The notes below the pieces were generated by a model, which saw only the letters and a list, made by a program, of their open reading frames with translations, searched no databases and was not told the origin of the DNA. The translations under genes were made by a program, and so were the position numbers. From Candidatus Rokubacteria bacterium 13_1_40CM_68_15 (lineage in GTDB: Bacteria > Methylomirabilota > Methylomirabilia > Rokubacteriales > CSP1-6): 43,847 nt of DNA. Shown here one piece after another: positions 1 to 43,847 of this stretch (the first letter of the stretch is position 1; each line of letters begins with the position of its first letter). The stretch lies in assembly GCA_001917585.1 (NCBI GenBank), contig MNEG01000130.1:1-43847 (forward strand), read 5' to 3'.

Positions 1-87
1 CCGAGGGTGGAGGAATCAGGGCTCGGACTCATCACCGGCTTTCCATTCTCCGGCCCGTACGAGGACGTGAAGCTCAGGGGAAAGTGA
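1..87 (+). CDS. 3' end of a protein-coding gene (partial, unknown)
   Basis: Frame 1 is open from the first base of the window to a TGA at 85-87 and encodes 28 residues ending in PFSGPYEDVKLRGK. The residue mix looks like a genuine globular C-terminus and not a shadow frame. The 5' part lies outside the window, so no family can be assigned. It is on the same strand as the receiver gene that follows 94 bases later. It could be a chance open frame, given the short length. Confidence 0.4.
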   Translation, partial: PRVEESGLGLITGFPFSGPYEDVKLRGK

Positions 88-181
88 ACCTGTACGTCGG
101 TCGGCGCGCGCTCCCTACCCTCGCTGGAACCCCGCCACCGATTCCCGTGTTGACGTACCATAGGCAGGACCAGTCCGCCCT

Positions 182-586
182 ATGAGCGTGAACGACGCTT
201 CGCCGGACCTCACCGACCTCCACCTGTTGGTCGTGGACGATCACGACGACACCCTCGAAGTGTTCGGCGCCGCGCTGGAGTTGCACGGGGCCCACGTCCT
301 GACGGCGAGGAGCGCGCGAGACGCGCTGACGCTGCTCAAGACGGTGCGGCTCGACGCGATCATCTCCGACTTGGCGATGCCTGGCGAGCGCGGCTTCTGG
401 CTTGTCGAGCAGCTCCGCGGACTGGAGAGTGAGAAGGGCGGCAGTATTCCGGCGCTGGCAGTCACCGCACACTGGGACCGCTACAGCGCCGAACAGGTGA
501 CCGCTGCCGGCTTCGAGGCGTTCCTGGCGAAGCCAGTCGATCCGCTCAATCTTTCGCGAACCGTCGCGTCACTCGTCGGGCGCTGA
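182..586 (+). CDS. Single-domain response regulator (receiver only), type A
   Basis: This 134-residue protein is a stand-alone CheY-like receiver with no output domain. The acidic pair is D19/D20 (VVDDHDD), the phospho-acceptor is D63 (IISDLAMPG), the switch Thr is T95 (AVTAH) and the conserved Lys is K117 (LAKPVDP), so it should be phosphorylatable by a partner histidine kinase, which is not in the window. It is a close paralogue of the minus-strand gene at 1540-1953; both end SRTVASLVGR. It lies five bases before a second, different receiver and probably shares its transcript. The ATG at 182 has only a weak ribosome-binding site. Its role is probably phosphotransfer or protein-protein signalling; the pathway cannot be read from sequence. 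Confidence 0.9.
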   Translation: MSVNDASPDLTDLHLLVVDDHDDTLEVFGAALELHGAHVLTARSARDALTLLKTVRLDAIISDLAMPGERGFWLVEQLRGLESEKGGSIPALAVTAHWDRYSAEQVTAAGFEAFLAKPVDPLNLSRTVASLVGR

Positions 587-591
587 GCGAC

Positions 592-1053
592 GTGGGACGT
601 AGCCGTAGCCGCCGCAACGCCGGCGCGTCGGACTCAGGCTCGCCGCATAGCGGCAGCGGTGGCCCCGCGTCTGTCATCCTCATCGTGGACGACCACGCCG
701 ACACGCGCGAGATGTACTCCATGTACCTCGCCTCGCAGGGTATGCGCATCGTTGTAGCCGGCGACGGCGTCACGGCGATCCGTATGGCGGTTGCCGATCG
801 ACCAGACGTGATCGTCATGGACTTGTCTTTACCGGTGATCGACGGATTAGAGACGATACGGCGATTGAAGCGGGACGGCAGTACGGCGCACATCCCTATT
901 GTGGCCTGCACTGGGCGCGTCGACGGCGGCAGCGGAGAGTCGGCCATCGAAGCTGGATGTGACGCCTACGTCCTGAAGCCGTGCTTACCCGAGCACCTCT
1001 TGAAGGAGATCCGCACGCTGCTCGCTCGGGCCAATCGTCAGCACGGCGCATAG
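592..1053 (+). CDS. Single-domain response regulator (receiver only), type B
   Basis: A 153-residue receiver with a Ser/Gly-rich N-terminal tail of about 25 residues. Receiver residues are D33/D34 (LIVDDHADT), phospho-acceptor D77 (VIVMDLSLP), T107 (VACTG) and K129 (VLKPCLPE). The GTG start at 592 is five bases after the upstream stop, suggesting co-transcription. It is not a copy of its neighbour but is closely related to the minus-strand gene 2155-2589, sharing MRxVVAGDG, VIVMDLSLP and AGCDAY. The tail has no recognisable domain, so an internal start is possible, although no better ribosome-binding site is evident. No DNA-binding domain follows the receiver. Confidence 0.88.
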   Translation: MGRSRSRRNAGASDSGSPHSGSGGPASVILIVDDHADTREMYSMYLASQGMRIVVAGDGVTAIRMAVADRPDVIVMDLSLPVIDGLETIRRLKRDGSTAHIPIVACTGRVDGGSGESAIEAGCDAYVLKPCLPEHLLKEIRTLLARANRQHGA

Positions 1054-1539
1054 CCCGCGGCGGCGACGGGATCCTACCGGTCGGCGTGTGGCCTCCGGCG
1101 CGACGGTGGAGCGGTTGGGTCGTCGATCCATGTCGCTGACACCGCGGTAACGGTCCACCTTCCGCCAGTGTGGTGCAGGCTCATTCGAGACGGTTTACCA
1201 TGATGAACGACGAGCCACTCCCGACGCCAGTATGGCTGGTGGGTCGTCCTGGAAATCCGTCTGGCGAGAATCGGCTTCACGCTGTCTGTGCGGCCGAAGC
1301 CACGACGTCGACGCAGCCGCCTCACGACCTCGTCCCATGACTCCCGCTTTCCGGAGATCGGCAACCCACCGCGGCGTTCAACCATGAGGAGCGGAGACCT
1401 CGAGCGCATGGCTCTCGATCGTGACGTAGCGGTCGTAACGCACACTCATAGAACGGATATCGACGGCTCCAGGTCGGAATCGGAGAGGCGTAGCGATGGA
1501 TCGAGAAGGTGGCGAGGTAACTTCCAGCCCGGGGCTGGG
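1054..1539. other. 486-bp stretch between receiver genes; no confident gene
   Basis: This interval separates the plus-strand receiver pair from the minus-strand pair. A 123-residue minus-strand ORF (1074-1445) is Arg-rich and has a segment (WLVVHHGKPSRMSLHH) that looks protein-like, but I recognise no family and it lacks a good ribosome-binding site. A 46-residue plus-strand ORF beginning with ATG at 1200 is equally uncertain. The stretch may hold a decayed gene or promoter DNA. No terminator with a T-tract was found. Confidence 0.4.
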
Positions 1540-1953
1540 TCAGCGACCGACGAGGGACGCGACCGTTCTGGAGAGGTCGAACGGATCGACCGGCTTCGTC
1601 AGGAACGCCTCGAAGCCAAGCTCCTTCAGCCGGGTGGCAGCGTAGCGCTCCCGATGCGCGGTGACCGCAATCGCGGGGATGCAGCCGCCCTTCTCGTGCT
1701 CGAGTTGGCGGACCTGCTGAAGCAACCAGAGGCCATCCTCGCCCGGCATCGCCAGATCCGAGATCATCGCGTTCACTCGTACCGTCTGAAAAATGGTCAG
1801 CGCGTCTCGGGCCGTCCTCGCCGTCAGGACGTTCGCCCCGAAGAGTCCCAGAGCGGCACTGAAGAGCTCGAGCGTATCGACGTGATCATCCACGACCAAG
1901 ACGTGGATGTCGGCCAGATCTATCGGACGAACCTCGGATGTCGTGCGGGCCAC
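1540..1953 (-). CDS. Single-domain response regulator, type A paralogue
   Basis: A 137-residue receiver-only protein with all signature residues: D22/D23 (LVVDDHVDT), D66 (MISDLAMPGEDG), T98 (AVTAH) and K120 (LTKPVDP). It aligns along its whole length with the plus-strand receiver at 182-586 and is clearly its paralogue. The start is a GTG at 1953. The type B paralogue 2155-2589 lies upstream on the same strand, about 200 bases away. A cognate histidine kinase is not visible. As a receiver without output domain it could be a phosphate sink, a phosphorelay intermediate or a partner-switching protein. Confidence 0.9.
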   Translation of the reverse strand: MARTTSEVRPIDLADIHVLVVDDHVDTLELFSAALGLFGANVLTARTARDALTIFQTVRVNAMISDLAMPGEDGLWLLQQVRQLEHEKGGCIPAIAVTAHRERYAATRLKELGFEAFLTKPVDPFDLSRTVASLVGR

Positions 1954-2154
1954 GCCGGGCGCATGCGCAATATCGGGACCAACTCAGTGACGGACGTGAT
2001 TTTCGACACTTGACGATCGGCGTGAACGAGGCGCTGTTCGATTCGGAGTCAAGCGGTCACGGCTTGGCACGCGGGCTGACACACGCGGCCGAACAACGCC
2101 CGCAGTAAGCGCACTTCTTGTCCTCGGCATCTTCAGCGTCGCCTGGCCATGCGT

Positions 2155-2589
2155 CTACGCCGGGCGCTGCGGCCGGGCCTTGCGCGCCAGCAGGATGCGG
2201 ATCTGCTCGAAGAGCTGTTCGGGCAAGCACGGCTTCATGAGGTAGGCATCGCAGCCAGCCACGATGGCGCGCTCCGCGCTGCCGCCACCGATGTTCCCGG
2301 TACAAGCCACGATCGGGATGTGAGCCGTGCGGCGGTTCCCCTTCAGCCGCCGGATCGCCTCCCACCCGTCGAGTAGGGGCAACGAGAGATCCATGACGAT
2401 CACGTCGGGCTGCCGGCCTTCAGCAAGGCGAACGGCCGTCAGGCCATCACCGGCTACCACGACGCGCATCCCCTTCGAGACGAGATACGTGAAGTACATC
2501 GCCCGGGTGGCCGCGTGGTCGTCCACGATGAGGGCGAGCGGACCACGGTGCGAGACCGATGAGGTCGTCGGGTATTTCTTCGTCCTCAC
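2155..2589 (-). CDS. Single-domain response regulator, type B paralogue
   Basis: A 144-residue receiver-only protein with D23/D24 (LIVDDHAAT), D67 (VIVMDLSLP), T97 (VACTG) and K119 (LMKPCLPE). It is the paralogue of the gene at 592-1053. Translation probably starts at GTG 2589, giving a short basic N-terminal tail. It is transcribed away from the gene at 2795, and the 205-base interval between them contains palindromes and direct repeats that look like operators. The downstream type A receiver on the same strand may be co-transcribed. Confidence 0.88.
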   Translation of the reverse strand: MRTKKYPTTSSVSHRGPLALIVDDHAATRAMYFTYLVSKGMRVVVAGDGLTAVRLAEGRQPDVIVMDLSLPLLDGWEAIRRLKGNRRTAHIPIVACTGNIGGGSAERAIVAGCDAYLMKPCLPEQLFEQIRILLARKARPQRPA

Positions 2590-2640
2590 TGCGCCAGCTT
2601 ACGACGTGGCGGTTGGTCGAGAAATCGCCCAGACGTACTA

Positions 2641-2726
2641 GGAAAACATTTCCTTTGCTGAGCCAGGAAGGGTCTCCGTCCGGAAGGGTCTCCGTTCCTC
2701 TGGGAAAATATTTTCCCGTATTGACT
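2641..2726. promoter_or_regulatory. Divergent regulatory region with palindromes and direct repeats
   Basis: The interval between divergent genes contains GGAAA-ACA-TTTCC (2641-2653), two copies of GGAAGGGTCTCCGT (2666-2679 and 2682-2695, period 16) and a perfect 16-bp palindrome GGGAAAATATTTTCCC (2702-2717). The two palindromes share a GGAAA/TTTCC arm pattern, as expected of two sites for one dimeric regulator. A TTGACT hexamer at 2721-2726 could be a -35 element for the rightward gene; the matching -10 is poor. The AT-rich sequence is conspicuous in this GC-rich DNA. Function as operators is inferred from symmetry and position. Confidence 0.55.
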
Positions 2727-2794
2727 GAGGGCGGGCAGCGAGCAAATAGTCGATCAGATAGTTCGAATCACGGGGCGGTGGTTGAGGAGCGCAC

Positions 2795-3172
2795 ATGACG
2801 CACCCGGACGCCGCCCGCCCATATCCGCATCCCCCACAGACCATCGATCGCGCCGATCTGGCCGTGTTCGACGCTGGAGAGTTGCTCCACCAGAACTACG
2901 TCGTGCAGGGTGGTGAAGGGTGTGACGTAGTCCGTGACTTCCTCCGTCGACATTATCCGTCAGCCTTCTGCGCCCGCTGTCTCGCCAGGACGCTTCGTAT
3001 CGTGCCTGAGCAGGCGCGGAAGCTGATCGCCGCGCTACGAATCGATGGCGAGACGATCGTCCTGCTCGGCGCCCACTGCGCGCGCTGTCATCGGCCGCGA
3101 ATGACCGTACAGGCCGTCGGGTACGAAGACGCCCAGCAGAAGTCCGAGCAGGCCGCGAGCACCTTCTTATGA
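2795..3172 (+). CDS. Small protein with two CxxC motifs, coupled to a response regulator
   Basis: A 125-residue protein that I do not recognise as a named family. It has two Cys pairs, FCARCLA near residue 60 and HCARCHRPR near residue 95, about 35 residues apart; this spacing suggests a treble-clef or ribbon-type zinc site. Between them is a helical segment (PEQARKLIAALRIDGETIVL) resembling a small DNA- or protein-binding module. The stop overlaps the next ATG (ATGA at 3169-3172), so it is probably translationally coupled to the OmpR-type regulator. It has no signal peptide or TM segment. Zinc binding is inferred from the Cys pattern only. Confidence 0.7.
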   Translation: MTHPDAARPYPHPPQTIDRADLAVFDAGELLHQNYVVQGGEGCDVVRDFLRRHYPSAFCARCLARTLRIVPEQARKLIAALRIDGETIVLLGAHCARCHRPRMTVQAVGYEDAQQKSEQAASTFL

Positions 3173-3886
3173 ATCCCGCACCGGCGGATGCCGTACAGCG
3201 CTGTGGTCGCGTGCTCGTCGTCGAGGACGAGCCCGATGTCGCCGAGCTGATTCGTCACCATCTCGGTAAGGAAGGCTGGGACGTGCTCACCGCGAGTTCG
3301 GGGCCCGAGGCGCTCCGGCGGGCGCACGATGTCCGTCCCGACCTGGTGGTGCTCGATCTCATGCTGCCCGAGCTCAATGGCTGGGGAGGTCTGCCGCCGG
3401 CTCAGGCAAGATCCGGAGGCCCGGACGATCCCGATCATCATGGTCACCGGGCGGGTCGAGGAAGGCGATGTGATCCTCGGCTTCGAGCTGGGCGCCGACG
3501 ACTACGTCACCAAGCCGTTCTCGCCGCGCGAACTGATCGCCCGTATCCACGCCGTCGTCCGCCGCACGGGTGTCGAAGAGAGCCGGAGGCAGGTGTTCGT
3601 CAAGGCCGGCGACCTCGAGATCGATCGTGACCGCTTCGAGGTGAGGGTGAAGGGGCGTCCCGTCGAGCTGCTTGCGGTGCTGGCCAGCAGTCCCGGCCGT
3701 GTGTTCGGCCGCGACGAGCTGCTCGATGTGGTGTGGGGCCAGAACGGCTTCGTCCAGCCTCACACCGTCGATGTCCACCTCGCTCGGTTGCGCGGGAAAT
3801 TCGTGGCGACCAAGCTACCGATGCCGGCCATCGAGACGGCCCGGGGCGTCGGCTATCGGTTCCGTGAGCAGAACGGGAACGGCTGA
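3169..3886 (+). pseudogene. OmpR/PhoB-family response regulator, frameshifted and with a winged-helix deletion
   Basis: The receiver starts in one frame (VLVVEDEPDVAEL, then VVLDLMLPELNGW) and continues in the next (EVCRRLRQDPEA, MVTGRVEEGD, DDYVTKPFSPRE), followed by a winged helix (GRVFGRDELLDVVWG, VDVHLARLRGK, ARGVGYRF). The shift lies at TGGGGAGG, where one extra G in the run at 3383-3386 breaks the frame; removing it restores NGWEVCRRLRQ. In addition the wHTH reads GRPVEL-LAVLASSPGR, where the family normally has about eight more residues (such as TRKEFELL), so the first recognition-core helix is missing. It follows the CxxC protein with a 4-base overlap. Either the gene is decaying or part of this reflects assembly error; the in-frame deletion cannot be explained by a homopolymer error. 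Confidence 0.8.
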
Positions 3887-4112
3887 AGGCTGAAGGGATC
3901 GGAGCCGTGCCCGCTCACTGAGGTGGCGGCCCCGCCCTCCCTTTTCAACAATCCTTCGAACAACAGCAACAGCGGTGCCATTGAGACGCTGGAGCGACTG
4001 CCGGGCGCGCCCGTCGTACGGACGTAACCCGTGACAATCCGCCAATCGGCACGGACGGGAGGGGGTACGGATCCGTCTCCCGACTGCCGATGACCTTCGC
4101 GGGGAGCCCACA

Positions 4113-4640
4113 ATGCTGGAGTCGCACGCCGCCGTCGGCAGAACCCGGATGACCTTGCTCGCCTCGGCCGTCGAGGAGCGATCCGGGATCCTCAAAATGA
4201 CTCACCATCTCGCCTTCCCCGGCGTCCGTGACTTCAGTGACCGTGAGCTGCGCGCGATGGCCGACCCGATGGGGCTCTACCAGGCCGCGGCGGGTGCCGT
4301 CATCTTCGAGGAGGGCAGCCGCGAGGCCTGGATGGGGATCGTCGCGGGCGGACACGTCGATATCCGCAAGGCCGACCGAAGCGGCAGCGATTGCTTGCTG
4401 GCCACGTTAGGCGTCGGCAAGGTGATGGGCGAGATGGCCCTGGTGGATACCGTGGCCCGTTCCGCTCGTGCCGTTGCGTTGACGGATGTCCGGATCCTCG
4501 TGCTCACGAAGCGGGAATTCGAACGCCTCCTCGTGACGAGCCCGAGCCTCGGCGTGAAGCTTCTTCTCGCGCTGGCGCGATTGATGAGCAGTCGGCTCCG
4601 CCTCACGAGCGGAAGGCTGGTCGATAGCCTGAGCTCCTAG
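4113..4640 (+). CDS. Cyclic nucleotide-binding domain protein without DNA-binding domain
   Basis: A 175-residue protein consisting mainly of one cNMP-binding beta-barrel (residues ~40-150). The phosphate-binding cassette is GEMALVDTVARSARAVAL, with the Gly-Glu and Arg-Ser/Ala that typically contact the cyclic phosphate. It ends in a helix (LLLALARLMSSRLRLTSGRL) like the Crp C-helix, but no helix-turn-helix follows, so it is not a Crp/Fnr transcription factor. GGGGAG precedes the ATG at 4113 by a normal distance. A secreted FecR-domain protein follows 37 bases downstream. It probably senses cAMP or cGMP and regulates a partner protein; the partner is not visible. Confidence 0.88.
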   Translation: MLESHAAVGRTRMTLLASAVEERSGILKMTHHLAFPGVRDFSDRELRAMADPMGLYQAAAGAVIFEEGSREAWMGIVAGGHVDIRKADRSGSDCLLATLGVGKVMGEMALVDTVARSARAVALTDVRILVLTKREFERLLVTSPSLGVKLLLALARLMSSRLRLTSGRLVDSLSS

Positions 4641-4677
4641 CCGTTCCAAAGGTCGATCAACACTGAAGGAGCCATTG

Positions 4678-5742
4678 ATGCAGCGAATCTACAGCGCGTC
4701 CACCGCCCTTCTTGCCTTTGTCGCTTTCGTCGTCGCCACGCCGTCCGCCGCGTTCGCTCAGCCGACCAAGGCTGGGGTCGTCACGACGCTGCACGGAACA
4801 GCGACCGTGGCCCGCGTATCGCTGTCGCAGCCGGTGCCACTGAAGTTCAAGGACGACGTCTTCGTGCAGGACCGCCTCAACACCGGCGACGATTCCGTGG
4901 CCCGCATCCTGCTTGGCGGCAAAGCGATCGTCACCGTCCGCGAGCGCTCGTCACTCACGATCACCGAGGTGCCCGGTGTCTCGACCGTCAACATCGGCGT
5001 GGGCCGGGCCGCGATCGCCGTGGCCAAGGAGCGCATGAAGCCCGGCGAGACGATCGAGATCCGCACTCCGAACGCGGTGGCCAGCATCCGAGGCACCATC
5101 GTGATCGTCGAGGTCGACCAGACGACGGCGCAGGCGGGGCCTGGCCCCGCGGCATTCACGACACGGTTCACCGTCATCACCGGCGAGGTGCTGGTGCGCC
5201 ACCTCCAGGGCGGCCAGCCGTCCGGCGCCGGCGTCACCCTCAGCGCCAACGAGCAGGCACGGTTCACGGGACTCACACCTCCCGTCAGCCGCCGGCTCAC
5301 GCCGTCGGAGGCTGGCGAGCTCTCGAACAGCTTCAAGGCGACCAAGACCGATCCCCCGGCGGCGGCGATCGCGCCCCTCATCACGCACGCCCAGGCCCTG
5401 GCCACGGATCTGGTGAACAGCGCCATCGCGAACGCGGTTCCGAGCGCGACTCAAACGCCGCAGGACAACGGCAGTCCCGACAAGCGAGAGGACCTTGCCG
5501 TACAGCAAGCGACCTCGACGACGATCGCCCGCGAGACGTTTGCCGCCACGGCGGCCACCGCCAGGGTCTGGAACAGTCTTTCCCCGATCGAGCGGCAGGA
5601 GCTCAGTCAGGTGATCCAGCAGCTCAAGACCAGTGGCTCACCGACCAGCGGACTGGGCAGCGTGACGCTGACCACGGGGACCAAAGTGATCCTGCAGAAC
5701 CTCACGCCGACGATCACCAACAGCATCCTCGGAGGGCACTAA
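4678..5742 (+). CDS. Secreted FecR-domain protein
   Basis: A protein of about 354 residues with a clear Sec signal peptide (ALLAFVAFVVATPSAAFAQ) and a FecR-type beta domain over residues ~50-180 (DRLNTGDDSVARILLGG, TPNAVASIRGTIVIVEV). The C-terminal half is low-complexity, Thr/Ser/Ala-rich and probably extended. AAGGAG at 4666-4671 is six bases before ATG 4678, so I prefer this start over the TTG at 4675. It is not beside a TonB receptor or ECF sigma factor, so this is not a FecIRA iron system; FecR-domain exported proteins next to cNMP-binding proteins suggest a cyclic-nucleotide or envelope-sensing role. The molecular function is unknown. Confidence 0.85.
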   Translation: MQRIYSASTALLAFVAFVVATPSAAFAQPTKAGVVTTLHGTATVARVSLSQPVPLKFKDDVFVQDRLNTGDDSVARILLGGKAIVTVRERSSLTITEVPGVSTVNIGVGRAAIAVAKERMKPGETIEIRTPNAVASIRGTIVIVEVDQTTAQAGPGPAAFTTRFTVITGEVLVRHLQGGQPSGAGVTLSANEQARFTGLTPPVSRRLTPSEAGELSNSFKATKTDPPAAAIAPLITHAQALATDLVNSAIANAVPSATQTPQDNGSPDKREDLAVQQATSTTIARETFAATAATARVWNSLSPIERQELSQVIQQLKTSGSPTSGLGSVTLTTGTKVILQNLTPTITNSILGGH

Positions 5743-6111
5743 TGCAGGTGTGAAAACACCGCGCGGTCCGGTGTGTTTGCTGCGGCGGCCAGACTCCAGA
5801 GGCAGCGGCGACGTGAACCGCAACCAGGGGTCCACGGAATTCGACTACGCCCTGCACTCTGCGGCGTGCGTTCCACATTCTGCCCGCCCCCTATCGCTTC
5901 GACCTCCGCCACCGCGTCCCGCTGGTGGACGAGGCGACGGACGACCGCTGAGACGATCGCGGCCGCTGGGCTGGACGCCGCTATGGTTGATCGAAGGGAC
6001 AACCCCTAGTAAGGCAAGGGCGCACGGGGGGACGCCGGTCGCCGAGAGCTCGCACAGCAACACCACGTGATTCGCTTGACGCCCCCCCGCGTGACGACAT
6101 AACGTGCTTAC
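5743..6111. other. 369-bp stretch without a convincing gene
   Basis: The interval begins just after the FecR gene with a small hairpin GGTGT-GAAA-ACACC (5747-5760) that could attenuate or end transcription, although no T-tract follows. ORFs on both strands here are Arg/Pro-rich shadows with no recognisable domain or ribosome-binding site. The last part should contain the promoter of the solute-binding protein at 6112, but I see no strong -35/-10 pair. Confidence 0.5.
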
Positions 6112-7104
6112 ATGCTTGGCCGCCGATCGTTCCTGGCCGGTATCGCCTGTCTCCTTGCCGCGCCGCGCGCCGCTGAGGCAGAGGAGGTGGGGAAGGCTCC
6201 CGCGGTTGGTATCTTGTGCCCGCGCCGTTCTTTTGATTCACGCGGGATGCCCCGAGACTCGTTCGAGGACGCTCTCCGCGAGCTGGGCTGGAGCCCTGGG
6301 TCAGATGTGATTCTCGACTACCGGGAGACGGAGAAGGAAGGCGCTGCGCTGACAGAGACGGCGGCAGTGCTGGTCCGTCGCAGGGTCGACGTCATCGTCA
6401 CGTGCGGCGGCCGGGCCACTCGCGCCGCTCAGCAGGCCACCAGCGCAATCCCAATCGTCATTGCTGCCACCACGGACCCGAATCGTTCGGACTTCTTCTT
6501 CGACATGCTCGTCCACGGTCGCCGCAAGAACGTCACCGGGGTGGTCCTGTTGAAGACGGATGCTGCCCCGACAGCCCTCGAGCTGCTCAGCCAGGCTGGC
6601 CCGGGGTTCGACCGTATCGCGGTTCTCTGGGACAGCCGGAGCGCCTTCCATCCGTCACGACTCAACGCCGTGGAGAATGCGGCACGGAGCCTGGGTGTGC
6701 AGGTTCGGCCTGTGAGTGCCGGAAGCCTGAGCGACCTGATGCCCGCCTTCGCGGCGATGCAACACGACGCCGCAAAAGCCATTCTGATTCTCGGGAGCCC
6801 ATATTTCTTCGCCGAGAGGCGCCGGCTCGTCGAGCTGGCCGCAAAGTTTCGGCTCCCGACGATGTTCGATTCGAGGGACGCGTTGGAAGCGGGCGGCCTG
6901 ATGAGCTATTCACCGAATCACGCCGTCTTGTTTGGGCGGACAGCCGCGTATGTCGACAAGATTCTGCGGGGCGCGACGCCTGCGAACCTGCCCCTCGAGC
7001 AGTTCTCGAAGTTCGAGTTCGTCATCAACCTCAACACCGCGAAGACGCTGGGCCTCACGATCCCGCCGTCGCTGCTGCGCCGGGCAGACCAGATCATTCA
7101 GTAG
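6112..7104 (+). CDS. ABC transporter substrate-binding protein (ABC_sub_bind / PF04392 type)
   Basis: A 330-residue periplasmic binding protein of the ABC_sub_bind type. The N-terminus GRRSFLAGIACLLAAPRAAEA is a Tat-like signal with twin Arg. Family hallmarks are a first lobe starting VGILCPR, a long helix with DSFEDALRELGW, the VDVIVTCGG strand, IPIVIAATTDP in the hinge, and the C-terminal FEFVINLNTAKTLGLTIPPSLLRRADQII. Length is normal for the family. No permease or ATPase gene is adjacent, so it is an orphan, as many members of this family are. The ligand cannot be predicted. The gene is monocistronic within its flanking gaps. Confidence 0.9.
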   Translation: MLGRRSFLAGIACLLAAPRAAEAEEVGKAPAVGILCPRRSFDSRGMPRDSFEDALRELGWSPGSDVILDYRETEKEGAALTETAAVLVRRRVDVIVTCGGRATRAAQQATSAIPIVIAATTDPNRSDFFFDMLVHGRRKNVTGVVLLKTDAAPTALELLSQAGPGFDRIAVLWDSRSAFHPSRLNAVENAARSLGVQVRPVSAGSLSDLMPAFAAMQHDAAKAILILGSPYFFAERRRLVELAAKFRLPTMFDSRDALEAGGLMSYSPNHAVLFGRTAAYVDKILRGATPANLPLEQFSKFEFVINLNTAKTLGLTIPPSLLRRADQIIQ

Positions 7105-7482
7105 ATCGTTTCACTGGCCGCTGAAGAGCTCCACGGCTCCTCCTGCGGCGTCAGGATCATCGATTCGACCCCTGATTGCTCGATCCGGGAAAACTCTCCG
7201 CCTCCGTAGGACGAACGACTACATGCCACCCCGTCGAATTCCTACTCGGGCATAGGGTGCCGCGCCTATAGCCGACGGTAACCTGCGGCGTTAACTTCCG
7301 GTCGTCGGACTCGCAGGGAGGACCCACGTCCGCTGGATTTTCAACGGCAGCGGACTCGCAGCTCCTGGAGAGCGCATTCACAGGGGGGGGCGATGACGAC
7401 AACGACGATTGGAACGTCATCGAACGCTACGCTGCGGACCAATGGCTCGGCGGTGCCGCCGGGGCCAGCGTCGAAATCCTCG
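7105..7482. other. 378-bp stretch upstream of a transposase remnant
   Basis: No gene is recognisable. GGACTCGCAG occurs twice in direct orientation (7307-7316 and 7352-7361). The sequence is probably intergenic DNA interrupted by the IS5-family insertion whose remnant follows. No matching terminal inverted repeat pair was found by eye. The 30-residue extension predicted upstream of the transposase start (from 7393) is low-complexity and probably not real. Confidence 0.45.
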
Positions 7483-7833
7483 ATGCGCAAGAAGCGGATT
7501 ACCGGCCGCGACGATCTGAGCGACGCCGAATGGGCGCTGGTCGCGCCGCTGCTGCCGCCCGAGCGCGGTCGAGAAGGCCGCCCGGCGCGTGACAATCGGC
7601 TCGTGGTCAACGGCATCGTGTGGCACCTCCGCAATCGCGCGCCGTGGCGTGAGATGCCTGGCCGCTGCGGGAAGTGGAACAGCGTGTATCGCCGCTACAG
7701 CCGGTGGAAGCAGGCCGGCATCTGGGAGCCGGTGGCCCGGCTGCTGACGCAAATGCTGGGGCGCGGCGGCGAGTGCGATTGCGGATGCTCGGAACGAGGG
7801 CGTGCCGGAAGCGGAGCCGAAGCCGTACGTTGA
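7483..7833 (+). mobile_element. IS5-family transposase, N-terminal fragment
   Basis: From the Met at 7483 the frame encodes the typical N-terminal domain of IS5-type transposases: DDLSDAEWALVAPLLPP, GRPARDNRLVVNGIVWHLRN, PWREMPG and WNSVYRRYSRWKQAGIW. Similarity fades after about 92 residues (LLTQML, near 7758) and the frame closes at 7833 with unrelated sequence. The DDE catalytic core is absent, so the element cannot transpose by itself. In many elements of this group the transposase is made by programmed frameshifting, but no second half was found downstream. This is a truncated relic marking the surrounding 7-11 kb as an accessory region. Confidence 0.85.
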
Positions 7834-8255
7834 GAAACTTTCCGCACGCCATCGTGGTTCATTCGTCATCAACAGATCGGCAAGAAACTGAGTCCCCCGC
7901 CGGGTAGTGGTTCATCGCATTGACCTACTAGCCGGTGACGATCGACTCGCCGATGTTGACTTGCGCGCTACGCGTGGCTTGAAAGCGACCGGGGCTATCT
8001 GGTTCCTGCCCCCAGGCGAGCATCGAGGCGGGGCGGCCTCTAGGCGGAGCCGAGAAGGGAGGATGATCGAACTCCGTCATCGTGGCTTGTTCCCGACTCA
8101 CCTTCCCTCGTGACATTTCGCGGAGACACTCGACGAGAAGGTACGGCCGCCCTTCGTTAGCGGCGTTCGGGGACGCAAACACCGTGGGACGCATCAGCGC
8201 TGCCCCCGCGAATTCCTGGCCCTACAACGTTTCTGCCATAAAGGAGAGGCGCTTG
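7834..8255. other. 422-bp stretch after the transposase remnant, no confident gene
   Basis: The interval contains short ORFs on both strands (for example 7907-8113 plus and 7928-8194 minus), none with a recognisable domain. It may contain the lost part of the IS element or a decayed gene. Immediately before 8256 is AAGGAG (8241-8246), which sets the start of the next gene. Confidence 0.45.
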
Positions 8256-9020
8256 ATGATGCTCAGAATTATGCTCGTGGTCTCCTTGGCGATTTTGGCT
8301 GTGATCCCGGCCGTTCCTGCGTTTGCCGATCGCGACGACGACGATAAGCTTCGAGCTGAGCCGTTCGTGTTTGTGGGGCAACCCGGCGACTGTGGTCCGC
8401 TACCGGGCAGCAATATCGTCATGTCGGCTTGGCTCCCTGGTATGGGACTACCGGACAACGGTGGCCCGAATACCGCCACTAATGCCGCAGATCGGCGCTT
8501 CGGCCTTCTTCTGTCGAAGAACGGCCTTACGAGCGACTGCTCAGCTTCAGGCGCCGAGATCAAGGGCTTCGAGAGGCTGCGTCAGGGAACCACACCCTCG
8601 ACGGCCATCGTGCTTGGGTTCGATTACCGCAACGGCGGGCACTGCGGTGCCGGCGCTCCGCGCTTCAATGTCGTCGCGCGACCTGCGACTGGTCCCGACA
8701 CGTTCCACTTTGTTGGAGGTTGCTCCAACGATACACCCATCCCCGCACAGCAGGACCCGGCCGAATGGACGCGGGTACGGTTTAACACTGCCAATCCCGC
8801 ACAATCCTTCCCGGTTATTCCGCCGGGCAGCAGGATCAGAAGCATTGATCTAATCTTTGACGAGGGCACGGATAACCCAGTACCTCCCTTCGATGCGGGA
8901 GGCGTAGGCCTGGCCGTCGTTGACAACATCAACATCAATGGCAGCTTTATCCGTAGCGGTCGCGGCATCGCGCCAAGCCCCGACGACGGCGAGGACCGTC
9001 GCGACGGCGGCGACGACTAG
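8256..9020 (+). CDS. Secreted protein of unknown function with acidic tail
   Basis: A protein of 254 residues starting at ATG 8256, nine bases after AAGGAG; the ORF-track start at 8082 would add 58 unlikely residues. It has a Sec signal peptide (LVVSLAILAVIPAVPAFA) followed by an Asp-rich segment (DRDDDDK), a compact Gly/Asn-rich beta-type domain with five Cys residues (including GDCGPLPG, DCSASG, GGHCGAG, GGCSNDT), and a C-terminal acidic/basic tail (PDDGEDRRDGGDD). Cysteines may form disulfides. I recognise no family. No anchoring motif is seen, so it is probably periplasmic or extracellular. Its base composition looks less GC-biased than its neighbours. Confidence 0.75.
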   Translation: MMLRIMLVVSLAILAVIPAVPAFADRDDDDKLRAEPFVFVGQPGDCGPLPGSNIVMSAWLPGMGLPDNGGPNTATNAADRRFGLLLSKNGLTSDCSASGAEIKGFERLRQGTTPSTAIVLGFDYRNGGHCGAGAPRFNVVARPATGPDTFHFVGGCSNDTPIPAQQDPAEWTRVRFNTANPAQSFPVIPPGSRIRSIDLIFDEGTDNPVPPFDAGGVGLAVVDNININGSFIRSGRGIAPSPDDGEDRRDGGDD

Positions 9021-9170
9021 ATCGACACCAGCGCTGTCCTGAGACCTGAAGGATGGGAGGCGGGGCGTACAGCCTCGCCTCCACTTTCTTTCCTCCGCGT
9101 TCTGCCAACGAGCATCGCCTGGCCACAAAGGTGGTCGAGACGCGATCCCAGGAACGCGAGGAGCCCGTTT

Positions 9171-9386
9171 TCACGCGCGTGGCCCGAAGACGAATATGCC
9201 CCAGGCGGCGCCGGCGGCGACCAGGCCCGACAAGATGGCCAGGGCGAGGATGCGACGAGCCGGATGACGTCGCGGCGGGTACTTTCTCCGCTGGCAGCGC
9301 TCGCAAAGGAGATAGCCGTGCATCAGCCGCCACTCGGTGGCCCCCGGGCAGCGCCGACACGCCTCGAACTTGTGAATGATCACCAT
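9171..9386 (-). CDS. Zinc-ribbon-like mini membrane protein
   Basis: A 71-residue protein using ATG 9386; the longer ORF-track version is low-complexity upstream. The N-terminal half carries two CxxC pairs (ACRRCPG and LCERCQRR) with 17 residues between, a classical zinc-ribbon spacing. A basic stretch (RRKYPPRRHPARR) then leads into one TM helix (ILALAILSGLVAAGAAWGIFVF). The ribbon should lie in the cytoplasm by the positive-inside rule. It forms a minus-strand series with 9416-9622 and 9707-9982. Function unknown. Confidence 0.65.
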   Translation of the reverse strand: MVIIHKFEACRRCPGATEWRLMHGYLLCERCQRRKYPPRRHPARRILALAILSGLVAAGAAWGIFVFGPRA

Positions 9387-9415
9387 GGCGTTGTGCCTCT
9401 CAACCGGCTTCAGGG

Positions 9416-9622
9416 TTACCCGAGACGTTGTCCAGGCCCGGTTTCTCGCGAATCGTGTGGCTTCTTCCAACGGCACTCGCACTTGCGCTCGGAGCGGGGG
9501 AGCTTGTAGTAGGTCCACTGACCGTTCGGACGTGGGTAACGGATGTAGGACGCCTCCATGCGCGTTCCATCCACTGCTGAGAAATGGCGCACGACCCGCT
9601 CGGGATATTTCACGTCGTCCAT
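9416..9622 (-). CDS. Small hypothetical protein
   Basis: A 68-residue protein beginning MDDVKYPERVVRHFSAVDG, with GGAG seven bases before the ATG. It has a Tyr-rich middle (YIRYPRPNGQWTYYKLP) followed by a basic Cys pair (KCECRW). I recognise no family. The good ribosome-binding site, the balanced residue mix and placement in a same-strand series of small genes support coding. It lies 29 bases upstream of the zinc-ribbon membrane protein and could be co-transcribed with it. Confidence 0.5.
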   Translation of the reverse strand: MDDVKYPERVVRHFSAVDGTRMEASYIRYPRPNGQWTYYKLPRSERKCECRWKKPHDSRETGPGQRLG

Positions 9623-9706
9623 TCGTCACTCCGTCGCCCCGATGAAGACTCGTTTTCGATCGGACTCTCGACGCCGCGCCCCCGAGATCGCGCCGCGTCC
9701 CCGAGA

Positions 9707-9982
9707 TCAGCCGTGGCCCGGGCTACTTCGCGATGAGCGGGGCGGCCGGCGAGGGCGTCGCGCACGATGCACGAGCTCACACCACGGGCGATTGGTCTCC
9801 GCCTCGGCCTCGCCCACCGTGCTCAGAAGGCTCGTACCGAAGATCGCCCGGTCGTCGTCGTGACCGTCGAACTCGGGCCGATGCTCGTCGCACCAATGCA
9901 CACTCAGGATTTCCTGCAGGGGGTCACGCGTCGGCTCGCAGCCGGGGCAGTACGACGCCGCCAGGTTGGGAGTGTCGTTCAT
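9707..9982 (-). CDS. Small Cys/His protein (CPGC...WCDEH)
   Basis: A 91-residue protein starting MNDTPNLAASYCPGCEPTRD. The motif CPGC, followed about 17 residues later by WCDEHRP, gives a Cys-Cys-Cys-His set that could bind zinc. The C-terminal 25 residues are Arg/Pro/Ser-rich and may be unstructured. The ORF-track start at 10039 adds a poor N-terminus, so I prefer the internal ATG at 9982. It is the first of three small minus-strand genes. The family is not recognised. Confidence 0.55.
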   Translation of the reverse strand: MNDTPNLAASYCPGCEPTRDPLQEILSVHWCDEHRPEFDGHDDDRAIFGTSLLSTVGEAEAETNRPWCELVHRARRPRRPPRSSRSSPGHG

Positions 9983-10294
9983 GTCGCTCACGAGATCGAC
10001 TCCTCGGCGAGGTCCATTACCGTGCGTGGCCGGGAGCAACTGCCATGCCGGAGCGAAAGGCGCGGGAACGCTCGCGGACGTTCAGATCAACCGTGCGAAG
10101 GCGACAACCCCACCGACATGACACGGCGATCTAATATCGCCGCGATCGATGGCTCGTCAGCCGCGCGGAAGTATCGGTGACCGCTCGCCGTTCGCGCGTA
10201 ACGGGCGGCGCGTCCTCGACGTGGAAGCTCACGGAGAGCGCGATCACGCCCGCCACCGCGTAAGCGGTGCCGACATCATGCCGACGATGTATGT

Positions 10295-10561
10295 GTGGAA
10301 ATTCGAGTAAACCCGAACGCCCGAGACGACGTCGTGATCAATATGAAGGTAGAACGCCACGTGATCGAGGCGCGCCTGATCGAGCCGATGGCCGCTGCTC
10401 AGATCGCGGCGCTGGTCGCGGCGTTGGCTCGCGCGGAGTTCCGGCGTCTGAACATCCGCCTGATCCTCGACCACCAGGATAGCCTCGTCGGCATCGTGAT
10501 TCCGCGTCGGATCCTCGCCGACGTCGGGCTTCGTACCGCCGGCAACGCCGACCGCGCATGA
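10295..10561 (+). CDS. Small hypothetical protein
   Basis: An 88-residue ORF with an alpha/beta-looking composition: VERHVIEARLIEPMAAAQIAALVAALARAEFRRLNIRLIL, then VGIVIPRRILADVGL. The start is either GTG 10295 or ATG 10343; neither has a strong ribosome-binding site. It overlaps the next ORF by ATGA at 10558-10561, which hints at a translated series. No family recognised and no Cys motif. Confidence 0.45.
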   Translation: MEIRVNPNARDDVVINMKVERHVIEARLIEPMAAAQIAALVAALARAEFRRLNIRLILDHQDSLVGIVIPRRILADVGLRTAGNADRA

Positions 10562-10743
10562 GCGACAGGCGCCGCGCCGTAACCCCAACGATCGAGTCGC
10601 CCGAATTGTCGCCTTCGCCGCCGAGTGACACCTCCATCAGGTCCAACGTCATTCATCGTCCGCCTTTGCGCGCGCCGGTCGAGTTCTTGCACCTGAGCCC
10701 GGGCAAGGACGCGCGGTCGATGTGGGTACCGATGCGGGATTGA
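10558..10743 (+). CDS. Possible 61-residue ORF in a small-gene series
   Basis: The ORF begins with ATG overlapping the upstream stop (ATGA) and ends five bases before the next ATG. Its sequence is Ser/Pro/Arg-rich with little predicted structure and I recognise nothing in it. The overlap on one side and tight spacing on the other are the only support; it may be non-coding. Confidence 0.25.
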   Translation: MSDRRRAVTPTIESPELSPSPPSDTSIRSNVIHRPPLRAPVEFLHLSPGKDARSMWVPMRD

Positions 10744-10748
10744 CAGGG

Positions 10749-11000
10749 ATGCCGACGCGATCGCGGGCCGACGGCGAATCGACGCACATGCTCTTCGCGA
10801 TGCAACTCCGCATCGGCGATCGCTTCACGGATCTCGACGGCGCCTGGGAGATTGTCGGAGATCCGTTGACCCTTCACGGCGGCAAGACGGTCGAGGCGCG
10901 AGTGGCACGCCCCAACGACCCGCGCCGCGTGAAGCACATGACCTGGGCCGCCCACGAGAGGATTCCCGTGCGGCGGTCGGCAGGTCGAGGTTCCCGGTAA
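10749..11000 (+). CDS. Small hypothetical protein (LRIGDRFTDLDGAWEIVG type)
   Basis: About 83 residues from ATG 10749; ATG 10788 or 10800 are alternative starts. The core MQLRIGDRFTDLDGAWEIVG, GGKTVEARVARPNDP and TWAAHERIPVRR looks like a small SH3-like or beta-barrel fold with alternating strands. The stop codon TAA shares its last base with the ATG of the next gene (TAATG at 10998-11002), which indicates coupling. No named family is assigned. Confidence 0.55.
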   Translation: MPTRSRADGESTHMLFAMQLRIGDRFTDLDGAWEIVGDPLTLHGGKTVEARVARPNDPRRVKHMTWAAHERIPVRRSAGRGSR

Positions 11001-11170
11001 TGGCCAGATTACGGAAGTGCCCGAAGTGCGGAGTGGCGATGCGCCGGACGGGCTTCGACGTCAAAGATCACGGAGAAACGGTGTTCCACTACAAGTGCGC
11101 GACATGCGGGCATATGCATCGAAGGACGTTCAAGCCCGGCTCGCCGAGGGACCATGAACCTCGCCGCTGA
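11000..11170 (+). CDS. 56-residue zinc-ribbon protein
   Basis: This gene is too short for the ORF track. Reading from ATG 11000 gives MARLRKCPKCGVAMRR...VFHYKCATCGHMHRR and a stop at 11168-11170. The two motifs CPKCG and CATCG are 22 residues apart, a textbook zinc-ribbon pattern as in small ribosome- or nucleic-acid-associated ribbons. The ATG overlaps the upstream stop by one base and the 3' end overlaps the next ATG by 17 bases. Function unknown. Confidence 0.65.
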   Translation: MARLRKCPKCGVAMRRTGFDVKDHGETVFHYKCATCGHMHRRTFKPGSPRDHEPRR

Positions 11171-11357
11171 CCTGGACCACTTCGGCGCGGTCCACCGGGC
11201 GCATGGCCCCTTCGTCGCCCGGGTGGGCGACGTCACGCCGAATGGCTATCGCCTCAAGGTCTCCTGTGAGTGCGGCGTGACGTTGGAGCGCTGGGTCACG
11301 CAGGAGGATGAGGTGGACGACGTCTTGAGGGAGAGGCTACGCGTGCAGCGCACCTGA
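11154..11357 (+). CDS. Small hypothetical protein with CECG motif
   Basis: A 67-residue protein, MNLAADLDHFGAVHRAHGP..., with SCECGVTLERWVTQEDEVDD in the second half. Only one Cys pair is present (CEC), so a full zinc site would need a partner. It overlaps the preceding ribbon gene by 17 bases, with GAGGGACC before the ATG as a ribosome-binding site. It closes the plus-strand series of small genes before the LLM operon. No family recognised. Confidence 0.5.
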   Translation: MNLAADLDHFGAVHRAHGPFVARVGDVTPNGYRLKVSCECGVTLERWVTQEDEVDDVLRERLRVQRT

Positions 11358-11374
11358 CCCTCCGGCCACCGTGG

Positions 11375-11380
11375 TATCAT
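11375..11380 (+). promoter_or_regulatory. Possible -10 element of the LLM operon
   Basis: TATCAT lies 21 bases before the ATG of the first LLM gene, in the short gap after the small-gene series. No good -35 hexamer at 17 bases is present (CTGACC is only 15 upstream). Weak support. Confidence 0.25.
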
Positions 11381-11401
11381 CCGTGAACTCGCGAGTCGTT
11401 C

Positions 11402-12601
11402 ATGAAAATCTGTTTCTTCCACCTCATGCCGTACCGGTTCCTGCCCGACGACTTCGAAGCGCGCTACCGCTCGGTATGGGTGGACGTCCCGCATAGCCTC
11501 TACGATCCCGAGAAGACCAGTCAGCTCTACCACGAGTTCCTCGACGAGCTGGAGTTCGCCGAGCAGGCCGGCTTCGACGGCCTCTGCGTCAACGAGCACC
11601 ACAACAACGCCTACGGCCTCATGCCGTCGCCCAACCTCATGGCCGCGACGCTGACACGCCGGACGTCGCGCGCTGCCATCATCGTGCTCGGCAACAGCCT
11701 GGCCGCTTACAACCCCCCGCTGCGCGTGGCCGAAGAGTTCGCCATGCTCGACGTGCTCAGCGCCGGCCGCCTGGTCGCCGGGTTTCCCGTGGGCACGTCG
11801 ATGGACATGAACTTCGCCTATGGGATCAATCCGGCCACGCTGCGCGAGCGTTACTACGAGGCCCACGACCTCGTCATGCAGGCCTGGACGCGGCCCGAGG
11901 TCTTCCCGTTCAACGGCAAGTACACGCAGCTCCGCTACGTGAACATCTGGCCCCAGCCGTTGCAGAAGCCGCATCCACCCGTGTGGATCCCGGGCGGGGG
12001 CAGCGTCGAGACGTGGGAGTGGACGGCGAAGCTCGATTACGTCTACTGCAATCTCTCGTACTACGGCTACAAGCGCGGCAAGGCGACGATGGACGGCTTC
12101 TGGAACGCGATCGGCGCGCTGGGCGCCGACGACAATCCCTATCGCGCGGGATTCCTCCAGCTCGTGTGCGTCGCTGACAGCGACGCCGAGGCGGAGCGCC
12201 TGTACTTCCCGCACGTGCACTACTTCTATCAGAAGTGCCTGAATGTCTGGGAAGGCTTCGCCGAGGCCCCCGGCTATCGCACGGTCAAGACGTTGCAGCT
12301 TGGCATCCAGCGCCAGGTAGGCGCGCAGGCCAAGCAGATCCGCCAGTCGTTGAACTGGGCGAAGTATTTGGACTCCGGCTACGTGATTGCTGGTGGCCCG
12401 GCGACCGTGCGACAGCAGCTCCTGGAGTGCATCAAGAGCCTGCGCGTCGGCCACCTCATGGTGCTGCTCCAGATCGGCAGCATGCCGAAGGACCTCACCC
12501 TGCACAACACGACGCTCTTCACGCGCGAGGTCATGCCGCACCTGCGTGACGTGTGGCCCGGCTACAAGGATCGGTGGTGGCCAGCGCAGTGCGAGCGGTG
12601 A
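11402..12601 (+). CDS. LLM class flavin-dependent oxidoreductase (luciferase-like monooxygenase)
   Basis: A 399-residue TIM-barrel flavoprotein of the bacterial-luciferase superfamily. Visible family signatures are GFDGLCVNEHHNNAYG in the first beta-alpha units, PSPNLMAATLTRRT, LRVAEEFAMLDVLSAGRL (the typical RVAEE...D..S.GR motif), HPPVWIPGGGS and AGGPATVRQQL near the C-terminus. It would use reduced FMN (or F420) and oxygen to oxidise a small organic substrate; the substrate is not predictable. It is the first gene of a four-gene operon whose last gene is a second LLM protein, and the next ATG is two bases after its stop. Confidence 0.92.
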   Translation: MKICFFHLMPYRFLPDDFEARYRSVWVDVPHSLYDPEKTSQLYHEFLDELEFAEQAGFDGLCVNEHHNNAYGLMPSPNLMAATLTRRTSRAAIIVLGNSLAAYNPPLRVAEEFAMLDVLSAGRLVAGFPVGTSMDMNFAYGINPATLRERYYEAHDLVMQAWTRPEVFPFNGKYTQLRYVNIWPQPLQKPHPPVWIPGGGSVETWEWTAKLDYVYCNLSYYGYKRGKATMDGFWNAIGALGADDNPYRAGFLQLVCVADSDAEAERLYFPHVHYFYQKCLNVWEGFAEAPGYRTVKTLQLGIQRQVGAQAKQIRQSLNWAKYLDSGYVIAGGPATVRQQLLECIKSLRVGHLMVLLQIGSMPKDLTLHNTTLFTREVMPHLRDVWPGYKDRWWPAQCER

Positions 12602-12602
12602 A

Positions 12603-13385
12603 ATGATCGAAGATACCCTCGTGGCCATTCGCGCGGGCGCCATCACGTTCCGCGTGCTGGGCGCCGGCCGGGGCGCGCCGCTCGTGTACTTCCACTCGAT
12701 CCACGAGCGCGGGGGCTGGTCGCCCTTCCTCGAGCGCCTGGCCCGGCGCTACACCGTGTACGCGCCGCTGCATCCGGGCGTCGGTGGCTCCACCGGCGTC
12801 GAGACGCTGGACGACGTGCTCGACCTCACGCTGGCCTACGACGAGCTGCTGACCGCGCTCGGGGTCGCGCGCGCTCATCTGTGCGGCCACTTCTTCGGCG
12901 GTATGGTGGCCGCCGAGCTGGCCGCCCTGTTCCCGGAGCGTGCCGCGCGTCTCGCGCTCGTATCGCCGCTGGGACTCTGGCGAGACGACGCGCCGTCGCA
13001 GGACATCCTGATCCTGCCTCCCGACGAGCTCGGTCCCGTTCTCTTCATGGACATGGCATCGGACGCGGCGCGCGCCTGGTCGGCGTTGCCCGACGACGAC
13101 GATGCGAACGTGGCGGCGCAGGTGGAGTCGATCGCGCGCCGGGCGGCGATCGCGAAGTTCGTCTGGCCCATTCCCGACAAGGGCCTGCGCAAGCGCCTGC
13201 ACCGGATCACGGCGCCCACGCTGATCCTGTGGGGCGAGAACGACCGCGCCAATCCCGTGGTCTACGCCGAGGAATGGCAGCGGCGCATCAAGGGCGCGGC
13301 GGTCAAGCTCGTGCCTAGCGGTCACATGCTGATTCACGAGACGCCCGACGCGGCGGCGCGGGCGGTGGAGGGGTTCCTGGGATGA
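12603..13385 (+). CDS. Alpha/beta-fold hydrolase with altered nucleophile elbow
   Basis: A 260-residue alpha/beta hydrolase. The oxyanion strand region is VYFHSIHERGGW, the acid region WGENDRANP carries the expected Asp, and SGHMLIHETP supplies the catalytic His. The nucleophile elbow reads LCGHFFGGMVAAELAA: residue 97 is Phe (TTC) where the G-x-S-x-G pattern needs Ser. One base change (TCC to TTC) would explain it. The start ATG 12603 lies just after the LLM stop; the 3' end overlaps the SDR gene by ATGA. By context it would cleave or hydrolyse a ring-opened or ester intermediate made by the LLM enzymes, but as written it may be inactive or have a non-hydrolytic function. Confidence 0.88.
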   Translation: MIEDTLVAIRAGAITFRVLGAGRGAPLVYFHSIHERGGWSPFLERLARRYTVYAPLHPGVGGSTGVETLDDVLDLTLAYDELLTALGVARAHLCGHFFGGMVAAELAALFPERAARLALVSPLGLWRDDAPSQDILILPPDELGPVLFMDMASDAARAWSALPDDDDANVAAQVESIARRAAIAKFVWPIPDKGLRKRLHRITAPTLILWGENDRANPVVYAEEWQRRIKGAAVKLVPSGHMLIHETPDAAARAVEGFLG

Positions 13386-14176
13386 ACGGAATGCTGAGCG
13401 GCACGGCGGTTGTCACGGGCGCCGGCTCCGGCATCGGCCGCGCGACGGCCGTCATGCTGGGCGCGCGGGGGGCGGCGGTGGCGGCGGTGGACCTCGACGA
13501 AGCGGCCGCGCGACAGACGGCCGAGCTCGTCGCGAAGAATGGCGCCCGGTCGGTGGCGTTCCGGGCCGATGTGTCGCGGGCGGCCGAGCTCGACCGCGCG
13601 GTGGACGCCGCCGTGGCGGCCCTCGGCCCCCTCGAGATGATGGTGAACAACGCGGGCATCCTCGACGGCTATTTCAACGTGGACGAGACCGACGAGGCCG
13701 TGTGGCGGCGGGTCATCGACATCGATCTCACCGGCGTCTTCCTGGGCTGCAAGCGGGCGCTCCGCGAGATGCTGCCCCGCGGGCGTGGCCGGATCGTCAA
13801 CATGGCCTCGGTGGCGGGACTCAACGGGACGGGCGGCGGCGCCGCGTACGTGGCCGCCAAGCACGGCGTGGTCGGCCTCACGCGGCAGATGGCGGTGGTG
13901 TACTCGGCGCGTGGGATCACCATCAACGCGGTGTGCCCCGGTCCGATCCTGACCGGTCTCCGGCAGCACTCCCAGACGATTCTCGGCGCCGGCGTCCCCG
14001 ACATGACCGGTCGCGGGATCGCCGTGAACGACGAGCAGGTCCGCGCCGTCGTCCCGGCGGGACGCCGCGGCACGGTGGAGGACATCGCCTCCGCGGTGTG
14101 CTTCCTCGTCTCGGACGACGCCGCCTACATGAGTGGCCACACCCTCGTGGTCGATGGAGGCTGGCGAGCCAAGTGA
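13382..14176 (+). CDS. Short-chain dehydrogenase/reductase (SDR)
   Basis: A 264-residue classical SDR. Rossmann motif TGAGSGIGRAT at residues ~13-23, Asp for NAD preference at the end of beta-2 (VAAVDLDEAA), NNAG near residue 85, catalytic Ser in NMASVAG, YVAAK catalytic pair, and the C-terminal YMSGHTLVVDGGW. All catalytic residues are present. The start overlaps the hydrolase stop (ATGA) and the stop overlaps the GTG of the next gene. It would oxidise or reduce an alcohol/ketone intermediate of the same pathway. Confidence 0.95.
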   Translation: MNGMLSGTAVVTGAGSGIGRATAVMLGARGAAVAAVDLDEAAARQTAELVAKNGARSVAFRADVSRAAELDRAVDAAVAALGPLEMMVNNAGILDGYFNVDETDEAVWRRVIDIDLTGVFLGCKRALREMLPRGRGRIVNMASVAGLNGTGGGAAYVAAKHGVVGLTRQMAVVYSARGITINAVCPGPILTGLRQHSQTILGAGVPDMTGRGIAVNDEQVRAVVPAGRRGTVEDIASAVCFLVSDDAAYMSGHTLVVDGGWRAK

Positions 14177-15312
14177 TCACCAAGTTCTCGGTCCTCTACG
14201 TCGGTCAGATCGATCTCGACAACATCGGCCGCGACGGCACCCCGGCGAACGAGCGGCGCTACACCAACGAGCGCTTCGCCGGGGCGTTCTTCACCGCGCG
14301 GGACGTGGCGCAGACGATGGACGAGCTCGGGTATCACTGCCTCTGGATGGCCGAGCATCACTTCCAGCACGAGGGCTACGAGGTGATCCCGAACTTGCTC
14401 CTGCTGTCGACGTGGCTGGCCACCCAGACTCGGCGGGTCAAGTTCGGATGCGCGTTCAACATCCTGCCCATGTGGCATCCGATCCGGCTCGCCGAGGACT
14501 ACGCGATGGCCGACATCCTCAGCGGCGGCCGCGTCATCATGGGCGTCGGCCGCGGCTATCACACACGTGAGGTCGAGACCTTTGGCGCGCCCATGCTCGA
14601 CAACGCCGCCAACAAGGAGCTCTTCGAAGAGCAGATGGAGGTGCTCCTCAAGTGCTTCAACGAGGAGTCGTGGAGCCACCACGGCAAGCACTACGATCTG
14701 CCGCCGGCCGTGCCCTACCGCGGCTACGAGATGCGCGAGATCACCTGCGTGCCGCGTCCAATCCACCGGCCGGTGGAGATCTGGCAACCGATCGCCAGCG
14801 GCAAGACCCTCGACTACATCGCGGCCCGCGGGATCAAGGGCATGATCACGCTCAACGGCGAGCGCATCGTCGATCAGATCTTCCACGCCTACCGTGACGC
14901 CGCCGCCCGGGCCGGCCGGACGCTGCAGCTCGGTGAGGATCTCTGCTGGGGCGTGGGCATCTATCTCGCCGACTCCGAAGCGGAGGCGATCCGGCAGGTC
15001 GAGCCAGCGCACGACGAGCGTTACAAGTGGTTCGCGCCCTTCGGCTTCGTCCGTTATGCGGACGAGCACGGCCGCCCATGGGGCACGCCGGGCGCGCCCG
15101 CCCGGGTTCCCACGCTGCGAGAGGGCATCGAGCAGAAGGCGTGGCTGTGCGGGCCGCCGCGCCGGATCATCGAGGTCATCCGTGAGTTCGAGGCCCGCTA
15201 TCCCGGACTCGACGAGCTCATGCTCCACTGGCCGGAAGGCGTTCCCGCGCGGGAGTACCAGGACCAGCTTCGTCGCTTCGCCCGCGAGGTCATGCCGGCG
15301 CTCCGGCGCTGA
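14173..15312 (+). CDS. Second LLM class flavin-dependent oxidoreductase
   Basis: A 379-residue luciferase-superfamily protein. It begins at GTG 14173, overlapping the SDR stop; the ORF track extends it falsely upstream. Signatures: LWMAEHHFQHEGYEVIPN, TQTRRVKFGCAFNILPMWHPIRLAEDYAMADILSGGRVIMGVGRGYH, and the C-terminal LMLHWPEG. It belongs to a different subgroup from the first LLM of the operon, keeping an EHHF element and a longer insertion after residue 240. Reaction: FMN- or F420-dependent oxidation of an unknown substrate. Confidence 0.92.
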   Translation: MITKFSVLYVGQIDLDNIGRDGTPANERRYTNERFAGAFFTARDVAQTMDELGYHCLWMAEHHFQHEGYEVIPNLLLLSTWLATQTRRVKFGCAFNILPMWHPIRLAEDYAMADILSGGRVIMGVGRGYHTREVETFGAPMLDNAANKELFEEQMEVLLKCFNEESWSHHGKHYDLPPAVPYRGYEMREITCVPRPIHRPVEIWQPIASGKTLDYIAARGIKGMITLNGERIVDQIFHAYRDAAARAGRTLQLGEDLCWGVGIYLADSEAEAIRQVEPAHDERYKWFAPFGFVRYADEHGRPWGTPGAPARVPTLREGIEQKAWLCGPPRRIIEVIREFEARYPGLDELMLHWPEGVPAREYQDQLRRFAREVMPALRR

Positions 15313-15319
15313 GCGCCCT

Positions 15320-15376
15320 ATACCCCTCACCGGTATTTTTTAGACGGGCGAGACACCCCCACCGGCGGGATTTTTT
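15320..15376 (+). terminator. Tandem T-tract terminators after the LLM operon
   Basis: ATACC-CCTCACC-GGTAT followed by TTTTTT (15320-15341) is a short but properly placed intrinsic terminator eight bases after the LLM stop. A second T-tract (TTTTTT, 15371-15376) follows a weaker CCC...GGG hairpin. The T-runs are rare in this GC-rich sequence. Together they probably insulate the operon from the miniprotein downstream. Confidence 0.55.
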
Positions 15377-15460
15377 CTTTGCCTCCCCTCGTACGCATGG
15401 TAGTAATACCCCCAGGCTAGGACTCGGGCGCTCCACCCACACACGAGGAGGAGGGAGCAG

Positions 15461-15622
15461 ATGGCGACGAAGAAGAAGGCGTTCGGCGGCTACTCGATCA
15501 GCTTCAAGGGATGCGAGGACTCCCTCGAGTCCCTCTTCGGTAGTAATCCGATCGGGCCCTCGGACATGACGAAGAAGCTCTGGGCGTACGTGAAGCGGAA
15601 GAAGCTCGGCAAGCGGCGGTAA
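15461..15622 (+). CDS. 53-residue SWIB-like miniprotein
   Basis: Too short for the ORF track. Reading from ATG 15461 gives MATKKKAFGGYSISFKGCED... and ends KRKKLGKRR before TAA at 15620-15622. A purine-rich GAGGAGGAGGG lies just upstream of the ATG, one of the strongest ribosome-binding sites of the window. The part SDMTKKLWAYVKRKKL resembles the core helix of SWIB/MDM2-type domains (typically KLWxYIKxxxL), preceded by a short conserved-looking head. It is basic at both ends, so nucleic-acid or chromatin binding is plausible. It is followed by a strong terminator, making a compact single-gene unit likely to be highly expressed. Confidence 0.7.
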   Translation: MATKKKAFGGYSISFKGCEDSLESLFGSNPIGPSDMTKKLWAYVKRKKLGKRR

Positions 15623-15648
15623 GCGCCCGGCGCAGGCAGGAGAGACCC

Positions 15649-15676
15649 AGCGGCCCACTTCGGTGGGCCGCTTTTT
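15649..15676 (+). terminator. Strong intrinsic terminator with UUCG loop
   Basis: AGCGGCCCAC-TTCG-GTGGGCCGCT is a perfect 10-bp stem closed by the very stable C(UUCG)G tetraloop and followed directly by TTTT. It lies 27 bases after the miniprotein stop and before the convergent broken dehalogenase, so it may serve both directions. Confidence 0.92.
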
Positions 15677-15694
15677 CGTCGGGCGAGGTCGGGA

Positions 15695-16289
15695 CTACGC
15701 TGGCAGCTGGTCGAGCCGACTGACGACGAGGTCCGCACGCAGGCCCAGCTCTTCCTCGGGCGCGCCCGCACGGTTGCACCACGCGACCTGATAGCCGAAC
15801 GCCTTCGCGCCGGCCACGTCCCAGGCGTTGGACGAGACGAACAGCAGCACACCGGCGGGAATGCCGAGGGCGCGGGGACCGAGCGCGTAGACGTCGGGCG
15901 ACGGCTTGTAGGTTTTCACGGCGTCCACCGACAGCACGTGACCCAGATGACGCCCTTGGTCGGGGCGCCAGCCGTTCCAGAGCCGCCGGTACCTCGGGAA
16001 AGCAGGCGAGGCTCAGGTACGCGTCCATGAGCCGGCGGACCTGCGCCTCGCTGGCCGACAGGGCGAGCCGGTGAATGGAGTGACGCAACGCCGCCTCGGT
16101 CACCAGCCAGAAATCTTCGTAGCGCTGCATGAGGGCGCGCAGCCACGTGTATTCGAGCTGCTTCTGACGCCACACGGCCGACAGCGTGGCAGGGTCGCTG
16201 GTGATCTCGCGTCCAGCTTCGATGACCGAGTGAACATCGAAGAGCGTGCCGTACGCGTCGAAGACGAACCCGCGGATGCGGGCAGTCAG
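15695..16289 (-). pseudogene. Haloacid dehalogenase (type II) with internal deletion and frameshift
   Basis: The N-terminal part reads GFVFDAYGTLFDVHSV (HAD motif I with nucleophile Asp), RQKQLEYTWLRALMQRYEDFW and SLACFPEVPAALERLAP, all typical of L-2-haloacid dehalogenases. The C-terminal part continues in another frame: LSVDAVKTYKPSPDVY (motif with conserved Lys) and FVSSNAWDVAGAKAFGY (motif with Asp). Between them about 25 residues, including the motif II Ser/Asn segment (usually LSNG), are missing, and the frame changes near 15940. No standard start codon is seen in frame; the reading frame begins where it overlaps the upstream carboxypeptidase stop. The gene is therefore broken. Confidence 0.82.
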
Positions 16290-17179
16290 GGCGTGGCCTG
16301 AGCGGCCCGCCGGACACGAATCGACTTCTTCGGCCGGGAGCGCTCGGGCTCGGGCGGGTCGAGGCCGGTTTCCACGAAGCCGAAGCGCAGGACACGCTTG
16401 GCGTCGAGGAACGACTGCGCCCGACTGCGCGAGCCGAGCACGATCATCACGAACTCCTGGCCGCCCCGCCACGCGGCCACGGCGAGATTGTAGCCGGCTT
16501 CGTGGGTGAAGCCGGTCTTGAGCGCCTGCACGCCGAGCGGATCGTCGAAGAGCGGAATGTGCCGCGCGTAGACGCGGCCGCGGTAGATGAAGGTCTGCCC
16601 GCCCAGGAGGGTCCGAGCGGCCGGATAGTCGTGGAGCAGCCGGCCGATCAGCAGGGCCATGTCCTTCGCGTTCGTCCGCTGCAGCACGTCGGGCAGGCCA
16701 TGGGCGTTCGCGAAGCGCGTGGCAGCCATCCCGAACTCGCGCCCCTTGGCGTTCATGCGCTCCACGAAGCTCGGCTCGTCACCCGCCAGGTGGTCAGCGA
16801 CGGCGGCGGCCGCGTCGTTGGCGGAGGCAATGGCGACGCCCTCGAGCAGGACGCGAAGTGGGACGTGCTCGCCGGTGCGAAGGCCCATGCGGTAGCGGCC
16901 GACCCTCGAGGCGTGAGCGCTCACGGTGACGACGTCTTCGACGTCGGCTCGACCGTGCTCGATGGCCTCGAAGGCGAGATAGAGCGTCATGAGCTTCACC
17001 AGGCTGGCCGGGGCCCGCTCCAGGTCGGCGTTCTTTTCGAAGATGGTTCGCCCGTCGGCGTCGAGCAGGAGGACTGCCTCGGCATTGAGCCTCGGCGAGC
17101 GGAGGGTCTGAGCGCTGGCGGAGGCGGCGAACAGCAAAGGCAGCACCACCAGAGCGATGGACGCGACGCGAAGCACCAA
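16286..17179 (-). CDS. D-alanyl-D-alanine carboxypeptidase (S11 / PBP5-6 type)
   Basis: A 297-residue exported serine-type carboxypeptidase. It has a signal peptide (VASIALVVLPLLFAASASAQ), then the three penicillin-binding motifs: S59-L-V-K62, S119-A-N121 and K221-T-G223 (ALKTGFTHEAGYNL). It removes the terminal D-Ala from peptidoglycan pentapeptides. The usual C-terminal beta domain and membrane-anchor helix are replaced by a short basic tail (RSRPKKSIRVRR), so membrane attachment is uncertain. The start is TTG 17179 or GTG 17176. A TAGAAT hexamer lies at 17190-17185 on the minus strand, so the transcript would be nearly leaderless. Confidence 0.93.
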   Translation of the reverse strand: MVLRVASIALVVLPLLFAASASAQTLRSPRLNAEAVLLLDADGRTIFEKNADLERAPASLVKLMTLYLAFEAIEHGRADVEDVVTVSAHASRVGRYRMGLRTGEHVPLRVLLEGVAIASANDAAAAVADHLAGDEPSFVERMNAKGREFGMAATRFANAHGLPDVLQRTNAKDMALLIGRLLHDYPAARTLLGGQTFIYRGRVYARHIPLFDDPLGVQALKTGFTHEAGYNLAVAAWRGGQEFVMIVLGSRSRAQSFLDAKRVLRFGFVETGLDPPEPERSRPKKSIRVRRAAQATP

Positions 17180-17202
17180 AAGCTATTCTAACCGAAGAGC
17201 CC

Positions 17203-17472
17203 TCAGCGAACGGCCTGCTTCAACTCCTTGGACGGCTTGAAACGCGGTATCCGCCCGGCCACCGTGACCGTTTGCCCAGTTTTTGGGTTTCGCAAGGTGC
17301 GGGGGCGGCGGCGAGCGACCGAAAAAGTCCCGAAACCGACCAGCGTGACGGGATCACCGCGCTTGAGGGACGCGCGGATCGCGATCAACATCGCCCGGAG
17401 CGCGCGCTCGGTGCCGGCCTTGGGCCAGCCGGCGGCTTTCGCCATGTTCACGATGAGGTCCGCCCGGGTCAT
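17203..17472 (-). CDS. HU-family DNA-binding protein
   Basis: An 89-residue histone-like protein of the HU/IHF family. It shows the N-terminal helical part (MTRADLIVNMAKAAG), GFGTFSVARRRPRTLRNPKTGQ (the DNA-contacting beta arm with the Arg-Asn-Pro motif) and the closing PRFKPSKELKQAVR. The Pro in RNPKTG intercalates in the minor groove in known members. Dimers bend and compact DNA. The ATG follows directly after the TAG of the upstream gene, so it is probably co-transcribed. Confidence 0.95.
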   Translation of the reverse strand: MTRADLIVNMAKAAGWPKAGTERALRAMLIAIRASLKRGDPVTLVGFGTFSVARRRPRTLRNPKTGQTVTVAGRIPRFKPSKELKQAVR

Positions 17473-17964
17473 CTACATGCCGAAGGCGCCGCGAGCCTCG
17501 TCCATGACGCCTTCCGTGATGGTGAGCACGCCCTTGGCTTCCGCGTACCGCTCGATCGCGCGGCGGGCCATGGGCCGGATGAACTCGGGGATGCGGGCGA
17601 CGCGGGCCTCCGCTTCCGGGCTCCATGTGACGCCGGCCGGCGCCGCCGTCGCGCTGTCGCTCAACATCGCGGCGAACGGGCAACCGCCCTCGGCCGTCTG
17701 GGCCACCGGCTCTTCCGCGAACGCATCCGGCCGCGCCCCCGCCATCGAAGCGCGGAGGTGCTCGAAGGGCGTGGCCGGCGTCGTTCGTCCACCGATCTTC
17801 ACGCCGAGGCTCTTCACCATCTGCGTCTCGAAGGCATTGGTCAGCATCGCCACGCGGAAGCCACACTCGGGACAGCGAAAGGTCACGGTGAGCGAACCCT
17901 CGTCGGGTCCGGCGGTCCCGTGGAGCTTCATCGGTTCGTCGCAGTCGAGGCAGAGGAACTTCAT
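17473..17964 (-). CDS. Zinc-ribbon protein with C-terminal PCP_red-like domain
   Basis: A 163-residue protein. The N-terminus has two Cys pairs, CLDC (residues 5-8) and CPEC (31-34), which look like a zinc ribbon. After a linker, the last 50 residues (WSPEAEARVARIPEFIRPMARRAIERYAEAKG...ITEGVMDEAR) match the small PCP_red domain first described at the C-terminus of the BchB subunit of dark-operative protochlorophyllide reductase. No other bacteriochlorophyll gene is present, and this domain occurs in non-photosynthetic bacteria in unrelated contexts. It sits between a membrane protein and HU in a tight minus-strand operon. The role is unknown. Confidence 0.78.
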   Translation of the reverse strand: MKFLCLDCDEPMKLHGTAGPDEGSLTVTFRCPECGFRVAMLTNAFETQMVKSLGVKIGGRTTPATPFEHLRASMAGARPDAFAEEPVAQTAEGGCPFAAMLSDSATAAPAGVTWSPEAEARVARIPEFIRPMARRAIERYAEAKGVLTITEGVMDEARGAFGM

Positions 17965-18320
17965 GGCCGCGTCATTCTAGCAGGCAGCGGAAGCCGCGGC
18001 CACGCGCGAAGCGCCGCCGGTGTCTGCAGCAGCAGAATCGCGGCGGCGGCGCCACCCGCGAGCATCCACCAGCCGGTGAGAACACCTCTCAGCACGACGA
18101 CGGAGAAGAAGACGTACGCCGAGAAGCGCGCACGACGATGCCGCGCGAGCAACAGCGCCGCCACCACGGGCGCGGCGACGCCCGAGATCCACCAGTGGCC
18201 GATACCGAGTGCGAACGTCGCGTAGCCGGCGAGTCCCAGCGCGAGCAGCGACGCGAGCGCACGCTCCCCGCAACGCGAAGACGACACTGCCTGCGACACG
18301 GGGCGCAGCGTAGGCGACAC
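17961..18320 (-). CDS. Small membrane protein
   Basis: A 119-residue protein with about three TM helices (ALASLLALGLAGYATFALGIG, WISGVAAPVVAALLLA, and the pair AYVFFSVVVLRGVLTGWWMLAGGAAAAILLLQ). It begins at GTG 18320 and overlaps the next gene by ATGA (17961-17964). The family is not recognised. It is the first gene of the operon with the PCP_red-like and HU genes. Confidence 0.65.
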   Translation of the reverse strand: MSPTLRPVSQAVSSSRCGERALASLLALGLAGYATFALGIGHWWISGVAAPVVAALLLARHRRARFSAYVFFSVVVLRGVLTGWWMLAGGAAAAILLLQTPAALRAWPRLPLPARMTRP

Positions 18321-18403
18321 GCCTCAGAGTGTCAAACGTGAGGTGATACGCTGACGCGACCTTGCCCACCCGAGCGAATGATGCGAGGCTTGCTGTCCAG
18401 CCG

Positions 18404-18964
18404 ATGAGGTTCGTGAAGCACGTCGTCGCGTGTCTCCTGCTCGCCCTGGTCGCCTCGGTCGCGCACGGCGCCGACCCGGTCTGGGAAGCCTTGCAGTCAC
18501 GCGGCAGCGTCGTGGTGCTGCGCCACAGCTTCGCGCCCGGCGGATTCGATCCGCCAGACGCCAGGCTCGACGACTGCTCCACGCAACGCAATCTGGACGA
18601 AAGCGGTCGCCAGCAGGCCAGGCAGATCGGTGAGGCGTTTCAGCAGAACGGAATCGCGGTCGGGACGGTCCTCTCGAGTCCTCGCTGCCGGTGCCTCGAT
18701 ACGGCCCGCCTCGCCTTCGGACGGGTCCAGTCCTGGGACCCGCTACAAGGTGCGCTCAATGACACGGAACTTCGGCGACGGCACGTCGACGAGATCAAGA
18801 AGGCGATCGCCGAGCATCGCGACGGACCACCACTGGTACTGGTCACTCACGGCAGCGTCGTGGCCGATTTGACCGGTGTCAATGTTCGGATGGGTGAGTT
18901 CGTGGTGCTCCGGCGTGCGGCTGACGGCACGCACTCCGTCGCGGGTCGGCTCTACGTGGATTGA
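18404..18964 (+). CDS. Exported histidine phosphatase-family protein
   Basis: A 186-residue protein from ATG 18404 with a signal peptide (FVKHVVACLLLALVASVAHGA). The phosphoglycerate-mutase-type core is present: the RH motif R40-H41 (VVLRHSFAPG), STQRNLDESGRQQA, SSPRCRCLDTA with the second Arg, and VTHGSV with the second His. All four phosphate-pocket residues are there, so it should be an active exported phosphatase on an unknown substrate. The TTG at 18362 in the ORF track adds 14 residues before the signal peptide and is less likely. Confidence 0.88.
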   Translation: MRFVKHVVACLLLALVASVAHGADPVWEALQSRGSVVVLRHSFAPGGFDPPDARLDDCSTQRNLDESGRQQARQIGEAFQQNGIAVGTVLSSPRCRCLDTARLAFGRVQSWDPLQGALNDTELRRRHVDEIKKAIAEHRDGPPLVLVTHGSVVADLTGVNVRMGEFVVLRRAADGTHSVAGRLYVD

Positions 18965-19005
18965 GAGCCCGTCACCATGCTGCCGGGCGCCGGGCGATCA
19001 TCGGC

Positions 19006-20085
19006 TCACAGGCGGACGACGAACGACTCCAGCGACGCCCCGTCGAACTTCTCGTCGGGGGAATGACAGACGTGACACGCCCGAACCCCGATGTCTGAGA
19101 CCAGCGTGTAGCCGGTGGTCCCGTGACGCCAGATGATCACGTCGTAGCCCCGACGCTGGACGAGCTTGAACCTCGGGTTCTCACCCAGCTCCAGCTCGTT
19201 GTAGCCCGCCTCCTCGATGATGAAGAGCGAGACCCGGTGGTCATCGAGCTGGTAGTCGATCGCCGCGGTTTCGGCACCGGCCAGGCGAGACAGACGAGCG
19301 CCCATCAACGTGATCTTGGGATTCTTGAGATCGGGAAGCACGACCTTGAACTCGACGCGCTGCCGAAACCAGTCCTCCACCGCGGCAGGTGACACCCCGG
19401 CGATCGCCGGTCGCATCAGCCCGCGAACCAGCTTCTGATGCTGATCGACCGACGCGTCGGCGACTCCGTTCAGCCTGGTGCCACGCTGCATCGATGCGAT
19501 CGAGCCCGCGCCGAGCGTGATACCGGTGGCGAGCACGACGGCTGCCGCGAGCGCGTAGAGCCACGGCTTGTAGCGCGGACGCCGGAGCCTGGTGCTGGGT
19601 ACGGCGAGGTCAACGAGCACGTCGGCAGCCCGCGCAGGCCTCGAGATCAGGATCTCTCGACGGAGATTCCCGCCGGACACGTCGCCGGCAGGGGATGGCA
19701 CCGGCAGAGCGCCGCCGGCGGCTTCTCCGGTGTGCTGCCGGATCGCGGCCACCAGGGTATCGGGCGAGCACGGCCTGGCCAGGAAGCCGTCGGCACCGGC
19801 ATGCCTAACGGTCTCCCGCACCCCCGGCAACGTATTCCCTGTGATGATGATGACCGGGATGGCGGCAGTGCGATCATTCGCCTTGAGGCGCCGACACACC
19901 TGCAGGCCGTCCAGGACCGGCATCGCCAGATCGAGGACGATCACGTCGGGCCGGTGGTCCGTCACGACGTCGATCACTTGACCGCCGTCGGCAGCCTCGT
20001 CGACGACGAAGCCGGCCAGTGCCAGCGACGTGACATACAGCTCGCGCTGGTCTCCGAGGTCGTCAGCGATCAGGATACGCTTCAT
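19006..20085 (-). CDS. Membrane-tethered receiver with anti-sigma-like periplasmic domain and CXXCH haem motif
   Basis: A 359-residue protein from ATG 20085. Residues 1-120 are a receiver with D8/D9, phospho-acceptor D52 (VIVLDLAMP) and T82, but the conserved Lys is Arg (FLARPCSP, R104). After a Pro/Gly linker there is one TM helix (KPWLYALAAAVVLATGITLGAG, ~173-194). The outer part (DWFRQRVEF..., GARLSRLAGAETAAIDYQLDDHRVSLFII, RRGYDVIIWRHGTTGYTLVSD) matches the extracytoplasmic sensor part of transmembrane anti-sigma factors. It ends CHVCH (337-341), a c-type haem attachment motif. The receiver thus replaces the usual zinc-binding anti-sigma domain. A redox- or gas-sensing role across the membrane is inferred; no sigma factor is adjacent. 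Confidence 0.85.
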   Translation of the reverse strand: MKRILIADDLGDQRELYVTSLALAGFVVDEAADGGQVIDVVTDHRPDVIVLDLAMPVLDGLQVCRRLKANDRTAAIPVIIITGNTLPGVRETVRHAGADGFLARPCSPDTLVAAIRQHTGEAAGGALPVPSPAGDVSGGNLRREILISRPARAADVLVDLAVPSTRLRRPRYKPWLYALAAAVVLATGITLGAGSIASMQRGTRLNGVADASVDQHQKLVRGLMRPAIAGVSPAAVEDWFRQRVEFKVVLPDLKNPKITLMGARLSRLAGAETAAIDYQLDDHRVSLFIIEEAGYNELELGENPRFKLVQRRGYDVIIWRHGTTGYTLVSDIGVRACHVCHSPDEKFDGASLESFVVRL

Positions 20086-20182
20086 ATATCTAACGAAGAT
20101 ATGAGTGCTGCCATCACAGCAAAATTCAGTCCCGGCCCGACTGCCTTCAAGGCCGCAGAATCGTGTAAGTTTACGCCCGAGA

Positions 20183-20222
20183 ACGATGGTCAAATGCCCC
20201 TCGGCGGGCAAATGCCCATCGT
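20183..20222. repeat. Nested inverted repeat upstream of tRNA-Thr
   Basis: ACGATGG (20183-20189) pairs with CCATCGT (20216-20222), and inside it GCCC and GGGC can form a second helix. CAAATGCCC occurs twice (20191-20199 and 20209-20217). The 222-base interval between the receiver gene and the tRNA has no other recognisable feature. It could be an operator, a small structured RNA or a remnant of a mobile repeat. Confidence 0.4.
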
Positions 20223-20307
20223 TTGGACCCTTCGGGCAGTGCGTCCCGCCACAAGCTCAGCACGGGATGATAAACTTCACGACGTTCCGGCCGCAGGCCG
20301 CCGAGAC

Positions 20308-20382
20308 GCCGGGGTAGCTCAGAGGCAGAGCAACTGATTCGTAATCAGTAGGTCGCGGGTTCAACTCCCGCCCCCGGCTCCA
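20308..20382 (+). tRNA. tRNA-Thr (anticodon CGT)
   Basis: Full cloverleaf: acceptor GCCGGGG/CCCCGGC, D arm GCTC...GAGC, anticodon arm ACTGA-TTCGTAA-TCAGT with CGT at 20340-20342, T arm GCGGG-TTCAACT-CCCGC, discriminator T and an encoded CCA (20380-20382). The body closely resembles bacterial tRNA-Thr(CGT), which decodes ACG. No integrase gene is adjacent. Confidence 0.97.
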
Positions 20383-20806
20383 GGTCTCCCGCCCAATCAA
20401 GTCAACGAGTTCTGCATCGCAGCGCGTAGCCGGCTCGGTGTGGGTTCCAAGAACTGGTTTCATGCTGCGCTCGCGACTCTCCCGTCCGGTTGAGTCGAGG
20501 ATCCGACAGCGCTTCGTGCGCGGGGATAACATCCGGCGCGAAGCGATCTCATCGGGGCTCCGCGTGCCCAACCGTGCAGCGCACCGATCCAAGCGCCCGC
20601 CGGGGCGGTCCAGGACGAGTTCGCTCGCGATCTTGCCCGAGCATGCAGACGGTCTCGACGAGGGCCGAATTCAACCAATGGCGAGGTCGGCGCTGTTTAC
20701 AGCGGGGTTCGATCGTCGGATATGCCGTGTACTCGAGCCGGGCAAAAATCACGGTGATCACGCGGTGGTTGGATCCTTGCACCGGACGCGGTCACGAGGT
20801 GATCCC
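20383..20806. other. 424-bp stretch after the tRNA, no gene recognised
   Basis: ORFs run through this region on both strands, but none has a domain, and the long plus-strand ORF from 20438 is only an N-terminal extension of the exported protein starting at 20807. No integrase or attachment-site copy of the tRNA 3' end was found nearby. GAGGTGA at 20796-20802 is the ribosome-binding site of the next gene. Confidence 0.5.
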
Positions 20807-21613
20807 ATGCGACGATGGATCGTCGTGCTGACCCTCACGTTCGCGCCTGTTTCCTTCGTCCACGCCGCTCCCGGTGACCCCCGTCTCGTGCAAGGCATTC
20901 TGGAGTGGCCGGCCAAGCTGACCGTCGAGCCCTTCGTCGTGCTCCGCTCGGAAGACGGGCGGTGGTATTACGCCGAGGTCAAGGGCGCGAAGCGCCTGGA
21001 GTCAGTGCCGATGACCGCCGGCGCGCGAGTCACCATCCTCGGCACCGAGGCGGCGCGACCTCACGAGATCACGGCGCTCGCGGTCAGCTCGGGAGATGCC
21101 GCCGCTCTGGCGCTCGCGCTCATGTCTCACGCGACGCCGACACCGCCGGCATCGGCCGCCTCGCCGCCGCCGACCGCTGAGTCGGCGCCGCCATCCAAGC
21201 CCGTGGCCGCAGAACCTGCGCCGAAGACCATTGCCAAGGCGGAACCGGCTCGCCCTCAGCCCGCGGCATCCAACCCGGCACCGCCGGCGAGGCTGCCGGT
21301 CACCGAGCCGCAAAAGGAGAAGGTGAAGCCGTCTGCCAGCGTGTCGGCGACGCCTCCGGGCACATCGCGATGGTCAGAAGTTCGCGGCACGGTGCACTCG
21401 CTCGGCGGCCAGGAGGTCGTGGTGCGGGCCGAGGACGGCCAGCTCGTGCCCGTCGATCTCTCTGGCCTTCGTGGCGCGGCGGTATCGCTCACGCCCGGAT
21501 CGCCGATCGTCGTGTACGGCATGCGTAGCGACGAGAAGTTTCAGGCGATCGGGCTGATCCAGCAGGAAACGCGACCACAGGCAAAGCCCGTGGCCGCGCC
21601 ACCGCGCCGCTGA
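20807..21613 (+). CDS. Exported Pro/Ala-rich protein with two beta domains
   Basis: A 268-residue protein from ATG 20807, supported by GAGGTGA just upstream. It has a signal peptide (WIVVLTLTFAPVSFVHA), a first beta-rich domain (ILEWPAKLTVEPFVVLRSEDGRWYYAEV...GARVTILGTE), a long Pro/Ala/Lys linker (residues ~105-180) and a second small beta-barrel (VRGTVHSLGGQEVVVRAEDGQLVPVDLS...GSPIVVYG). Both domains look OB/SH3-like and may be related to each other. The linker is periplasm- or wall-spanning in style. The family is unknown. Confidence 0.7.
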   Translation: MRRWIVVLTLTFAPVSFVHAAPGDPRLVQGILEWPAKLTVEPFVVLRSEDGRWYYAEVKGAKRLESVPMTAGARVTILGTEAARPHEITALAVSSGDAAALALALMSHATPTPPASAASPPPTAESAPPSKPVAAEPAPKTIAKAEPARPQPAASNPAPPARLPVTEPQKEKVKPSASVSATPPGTSRWSEVRGTVHSLGGQEVVVRAEDGQLVPVDLSGLRGAAVSLTPGSPIVVYGMRSDEKFQAIGLIQQETRPQAKPVAAPPRR

Positions 21614-21629
21614 CGTCGCGCCCGTGCGG

Positions 21630-21649
21630 CATGCCGTTTCGCCGGCATG
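21630..21649. terminator. Hairpin between convergent genes
   Basis: CATGCCG-TTTCGC-CGGCATG forms a 7-bp stem between the convergent stops at 21613 and 21671. No T-tract follows, so termination efficiency is doubtful. Confidence 0.4.
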
Positions 21650-21670
21650 AAATGGCGAATCCGCCGTACT

Positions 21671-22210
21671 TCAGTCACCGGTCGCTCCATCCGGCCCCCG
21701 CGGGTCCACGGTATTGGGCAGGCACACGTGGTCGAACACCAGCGGTCTCCCGCTCTTGATCCTCATTTCGAAATATCCGTCACGGACCGTGATGAGTGAG
21801 TCAGTGTCGCGTCGCGCTTCGGCACGTGCCTGTTCAGGGGTCAATGAGGGGCGTTTCGGGTCCCACGGAGTCCCGCCTTTGACGACGTTGAACGCCGCAT
21901 CGCCCCGTATGCCGAGGTAGGCTTCACGCTTGCCCTGAGCATTGGCCGCGGCGGCATTCCGGCAATCTGCAAGGTGGTCGTATTCTTCCACGACGCGCCA
22001 CTCACCGGTCGAAAAGGCGCGACTGTCCGTGATGTACACCCACAACACCCACGCGCGATCGGCGGCTGCGGCCGTGGTGAGCCCGGTCAGGACGAGGACG
22101 GAGAGGACGATATTTCGAAGCGCGTTCGCACGGCAATTACGGGCGACGCCGACGCGTGAACACTGCGTCAGCCGTTGGTGAGTCGATCGGTCAATCGCGG
22201 TCCGAATCAT
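21671..22210 (-). CDS. Exported hypothetical protein
   Basis: A 179-residue protein from ATG 22210 (ORF track 22252). The N-terminus is long and basic before a hydrophobic segment (NIVLSVLVLTGLTTAAAADRA), so the real start may be further in. The mature part starts AWVLWVYITDSRAF and contains EWRVVEEYDHLADCRNAAAA and, near the end, DHVCLPNTVDPRGP. Two Cys residues could form a disulfide. The pattern of Trp-rich start, one Cys helix and the CLPxTVDPRGP ending suggests a conserved small secreted family, but I cannot name it. Confidence 0.6.
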   Translation of the reverse strand: MIRTAIDRSTHQRLTQCSRVGVARNCRANALRNIVLSVLVLTGLTTAAAADRAWVLWVYITDSRAFSTGEWRVVEEYDHLADCRNAAAANAQGKREAYLGIRGDAAFNVVKGGTPWDPKRPSLTPEQARAEARRDTDSLITVRDGYFEMRIKSGRPLVFDHVCLPNTVDPRGPDGATGD

Positions 22211-22482
22211 GGCCGCAATCTCCCTGAGAGGTGGTCGGACGCGTTGCTGCAATTCACCGGGTCAGCGCCGTATTTCACTTTATCCTAGACGGCCCGTTGC
22301 CCGAAAATTCGCGAACATCAGGAAACGGCTCCAGGTACCGCAAGGGCTTCCGCGAGACGGCTATCCCACAACTTCGCGCACTTGCGAGAGGGGTAAGCAG
22401 CGACCTCCGCGAAAGTTGCTTTCGGCGGCGCCGGCGCGGGATCATCCAGGAAGACGAAAACATCTCTTACGGGGAGGCGGTC

Positions 22483-22695
22483 ATGGCGAAAGAACTCAAG
22501 TGCTCCGACGTAGGGATGAAGTCCTGCAACTTCGTGGCGCAGGGCAGGGACGAGAAAGAGGTCATGACGAAGGCTGCCGAGCACGCCAGGAACGCCCACG
22601 GCATGACAACCATCCCGCCAGACGTCGAGAAGAAAGCGCGGGCTGCGATCCGCGAGGCTCAGCTCAAACCCTTCACCGCAGGACAGAAAGTCTAG
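22483..22695 (+). CDS. DUF1059 family protein
   Basis: A 70-residue protein starting MAKELKCSDVGMKSCNFVAQG, with a GGGGAGG ribosome-binding site. DUF1059 proteins have exactly this layout: a short Cys-containing beta hairpin (CSDVGMKSCNF) followed by a helix with KAAEHARNAHGM and a helical end. Two Cys and the HARNAHG His residues could bind a metal. The function of the family is unknown; members are often stress-related by context. A long stem-loop follows the stop. Confidence 0.88.
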   Translation: MAKELKCSDVGMKSCNFVAQGRDEKEVMTKAAEHARNAHGMTTIPPDVEKKARAAIREAQLKPFTAGQKV

Positions 22696-22711
22696 TCACT
22701 CAGGCGTTGGC

Positions 22712-22746
22712 GCCGGCGCGCTCCTAATCGTCGGGAGCGCGCCGGC
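22712..22746 (+). terminator. Long GC stem-loop after the DUF1059 gene
   Basis: GCCGGCGCGCTCC and GGAGCGCGCCGGC form a perfect 13-bp stem with a 9-base loop, 17 bases after the stop. There is no T-tract, so it is either a GC-type terminator or a 3' stabilising hairpin. Confidence 0.6.
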
Positions 22747-23420
22747 CTCTCATCGACCCTGTCAAGTTCACCCTTCGGGCCCGAGCCATCGTTCGCGTGT
22801 CGGAGAAGTTGACGTCTTCGCCATACGGCGATTCTCGGCCGGCCGCGTAACCCTCGCTGTATCGATACTTTCGCCTTTCGGCGCGGCGCTTGCACCACGG
22901 CTGCGTGCTCGGAGCCATAATTCTTCTCATATAGAGGAGGATCTAGAAGCGGCGCGCCGTTGGCCGGCACCCTCCCGTACGGCGAACGGCGCGCGTTTCT
23001 ATCCCCTCTCCGAACTCTTCCACTGGTCGGTGACATCGTCCGCGCGATAGAGTCCTACGACTTTCCACTTCACACGCGGGCGCTCTGAGGTTAGGTACGC
23101 TTTACTCTGTTTTGTAGGGAATCCGAAGCATGGCGCAAAAACTGCAACCGTCGCAGATCGGCTCTTACACCTGCGCGCCGCCCACTGACACCGGGCCGTT
23201 GGCGTATCCACCGGCACCCGTGCCCGTCGGCGGGTTCACTGACGCCGTGGTCGGCGGGCGGCGCGCTTCTCTCTCCGGCGACCAGTTCACGAACGCGTTC
23301 GCCCCGTATCGATGACCGCTGTTCTGCCTTTGAGGAAATCTTTTCCAGCCGCGGTGCGGCCCCGCCAAGGAAATCAGCGAATTGAATTGGTGGCACTCAC
23401 ATTGCTGCGTTTTGCCGCGT
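22747..23420. other. 674-bp gene-poor stretch
   Basis: No confident gene. The best candidate is a minus-strand 68-residue ORF (22724-22930), with a Tyr-rich segment KYRYSEGYAAGRESPYGEDVNF, but it overlaps the upstream hairpin and has no ribosome-binding site. A plus-strand AGAGGAGG at 22933-22940 is an orphan ribosome-binding-like site with no start codon at the right distance. A 61-residue ORF at 23130-23315 is also possible. The stretch may be decayed. Confidence 0.45.
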
Positions 23421-23597
23421 ATGGTCGACAAGCGTCGCGGCCGTGACAGCTTCGAAGAGTCGTTGGAACGGACACTCGACAAGGGGGTCTGGCTTCCAGC
23501 CGCGGATCGGCTCGCGGCGATGACGACACGAAACGGCGAGGATCGGCTCGACATCGTCGTCCGCGCGTCCCATCAACCATCCGAGTCCGCGCGCTGA
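23421..23597 (+). CDS. Small protein, faintly GvpA-like
   Basis: A 58-residue ORF from ATG 23421: MVDKRRGRDSFEESLERTLDKGVWLPAADRL...RLDIVVRAS. The stretch LERTLDKGVW resembles the LDRVLDKGV core helix of gas-vesicle GvpA/J proteins, and RLDIVVRAS could be the later strand, but the intervening GvpA consensus is not kept. A GvpF/L-type gene lies 8.4 kb downstream, which makes the resemblance worth noting. It has no strong ribosome-binding site. Coding is plausible; the family assignment is speculative. Confidence 0.35.
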   Translation: MVDKRRGRDSFEESLERTLDKGVWLPAADRLAAMTTRNGEDRLDIVVRASHQPSESAR

Positions 23598-23651
23598 GCG
23601 CCGAGCAGGACCACAAGCTCTCGATCGACTCGTAACTCCGTCACACCCCCG

Positions 23652-23679
23652 CTGCACAGATCCTGTGCAGCCTGCACAG
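23652..23679. repeat. CTGCACAG inverted and direct repeats
   Basis: CTGCACAG-ATC-CTGTGCAG (23652-23670) is a perfect inverted repeat, followed by a third copy CTGCACAG (23672-23679). It lies between small ORFs, upstream of the gene at 23742. It could be an operator with three half-sites, or a small hairpin. Confidence 0.45.
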
Positions 23680-23741
23680 TTTCAGTCGAGCGGCACCGCT
23701 CTCATCTCCGGGCAAGCCCTTGATAACGCGTCGGTGCGCTG

Positions 23742-24083
23742 ATGGTACCGGCGTTGCCTTACAGGTGTTGCGTGACGGAAATCGACCAGTTCCGAAACGC
23801 CTTGGCCTGGGCGCTCGCGACCGGTCAGTACGTCGAGCGCCGCAAGGGCGGGCCGGCCAGTCGTCGATACGAGTGCCGGGTCGCGGGCTGCCGCGCTCGC
23901 GGCTCGTCCCCGAGCTCCCTCCAGCACTCGCCGAAGTGTGAATACGGGCGCAGCCTGCTGCTGCTGCGCGGGGACCTCTCCGGGGTGAGCGAGCAGTCTC
24001 AGGCTGCTCGCTGGGCCGATGACGCCCGAGGACGAGAGAGCCGTGCCCTCGCCCACGCGGTCAGCCCGAACCAGACACCGTAG
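23742..24083 (+). CDS. Small Cys-containing hypothetical protein
   Basis: A 113-residue ORF from ATG 23742, or 103 residues from GTG 23772. The core IDQFRNALAWALATGQYVERRKGG, RRYECRVAGCRARG and HSPKCEYGRSLLLL has three Cys and a His (C-x4-C ... H-x3-C), a possible zinc site. The C-terminal 28 residues overlap the convergent DUF6328 gene by 85 bases and are less convincing. I recognise no family. Confidence 0.5.
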   Translation: MVPALPYRCCVTEIDQFRNALAWALATGQYVERRKGGPASRRYECRVAGCRARGSSPSSLQHSPKCEYGRSLLLLRGDLSGVSEQSQAARWADDARGRESRALAHAVSPNQTP

Positions 24084-24991
24084 AACATCACCAGCGCGAC
24101 GAGCGCCGCCGCCACGCCGAGCCGCAGGTCGCCGGTGACCTTGCGCACCACCACCACCAGCTCGACGGCGAGCCCAAGAGCGAGTGTGGCCATCGCGCTC
24201 AAGACGAGCACGCTGGCGATGCGGTGGAAGCGTTCGGTGTCCTCACCGTCCTCGACCATGCGGTGCCACGCGGCCGGCGTCATCAACATCATCATGGCCA
24301 GGGCAATGAAGCCGAGCGATCCCAGGTGCAGCAGCCGCGATGACGCGGGAAGACGTTCGAAGGTCTCGCCGAGGATGCCAGCGAACTGGAATCCGAGCAG
24401 CGCCTGAGCGCCGGGCAGCACGACGCGGGCCTCCGTCAGCACGTGCTCGATTCGATCCGTGAGCGTGGTGCGCGCAACCTCCGTGCTGCGCAGGCTCGTC
24501 GCAATTCCTCCGCGGCGGCGCCAGCGGCGGCGCGCCCACAGTCCCACGCCGTACCACGCGCCCAGCGCCAGCCCGAGCGCGCCGAGGGCGAGGCCGATGG
24601 CGCCGGCCGGCCCGAGCACGAGCTCGCCGGCGAAGAAGAAGTCGATCGCGAGTGTCATCGCGAAGGGCAACAGGGCCAGTGCACAGGCGAGTGTCGTCAC
24701 GCCGTGGAGCCGCCGCGTGTCCGCGCCGCCCTCCACGATCTGGTGCACCGCGGGCGGCGTCAAGAGCAGCATCGTGGTGACGAGAAGCAGGCCGAGGGCG
24801 CCAAGCTTCATGAGCTGCAGAATGGTCGGCAGGCGATCGAACCCGGCCTCCAGGGGCGCCCGGTAGTGGAAGCCCAGGAGCACCGAGGTCCCCACCACGA
24901 GAATGCGCGCTTCGTCGAGCGCGTGCTTGACTTGAATCTTGAGGTCCGCCACGTCGACACACCGCCGGAGCAACGCGCGTGCCGCTGGCAC
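23999..24991 (-). CDS. Tandem DUF6328 membrane protein
   Basis: A 330-residue membrane protein built from two related halves. Each half starts with an amphipathic segment and a motif (KHALDEARILVVGTSVLLGFHYRAPLEAGFDRLP, and EHVLTEARVVLPGAQALLGFQFAGILGETFERLP), followed by two TM helices flanking LLLTPPAVHQIVEGGADTRRLH or LMTPAAWHRMVEDGEDTERFH, and two further helices. This is the DUF6328 pattern, normally a single copy of about 150 residues. The duplication gives about eight TM helices. The function of the family is unknown. Confidence 0.85.
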   Translation of the reverse strand: MPAARALLRRCVDVADLKIQVKHALDEARILVVGTSVLLGFHYRAPLEAGFDRLPTILQLMKLGALGLLLVTTMLLLTPPAVHQIVEGGADTRRLHGVTTLACALALLPFAMTLAIDFFFAGELVLGPAGAIGLALGALGLALGAWYGVGLWARRRWRRRGGIATSLRSTEVARTTLTDRIEHVLTEARVVLPGAQALLGFQFAGILGETFERLPASSRLLHLGSLGFIALAMMMLMTPAAWHRMVEDGEDTERFHRIASVLVLSAMATLALGLAVELVVVVRKVTGDLRLGVAAALVALVMFYGVWFGLTAWARARLSRPRASSAQRAA

Positions 24992-25062
24992 GAGTCGGGA
25001 CGCGGCCCTCCGGGAGTGGGTGGCACTGTCGTTGCTCCCGCCGGCGGGTGGAGGAATGGCTG

Positions 25063-25263
25063 ATGGAAGTGGTAGCGGTCGCCGAGCGTGAACACCGCTG
25101 GCGATGGGAAATCCGACACGCGGGCAAGATGGTCAAAGAATCGGACACGCTGTTCTCGACGGTGAGTGAGGCTCTCGAGGATGGTAGGCGCAACCTGCTC
25201 GGGTTGTGGACTGGAGAGGATCGGCCCCCGATCACCCGACGCTCGCAGCGGCGCGCAGGCTGA
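25063..25263 (+). CDS. Small hypothetical protein
   Basis: A 66-residue protein from ATG 25063, preceded by GGAGGAATGGCTG. It reads MEVVAVAEREHRWRWEIRHAGKMVKESDTLFSTVSEALEDGRRNL, a pattern of two strands and a helix (W-R-W-x-I...S...F.T...A...G...L) known from small bacterial proteins of unknown function. It is followed by a large bidirectional hairpin. Confidence 0.6.
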   Translation: MEVVAVAEREHRWRWEIRHAGKMVKESDTLFSTVSEALEDGRRNLLGLWTGEDRPPITRRSQRRAG

Positions 25264-25326
25264 GTCGAGACGCCCAGCGAGACGTTTCTCTTCCGACGTT
25301 CCGCAGAGGAAGGATGTGGAAGCGGC

Positions 25327-25358
25327 TCGGCCCGGCCGCCAACGAGCGGCCGGGCCGA
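25327..25358. terminator. Bidirectional hairpin between convergent genes
   Basis: TCGGCCCGGCCGC-CAACGA-GCGGCCGGGCCGA is a perfect 13-bp stem with a 6-base loop, located between convergent stops at 25263 and 25373. No T-tract, but the position and stability support a terminator role. Confidence 0.7.
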
Positions 25359-25372
25359 ACGCGCGCGCGTGA

Positions 25373-25795
25373 TTACTGGGAGTCGTCGAGAGAGATGCCG
25401 ACGACTCGGTACTGGCCGTTCTCTTCTTTCACGGTGACGGTAGCCGTGCCTCGCGTTTCCTTGTCGCCCACGCGCAGCCCGAGCTCCTGCACGGTCACGC
25501 TCTTGACTTCGTCTCCGGCGCGGACGGTCGACAGGCCGCGGAACGGGAACACGATCATGACGTCCGACTTTCGCGAGGCCGGTGCGACGGCGAAGACCTT
25601 GTCACCCAGGCTCACCGACACGGAGTCCGCGCCGACGGCCTGCATCTGGTCCCAGCTCTCATGCCCCCAACCCACCAGGAACGCGCGCACCGCCTCGATG
25701 TACGGCGGAGCCGTCGTTTCCTGCTCGGCACGGGCGGCCACGGGCGCCAGGAGAACGAGGACAAAAGCCAGAACTGGTCCCCAGCGGAAATTCAT
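25373..25795 (-). CDS. Exported hypothetical protein
   Basis: A 140-residue protein from ATG 25795, with AGGAGGTG six to seven bases upstream; the longer ORF-track version is unlikely. Signal peptide WGPVLAFVLVLLAPVAARA. The mature part is a single beta-rich domain: YIEAVRAFLVGWGHESWDQM (helix), SVSLGDKVFAVAPASRKSDVMIVFPFRG, VKSVTVQELGLRVGDKETRGTATVTVKEENGQYRVVGISL. It resembles small NTF2-like or cystatin-like periplasmic domains, where a helix is followed by a curved sheet, but no family is certain. Confidence 0.7.
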   Translation of the reverse strand: MNFRWGPVLAFVLVLLAPVAARAEQETTAPPYIEAVRAFLVGWGHESWDQMQAVGADSVSVSLGDKVFAVAPASRKSDVMIVFPFRGLSTVRAGDEVKSVTVQELGLRVGDKETRGTATVTVKEENGQYRVVGISLDDSQ

Positions 25796-25989
25796 GGCAG
25801 CACCTCCTGACGTCGCGTGACGCAAGCTGAGTACCAAACCACGTACGCCGCGAAATGGCGGACTTCCCGACGCTGGCGGCCGCGGACGTGCGGCCAAGTT
25901 GACAGGACGCGGTGACAGCAGCGCCATCTCGACACCCCCTGCGTTAGAATTCTGCGACGAGCCGTGACGCTGCCGTGCCCGCGGAGCCG

Positions 25990-26496
25990 ATGATCCCTTT
26001 GAGCCTGGCCGGCGTTTCGAGACGTGACGCCCGGCCGACCACCGTGCTGCGGCTCATCGCCGCCTTCAAGATCGTGAAGGGCCTCGTGCTGTTGGCTGCG
26101 GGCTCCGGCACCCTCCGACTGCTCCGCCGAGACGGCGCCGCCGACCTGTCGGCGTGGGCGGATCTGCTTCACATCGATCCCGACGATCGTCACCTCGGTC
26201 GCTTGCTGGAGAAGGTCAGCGCGCTCGACGAGCGAACCCTGACGCGGATCAGTGTCGGGATGCTCGTGTACGCCATCGTGCTCTTGATCGAGGGCACCGG
26301 ACTCATGCTCGAGAAGCGGTGGGCCGAATACGTCGCGGTGATCGTCACCGCGTCGTTCATCCCGCTGGAGATCTACGAGATCGTCCGGCACGTCACGGTC
26401 ACGCGTATGCTCGTCCTCGTAATCAACGTGGCCATCGTGGTGTACCTGGCGCGCCGACTGACGCAGGGCGACGAGCGTCCGGGCACCAAAAGGTAG
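25990..26496 (+). CDS. DUF2127 membrane protein
   Basis: A 168-residue protein from ATG 25990 (GTG 25975 is possible). DUF2127 features: LRLIAAFKIVKGLVLLAAGSG at the start, LLHIDPDDRHLGRLLEKVSALDERTL, then TM helices ISVGMLVYAIVLLIEGTGLMLEKRWAEYVAVIVTASFIPLEIYEIVRH (a hallmark WAEY...PLE..E) and VLVINVAIVVYLARRL. About four TM helices. The family has no known function. A promoter-like AT-rich patch lies upstream. The lipoprotein gene follows 47 bases downstream. Confidence 0.88.
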   Translation: MIPLSLAGVSRRDARPTTVLRLIAAFKIVKGLVLLAAGSGTLRLLRRDGAADLSAWADLLHIDPDDRHLGRLLEKVSALDERTLTRISVGMLVYAIVLLIEGTGLMLEKRWAEYVAVIVTASFIPLEIYEIVRHVTVTRMLVLVINVAIVVYLARRLTQGDERPGTKR

Positions 26497-26543
26497 CGAG
26501 CGCGGAATTATCCTGGCAGACTCTGGCGTGGGAGGCTACCGGA

Positions 26544-26798
26544 ATGCCCAGGATCATCTCGCTGCTCGCCACGCTCGCGATCATGGCCAGTTGCGCCACC
26601 ACGGCCCCACCGCGCTACGCGAAGCCGAACGCCTCGCTCGATGACGTCCGACGAGATATGGTCGACTGCGCCAAAACCGCGCTCGGGCGAGAGGACGATC
26701 CCCTCATCATCAGCGCGTATCCGCGGGTGGATCGGGATGCCGTGGATCAGTGCATGCGCGCCAAGGGCTACGCGATGCGAGACGTACAGGGCAACTGA
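26544..26798 (+). CDS. Small lipoprotein
   Basis: An 84-residue protein from ATG 26544 with GGAGG upstream. MPRIISLLATLAIMASC is a lipoprotein signal with lipobox MASC, so Cys17 should be acylated. The mature part has YAKPNASLDDVRRDMVDCAKTALG and DRDAVDQCMRAKGYAM; two Cys could form a disulfide in a helical hairpin, a pattern seen in small outer-membrane lipoproteins. Function unknown. It precedes the DUF1614 gene by 21 bases. Confidence 0.75.
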   Translation: MPRIISLLATLAIMASCATTAPPRYAKPNASLDDVRRDMVDCAKTALGREDDPLIISAYPRVDRDAVDQCMRAKGYAMRDVQGN

Positions 26799-26819
26799 GG
26801 CGCCCACCTCGACCGGCCG

Positions 26820-27488
26820 ATGATCCTCCCGATCGCGCTGCCCTTCCTGGTACTGCTGTTCCTGGTCCTGCTCGCGGTGCTGATCGTGATGGTCGAGCTG
26901 CGTATTCTCGCCTACGCCTATCGGAAGATCGGCGTGCGTCCCCGGTACGTGTTCGCCGTCCTGGTCCTGTCGCTCGTCGGTAGTTACGTCAACATCCCGC
27001 TGTACTCGGTTCGGGTGCCGCGGCTGGTGGCCCCCGAAGCGGTGACGATCTACGGCCGCACGTACGTCGTTCCGCCCGCGATCGAAGCCGGCGCCACCGT
27101 CGTCGCGATCAACGTCGGCGGGGCGCTGCTGCCCATCCTGCTCTCCCTCTACCTGTTCTTTCGGCTCCGGATGTACGTCAGGATGCTGGTGGGGGTGGCG
27201 GTGGTGGCGCTGATCGTGCACAAGCTCGCCTATATCGTTCCCGGCGTCGGCATCGCGGTACCGATGCTCATTCCGCCGCTGGCGGCGGTCGCCGTGGGTC
27301 TGCTACTCGCCTTTCGGAGAGCTCCTCCTGTCGCCTACGTCGCGGGCTCGATGGGAACGCTGATCGGAGCCGACGTGATGAATCTCGGGCGCATCGCGGA
27401 GCTCGGCGCTCCGATGGTCTCGATCGGCGGTGCAGGGACCTTCGACGGCGTCTTCCTGACGGGAATCATCGCCGGCCTTCTCGCCTGA
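26820..27488 (+). CDS. DUF1614 membrane protein
   Basis: A 222-residue protein of about seven TM helices. The C-terminal GTLIGADVMNLGRI and VSIGGAGTFDGVFLTGIIAGLLA are characteristic of DUF1614 proteins, as is GSYVNIPL in the second helix pair. The conserved D (GADVMN and GTFDG) and GG residues lie in membrane-facing positions and could form a transport site. No partner is known. It is downstream of a lipoprotein on the same strand and probably co-transcribed. Confidence 0.88.
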   Translation: MILPIALPFLVLLFLVLLAVLIVMVELRILAYAYRKIGVRPRYVFAVLVLSLVGSYVNIPLYSVRVPRLVAPEAVTIYGRTYVVPPAIEAGATVVAINVGGALLPILLSLYLFFRLRMYVRMLVGVAVVALIVHKLAYIVPGVGIAVPMLIPPLAAVAVGLLLAFRRAPPVAYVAGSMGTLIGADVMNLGRIAELGAPMVSIGGAGTFDGVFLTGIIAGLLA

Positions 27489-27541
27489 CCGTGTCGCCGG
27501 CGGCGGCGTCGGCGCTCAGCGTTTTCGGCGGCGGGCTCCGC

Positions 27542-28393
27542 TCATCGACGCACACCGTATGCAACGAAGAGCCAGGCGCGCTTCAGTCGCTGAAGGACCC
27601 GGCCGAAGAGACCATCCTGGACGTAATACGTCAGCATCAATGTATTGCGTTCGCCGTCGGCGTCCGACGTGCGGGCCACGCTGTGCCAGCTCTCGTGATA
27701 CACGACCGGGAACGCGTAGCCGGTGGCCGGTCGGAACATCAGCGTCTTGGTCCGCAGGGCGGCGTCTCCGTTCCGTCCCTCGTGGAGGACCGTCCCGAGG
27801 TGCGACTGCGAATCGTCGCGCGGGAGATAGAACTGCACGGTGATCGCCTTGCTGAGCGAGTCGCCGTGGATGCCGATCCGGTAGCCACCCAGGTCGCGGA
27901 GCAGCATGGGGACGGGATAGAACGTGAGCCGGTCGACGCTGCGCCCGAACCGTCGCTCGAGTGCGCCGCGGAATTTCCGCTTGAAGGCGTCCTGCAGCTC
28001 GCGCGAGCGCAGGGCGCGCGAGAGCGGCAGCCAGAACGCGCGCTGGTCGGCCGGGAGCACCATGATGTGCTCCGGGTACAGATAGAATTTACGCCGCGCA
28101 CTGTGGCCGTCCGCCTGCATCGCCTGGCCATGACGGAACTCGCGATAACGACGCGTCGCCGGTAGTCGATCGAGGAGCTGGCGGTACACCGGCGCCGGGA
28201 AGACGCGCTCCATGTACAGATGGTCGAAGGGCGCGGTCGCGAGCGGCGTCGCTTCGATCGCGGCGACGAGATCGTCGGGGACGGGCGGCCGCGAGAGGGC
28301 CGGGGCGTCGGTCGCCTGCGGCCCCACGTGTGCGTTCACCATCGCGAAATCAGAGCGGCTCTGCGGGCGCTCACGGTCCCGAAAAGCTAGCAT
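27542..28393 (-). CDS. 2-oxoglutarate/Fe(II)-dependent oxygenase-like protein
   Basis: A 283-residue protein from ATG 28393, which overlaps the upstream methyltransferase stop; GGAGAAAG lies before it. The double-stranded beta-helix iron site is visible: H176-x-D178 (YRIGIHGDSLSKAITVQFYLP), H237 (YHESWHSVAR) and R249 (GERNTLMLTYY) as the likely 2-oxoglutarate anchor. Together these support a prolyl-hydroxylase- or PhyH-like oxygenase. Paired with the methyltransferase, it probably modifies a sugar or small metabolite. The substrate is unknown, and a non-enzymatic cupin cannot be excluded. Confidence 0.78.
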   Translation of the reverse strand: MLAFRDRERPQSRSDFAMVNAHVGPQATDAPALSRPPVPDDLVAAIEATPLATAPFDHLYMERVFPAPVYRQLLDRLPATRRYREFRHGQAMQADGHSARRKFYLYPEHIMVLPADQRAFWLPLSRALRSRELQDAFKRKFRGALERRFGRSVDRLTFYPVPMLLRDLGGYRIGIHGDSLSKAITVQFYLPRDDSQSHLGTVLHEGRNGDAALRTKTLMFRPATGYAFPVVYHESWHSVARTSDADGERNTLMLTYYVQDGLFGRVLQRLKRAWLFVAYGVRR

Positions 28394-29205
28394 GGCGAGC
28401 CGGCTTTCTCCAGGACGAAATACACCGCCTGCGGCCCGAATTTCTGGATCAGGCGGGTCCGGTGATACCGATCGTTCCAGCTGAAGGCGACGCTCACGAT
28501 CGAATCCAGCGCGGTGAGAACCCGGTGGTTGAACGGAGCGATGCCGACCGCGTTGGCCAGCTTGGTCACCACCGGGAAGACGCAAAATCCGCGGCGCCGT
28601 ACCCGGAATCCCGTCTTGGCGATGATCTCGTGAAAGATCTTCAGCGGAATGCCCCGCTCGCGTTTGGTCAGCCCGGCGCGGGGGCGACGCCAGTCGCCCA
28701 TCGAGGTGATCGGCTCCCGCACCATGAAAATGCCGCCCGTACGCAGGCACCGGTGACACTCGGCCATCACGTGGGAAATGTTGGCAATGTGATGGAGCAC
28801 GCCGAAACAGGTGATCAGATCGAAGCTCCCGCTGTCGAACGGCATGTCACCGTTGGTCCGCGGCTTCACGTAGCGGCACGGGACGCCGGCCACGTGGTCG
28901 GTCGAGAAAGAATCCGATGGATCGAGGATCGTGATCCTCCGCAGCCGGTGCACGATGGGAAGGAACTCATCGCCGTACGCGCTGCCCAGGCCCAGCGCGT
29001 GCTCGATGGGCCCGGGGGGAAGGAACCGGTAGCCGTGGTGCTCGTTCAGTGCAGTGTAGGCGTAGCGGTATGTCGATCGGTCCTTGGCCCCGAGATCGGC
29101 ATAGGCGTCCGCTTCATCTTTGAACCAGGCCTCGATCTCCTGCATCGAAAAATCGTCGCCGTACAATTTTGTTCCCGCAAAATAGTCCGCGAAATCGCTG
29201 CTCAT
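28387..29205 (-). CDS. Class I SAM-dependent methyltransferase
   Basis: A 272-residue protein from ATG 29205, with GGGAG upstream; the ORF-track start at 29343 is too far. The SAM fold is seen as LGLGSAYGDEFLPI (motif I, slightly unusual), ITILDPSDSF (motif II), FDLITCFGVLHHIAN and RCLRTGGIFMVREP. The N-terminal segment (FADYFAGTKLYGDDFSMQEIEAWFKDEADAYADL) is typical of methyltransferases in polysaccharide and secondary-metabolism clusters. It overlaps the 2OG-oxygenase gene by seven bases. Confidence 0.88.
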   Translation of the reverse strand: MSSDFADYFAGTKLYGDDFSMQEIEAWFKDEADAYADLGAKDRSTYRYAYTALNEHHGYRFLPPGPIEHALGLGSAYGDEFLPIVHRLRRITILDPSDSFSTDHVAGVPCRYVKPRTNGDMPFDSGSFDLITCFGVLHHIANISHVMAECHRCLRTGGIFMVREPITSMGDWRRPRAGLTKRERGIPLKIFHEIIAKTGFRVRRRGFCVFPVVTKLANAVGIAPFNHRVLTALDSIVSVAFSWNDRYHRTRLIQKFGPQAVYFVLEKAGSPC

Positions 29206-29293
29206 CGCTCGTCTCCCAAAATTCGCGCTTCGCGACGCTGAATTCGATGGTACGGCCAAATCGGAATCAGGCAGAAGAGGTTTCGTGATTAGG

Positions 29294-29299
29294 TATACT
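29294..29299 (+). promoter_or_regulatory. Possible -10 element for the TPR gene
   Basis: TATACT lies 11 bases before the ATG at 29310 in a short AT-richer divergent region. No -35 match is found at the usual spacing. Confidence 0.3.
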
Positions 29300-29309
29300 C
29301 CCGCATCGG

Positions 29310-31154
29310 ATGAGTGACTTCGCCGCCTGGTACGCTCGGGCACGCGCGGCGTTGCGAGGGGGCCGTTTCGCCGACGCGGAAGCCGCGTTGCGGGAGGCGG
29401 TCAACCTCCACCCCGACGACGTGAGGGCGCGCCTCGACCTGTCGCTGACGCTGCGGCGACTGCGCCGGGCCGACGACGCCGAAGCGATCGTGCGCGATGC
29501 GCTGGTCCGCCATCCCGAGCTCGCCTCGCTGCAGTTCGAGCTCGGCGTCGTGCTCTTCGAGCAGGGACGCTATGCCGATGCGGCGTCGGCCTTCCGCGAA
29601 ACCGTCCGCCTTCGTGCCGATTTCGCCCGGGCCCATGTGAATCTCGGTCTCGCCCTCGAGCGCCAGGGCGACTGGGTGGCCGCCGAGTCCGCCCTGCGTG
29701 AGGCATTACGGCTTCGACCCGACGACGCGACGGCTCGCGCGAATCTCACCACCGTGCTGCAGCGGCAGCGTCGCAGCACAGCCGTGGAGGCGATCCATCG
29801 CGAGGCGCTCAGCCGAGTGCCGGACTCCGCTCACACGCACGCCGATCTGGCCGCGTCACTCTTCGAGCAGGGCCGTTGCGCGGAGGCGGTGGCGGCGTGG
29901 CGTGAGGCCGTGCAGCGAGAGCCCGACTTCGCGCGCGCCCACGTCGGCCTTGGCGTCGCGCTCGAGCGTCTCGGCCGTTTGCGGGAGGCCGTGGCCGCGT
30001 ACCGCGACGCGCTCCGGCTCCGTCCCGCCGACGCGGCGCTCCATCGCAAGCTCGGCCTCGCGCTGAAGCGTCGCCACCGCCACGGCGAGGCCGAGGCCGC
30101 GCTGCGCGAGGCGGTGCGGCTGAACCCCGCAGATGCCGAGGCGCACTACCATCTCGGCACCGTGCTCGATCGCCGTGGCCACCACGGCGCCGCCGTCGCC
30201 GCCTTGCGTGAGGCGCTGCATCTGAGTCCGCACACCAGCGCGCCCTATCGCGCCCTCGCCGCCACCTATCGTCGTCAGGGCCGCTTCTCGGATGAGGCGG
30301 CGACGTATGCCGAGGCGTTGCGCCTCCACCCGACGGATGCGGACTTTCACGCCGCCTACGGCCACGCGCTGGGAACGCTCGGTGATTACGCTGGCGCGAC
30401 CGCGGCGTTGCGGCAGGCGATCGCACTGCGGGCCGGTGACGGCGAGCTTCGTTACGAGCTCGGGGTCGCGCTCGGCCGCCAGGGGCGCCACGCCGAGGCG
30501 GAAGCGGCCCTGCGTGAGGCCATTGCGCGGCAGCCCGATGACATCCGCATGCGTGCGAATCTCGCCTTGAGCCTCGGCCGCCAGGGTCGCCATGCCGAGG
30601 CGGAAGCGGCCTACCGGCTCGCGCTGGCGCGCCGTCCCGATCATGCGTCGCTCCATCGCGGCCTCGGCGTTGCCCTGTACTGGCAGCGCCGGCACGACGA
30701 GGCGGAGGCCGCGTTCACGGAGGCGATCCGGCTGAAGCCGACCTACGTCCGCGCCCGTTGCGACCTGGGCGAGCTCCTGGCCGAGCAGGGTCGTCACGTC
30801 GAGGCCGAGCAGGCGTATCGCGCTGCGCTCGCGCTGAAGCCGGTCTCCGCCCGTGCCCACGCGGCCCTCGGCGCCGTGCTCCTCGCCCAGGACCGCCCCG
30901 CCGAAGCCGAAGAGATGCTGCAGCACGCCGTCCGCCTGGACCCCGAGCTCGCGCGCGCGCACTTCGATCTCTGGACGGCGCTGGAGGCGCTGGGACGCTG
31001 GCCGGAGCTGGAGCGTGCCGCGCGCACCGTGATCCAGCTCAAGGGCGATCACGCGGCCGCGCATGCCCGGCTCGCGCGCGCGTTGACGGCTCAGGGGCGT
31101 CATGCCGACGCCGAGGTCGCGCTAGAGCGGTCGAGGGTGCTTAGCGGACGTTGA
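29310..31154 (+). CDS. Large TPR-repeat protein
   Basis: A 614-residue protein made almost only of 34-residue tetratricopeptide repeats, about 17-18 copies, each with the A...L...G......A...Y..A...P pattern (for example GRHAEAEAALREAIARQPDD and GRPAEAEEMLQHAVRLDPE). It has no signal peptide or TM segment, and no glycosyltransferase or other catalytic domain follows. It probably acts as a cytoplasmic scaffold. The neighbouring minus-strand methyltransferase and oxygenase transcribe away. Its last 14 bases overlap the convergent lipid/START-like gene. No ribosome-binding site is obvious, so translation may be leaderless. Confidence 0.9.
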   Translation: MSDFAAWYARARAALRGGRFADAEAALREAVNLHPDDVRARLDLSLTLRRLRRADDAEAIVRDALVRHPELASLQFELGVVLFEQGRYADAASAFRETVRLRADFARAHVNLGLALERQGDWVAAESALREALRLRPDDATARANLTTVLQRQRRSTAVEAIHREALSRVPDSAHTHADLAASLFEQGRCAEAVAAWREAVQREPDFARAHVGLGVALERLGRLREAVAAYRDALRLRPADAALHRKLGLALKRRHRHGEAEAALREAVRLNPADAEAHYHLGTVLDRRGHHGAAVAALREALHLSPHTSAPYRALAATYRRQGRFSDEAATYAEALRLHPTDADFHAAYGHALGTLGDYAGATAALRQAIALRAGDGELRYELGVALGRQGRHAEAEAALREAIARQPDDIRMRANLALSLGRQGRHAEAEAAYRLALARRPDHASLHRGLGVALYWQRRHDEAEAAFTEAIRLKPTYVRARCDLGELLAEQGRHVEAEQAYRAALALKPVSARAHAALGAVLLAQDRPAEAEEMLQHAVRLDPELARAHFDLWTALEALGRWPELERAARTVIQLKGDHAAAHARLARALTAQGRHADAEVALERSRVLSGR

Positions 31155-31875
31155 GCAGGCGCCCGAACTCTTCCAGCTCGCGCTGGGGAACGTCGGGCCG
31201 CTGCCGAAGCTGCTCGTAGACTCCGGCAGGATTCTCGTCGATGGCCTGGCTAGCGCGCGCAAAGGTCCGCATGAGGCGGCGCGCCTCGAGATCGGCTTTG
31301 CGCTGGGCGGCGCCGCTGGCCAGTTTCATAAAGTTCGCCAGGAAGCGGCTGTCGAGCTTGACGTAGCCGCTGACCGTGCTGCGGATGAGACTCTTGCCCT
31401 CGGGGGCCGGCGTCGCTTCGTACTCGATCATCGTGACGGCGTCACCCTGGATCGTCGGCATGAACGTCTGCTTGAACTCGCCGCGGGCTCGCATGAGCCG
31501 TGTGCCGTTCCCGGCGTACACGACCCAGAAGTACCCCGTCCCTCCCCACCCGTCGTCGAGATAGAGTCCCCGGGGCGTCTGCCAGACGCGATAGCGCGCG
31601 AGGCGTAGCGTACGGGTGACGTGGGTGGCGAACTCCGGATGATCGAGCAGGTATTCGAAGACGTGGAGACTCGCCACGAAGGGCGTGGCGTCGACGCGCG
31701 TGGCGACGTCGGCGCTCTGTGCCATCTGAGTCACCCGCGCGCGTTCGGCGCCGGGAACGCCGTCGGGAAGCTGCGGCACGAGCGAGCTCGCCGCCGCCGA
31801 CGCGAGCCACGACGCGCTCGCCCCGAATGCCGCAAAGACGACGACACGACGCGTAAACGATCTCCGCGTCAGCAC
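31141..31875 (-). CDS. Exported hypothetical protein (START/SRPBCC-like?)
   Basis: A 244-residue protein starting at GTG 31875; the ORF track merges it with an upstream gene in one long frame. The N-terminus LTRRSFTRRVVVFAAFGASASWLASAAASS has a twin-Arg-like motif and a hydrophobic core, so it is exported. The mature domain alternates strands and helices: YRVWQTPRGLYLDDGWGGTGYFWVVYAGNGTRLMRARGEFKQTFMPTIQGDAVTMIEYEATPAPEGKSLIRSTVSGYVKLDSRFLANFMKLAS. This pattern recalls SRPBCC/START-type ligand-binding folds, but I cannot be certain. Confidence 0.65.
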   Translation of the reverse strand: MLTRRSFTRRVVVFAAFGASASWLASAAASSLVPQLPDGVPGAERARVTQMAQSADVATRVDATPFVASLHVFEYLLDHPEFATHVTRTLRLARYRVWQTPRGLYLDDGWGGTGYFWVVYAGNGTRLMRARGEFKQTFMPTIQGDAVTMIEYEATPAPEGKSLIRSTVSGYVKLDSRFLANFMKLASGAAQRKADLEARRLMRTFARASQAIDENPAGVYEQLRQRPDVPQRELEEFGRLLNVR

Positions 31876-31974
31876 GACCCCGCCATTATAGCCGCTTGAC
31901 CTCCGGCCCGGGCGCCTGTACCGTCGACCACACCCGCGCGGTCCACGCCGACTCCCGCCTGGTAGGAGGCAGAG

Positions 31975-32631
31975 ATGCCCGAGGCGTTGTCCCGACGTCC
32001 TTCTGCACAGTACTACGTGTACGCTCTCGTGGACCGTGTGCCCCGGCGGTGGCGCCCTCCGGCGACCGGTGTGGGAGGCGGACCCGTCGAGGCTCAGCGC
32101 ATCCACGACCTCTTCCTGGTCGTCAGTCGGGTCGTGAACCCGTTTGTTCGCACGCTTCGCACCCAGGCTGCGCACGACGACGTTCTGGCCTCGTTGATGG
32201 ACGCCGACGCGGTGGCGCCCTTGCCCTTCGGCACTGCGGTCATGGATCTCGAGGGCTGGGTGGAAGCGCGGGTGCCGGACTTGCGTGCGGCGCTCAACGC
32301 CGTTCGGGGCTCCGTCGAAATGACCGTCCGGCTCCTCCGTCTCGACGCGGGCGTCGACGGTCCACACCTGAGAAGCCTTGCCGAGAGGCTCATCGAGCGC
32401 GCGGCGCTGCCGCACTGGCGGTACCGCCCCGCCGCGAATCCGACGAATGTCGCAGCGTCGTTGTCGTTCCTGGTGCCGCGCGACGAAGTGGCGGCGTTCC
32501 TCGCCCGTATCGCCCCGGTCGCCTCGCGGGCGGCGGGACTGGCCGTCGTGCCGACCGGGCCAGCGCCGGCCTACTCCTTCGTCTCGAGCGCGGACACCAG
32601 TCGCGCTGCCGCGCTGGCTCCGGCCGGCTGA
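31975..32631 (+). CDS. GvpL/GvpF-family gas vesicle protein
   Basis: A 218-residue protein with the GvpF/L pattern: start YYVYALVDRVP, LFLVVSRVVNPF, AAHDDVLASLMDADAVAPLPFGTAVMDLEGWVE (usually H...V......VLP.RFGT), VRGSVEMTVRLLRL, and the C-terminal GPAPAYSFV (usually GPxPPYSF). GvpF and GvpL are cytoplasmic accessory proteins that bind the shell protein GvpA during gas-vesicle assembly. Here no gvpA, gvpN or other gvp gene is adjacent, so the protein is an orphan or has been reused. It is convergent with a broken methyltransferase gene. Confidence 0.82.
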   Translation: MPEALSRRPSAQYYVYALVDRVPRRWRPPATGVGGGPVEAQRIHDLFLVVSRVVNPFVRTLRTQAAHDDVLASLMDADAVAPLPFGTAVMDLEGWVEARVPDLRAALNAVRGSVEMTVRLLRLDAGVDGPHLRSLAERLIERAALPHWRYRPAANPTNVAASLSFLVPRDEVAAFLARIAPVASRAAGLAVVPTGPAPAYSFVSSADTSRAAALAPAG

Positions 32632-32642
32632 CCGCTCGTCGG

Positions 32643-33297
32643 TCAGCGACACCCGGACACCAGGACGTGGCGTTCGCTGACGACGGCGCAGTCGAGGTGA
32701 CCAAGTCCGCTCGCCTCGAGTTGGCCACGCACTTCCTGCGGTGTGAACGCCGCCAGGAGTGAGTTGAAGAAGTCGTCCTTCAGGATCGAATCCTCGTCGC
32801 CGGCTGCTGCCTCCACGATCGCGCGCGCCTCGTCGACGGATCCCGGACGGAACAGATCCATCACGTGCACGGCGCCGCCCGGGCGTACGAGCCGTGCAAC
32901 GTCGTGCCACAGCACGGCCGGGTCGGGAAGGTGGTGGAGCAGACTGTTCGCGATCGCGGCGTCGAAGCCGCGGTCGGCGAATGGCAGGTGCGGCAGCCGA
33001 GCGCAGATCAGGCTGACACGAGGCCGGCGGCGCCTCATTGCCTCGCGCCCCCAGCGCGAGCATCGCCACCGAGGCGTCGACGGCCACGATCCGGGCCTTC
33101 GGCAACGCTGCCGCGAGCCGAGCCGGGATGTCGGCGGGCCCACAGGCGAGGTCGACGACGCGAGCGTGGTCCAGGGTGGGGTGTCGGGACACCAGTTCGT
33201 CGACGAAGCGCCGATTCACCTCGGCGAAGTCAGCTCGAGCGTAGGCGAGGGCCTGCCGGGGATCAGCCATCACCTCGGGTTCCAGGATCCGATCCAT
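32643..33297 (-). pseudogene. SAM-dependent methyltransferase with single-base frameshift
   Basis: From ATG 33297 the protein reads MDRILEPEVMADPRQALAYARADF, VVDLACGPADIPARLAAALP (motif I) and IVAVDASVAML, then continues in another frame: LICARLPHLPFADRGFDAAIANSLLHHLPDPAVLWHDVARLVRPGGAVHVMDLFRPGSVDEA. The shift is at the CCCCC run 33048-33052 (GGGGG in the sense strand); removing one G gives MLALGREAMRRRR and a complete protein of about 217 residues. Otherwise the methyltransferase is intact. It is either a recent frameshift mutation or an assembly/sequencing error. It converges with the GvpF/L gene. Confidence 0.85.
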
Positions 33298-33368
33298 GCA
33301 ATCTCTGGCTAGGTTGGGTGCCTTGCTGAGCCGTGTGCGTTCGGGGTACTCTTCCGGCCCCAACGCTG

Positions 33369-33566
33369 ATGCCTCGAATTCCACGTCACGAGGTCGAGCG
33401 GCTGATGGCGGAGCGTCCTGACGCGACGCTCGAAGCCGCGCTGGGGGTCTTCGAGGTCTTTGCGAGTGGCTCGCTCATCGACGAGGTCTATGTGCTGGAC
33501 GACGTCAGCGGCAAGCGTATCGCGATCGCTCCTACGGCGCTCAAGGACAAGTACCGGCGGGGGTGA
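33369..33566 (+). CDS. Small hypothetical protein
   Basis: A 65-residue protein from ATG 33369: MPRIPRHEVERLMAERPDATLEAALGVFEVFASGSLIDEVYVLDDVSGKRIAIAPTALKDKYRRG. It has an amphipathic helix followed by a strand pair. It lies four bases before the kinase gene and is probably co-transcribed with it. No family is recognised and no unusual residues are seen. Confidence 0.6.
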   Translation: MPRIPRHEVERLMAERPDATLEAALGVFEVFASGSLIDEVYVLDDVSGKRIAIAPTALKDKYRRG

Positions 33567-33569
33567 ACC

Positions 33570-34397
33570 ATGGCCATCATTACGATTTCCCACGAGATGG
33601 GAGCAGGCGGGCCCGAGATCGGCATGAGCCTGGCGAAGCGCCTCGGCTACCGTTACGTGGATCAGGAGTTGATCCAGGACGCGGTCCGACGCTACGGCCT
33701 GGCCGAGGAGAAGCTGTCGCACCTCGACGAATCGAAGCCGACGCTGTTCGAGCGCTTCGACGCCGAGACGCGGCACTACATCACCATCTTGCAGACGACG
33801 CTGCTCGAATTCGCCGAGGCCGATAACGTCATCCTCATCGGCCGCGGTGGCCAGTGGCTGCTGCGCGGCATCCCCCATGTGCTGCGCGTGCGCGTGATCG
33901 CGCCATTCGAGCAGCGCGTGCGGCAGTGGATGAAGCGCACGGCCGAGGTGACGGGGGAGATGCCGACCCAGCGGGCGGCCGCCGACTTCGTCCGGCGTGA
34001 CGACAGCGAGAAGTCAGGCCGCATGCGCTATCTCTACGAGGTGAACCTCGCCGATCCGTCACTCTACGAAATCGTCGTCAACACCGAGAAGCTCTCCTAC
34101 GACGCGGCCGTCGAGATGATCGAACGGGTGAGCCGTCATCCGAACCTGGCCACCACGGACGCCGGCCGCCAGGTGGTGGCGTCGCGCGCACTCGCCTCGC
34201 GCGTGCAGGTGGGGCTCGCCATGCATTCGGAGACGCGCCGCTACCGCTTCACGGTGGAGGCGCAGGGAGGCGTCGTCACGCTGGAGGGGACGACGGCGCT
34301 GGAGCGCGCGGTCGACGTGGCCCGCGATGTGCCGGGCGTCAAGCAGGTCCGGACCCGACAGCTCGAGATCCCGCCCATCCCGCCGTTCGTCGCCTGA
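33570..34397 (+). CDS. Cytidylate kinase-like protein fused to a BON-like domain
   Basis: A 275-residue protein. The N-terminal 190 residues match the cytidylate kinase-like family (Cytidylate_kin2): IITISHEMGAGGPEIGMSLAKRLGYRYVDQELI with a modified P-loop (GAGGPEIG), VILIGRGGQWLLRGIPHVLRVRVIAPFEQRV, and RRDDSEKSGRMRYLYEVNLADPSLYEIVVNT. The C-terminal 75 residues resemble a BON domain (MHSETRRYRFTVEAQGGVVTLEGTTALERAVDVARDVPGVKQVRTRQLEI), usually found in periplasmic lipid-associated proteins. Its presence on a cytoplasmic kinase-like protein is odd. Nucleotide phosphorylation and regulation by lipid or nucleic acid binding are inferences. Confidence 0.85.
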   Translation: MAIITISHEMGAGGPEIGMSLAKRLGYRYVDQELIQDAVRRYGLAEEKLSHLDESKPTLFERFDAETRHYITILQTTLLEFAEADNVILIGRGGQWLLRGIPHVLRVRVIAPFEQRVRQWMKRTAEVTGEMPTQRAAADFVRRDDSEKSGRMRYLYEVNLADPSLYEIVVNTEKLSYDAAVEMIERVSRHPNLATTDAGRQVVASRALASRVQVGLAMHSETRRYRFTVEAQGGVVTLEGTTALERAVDVARDVPGVKQVRTRQLEIPPIPPFVA

Positions 34398-34399
34398 GC

Positions 34400-35569
34400 T
34401 CAACGACCGGCGGTCGGCGTGTCGGGCGCCTCGGTCACCTTGAGCTCGACCGCCCGCGGTTGCTTGTCGCGGACGATGCCGAGCTTGACCGTCCGCCCGA
34501 CCTCCGCCTCGGCGGCCAGCCGGTGCAGGTGGTTGTAGTCCTCGACGGTCACGCCGTCGAACGTGACGATCACGTCGTTCTGTCGAAGCTCGGCGGCCGC
34601 CGCCGGACTCGACGGATACACGCGGGAGACGACGGCGCCCTTGGCCTGCTTCATCCCGAGAGCCTGGGCGAGCTCCGGCGTCAACGGCTGCACGGCCACA
34701 CCAAGCCATCCCCGCGTGACCTTGCCGCGGTCGATGAGCTGATTGACGATACGCTTCGCCATGTTGGCGGGGATCGCAAAGCCGATGCCCTGGCCGGTGG
34801 CCACGATGGCCGTGTTGATCCCGATGACCTCGCCTCGAAGGTTCACGAGCGGCCCACCTGAGTTTCCCGGATTGATCGACGCGTCGGTCTGAATGAAGTT
34901 CTCGTAACTCGCGATGCCGACGTCGGCGCGGCCGGTCGCGCTGACGACTCCCACGGTCACGGTCTGATCGAGGCCGAAGGGATTGCCGATCGCGACCGCC
35001 CACTCGCCGACACGAAGCGCGTCGGAGTTGCCGAGGGTGGCCACCGTGACCTCGGCCTCCGGCTCGAAGCGCACGACCGCAAGGTCCGTCTTGGCGTCGG
35101 TGCCGACGATGCGCCCACGGTACTCCCGCTTCGAGCTGAGCCGGACGATGACGCCGTCGGCGCCCTTGATGACGTGGAAGTTGGTCAGGACGTAACCCCG
35201 GCCGTCGACGATGACCCCTGAGCCGAGCCCGGGCTGGTGGAACTCTCCGCGGTTGCCCGGGGCTCGGGGCCCGAAGAACTGATCGAAGAATTCCTTGAGG
35301 AGGGGGTCGTCGGCGAAGGGCCCGGGTGATGCTGGCGGACGCCGCGTCCGGGCAACCTGGACGGTTCCGATGTGCACAACGGCCGGGCGGACCCGCTCGG
35401 CGACAGTCACGAACGCGGCCTGGAGGACGTCCGCGGTACTGAGGGGAGGAGGAACCGACGCTTCGGGGCCTCGTCTGCTCGTCCAGAACGCATGGAGCCA
35501 GAACCCGGCGCCGATACTCGCGAAAACAATCGCGAGGGCGACGAGGCCACGCGCTGATCTGGGCGTCAT
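34400..35569 (-). CDS. HtrA/DegP-family serine protease
   Basis: A 389-residue protein from ATG 35569. It has an uncleaved N-terminal signal/TM anchor (GLVALAIVFASIGAGFWLHAFW), then a trypsin-like domain with catalytic His132 (LTNFHVI), Asp162 (KTDLAVV) and Ser237 (INPGNSGGP), and one PDZ domain (RGWLGVAVQPLTPELAQALGM ... NDVIVTFDGVTVEDY). It degrades misfolded proteins in the periplasm. It has one PDZ where E. coli DegP has two, like DegS. It is divergent from the exopolysaccharide operon; envelope stress may link them. The two stops 34397/34400 converge almost without spacing. Confidence 0.95.
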   Translation of the reverse strand: MTPRSARGLVALAIVFASIGAGFWLHAFWTSRRGPEASVPPPLSTADVLQAAFVTVAERVRPAVVHIGTVQVARTRRPPASPGPFADDPLLKEFFDQFFGPRAPGNRGEFHQPGLGSGVIVDGRGYVLTNFHVIKGADGVIVRLSSKREYRGRIVGTDAKTDLAVVRFEPEAEVTVATLGNSDALRVGEWAVAIGNPFGLDQTVTVGVVSATGRADVGIASYENFIQTDASINPGNSGGPLVNLRGEVIGINTAIVATGQGIGFAIPANMAKRIVNQLIDRGKVTRGWLGVAVQPLTPELAQALGMKQAKGAVVSRVYPSSPAAAAELRQNDVIVTFDGVTVEDYNHLHRLAAEAEVGRTVKLGIVRDKQPRAVELKVTEAPDTPTAGR

Positions 35570-35647
35570 ACCGGTATCGGGTCCCGAGCGTCCTAGTGCG
35601 GCCGGATCATAGGCTCCGCGAGGCCCAAGTGTCAAGGAAAGTATTGC

Positions 35648-35694
35648 AAAAATGTGCATTTTTCTTGACGGTCTCTCGACGAAAAAGCGAAAAT
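35648..35694 (+). promoter_or_regulatory. Promoter and AT-rich operator of the exopolysaccharide operon
   Basis: AAAAATG-TG-CATTTTT (35648-35663) is a 7-bp inverted repeat with a 2-base centre, lying just before TTGACG (35665-35670), a good -35. GAAAAT (35689-35694) at 18 bases is an acceptable -10. Transcription would start near 35701. AT-rich sequence of this kind is rare here. An operator bound by a dimeric regulator, or by HU or an H-NS-like silencer, is inferred. Confidence 0.55.
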
Positions 35695-35700
35695 GACATA

Positions 35701-37341
35701 TTGTTCGACGTAGCCTGCCGTCATAAAAGGCACAGTTCTTTCCGGGACACGCTTTGCGTCGTCCTCATCATCTGCCTCGTCACTCCGTCGTTGGCCGCTG
35801 CTCAGCCCGGGACCGCCCAGGAGCCCCGGGCCCCCGCGATCCCATCCAGTCAGCCGTCGCCGGCTCTCGCGACCCCCTCGGATAGCCCCGTCAGGACGCC
35901 CGGTGGGCCGACCGTCCGCCCCGACCCCTGCTTTCAGGGGGGGTCTGGCACGGGCATCGGCCGCATCGTCTCTGGTCCAGACTATCGAGTTGGTCCGGGT
36001 GACGTGGTGGAAGTGCAATTCGTCGGGCGCCTCGACGTCACCCGGCAGCAGCTCGTGGTCGACCCCGAGGGCATGATCAGCATCCCGCCGATCGGGACCG
36101 TGAAGGTCGGCGGTCTCACCCTTCGCGAAGCGAACCGACGCGTCGCGGATCAGGCGCGCCAGCTCTTCCGCTTCGGTGAGATCACGCTGACGGTCGCGAC
36201 GGCTCGCTGCTTCGAGATCGTTCTGTCCGGCGAGATCGAGCGGCCCGGCGCCATCCAGGCCTCGGCCGTTCGCCGGGTCCACGAGGTCATCCTCGCCGTC
36301 GGCGGCATCACGCCGCGCGGCAGCCTGCGTCGCGTCGAGGTCACGCGCGGCCGGTCGACGGTCGAGATCGATCTCCTCCGCTTCGAGATGCGCGGCGACC
36401 TCTCTCAGAATCCGTTCGTCGAGGAGGGCATGGCGATCCACGTGCCGCCGCGCGGCCCGTTCGTCACGCTGGCCGGCGCCGTGCGTCGGCCGGGTGACTA
36501 CGAGATCGGCCCACGGTCGTCACTCCGGGACCTCCTCGACGTGACCGGAGGCCTCGCCCAGAACTCGGCGCCGACCGAGGCGCGGCTGACGCGGCTTCTC
36601 CCCGACGGCCGCAAGGAAACGATCACGGTGGACCTGACCCGGGCGCTCGCGCGTCCGGCCGACGTACCGCTGGCCACGGGTGACCAGCTATTCGTGCCGT
36701 CGCTGACGCTGCTGCAGGACGTGGTCGAGGTGCGCGGCGCCTTCAACGGGACGGCCGAGAGCAGTCGAACGATGACGGCCGGCAAGCCGACGATCGTCCA
36801 GCGCTTCGAGCTGGCGCACGGTGATCGTGTGAAGGACCTGGTGGCTCGCGCCGGTGGTGTCGCCGCCTTTGCCGACCTCCGTCTCGCTGCCATCGACCGC
36901 GCGGGCGACGGCGGACCGCGCCAGCGGATCCCGGTCGATCTGCATCGCCTGCTCGTCGAAAAGGACGAGACCCAGAACATCATGCTCGAGAACGGCGACG
37001 TGTTCACGGTGCCGGTGGCCGAGGACAAGGTGTACGTCCTCGGTGAAGTGCGGACGCCGGGCGCGGTCGATTTCCGTCCCGACCTGACGGCCCGCGAGTA
37101 CGTGGCGATCGCCGGCGGGCCGACCGTGCGGGCACGGTTCCAGAACGCGACCGTCACGCTCCCCAATGGCCGCTCCTATCTCATGGCCGAGGCGCCGCCG
37201 CTCGAGGCCGGCGCGGTGGTGACCGTGCCGGAAGTGGCCGTACGCTGGTACCAGGACTACCTCACGATTGCCTCGGCTCTCGCGGGCCTCGTCACCGCCT
37301 ACACGGGGCTCTACTTCATCTTCAACACGAATCGTCGCTGA
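35701..37341 (+). CDS. Outer-membrane polysaccharide export protein (Wza/KpsD-like, SLBB repeats)
   Basis: A protein of about 546 residues with a signal peptide (RDTLCVVLIICLVTPSLAAAQ), a Poly_export domain (DYRVGPGDVVEVQFVGRLDVTRQQLVVDPEGMISIPPIGTVKVGGLTLREA) and three to four SLBB domains (FVTLAGAVRRPGDYEIGPRSSLRDLLDVTGG, VVEVRGAFNG, KVYVLGEVRTPGAVDFRPDLTAREYVAIAGGP). It ends in a hydrophobic segment (YLTIASALAGLVTAYTGLYFIF), which is unusual for Wza-like proteins. It would form the channel for exopolysaccharide secretion. No ATG fits: the track uses GTG 35596, but TTG 35701 is better placed with the promoter and signal peptide. Confidence 0.9.
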   Translation: MFDVACRHKRHSSFRDTLCVVLIICLVTPSLAAAQPGTAQEPRAPAIPSSQPSPALATPSDSPVRTPGGPTVRPDPCFQGGSGTGIGRIVSGPDYRVGPGDVVEVQFVGRLDVTRQQLVVDPEGMISIPPIGTVKVGGLTLREANRRVADQARQLFRFGEITLTVATARCFEIVLSGEIERPGAIQASAVRRVHEVILAVGGITPRGSLRRVEVTRGRSTVEIDLLRFEMRGDLSQNPFVEEGMAIHVPPRGPFVTLAGAVRRPGDYEIGPRSSLRDLLDVTGGLAQNSAPTEARLTRLLPDGRKETITVDLTRALARPADVPLATGDQLFVPSLTLLQDVVEVRGAFNGTAESSRTMTAGKPTIVQRFELAHGDRVKDLVARAGGVAAFADLRLAAIDRAGDGGPRQRIPVDLHRLLVEKDETQNIMLENGDVFTVPVAEDKVYVLGEVRTPGAVDFRPDLTAREYVAIAGGPTVRARFQNATVTLPNGRSYLMAEAPPLEAGAVVTVPEVAVRWYQDYLTIASALAGLVTAYTGLYFIFNTNRR

Positions 37342-37345
37342 CGCC

Positions 37346-38155
37346 ATGTACGAAACGTACTGGGGCCTCAAGGAGCAACCGTTCGACAACTCGCCGAACC
37401 CGAAGTTCTTCTATCTGTCGCCCGAGCACGAGGAGGCCCTCGTCCGTCTCATGTACGCCGTTCGCCAGCGCAAGGGCTGCGCGCTGCTGACCGGCGAGTA
37501 CGGATGCGGCAAGACGACGCTCTCGCGCGCGCTCATCCAGCGGGTGGAAGCCGAGCGATACGAGATCGCGCTGCTGACCAATCCGAGCTGGACGGCGGCG
37601 AGCGACTTTCTGCGGGAGGTGCTCTATCAGCTCGGCATCGAGTCGCAGGGCACGACGAAGACCGACCTCCTGCATCAGCTCAACGACGTTTTCTATCGCA
37701 ACTTCCAGGCCGGGCGCGACACCGTCATCATCGTGGACGAAGCACAGCTCATCGACGACGACGCCATCTTCGAGGACCTGCGTCTGCTCCTGAACTTCCA
37801 GACCGACGACCGGTTCCTCGTGACGCTGTTGCTGATCGGCTCGCCCGAGCTGGCCGCGAAGGTCCGGCGGCTCAAGCACCTCGACCAGCGGATCGCCATC
37901 CGCTATCACCTCAACACGCTCGACGACGCCCACACCTCCGCCTACATCGCCCACCGCCTGCAGATGGCCGGTCAGTCGAAGCGAATCTTCACCGAGGCCG
38001 CGGTGAAGCTCACCTTCGACTTCACGCGGGGCACGCCGCGCGAGATCAACAACATCTGCGACATCTCCCTGCTCGTCGGCTACGCCAAGAAGGCCCAGGC
38101 CATCGACGAACGGATTATCGCCGAGGTGATCAAGGACAAGGTGGGCACGGGGTGA
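37346..38155 (+). CDS. ExeA/GspA-type AAA ATPase in exopolysaccharide operon
   Basis: A 269-residue AAA ATPase. MYETYWGLKEQPFDNSPNPKFFYLSPEHEEAL is the typical start of ExeA-like and exosortase (XrtA)-system ATPases, followed by Walker A GEYGCGKTT (50-58), Walker B TVIIVDEAQ (Asp131, Glu132) and LLIGSPEL (sensor region). It lacks the C-terminal TM and peptidoglycan-binding domain of ExeA, as do the exopolysaccharide-linked forms. The ATG is four bases after the export protein stop. It overlaps the next gene by one base (TGATG). It could regulate or assemble the export machinery. Confidence 0.93.
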   Translation: MYETYWGLKEQPFDNSPNPKFFYLSPEHEEALVRLMYAVRQRKGCALLTGEYGCGKTTLSRALIQRVEAERYEIALLTNPSWTAASDFLREVLYQLGIESQGTTKTDLLHQLNDVFYRNFQAGRDTVIIVDEAQLIDDDAIFEDLRLLLNFQTDDRFLVTLLLIGSPELAAKVRRLKHLDQRIAIRYHLNTLDDAHTSAYIAHRLQMAGQSKRIFTEAAVKLTFDFTRGTPREINNICDISLLVGYAKKAQAIDERIIAEVIKDKVGTG

Positions 38156-39264
38156 TGGTGCGCATGAGCGACCTGGTCCGCGGCGCCAAGCCACCGGCGC
38201 CGGCACCGGCACCGGCCGCGGCGGCGCCCGCACCTTCGCCCGCCCCCCGCGCGCCGTCGACGCCGGCCGCCGAAGAGACTGCGCCGCCGGAGTCGCCCGC
38301 GCCCGTCCGTCTGGCACCGCGGGCCATCGTTCGTCCAGTGGCGGCGCACGTGGAAGCGCCGGCGACCTCGGCCGAGACGCCGACCGACGCGATCGCCCTC
38401 TTCGACGAGTTGCAGAGCGTGCTGGAGGCGGTGCGCGACCGCACGCGCGCGTCCCAGCCCCCGTCGTGGGAGGCGCTGACTCACCTCGTCGGTCGCGTGG
38501 TGGATTCGCTGGCCGCCTCCGGGGAGCTCTTCTGGGCGGCCAACGCGCCGACCGTGCCGGCCGGCCACGACTATCTCGCGTTTCACCAGGCGTGCGTCGC
38601 CGTCCTGGCTGTCCGCCTCGGCGCCAACATCGGATATGACCGGCCGCATCTCGTCGAGCTGGGCCTCGCCGGTTGCCTGATCGACGTGGGACTGTGGCAG
38701 GTCCCCGCGGAAAGGTTGCGCCGGCTCGACACGTTGAGTGGCGACGAGCTGGCTCAATATCGCGCGCATCCCCGGCTCGGCGCGGAGATCGTCCGCGGCT
38801 CGGCGCCGCCCTTCGAGGGGCTGGTGGACGCGGTGCTGCAACACCACGAGCGCGAGCAGGGACAGGGCTTCCCCCAGGGACTGCCGGGAGCGAGCGTGCA
38901 TCCGCACGCGAAGATCCTGGGCCTCGTCGACACCTACACGGGGCTGACGGCGCCGCCCTCGTTGCGCCCAGGACTGCGGCCGCACGAGGCCCTGCGCGAG
39001 ATCGTGCGCTCGAAGAACGAATCGTTTCCGACGGCGCTCATCAAGGCGCTGCTCAGCGAGATCTCGGTCTTCCCGCCCGGCACGGTCGTGCGGCTGAACA
39101 CCGGCGAAGTCGGACGGGTGATCGCGGTGAACCGAAATCATCCTCTGCGTCCGCGGGTCGAGGTGTACGATGCCAAAGGGCAGCGCCTGGCGACACCCAA
39201 GATGATCGATCTCTCGGAGGCGCCGTTCCTGTACATCACCGGTCCCGTCTCGGAGGTGCGATGA
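38155..39264 (+). CDS. Degenerate HD-GYP-domain protein
   Basis: A 369-residue protein from ATG 38155 (ATG 38164 also possible). It has a Pro/Ala-rich unstructured head (residues ~10-70) and an HD-GYP-like domain (~80-310). Kept residues include H144, H205, the HHERE motif (230-234), GFP (238-240, for GYP) and D259 (LVDTYTGLT). The defining HD pair is lost: where the family has LHDIGK it reads LIDVGL, so the metal-binding His is Ile176 and the Lys is Leu. The C-terminal 60 residues form a small beta domain (GTVVRLNTGEVGRVIAVNR...PRVEVYD), common after HD-GYP domains. It is probably catalytically weak or dead and may be a c-di-GMP-responsive scaffold in the operon. Confidence 0.85.
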   Translation: MVRMSDLVRGAKPPAPAPAPAAAAPAPSPAPRAPSTPAAEETAPPESPAPVRLAPRAIVRPVAAHVEAPATSAETPTDAIALFDELQSVLEAVRDRTRASQPPSWEALTHLVGRVVDSLAASGELFWAANAPTVPAGHDYLAFHQACVAVLAVRLGANIGYDRPHLVELGLAGCLIDVGLWQVPAERLRRLDTLSGDELAQYRAHPRLGAEIVRGSAPPFEGLVDAVLQHHEREQGQGFPQGLPGASVHPHAKILGLVDTYTGLTAPPSLRPGLRPHEALREIVRSKNESFPTALIKALLSEISVFPPGTVVRLNTGEVGRVIAVNRNHPLRPRVEVYDAKGQRLATPKMIDLSEAPFLYITGPVSEVR

Positions 39265-39283
39265 GGCTGGGGGCGGCCCGGTA

Positions 39284-42200
39284 ATGGCGCAGTACGAGAT
39301 GAACCTGCGGGACTACTGGCTGATCATCCGCCGCCGCCGGTTCATCATCCTCACCTCCACCATTCTCGTCGCGCTCTTTAGCTTCTGGATCGCCCGTCAG
39401 AAAGTTCCGCTGTACGAGGCGACGGCCGCGGTCAAGTTCGAGCAGTCGACGGCGCTGTCCGGTCTGCTCGTCGAGGTGCTCTCCTACAACAGCGCCGATT
39501 CCATCGAGACGCAGGCGACCCTTCTCAAGAGCTACCCCATCCTCGAAGAGGTCGCCCGGCGCCTCGGCCGGCTGCCCGAGACGGCGCGCGGCGAGGCCGT
39601 GCAGGAGTCCAAGTCGTACATGGCCGCCCTCGACTCGATCGGCGGCAAGATCCGCACGAGCCGCGTGCCCAGTACCAGCATCCTCGAGGTGATTGCGACG
39701 TCTACCAATTCCCGCGAGGCGCGGGACCTCGCCAACACGGTGGCGGAGGCCTACCGCGACTACAACCGCTCCGTGCGCAACGGGCGCATCACCGAGGCAC
39801 GCAAGTTCATCGAGGCCCAGCTGAAGGAAGTCGAAGGCCGGGTGCGGCGTGCCGAGGAAGAGGTATGGGCCTTCCGCGAGGCCAACCGCATCATCTCCCC
39901 GGGCGCCGAGTCATCGGTCCTCCTGTCGCTCTTCACGCAGCTGCGCAGCGACATCGAGAAGACCCGCCAGCAGCGCACCGAGCTCGAGATGACCCAGGGC
40001 CGCCTCGCGCGCAACGACGGCGCCAGCGTCGCCGAGCGCGTCTTCGTGGACAGCGCCAACCCGGCGCTGCAGCGGTTGCAGGCGACGCAGGTCGAGCTGC
40101 TGCTCGAGCGCAACAATCTCGCGCTGGAAGTCACCGATCGCCACCCCCGCCTGCAGGCGCTCGACGACCGGCTGCGCGAGGTGCGCAGCGAGATGCGGCG
40201 CGAGGTCAACGCCCAGGTCAACCTGCTGCGCAGCCGCGAGGAGATCCTCAACCGCCAGATGGGCGAGCTCCTCCAGAAGAATCGCGAGGTGCCGTCCATC
40301 GAGCTGGGGTTGCAGCGGCTGCAGCGCGACGCCAAGGTCAACGACGACCTCCTCACGCTGCTCAAGACGAAGCACCAGGAAGCCCTGATCAAGGAGTCGG
40401 AGGGCATCGAGGAGGTCAGCATCGTCCGGCCGGCTACCGAGCCGGGCGCGCCCGTCGGCGGCGAGACGTTCAACACCGTGGTGGTCGGGGGGCTGGTCGG
40501 TCTGATGCTCGGTCTCGTGCTGGCCTTCGTGCAGGAGACGCTCGACACCTCCATCGGGACCATCGAGGACGTCGAGACGTATCTGCAGGTGCCGGTGCTC
40601 GGCATCGTCCCCCACATCGACGCCCGCGAGACGGTGCAGCGCCTGATCGAGCGGCGACCGGCGCTGGCCGACATGGAGCCCGAAGCGCTCCAGAGCCACG
40701 CGCTGCTCATCACGCACTTCGATCCCAAGTCTCCGGTGGCCGAGGCGTATCGCACGCTGCGCACGAACATCCAGTTCATGCGCATAGAGCGCCAGGGCAA
40801 GGTGCTCGTCGTGACGAGCCCCACGCTGCAGGAAGGCAAGACGACGACCATCGTGAACCTCGCGCTCACGATGGCGCAGAACGGTCAGCGCACGCTGCTC
40901 ATCGGCGCCAACCTCCGGCGTCCGAGCATCCACCGGTTCTTCGGGATCGAGCGCGAGCCCGGGCTGGCCGACGTTCTCGTCAGTAACGCGCGCTGGCGTG
41001 ACTGCATCCGCACCGTCGCCGACATCCTGATGGGCCGGTTCGAGATGGAAGACATCATGGCGTCGCCGGGCCTCGACAACCTGCACATCCTCGAGTCCGG
41101 TCCCATCCCGGCCAACCCGTCGGAGCTGCTGTCGACGCCCGCCATGGCCCAGTTCCTCAGTGAGGTGCGCGAGGAGTACGACGTCGTCCTCATCGACACG
41201 CCGCCCGTGCTGCCCGTCACCGACTCCGCGATCGTCGCCGCCCAGGTCGACGGCGTGATCCTCGTCTACCAGGCGGGCAAGGTCGGCCGCCTCGTGCTCA
41301 AGCGGGCCAAGGCGCACCTGGAATCGGCCCGCGCGAAGGTGTGGGGCGTCGTCCTCAACGACGTGCAGACCGAGATCGCCGGCTACGCCTACACGCACTA
41401 CTACACCCACTATTACGGCGAGGAGACGCCGGGCGACACGACGCCCAGCCGCCTCGAGCGTGTCTGGAATACCGTGCGGAGCCGCTTCCGCGGTGACAAT
41501 CGCTCGTCCACCGGGCCCACCGTGCCGATGGATCAGGTCGTCGACACCATCGACGCGCCGGTGGCGACCGAGCCGAGAAGCCGCCGCAAGTACCGCAACG
41601 TCATCGGCGGCGTCATTCTGCTGATTGCCCTCGCCGCCTTGATGTCGGTGCTGGCGTGGAAGGCCGGATGGTTCGGTGCGAGCCTGCAGCCGCGGGAGAT
41701 TCTCCGCAAGAAGCTCGACGCGCCGGCGGAGGTGGCGCCCGTCCGCGAGGCGACGGCCGCTCCGGCGGCGCCGACAGAACCGTCGCCCCCGCCCGTTCTC
41801 CCGGTCCCCGAGACATCGACGTCCCCGGCCTCGGCGCTCCCCGTGATGAGCGCGCCGGCACCCGCGATGTCCGCCCCGACGGTGACCACGCCGCCGAGCG
41901 CGGTCAAGTCGCTCAAGTCCAGCGCTACGGTGCCCACGCCAGCCGCGCCGCGTGCGGTGACGGCGACGCCGCCCGGCGAACGCTTCGCCGTCGAGTTCGG
42001 GCCGTTCCCCACGGCGGGCGAAGCCGAGAGCGTCGAGCGTCAGCTCATCCAGGCCGGTCATCAGACCGTCCGCTTCCGCCAGCAGACGGGCGGCGCGCTG
42101 TACGGGGTGCTGATCGAGCGCGTGCCCACGGCCCGCGACGCGCAGCAGATCGTCACCGCGCTGCGGGAGCAGGGTCTTCCCGAAGGCATGATCCTCGGTG

Positions 42201-42433
42201 GCGGCGAGCCGCTGACGGTGCGGATCGGTGATCCGCTGCCGTTGCACGGCGCCGTCCAGCTCGCCGAGCGTGTGCGCGGGCGGGGACATCAGGTCCGCGT
42301 CGCCGTGCAGGCCGGCGAGGCTGTCACGTTCGTCATCCGCCATGGCAACTTCGCCGCGCGGTCCGAGGCGGAGGAGAAGGCGGAGGAGTTGAGCCGACTG
42401 GGCCTACCGAACCGCGTCGTGCGGGTACGGTAG
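39284..42433 (+). CDS. Wzz-type chain-length/tyrosine-kinase protein fused to C-terminal TM and SPOR repeats
   Basis: A 1049-residue protein. Residues 1-420 are a Wzz/GNVR chain-length determinant with two TM helices (FIILTSTILVALFSFWIA, ~18-35; VVVGGLVGLMLGLVLAFVQE, ~398-417) and a long coiled coil. Residues ~480-740 are a BY-kinase domain: Walker A SPTLQEGKTTT, Walker B YDVVLIDTPPV. Walker A' reads LLIGANLRRP where the family has LLIDADLRRP, so both acidic residues are lost. A Tyr cluster (YAYTHYYTHYYGEE) is kept. Then follow a third TM (NVIGGVILLIALAALMSVLAW, ~773-794), a Pro/Ala linker and two SPOR-like units (RFAVEFGPFPTAGEAESVERQL and a second). A periplasmic SPOR end would bind peptidoglycan glycan strands. 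Confidence 0.92.
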   Translation: MAQYEMNLRDYWLIIRRRRFIILTSTILVALFSFWIARQKVPLYEATAAVKFEQSTALSGLLVEVLSYNSADSIETQATLLKSYPILEEVARRLGRLPETARGEAVQESKSYMAALDSIGGKIRTSRVPSTSILEVIATSTNSREARDLANTVAEAYRDYNRSVRNGRITEARKFIEAQLKEVEGRVRRAEEEVWAFREANRIISPGAESSVLLSLFTQLRSDIEKTRQQRTELEMTQGRLARNDGASVAERVFVDSANPALQRLQATQVELLLERNNLALEVTDRHPRLQALDDRLREVRSEMRREVNAQVNLLRSREEILNRQMGELLQKNREVPSIELGLQRLQRDAKVNDDLLTLLKTKHQEALIKESEGIEEVSIVRPATEPGAPVGGETFNTVVVGGLVGLMLGLVLAFVQETLDTSIGTIEDVETYLQVPVLGIVPHIDARETVQRLIERRPALADMEPEALQSHALLITHFDPKSPVAEAYRTLRTNIQFMRIERQGKVLVVTSPTLQEGKTTTIVNLALTMAQNGQRTLLIGANLRRPSIHRFFGIEREPGLADVLVSNARWRDCIRTVADILMGRFEMEDIMASPGLDNLHILESGPIPANPSELLSTPAMAQFLSEVREEYDVVLIDTPPVLPVTDSAIVAAQVDGVILVYQAGKVGRLVLKRAKAHLESARAKVWGVVLNDVQTEIAGYAYTHYYTHYYGEETPGDTTPSRLERVWNTVRSRFRGDNRSSTGPTVPMDQVVDTIDAPVATEPRSRRKYRNVIGGVILLIALAALMSVLAWKAGWFGASLQPREILRKKLDAPAEVAPVREATAAPAAPTEPSPPPVLPVPETSTSPASALPVMSAPAPAMSAPTVTTPPSAVKSLKSSATVPTPAAPRAVTATPPGERFAVEFGPFPTAGEAESVERQLIQAGHQTVRFRQQTGGALYGVLIERVPTARDAQQIVTALREQGLPEGMILGGGEPLTVRIGDPLPLHGAVQLAERVRGRGHQVRVAVQAGEAVTFVIRHGNFAARSEAEEKAEELSRLGLPNRVVRVR

Positions 42434-42455
42434 GGGCGCTTCACCACTTTCGACA

Positions 42456-43847
42456 ATGGCCAATCCGCTCCTGCGCGTCATCGTCTTGGGCGTGCTCCTG
42501 GTGGTGGCCACGTTCCTGGTCTCACAGGGGATCACGGTCACCCGTTTCGAGTACGCCATCGGCGCGGCCTGCGTGCTGGCCGTGTTCATGTTCGTCTTCA
42601 TCAAGACCGAGGCTGGGCTCTATCTGGTGCTCTTCTCGATGCTGCTGTCTCCCGAGTTTGCGCTGGGCGGCGGCGGGCTGGCCGAGCGGCGCACCGTCGT
42701 CGTGCGCCTCGAAGACCTCCTGCTCATCGCGATCGGGTTGAGCTGGTTCGCGAAGACCGCCGTGAACAAGGAGATCGGCCTCGTCGTCAAGACCCCGCTC
42801 AATCTGTGGATCCTCTTCTATGTCCTCAGCGCGTTCCTGTCGACCGCCCTCGGCTACCTTCAGAACACGGTCAAGAGCGCCATCGGCTTCATGTACGTGC
42901 TCAAGTACGTCGAATACTTCGTCGTCTACTACATGACCGTCAACCACGTCCGCGACCGCGCGCAGGCCCGGCGCCTGATCATGGCGGCGTTCGTGACCGC
43001 GGCGATCGTGAGCGTCATCGGCGCCGCCCAGATCCCGAGCGGCCAGCGGGTGTCGGCGCCCTTCGAGGGTGAGGCGGGCGAGCCGAACACGTTCGGCGGC
43101 TATCTGTTGCTGATGATGGCCATCGCCGCCGGCATCGGTCTGGAGACGAACCGTCTGAAGCTTCGCGCGTGGGCGGCTGCTCTGGTCGGGCTCATGGCGG
43201 TTCCCTTCGTTTTCACGCTCTCGCGGGCGTCGTATCTGGCGCTGTTGCCGGCGATCGGCACCCTGGCCCTGCTGTCGAGCCGTCGGAAGCTGATGGTCGG
43301 TGCCCTGGCCCTGCTGGTGCTCGTGTCGCCGGTCGTCATCACGACGGCCGTGCCGGAGCCCGTCAAGAAGCGCATCCTTTATACATTCCAGCCCGAGCGT
43401 GGCCAGGCCACGGTGCGGTTCGGCCAGATCGCGTTCGACCCGTCCACGTCCGAGCGCCTGCTCTCGATGCAGGAGGCGTTCGCGGCGTGGACCAGGCGTC
43501 CGCTGTTCGGTTACGGTGTCACCGGCTTTCGGTTCATCGACGCGCAATACTCACGCACGCTCGTCGAGACCGGCGTGGTCGGGTTGGCGGTGTTCCTCGC
43601 GCTGCTGTGGGCGGTGTTCCGGGTCGGGGTCGCCTCAGCGCGGCGCCTCGATGACCCGGAAGACCGGGGCGTGGCGTTCGGTTTCGTGGCCGCCACGGTC
43701 GGGCTTCTCGTGCATTCGATCGGGTCCAACTCGTTCATCATCATCCGCATCATGGAACCGTTCTGGTTCTTCGCCGGGATCGTCGCCATTCTTCCCACGC
43801 TGCCGAAGGAGGCGGAGGCTCCGGCGCCGCGTCCGGTCCGCGCGTTC
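42456..43847 (+). CDS. O-antigen ligase/polymerase (WaaL/Wzy-like) membrane protein, 3' truncated by the window
   Basis: Absent from the ORF track because it runs off the window. From ATG 42456 the frame is open for 464 codons to the last base. It has about ten to twelve TM helices and the Wzy_C-type pattern: a large loop with GEPNTFGGYLLLMMAIAAG, FVFTLSRASYLALLPAIG and ERLLSMQEAFAAWTRRPLFGYGVTGFRFIDAQY followed by LVETGVVGLAVFLALLW, typical of the O-antigen ligase superfamily. It would polymerise or transfer polysaccharide units in the periplasm. It follows the chain-length protein by 22 bases, which fits a Wzx/Wzy-type pathway. Confidence 0.92.
   Translation, partial: MANPLLRVIVLGVLLVVATFLVSQGITVTRFEYAIGAACVLAVFMFVFIKTEAGLYLVLFSMLLSPEFALGGGGLAERRTVVVRLEDLLLIAIGLSWFAKTAVNKEIGLVVKTPLNLWILFYVLSAFLSTALGYLQNTVKSAIGFMYVLKYVEYFVVYYMTVNHVRDRAQARRLIMAAFVTAAIVSVIGAAQIPSGQRVSAPFEGEAGEPNTFGGYLLLMMAIAAGIGLETNRLKLRAWAAALVGLMAVPFVFTLSRASYLALLPAIGTLALLSSRRKLMVGALALLVLVSPVVITTAVPEPVKKRILYTFQPERGQATVRFGQIAFDPSTSERLLSMQEAFAAWTRRPLFGYGVTGFRFIDAQYSRTLVETGVVGLAVFLALLWAVFRVGVASARRLDDPEDRGVAFGFVAATVGLLVHSIGSNSFIIIRIMEPFWFFAGIVAILPTLPKEAEAPAPRPVRAF

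Follow-up and report, generated by a model that had tools for sequence, protein, structure and literature searches.

A receiver protein with an anti-sigma-type periplasmic sensor and a putative c-type haem motif in Rokubacteria

Comparison with the closest described systems

Anti-sigma factors carry signals from the outside to the inside, and Cys/His chemistry is common among them. The protein considered here is encoded in a stretch of 43,847 nucleotides from Candidatus Rokubacteria bacterium 13_1_40CM_68_15 (the window, that is, the whole stretch of DNA that was analysed), and it can be compared to several described systems. First, it resembles the zf-HC2 transmembrane ECF anti-sigma factors (class I) in having one transmembrane (TM) helix and a homologous periplasmic domain, but it differs from them in that a receiver takes the place of the zinc domain and no sigma gene was found adjacent. 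Second, RseB and MucB, which exert periplasmic control of sigma-E, are the best structural matches of its sensor core; they differ in being separate periplasmic proteins without a receiver, and to our knowledge they have no CXXCH.

Other systems share features with this protein or with the operon found beside its relatives. Among the targets of S. meliloti RpoE4 (ECF26) are its own anti-sigma gene, the sulfite dehydrogenase gene sorT, and genes for a cytochrome c and a pseudoazurin (PMC3511301). The system is like the relatives' operon in that a sigma factor and an anti-sigma factor control periplasmic sulfur oxidation genes including cytochrome c; the accessible part of the source mentions no CXXCH or haem in the anti-sigma factor (PMC3511301), and the window protein is without such an operon. 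The DUF3365 Cache domain (Tll0287) is a periplasmic sensor that acquired a c-haem motif, and signalling proteins containing it behave as NO sensors (PMC12889525). This sCache_heme/DUF3365 domain is similar to the window sensor as an extracytoplasmic sensor with an acquired CXXCH that can be fused to signalling modules (PMC12889525), whereas the window sensor has an RseB/MucB-like predicted fold and a C-terminal motif. In membrane-anchored response regulators such as archaeal MetOD3, a receiver is likewise attached to the membrane; the output domain is different, and the accessible part of the source mentions no anti-sigma-type sensor or CXXCH (PMC5847659).

In the literature searched, whose coverage leaves many subscription papers outside, neither a haem c anti-sigma factor nor a receiver with an anti-sigma sensor was found. 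A first-pass annotation of the window, made from the sequence alone, knew of no described family with this domain order. The parts are each known; their combination and the swap appear to be new.

Domain organization and conservation of the window gene

The first-pass annotation proposed that a receiver, one TM helix, an anti-sigma-like sensor and a CXXCH motif are joined in a single protein, and Pfam, hydropathy and homologues bear this out (Table 1). Besides Response_reg, the protein has no credible Pfam match; its C-terminal half is without a match, and the sensor domain has no direct Pfam or NCBIfam assignment. A sigma-like domain was not found with Pfam, zf-HC2 gave no Pfam match up to E 1, and the HxxxCxxC motif is absent. 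The single TM helix and the homologous periplasmic domain are the features that the protein shares with class I ECF anti-sigma factors.

Table 1. Features of the window gene and its neighbours (window positions).
Feature	Position	Strand	Remarks
Gene, receiver - TM - periplasmic CXXCH protein	19006..20085	(-)	359 aa, ATG start; syntenic orthologue L043:9515-10546
Receiver domain, residues 4-116	19738..20076	(-)	PF00072 (Response_reg), E 1.1e-24
D52, phospho-acceptor position	19930..19932	(-)	
R104, at position of conserved receiver Lys	19774..19776	(-)	Arg in L043 too
Linker, ends RLRRPRYKP, approximate swap point	19567..19737	(-)	50% identity (poorly conserved); resembles zf-HC2 paralogue L044
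Single TM helix, residues ~174-197	19495..19566	(-)	Hydropathy; long helix in AF2 model
Periplasmic anti-sigma-type sensor domain, residues 199-359	19009..19491	(-)	Homologues; AF2 pLDDT 86; best PDB matches RseB/MucB
CHVCH (CXXCH) motif, residues 337-341	19063..19077	(-)	16/16 in clade; CVVCH/CIVCH outside phylum
tRNA-Thr (CGT), upstream neighbour	20308..20382	(+)	Conserved in L043
Histidine-phosphatase-superfamily neighbour	18362..18964	(+)	PF00300; synteny conserved

Of the features of a two-component receiver, the fold, the acidic pair (D8 and D9), the phospho-acceptor aspartate (D52) and the Thr/Ser residue (T82) are kept. The conserved active-site lysine is not; it is replaced by Arg104, as the annotation had read, and this may weaken phospho-signalling. 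Because the basic stretch RLRRPRYKP precedes the TM helix, the receiver is predicted to lie inside and the C-terminal domain outside. The annotation described the protein as ending in CHVCHSP; the motif is present in the C-terminal region but stops 18 residues short of the C-terminus. A chance occurrence of CXXCH was ruled out by its conservation in the clade described below and by its frequency in shuffled versions of the protein (0.05%).

Using an alignment of 35 rows, AlphaFold2 (AF2) modelled the TM-sensor part with a pLDDT of 86. The best PDB matches of the sensor in Foldseek, RseB and MucB, are modest (E 2.5e-3 and probability 1.0, with low TM-scores). A short C-terminal helix has the CXXCH motif at its end; the confidence of the model falls to ~65 and below there. 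A sequence search against solved structures gave nothing significant, and a viral fold library gave no match. The extracellular haem-binding protein 3fpv (E 0.66) was taken as a chance match. Membership of DUF3365/sCache_heme was also rejected, with no profile match up to E 1 and a fold nearest to RseB/MucB.

A second species of the window genus (genome G001) encodes the same receiver-form protein in the same gene order, at a locus designated L043. The gene is flanked there by the same tRNA-Thr and by the same histidine-phosphatase, PCP_red and carboxypeptidase genes as in the window, and the two loci align in blocks across ~10 kb at 75-90% DNA identity. Since an independent genome carries this gene intact and in conserved synteny, the window gene is not an assembly or frame artefact, and the frame between the TM helix and CXXCH, which the annotation had marked for checking, is real. 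The receiver form, for which a search of other genomes had been suggested, is known from these two genomes only, both of the window genus. A scan of genome contigs yielded three loci only. The two proteins share 70% identity overall and 78% in the receiver. Their dN/dS (Nei-Gojobori) is 0.27 in the receiver, 0.48 in the linker, 0.41 in the sensor and 0.39 overall, and dN is lower than dS in every part of the gene.

Among the window genes called and family-scanned, neither a sigma factor nor a cytochrome gene was found near the receiver-form gene, as the annotation had stated. An ECF sigma gene was likewise found neither in the window nor in L043, whether by tblastn with the sigma factor of locus L045 or among the genes called.

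A clade of CXXCH anti-sigma factors and the origin of the receiver form

The C-terminal domain used alone as a query gave matches in 61 of 99 relatives. A tight clade comprises 16 members within the phylum, which match the family profile with E < 1e-76, the next best match being at 3e-22. The tree recovers it as monophyletic (support 100/99), with outgroup rows that are all of the anti-sigma type. CXXCH is kept in each of the 16 members, and thus in all close orthologues, the group for which the annotation had called for this check; at the same place it is present in none of 20 more distant homologues that were read out.

Fourteen members of the clade carry a zf-HC2-type HxxxCxxC (PF13490 was confirmed by Pfam in one of them, L045), and every one of the 14 is adjoined by a gene homologous to the ECF sigma gene of L045. 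A receiver in place of the zinc finger is found in the window protein and L043 only. In G001 the two forms occur together, the receiver form at L043 and the zf-HC2 form at L044. The window sensor is 59% identical to that of L044 and 51% to that of L045, the range for the zf-HC2 anti-sigma factors of related genera being 36-51%; the likeness to transmembrane anti-sigma factors noted in the first-pass annotation is therefore one of homology. In G001, the sigma gene at L044:8849-9324, next to the gene for the zf-HC2 form, is apparently frameshifted, possibly as a pseudogene or through an assembly error.

Outside the window genus, the zf-HC2 relatives (L045-L057) belong to a gene cluster with the order ECF sigma factor, CXXCH anti-sigma factor, CarboxypepD_reg-like secreted protein, metallophosphoesterase, SoxA/TsdA-type cytochrome c, SoxYZ fusion and CcoN-like oxidase subunit I. 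All seven genes are present in 11 of the 11 loci with enough sequence; two further clade loci run off their contigs and are not included in this count. In the window genus, one homologue of the cluster oxidase (73% identity) is encoded elsewhere, and the cluster cytochrome had no match in either genome, an empty answer that is weak when taken alone.

CXXCH anti-sigma factors were also found in three genomes outside the phylum. Two of them (G191 and G388) are of one genus and have the motif CVVCH. The anti-sigma gene of G191 has CcmF and a gene for a di-haem peroxidase at a distance of no more than ~6 kb. The third (G457) has CIVCH, and nearby, at locus L115, are genes for a secreted protein, a phosphoesterase, a SoxA-like cytochrome, SoxYZ and an oxidase. 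This run is divergent from the anti-sigma gene and lies behind a beta-propeller gene, representing a rearranged cluster. The broader subject is a lineage of haem-motif anti-sigma factors that is apparently undescribed.

Because the outgroup rows are of the anti-sigma type, the receiver is the derived state. Just before the TM helix, L044 reads RRWYKPWL and the window protein has the similar RPRYKPWL, and therefore the TM helix and the sensor moved together. The window protein thus represents a domain swap on an anti-sigma factor of this haem-motif lineage. Of the receivers compared, a stand-alone one (L043:6657-7031) is closest to the fused receiver (51-54% identity versus 40-45% for the others); it is encoded ~2.5 kb from the fused gene in G001, beside the same tRNA-Thr. 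Local duplication of this stand-alone gene would be the simplest source of the fused receiver. The fusion is likely, but not proven, to have arisen once in the clade, as the tree does not settle how the two receiver forms and L044 branch. The earlier interpretation is supported in part: the anti-sigma homology holds and the haem reading of CXXCH is strengthened, and that a derived swap confined to one genus produced the receiver form could not be seen from the sequence alone.

Putative haem site and direction of signalling

The annotation read CXXCH as a c-type haem motif. The motif is conserved in all clade members within a domain whose export is predicted from the positive residues before the TM helix, and cytochrome c assembly genes occur in both genomes of the window genus (PF01578 matches in G000 and G001). 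The main support for haem comes from the co-occurrence with respiratory genes, which extends beyond the phylum, and from these assembly genes. In the clade alignment, no clade-wide, haem-specific distal axial ligand was seen. A C-terminal Ala-His is present in most zf-HC2 relatives and missing in the window genus, so that a five-coordinate, gas-binding haem is possible there; a five-coordinate haem would need no distal ligand. Another conserved histidine, H216 in the window protein, is not haem-specific, as homologues without CXXCH also have it. A single cysteine at approximately the column of the second motif cysteine (window 19066-19068) is seen in many of the closest homologues that lack CXXCH, and the second cysteine is perhaps older than the haem motif for this reason.

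The uncertain distal ligand, this single cysteine and the frequent use of Cys/His chemistry by anti-sigma factors would also suit a metal site or a thiol/disulfide switch at CXXCH, with the sensor reading a periplasmic oxidant or metal. We consider this unlikely, since the histidine is invariant together with both cysteines, in the clade and beyond, and since genes for cytochrome c, an oxidase, a di-haem peroxidase or CcmF lie beside the anti-sigma relatives.

We give a probability of about one half to the reading that the window protein is a domain-swapped, membrane-tethered receiver in which haem c on a sensor derived from an anti-sigma factor relays the periplasmic state to the receiver. 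The ancestor was an ECF anti-sigma factor with an N-terminal zinc finger holding a sigma factor, one TM helix, and an RseB/MucB-like periplasmic sensor with CXXCH at its end. One copy in the window genus exchanged this zinc finger for a receiver, which probably arose by duplication of the stand-alone gene beside the same tRNA-Thr. The sensor is most likely exported by way of its TM anchor, and the Ccm system would attach haem c to CXXCH. The redox state of the haem, or a bound ligand or gas, may then be passed through the TM helix to the receiver, where it could affect phosphorylation by a distant histidine kinase, the lifetime of the phosphate or the binding of a partner. We infer haem attachment, the signal and its outside-to-inside direction.

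The direction could also be the reverse: phosphorylation of D52 by a histidine kinase might alter the periplasmic domain in its state or stability, with the receiver acting inside-out or only in recruitment, or the protein might serve as a phosphate sink. The intact D8, D9, D52 and T82 would fit such a role, as would the receiver being the better conserved half. However, the zf-HC2 relatives all have this domain in an architecture of the anti-sigma type, and anti-sigma factors signal outside-in; a change of Lys to Arg also usually impairs receiver activation. A reversed role is thus quite unlikely.

Decay of the fusion into a relic is improbable. It would imply loss of the operon in the genus, a decaying sigma partner and a receiver form that is disappearing, and it draws on the operon cytochrome not found in the two window-genus genomes, on the apparently frameshifted sigma gene adjoining L044, and on an overall dN/dS that is not strict. 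Against it, both copies are open at full length with CXXCH and most receiver site residues kept, dN is below dS, and synteny is conserved between species. That the receiver still binds sigma, as the sigma-binding part of an anti-sigma factor from which the sensor indeed derives, is very improbable with no zinc-finger domain, no sigma-like domain and no sigma gene found nearby.

If the haem-relaying receiver is real, it represents a natural experiment in the evolution of signalling: the same periplasmic sensor drives an ECF sigma factor in the majority of genera but a phospho-receiver in a single genus, and the exchange lies immediately before the TM helix. In Rokubacteria, one signalling system would apparently have been rewired into another by replacement of its head. 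It is quite possible, though not the more probable outcome, that anti-sigma factors of a family spanning phyla detect redox state or gas in the periplasm by covalently bound haem c and control a SoxYZ/cytochrome/oxidase operon, and that the head swap in one genus moved this sensor from ECF-sigma to two-component output, as a membrane receiver gated directly by periplasmic haem. The findings would also point to haem c anti-sigma factors that, in uncultured soil bacteria, are linked with operons of a respiratory, sulfur-oxidation-like kind.

In a simple scan of the gene calls for H-boxes, no histidine kinase was found next to the receiver-form gene. Elsewhere in the window (182-3886), four stand-alone receivers are clustered with an OmpR-type regulator, whose own receiver is apparently broken by a frameshift near 3385. 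Between the receiver genes, a 125-residue protein without a Pfam match is encoded at 2795-3172; it contains CxxC and CARCH and looks zinc-ribbon-like rather than like a cytochrome.
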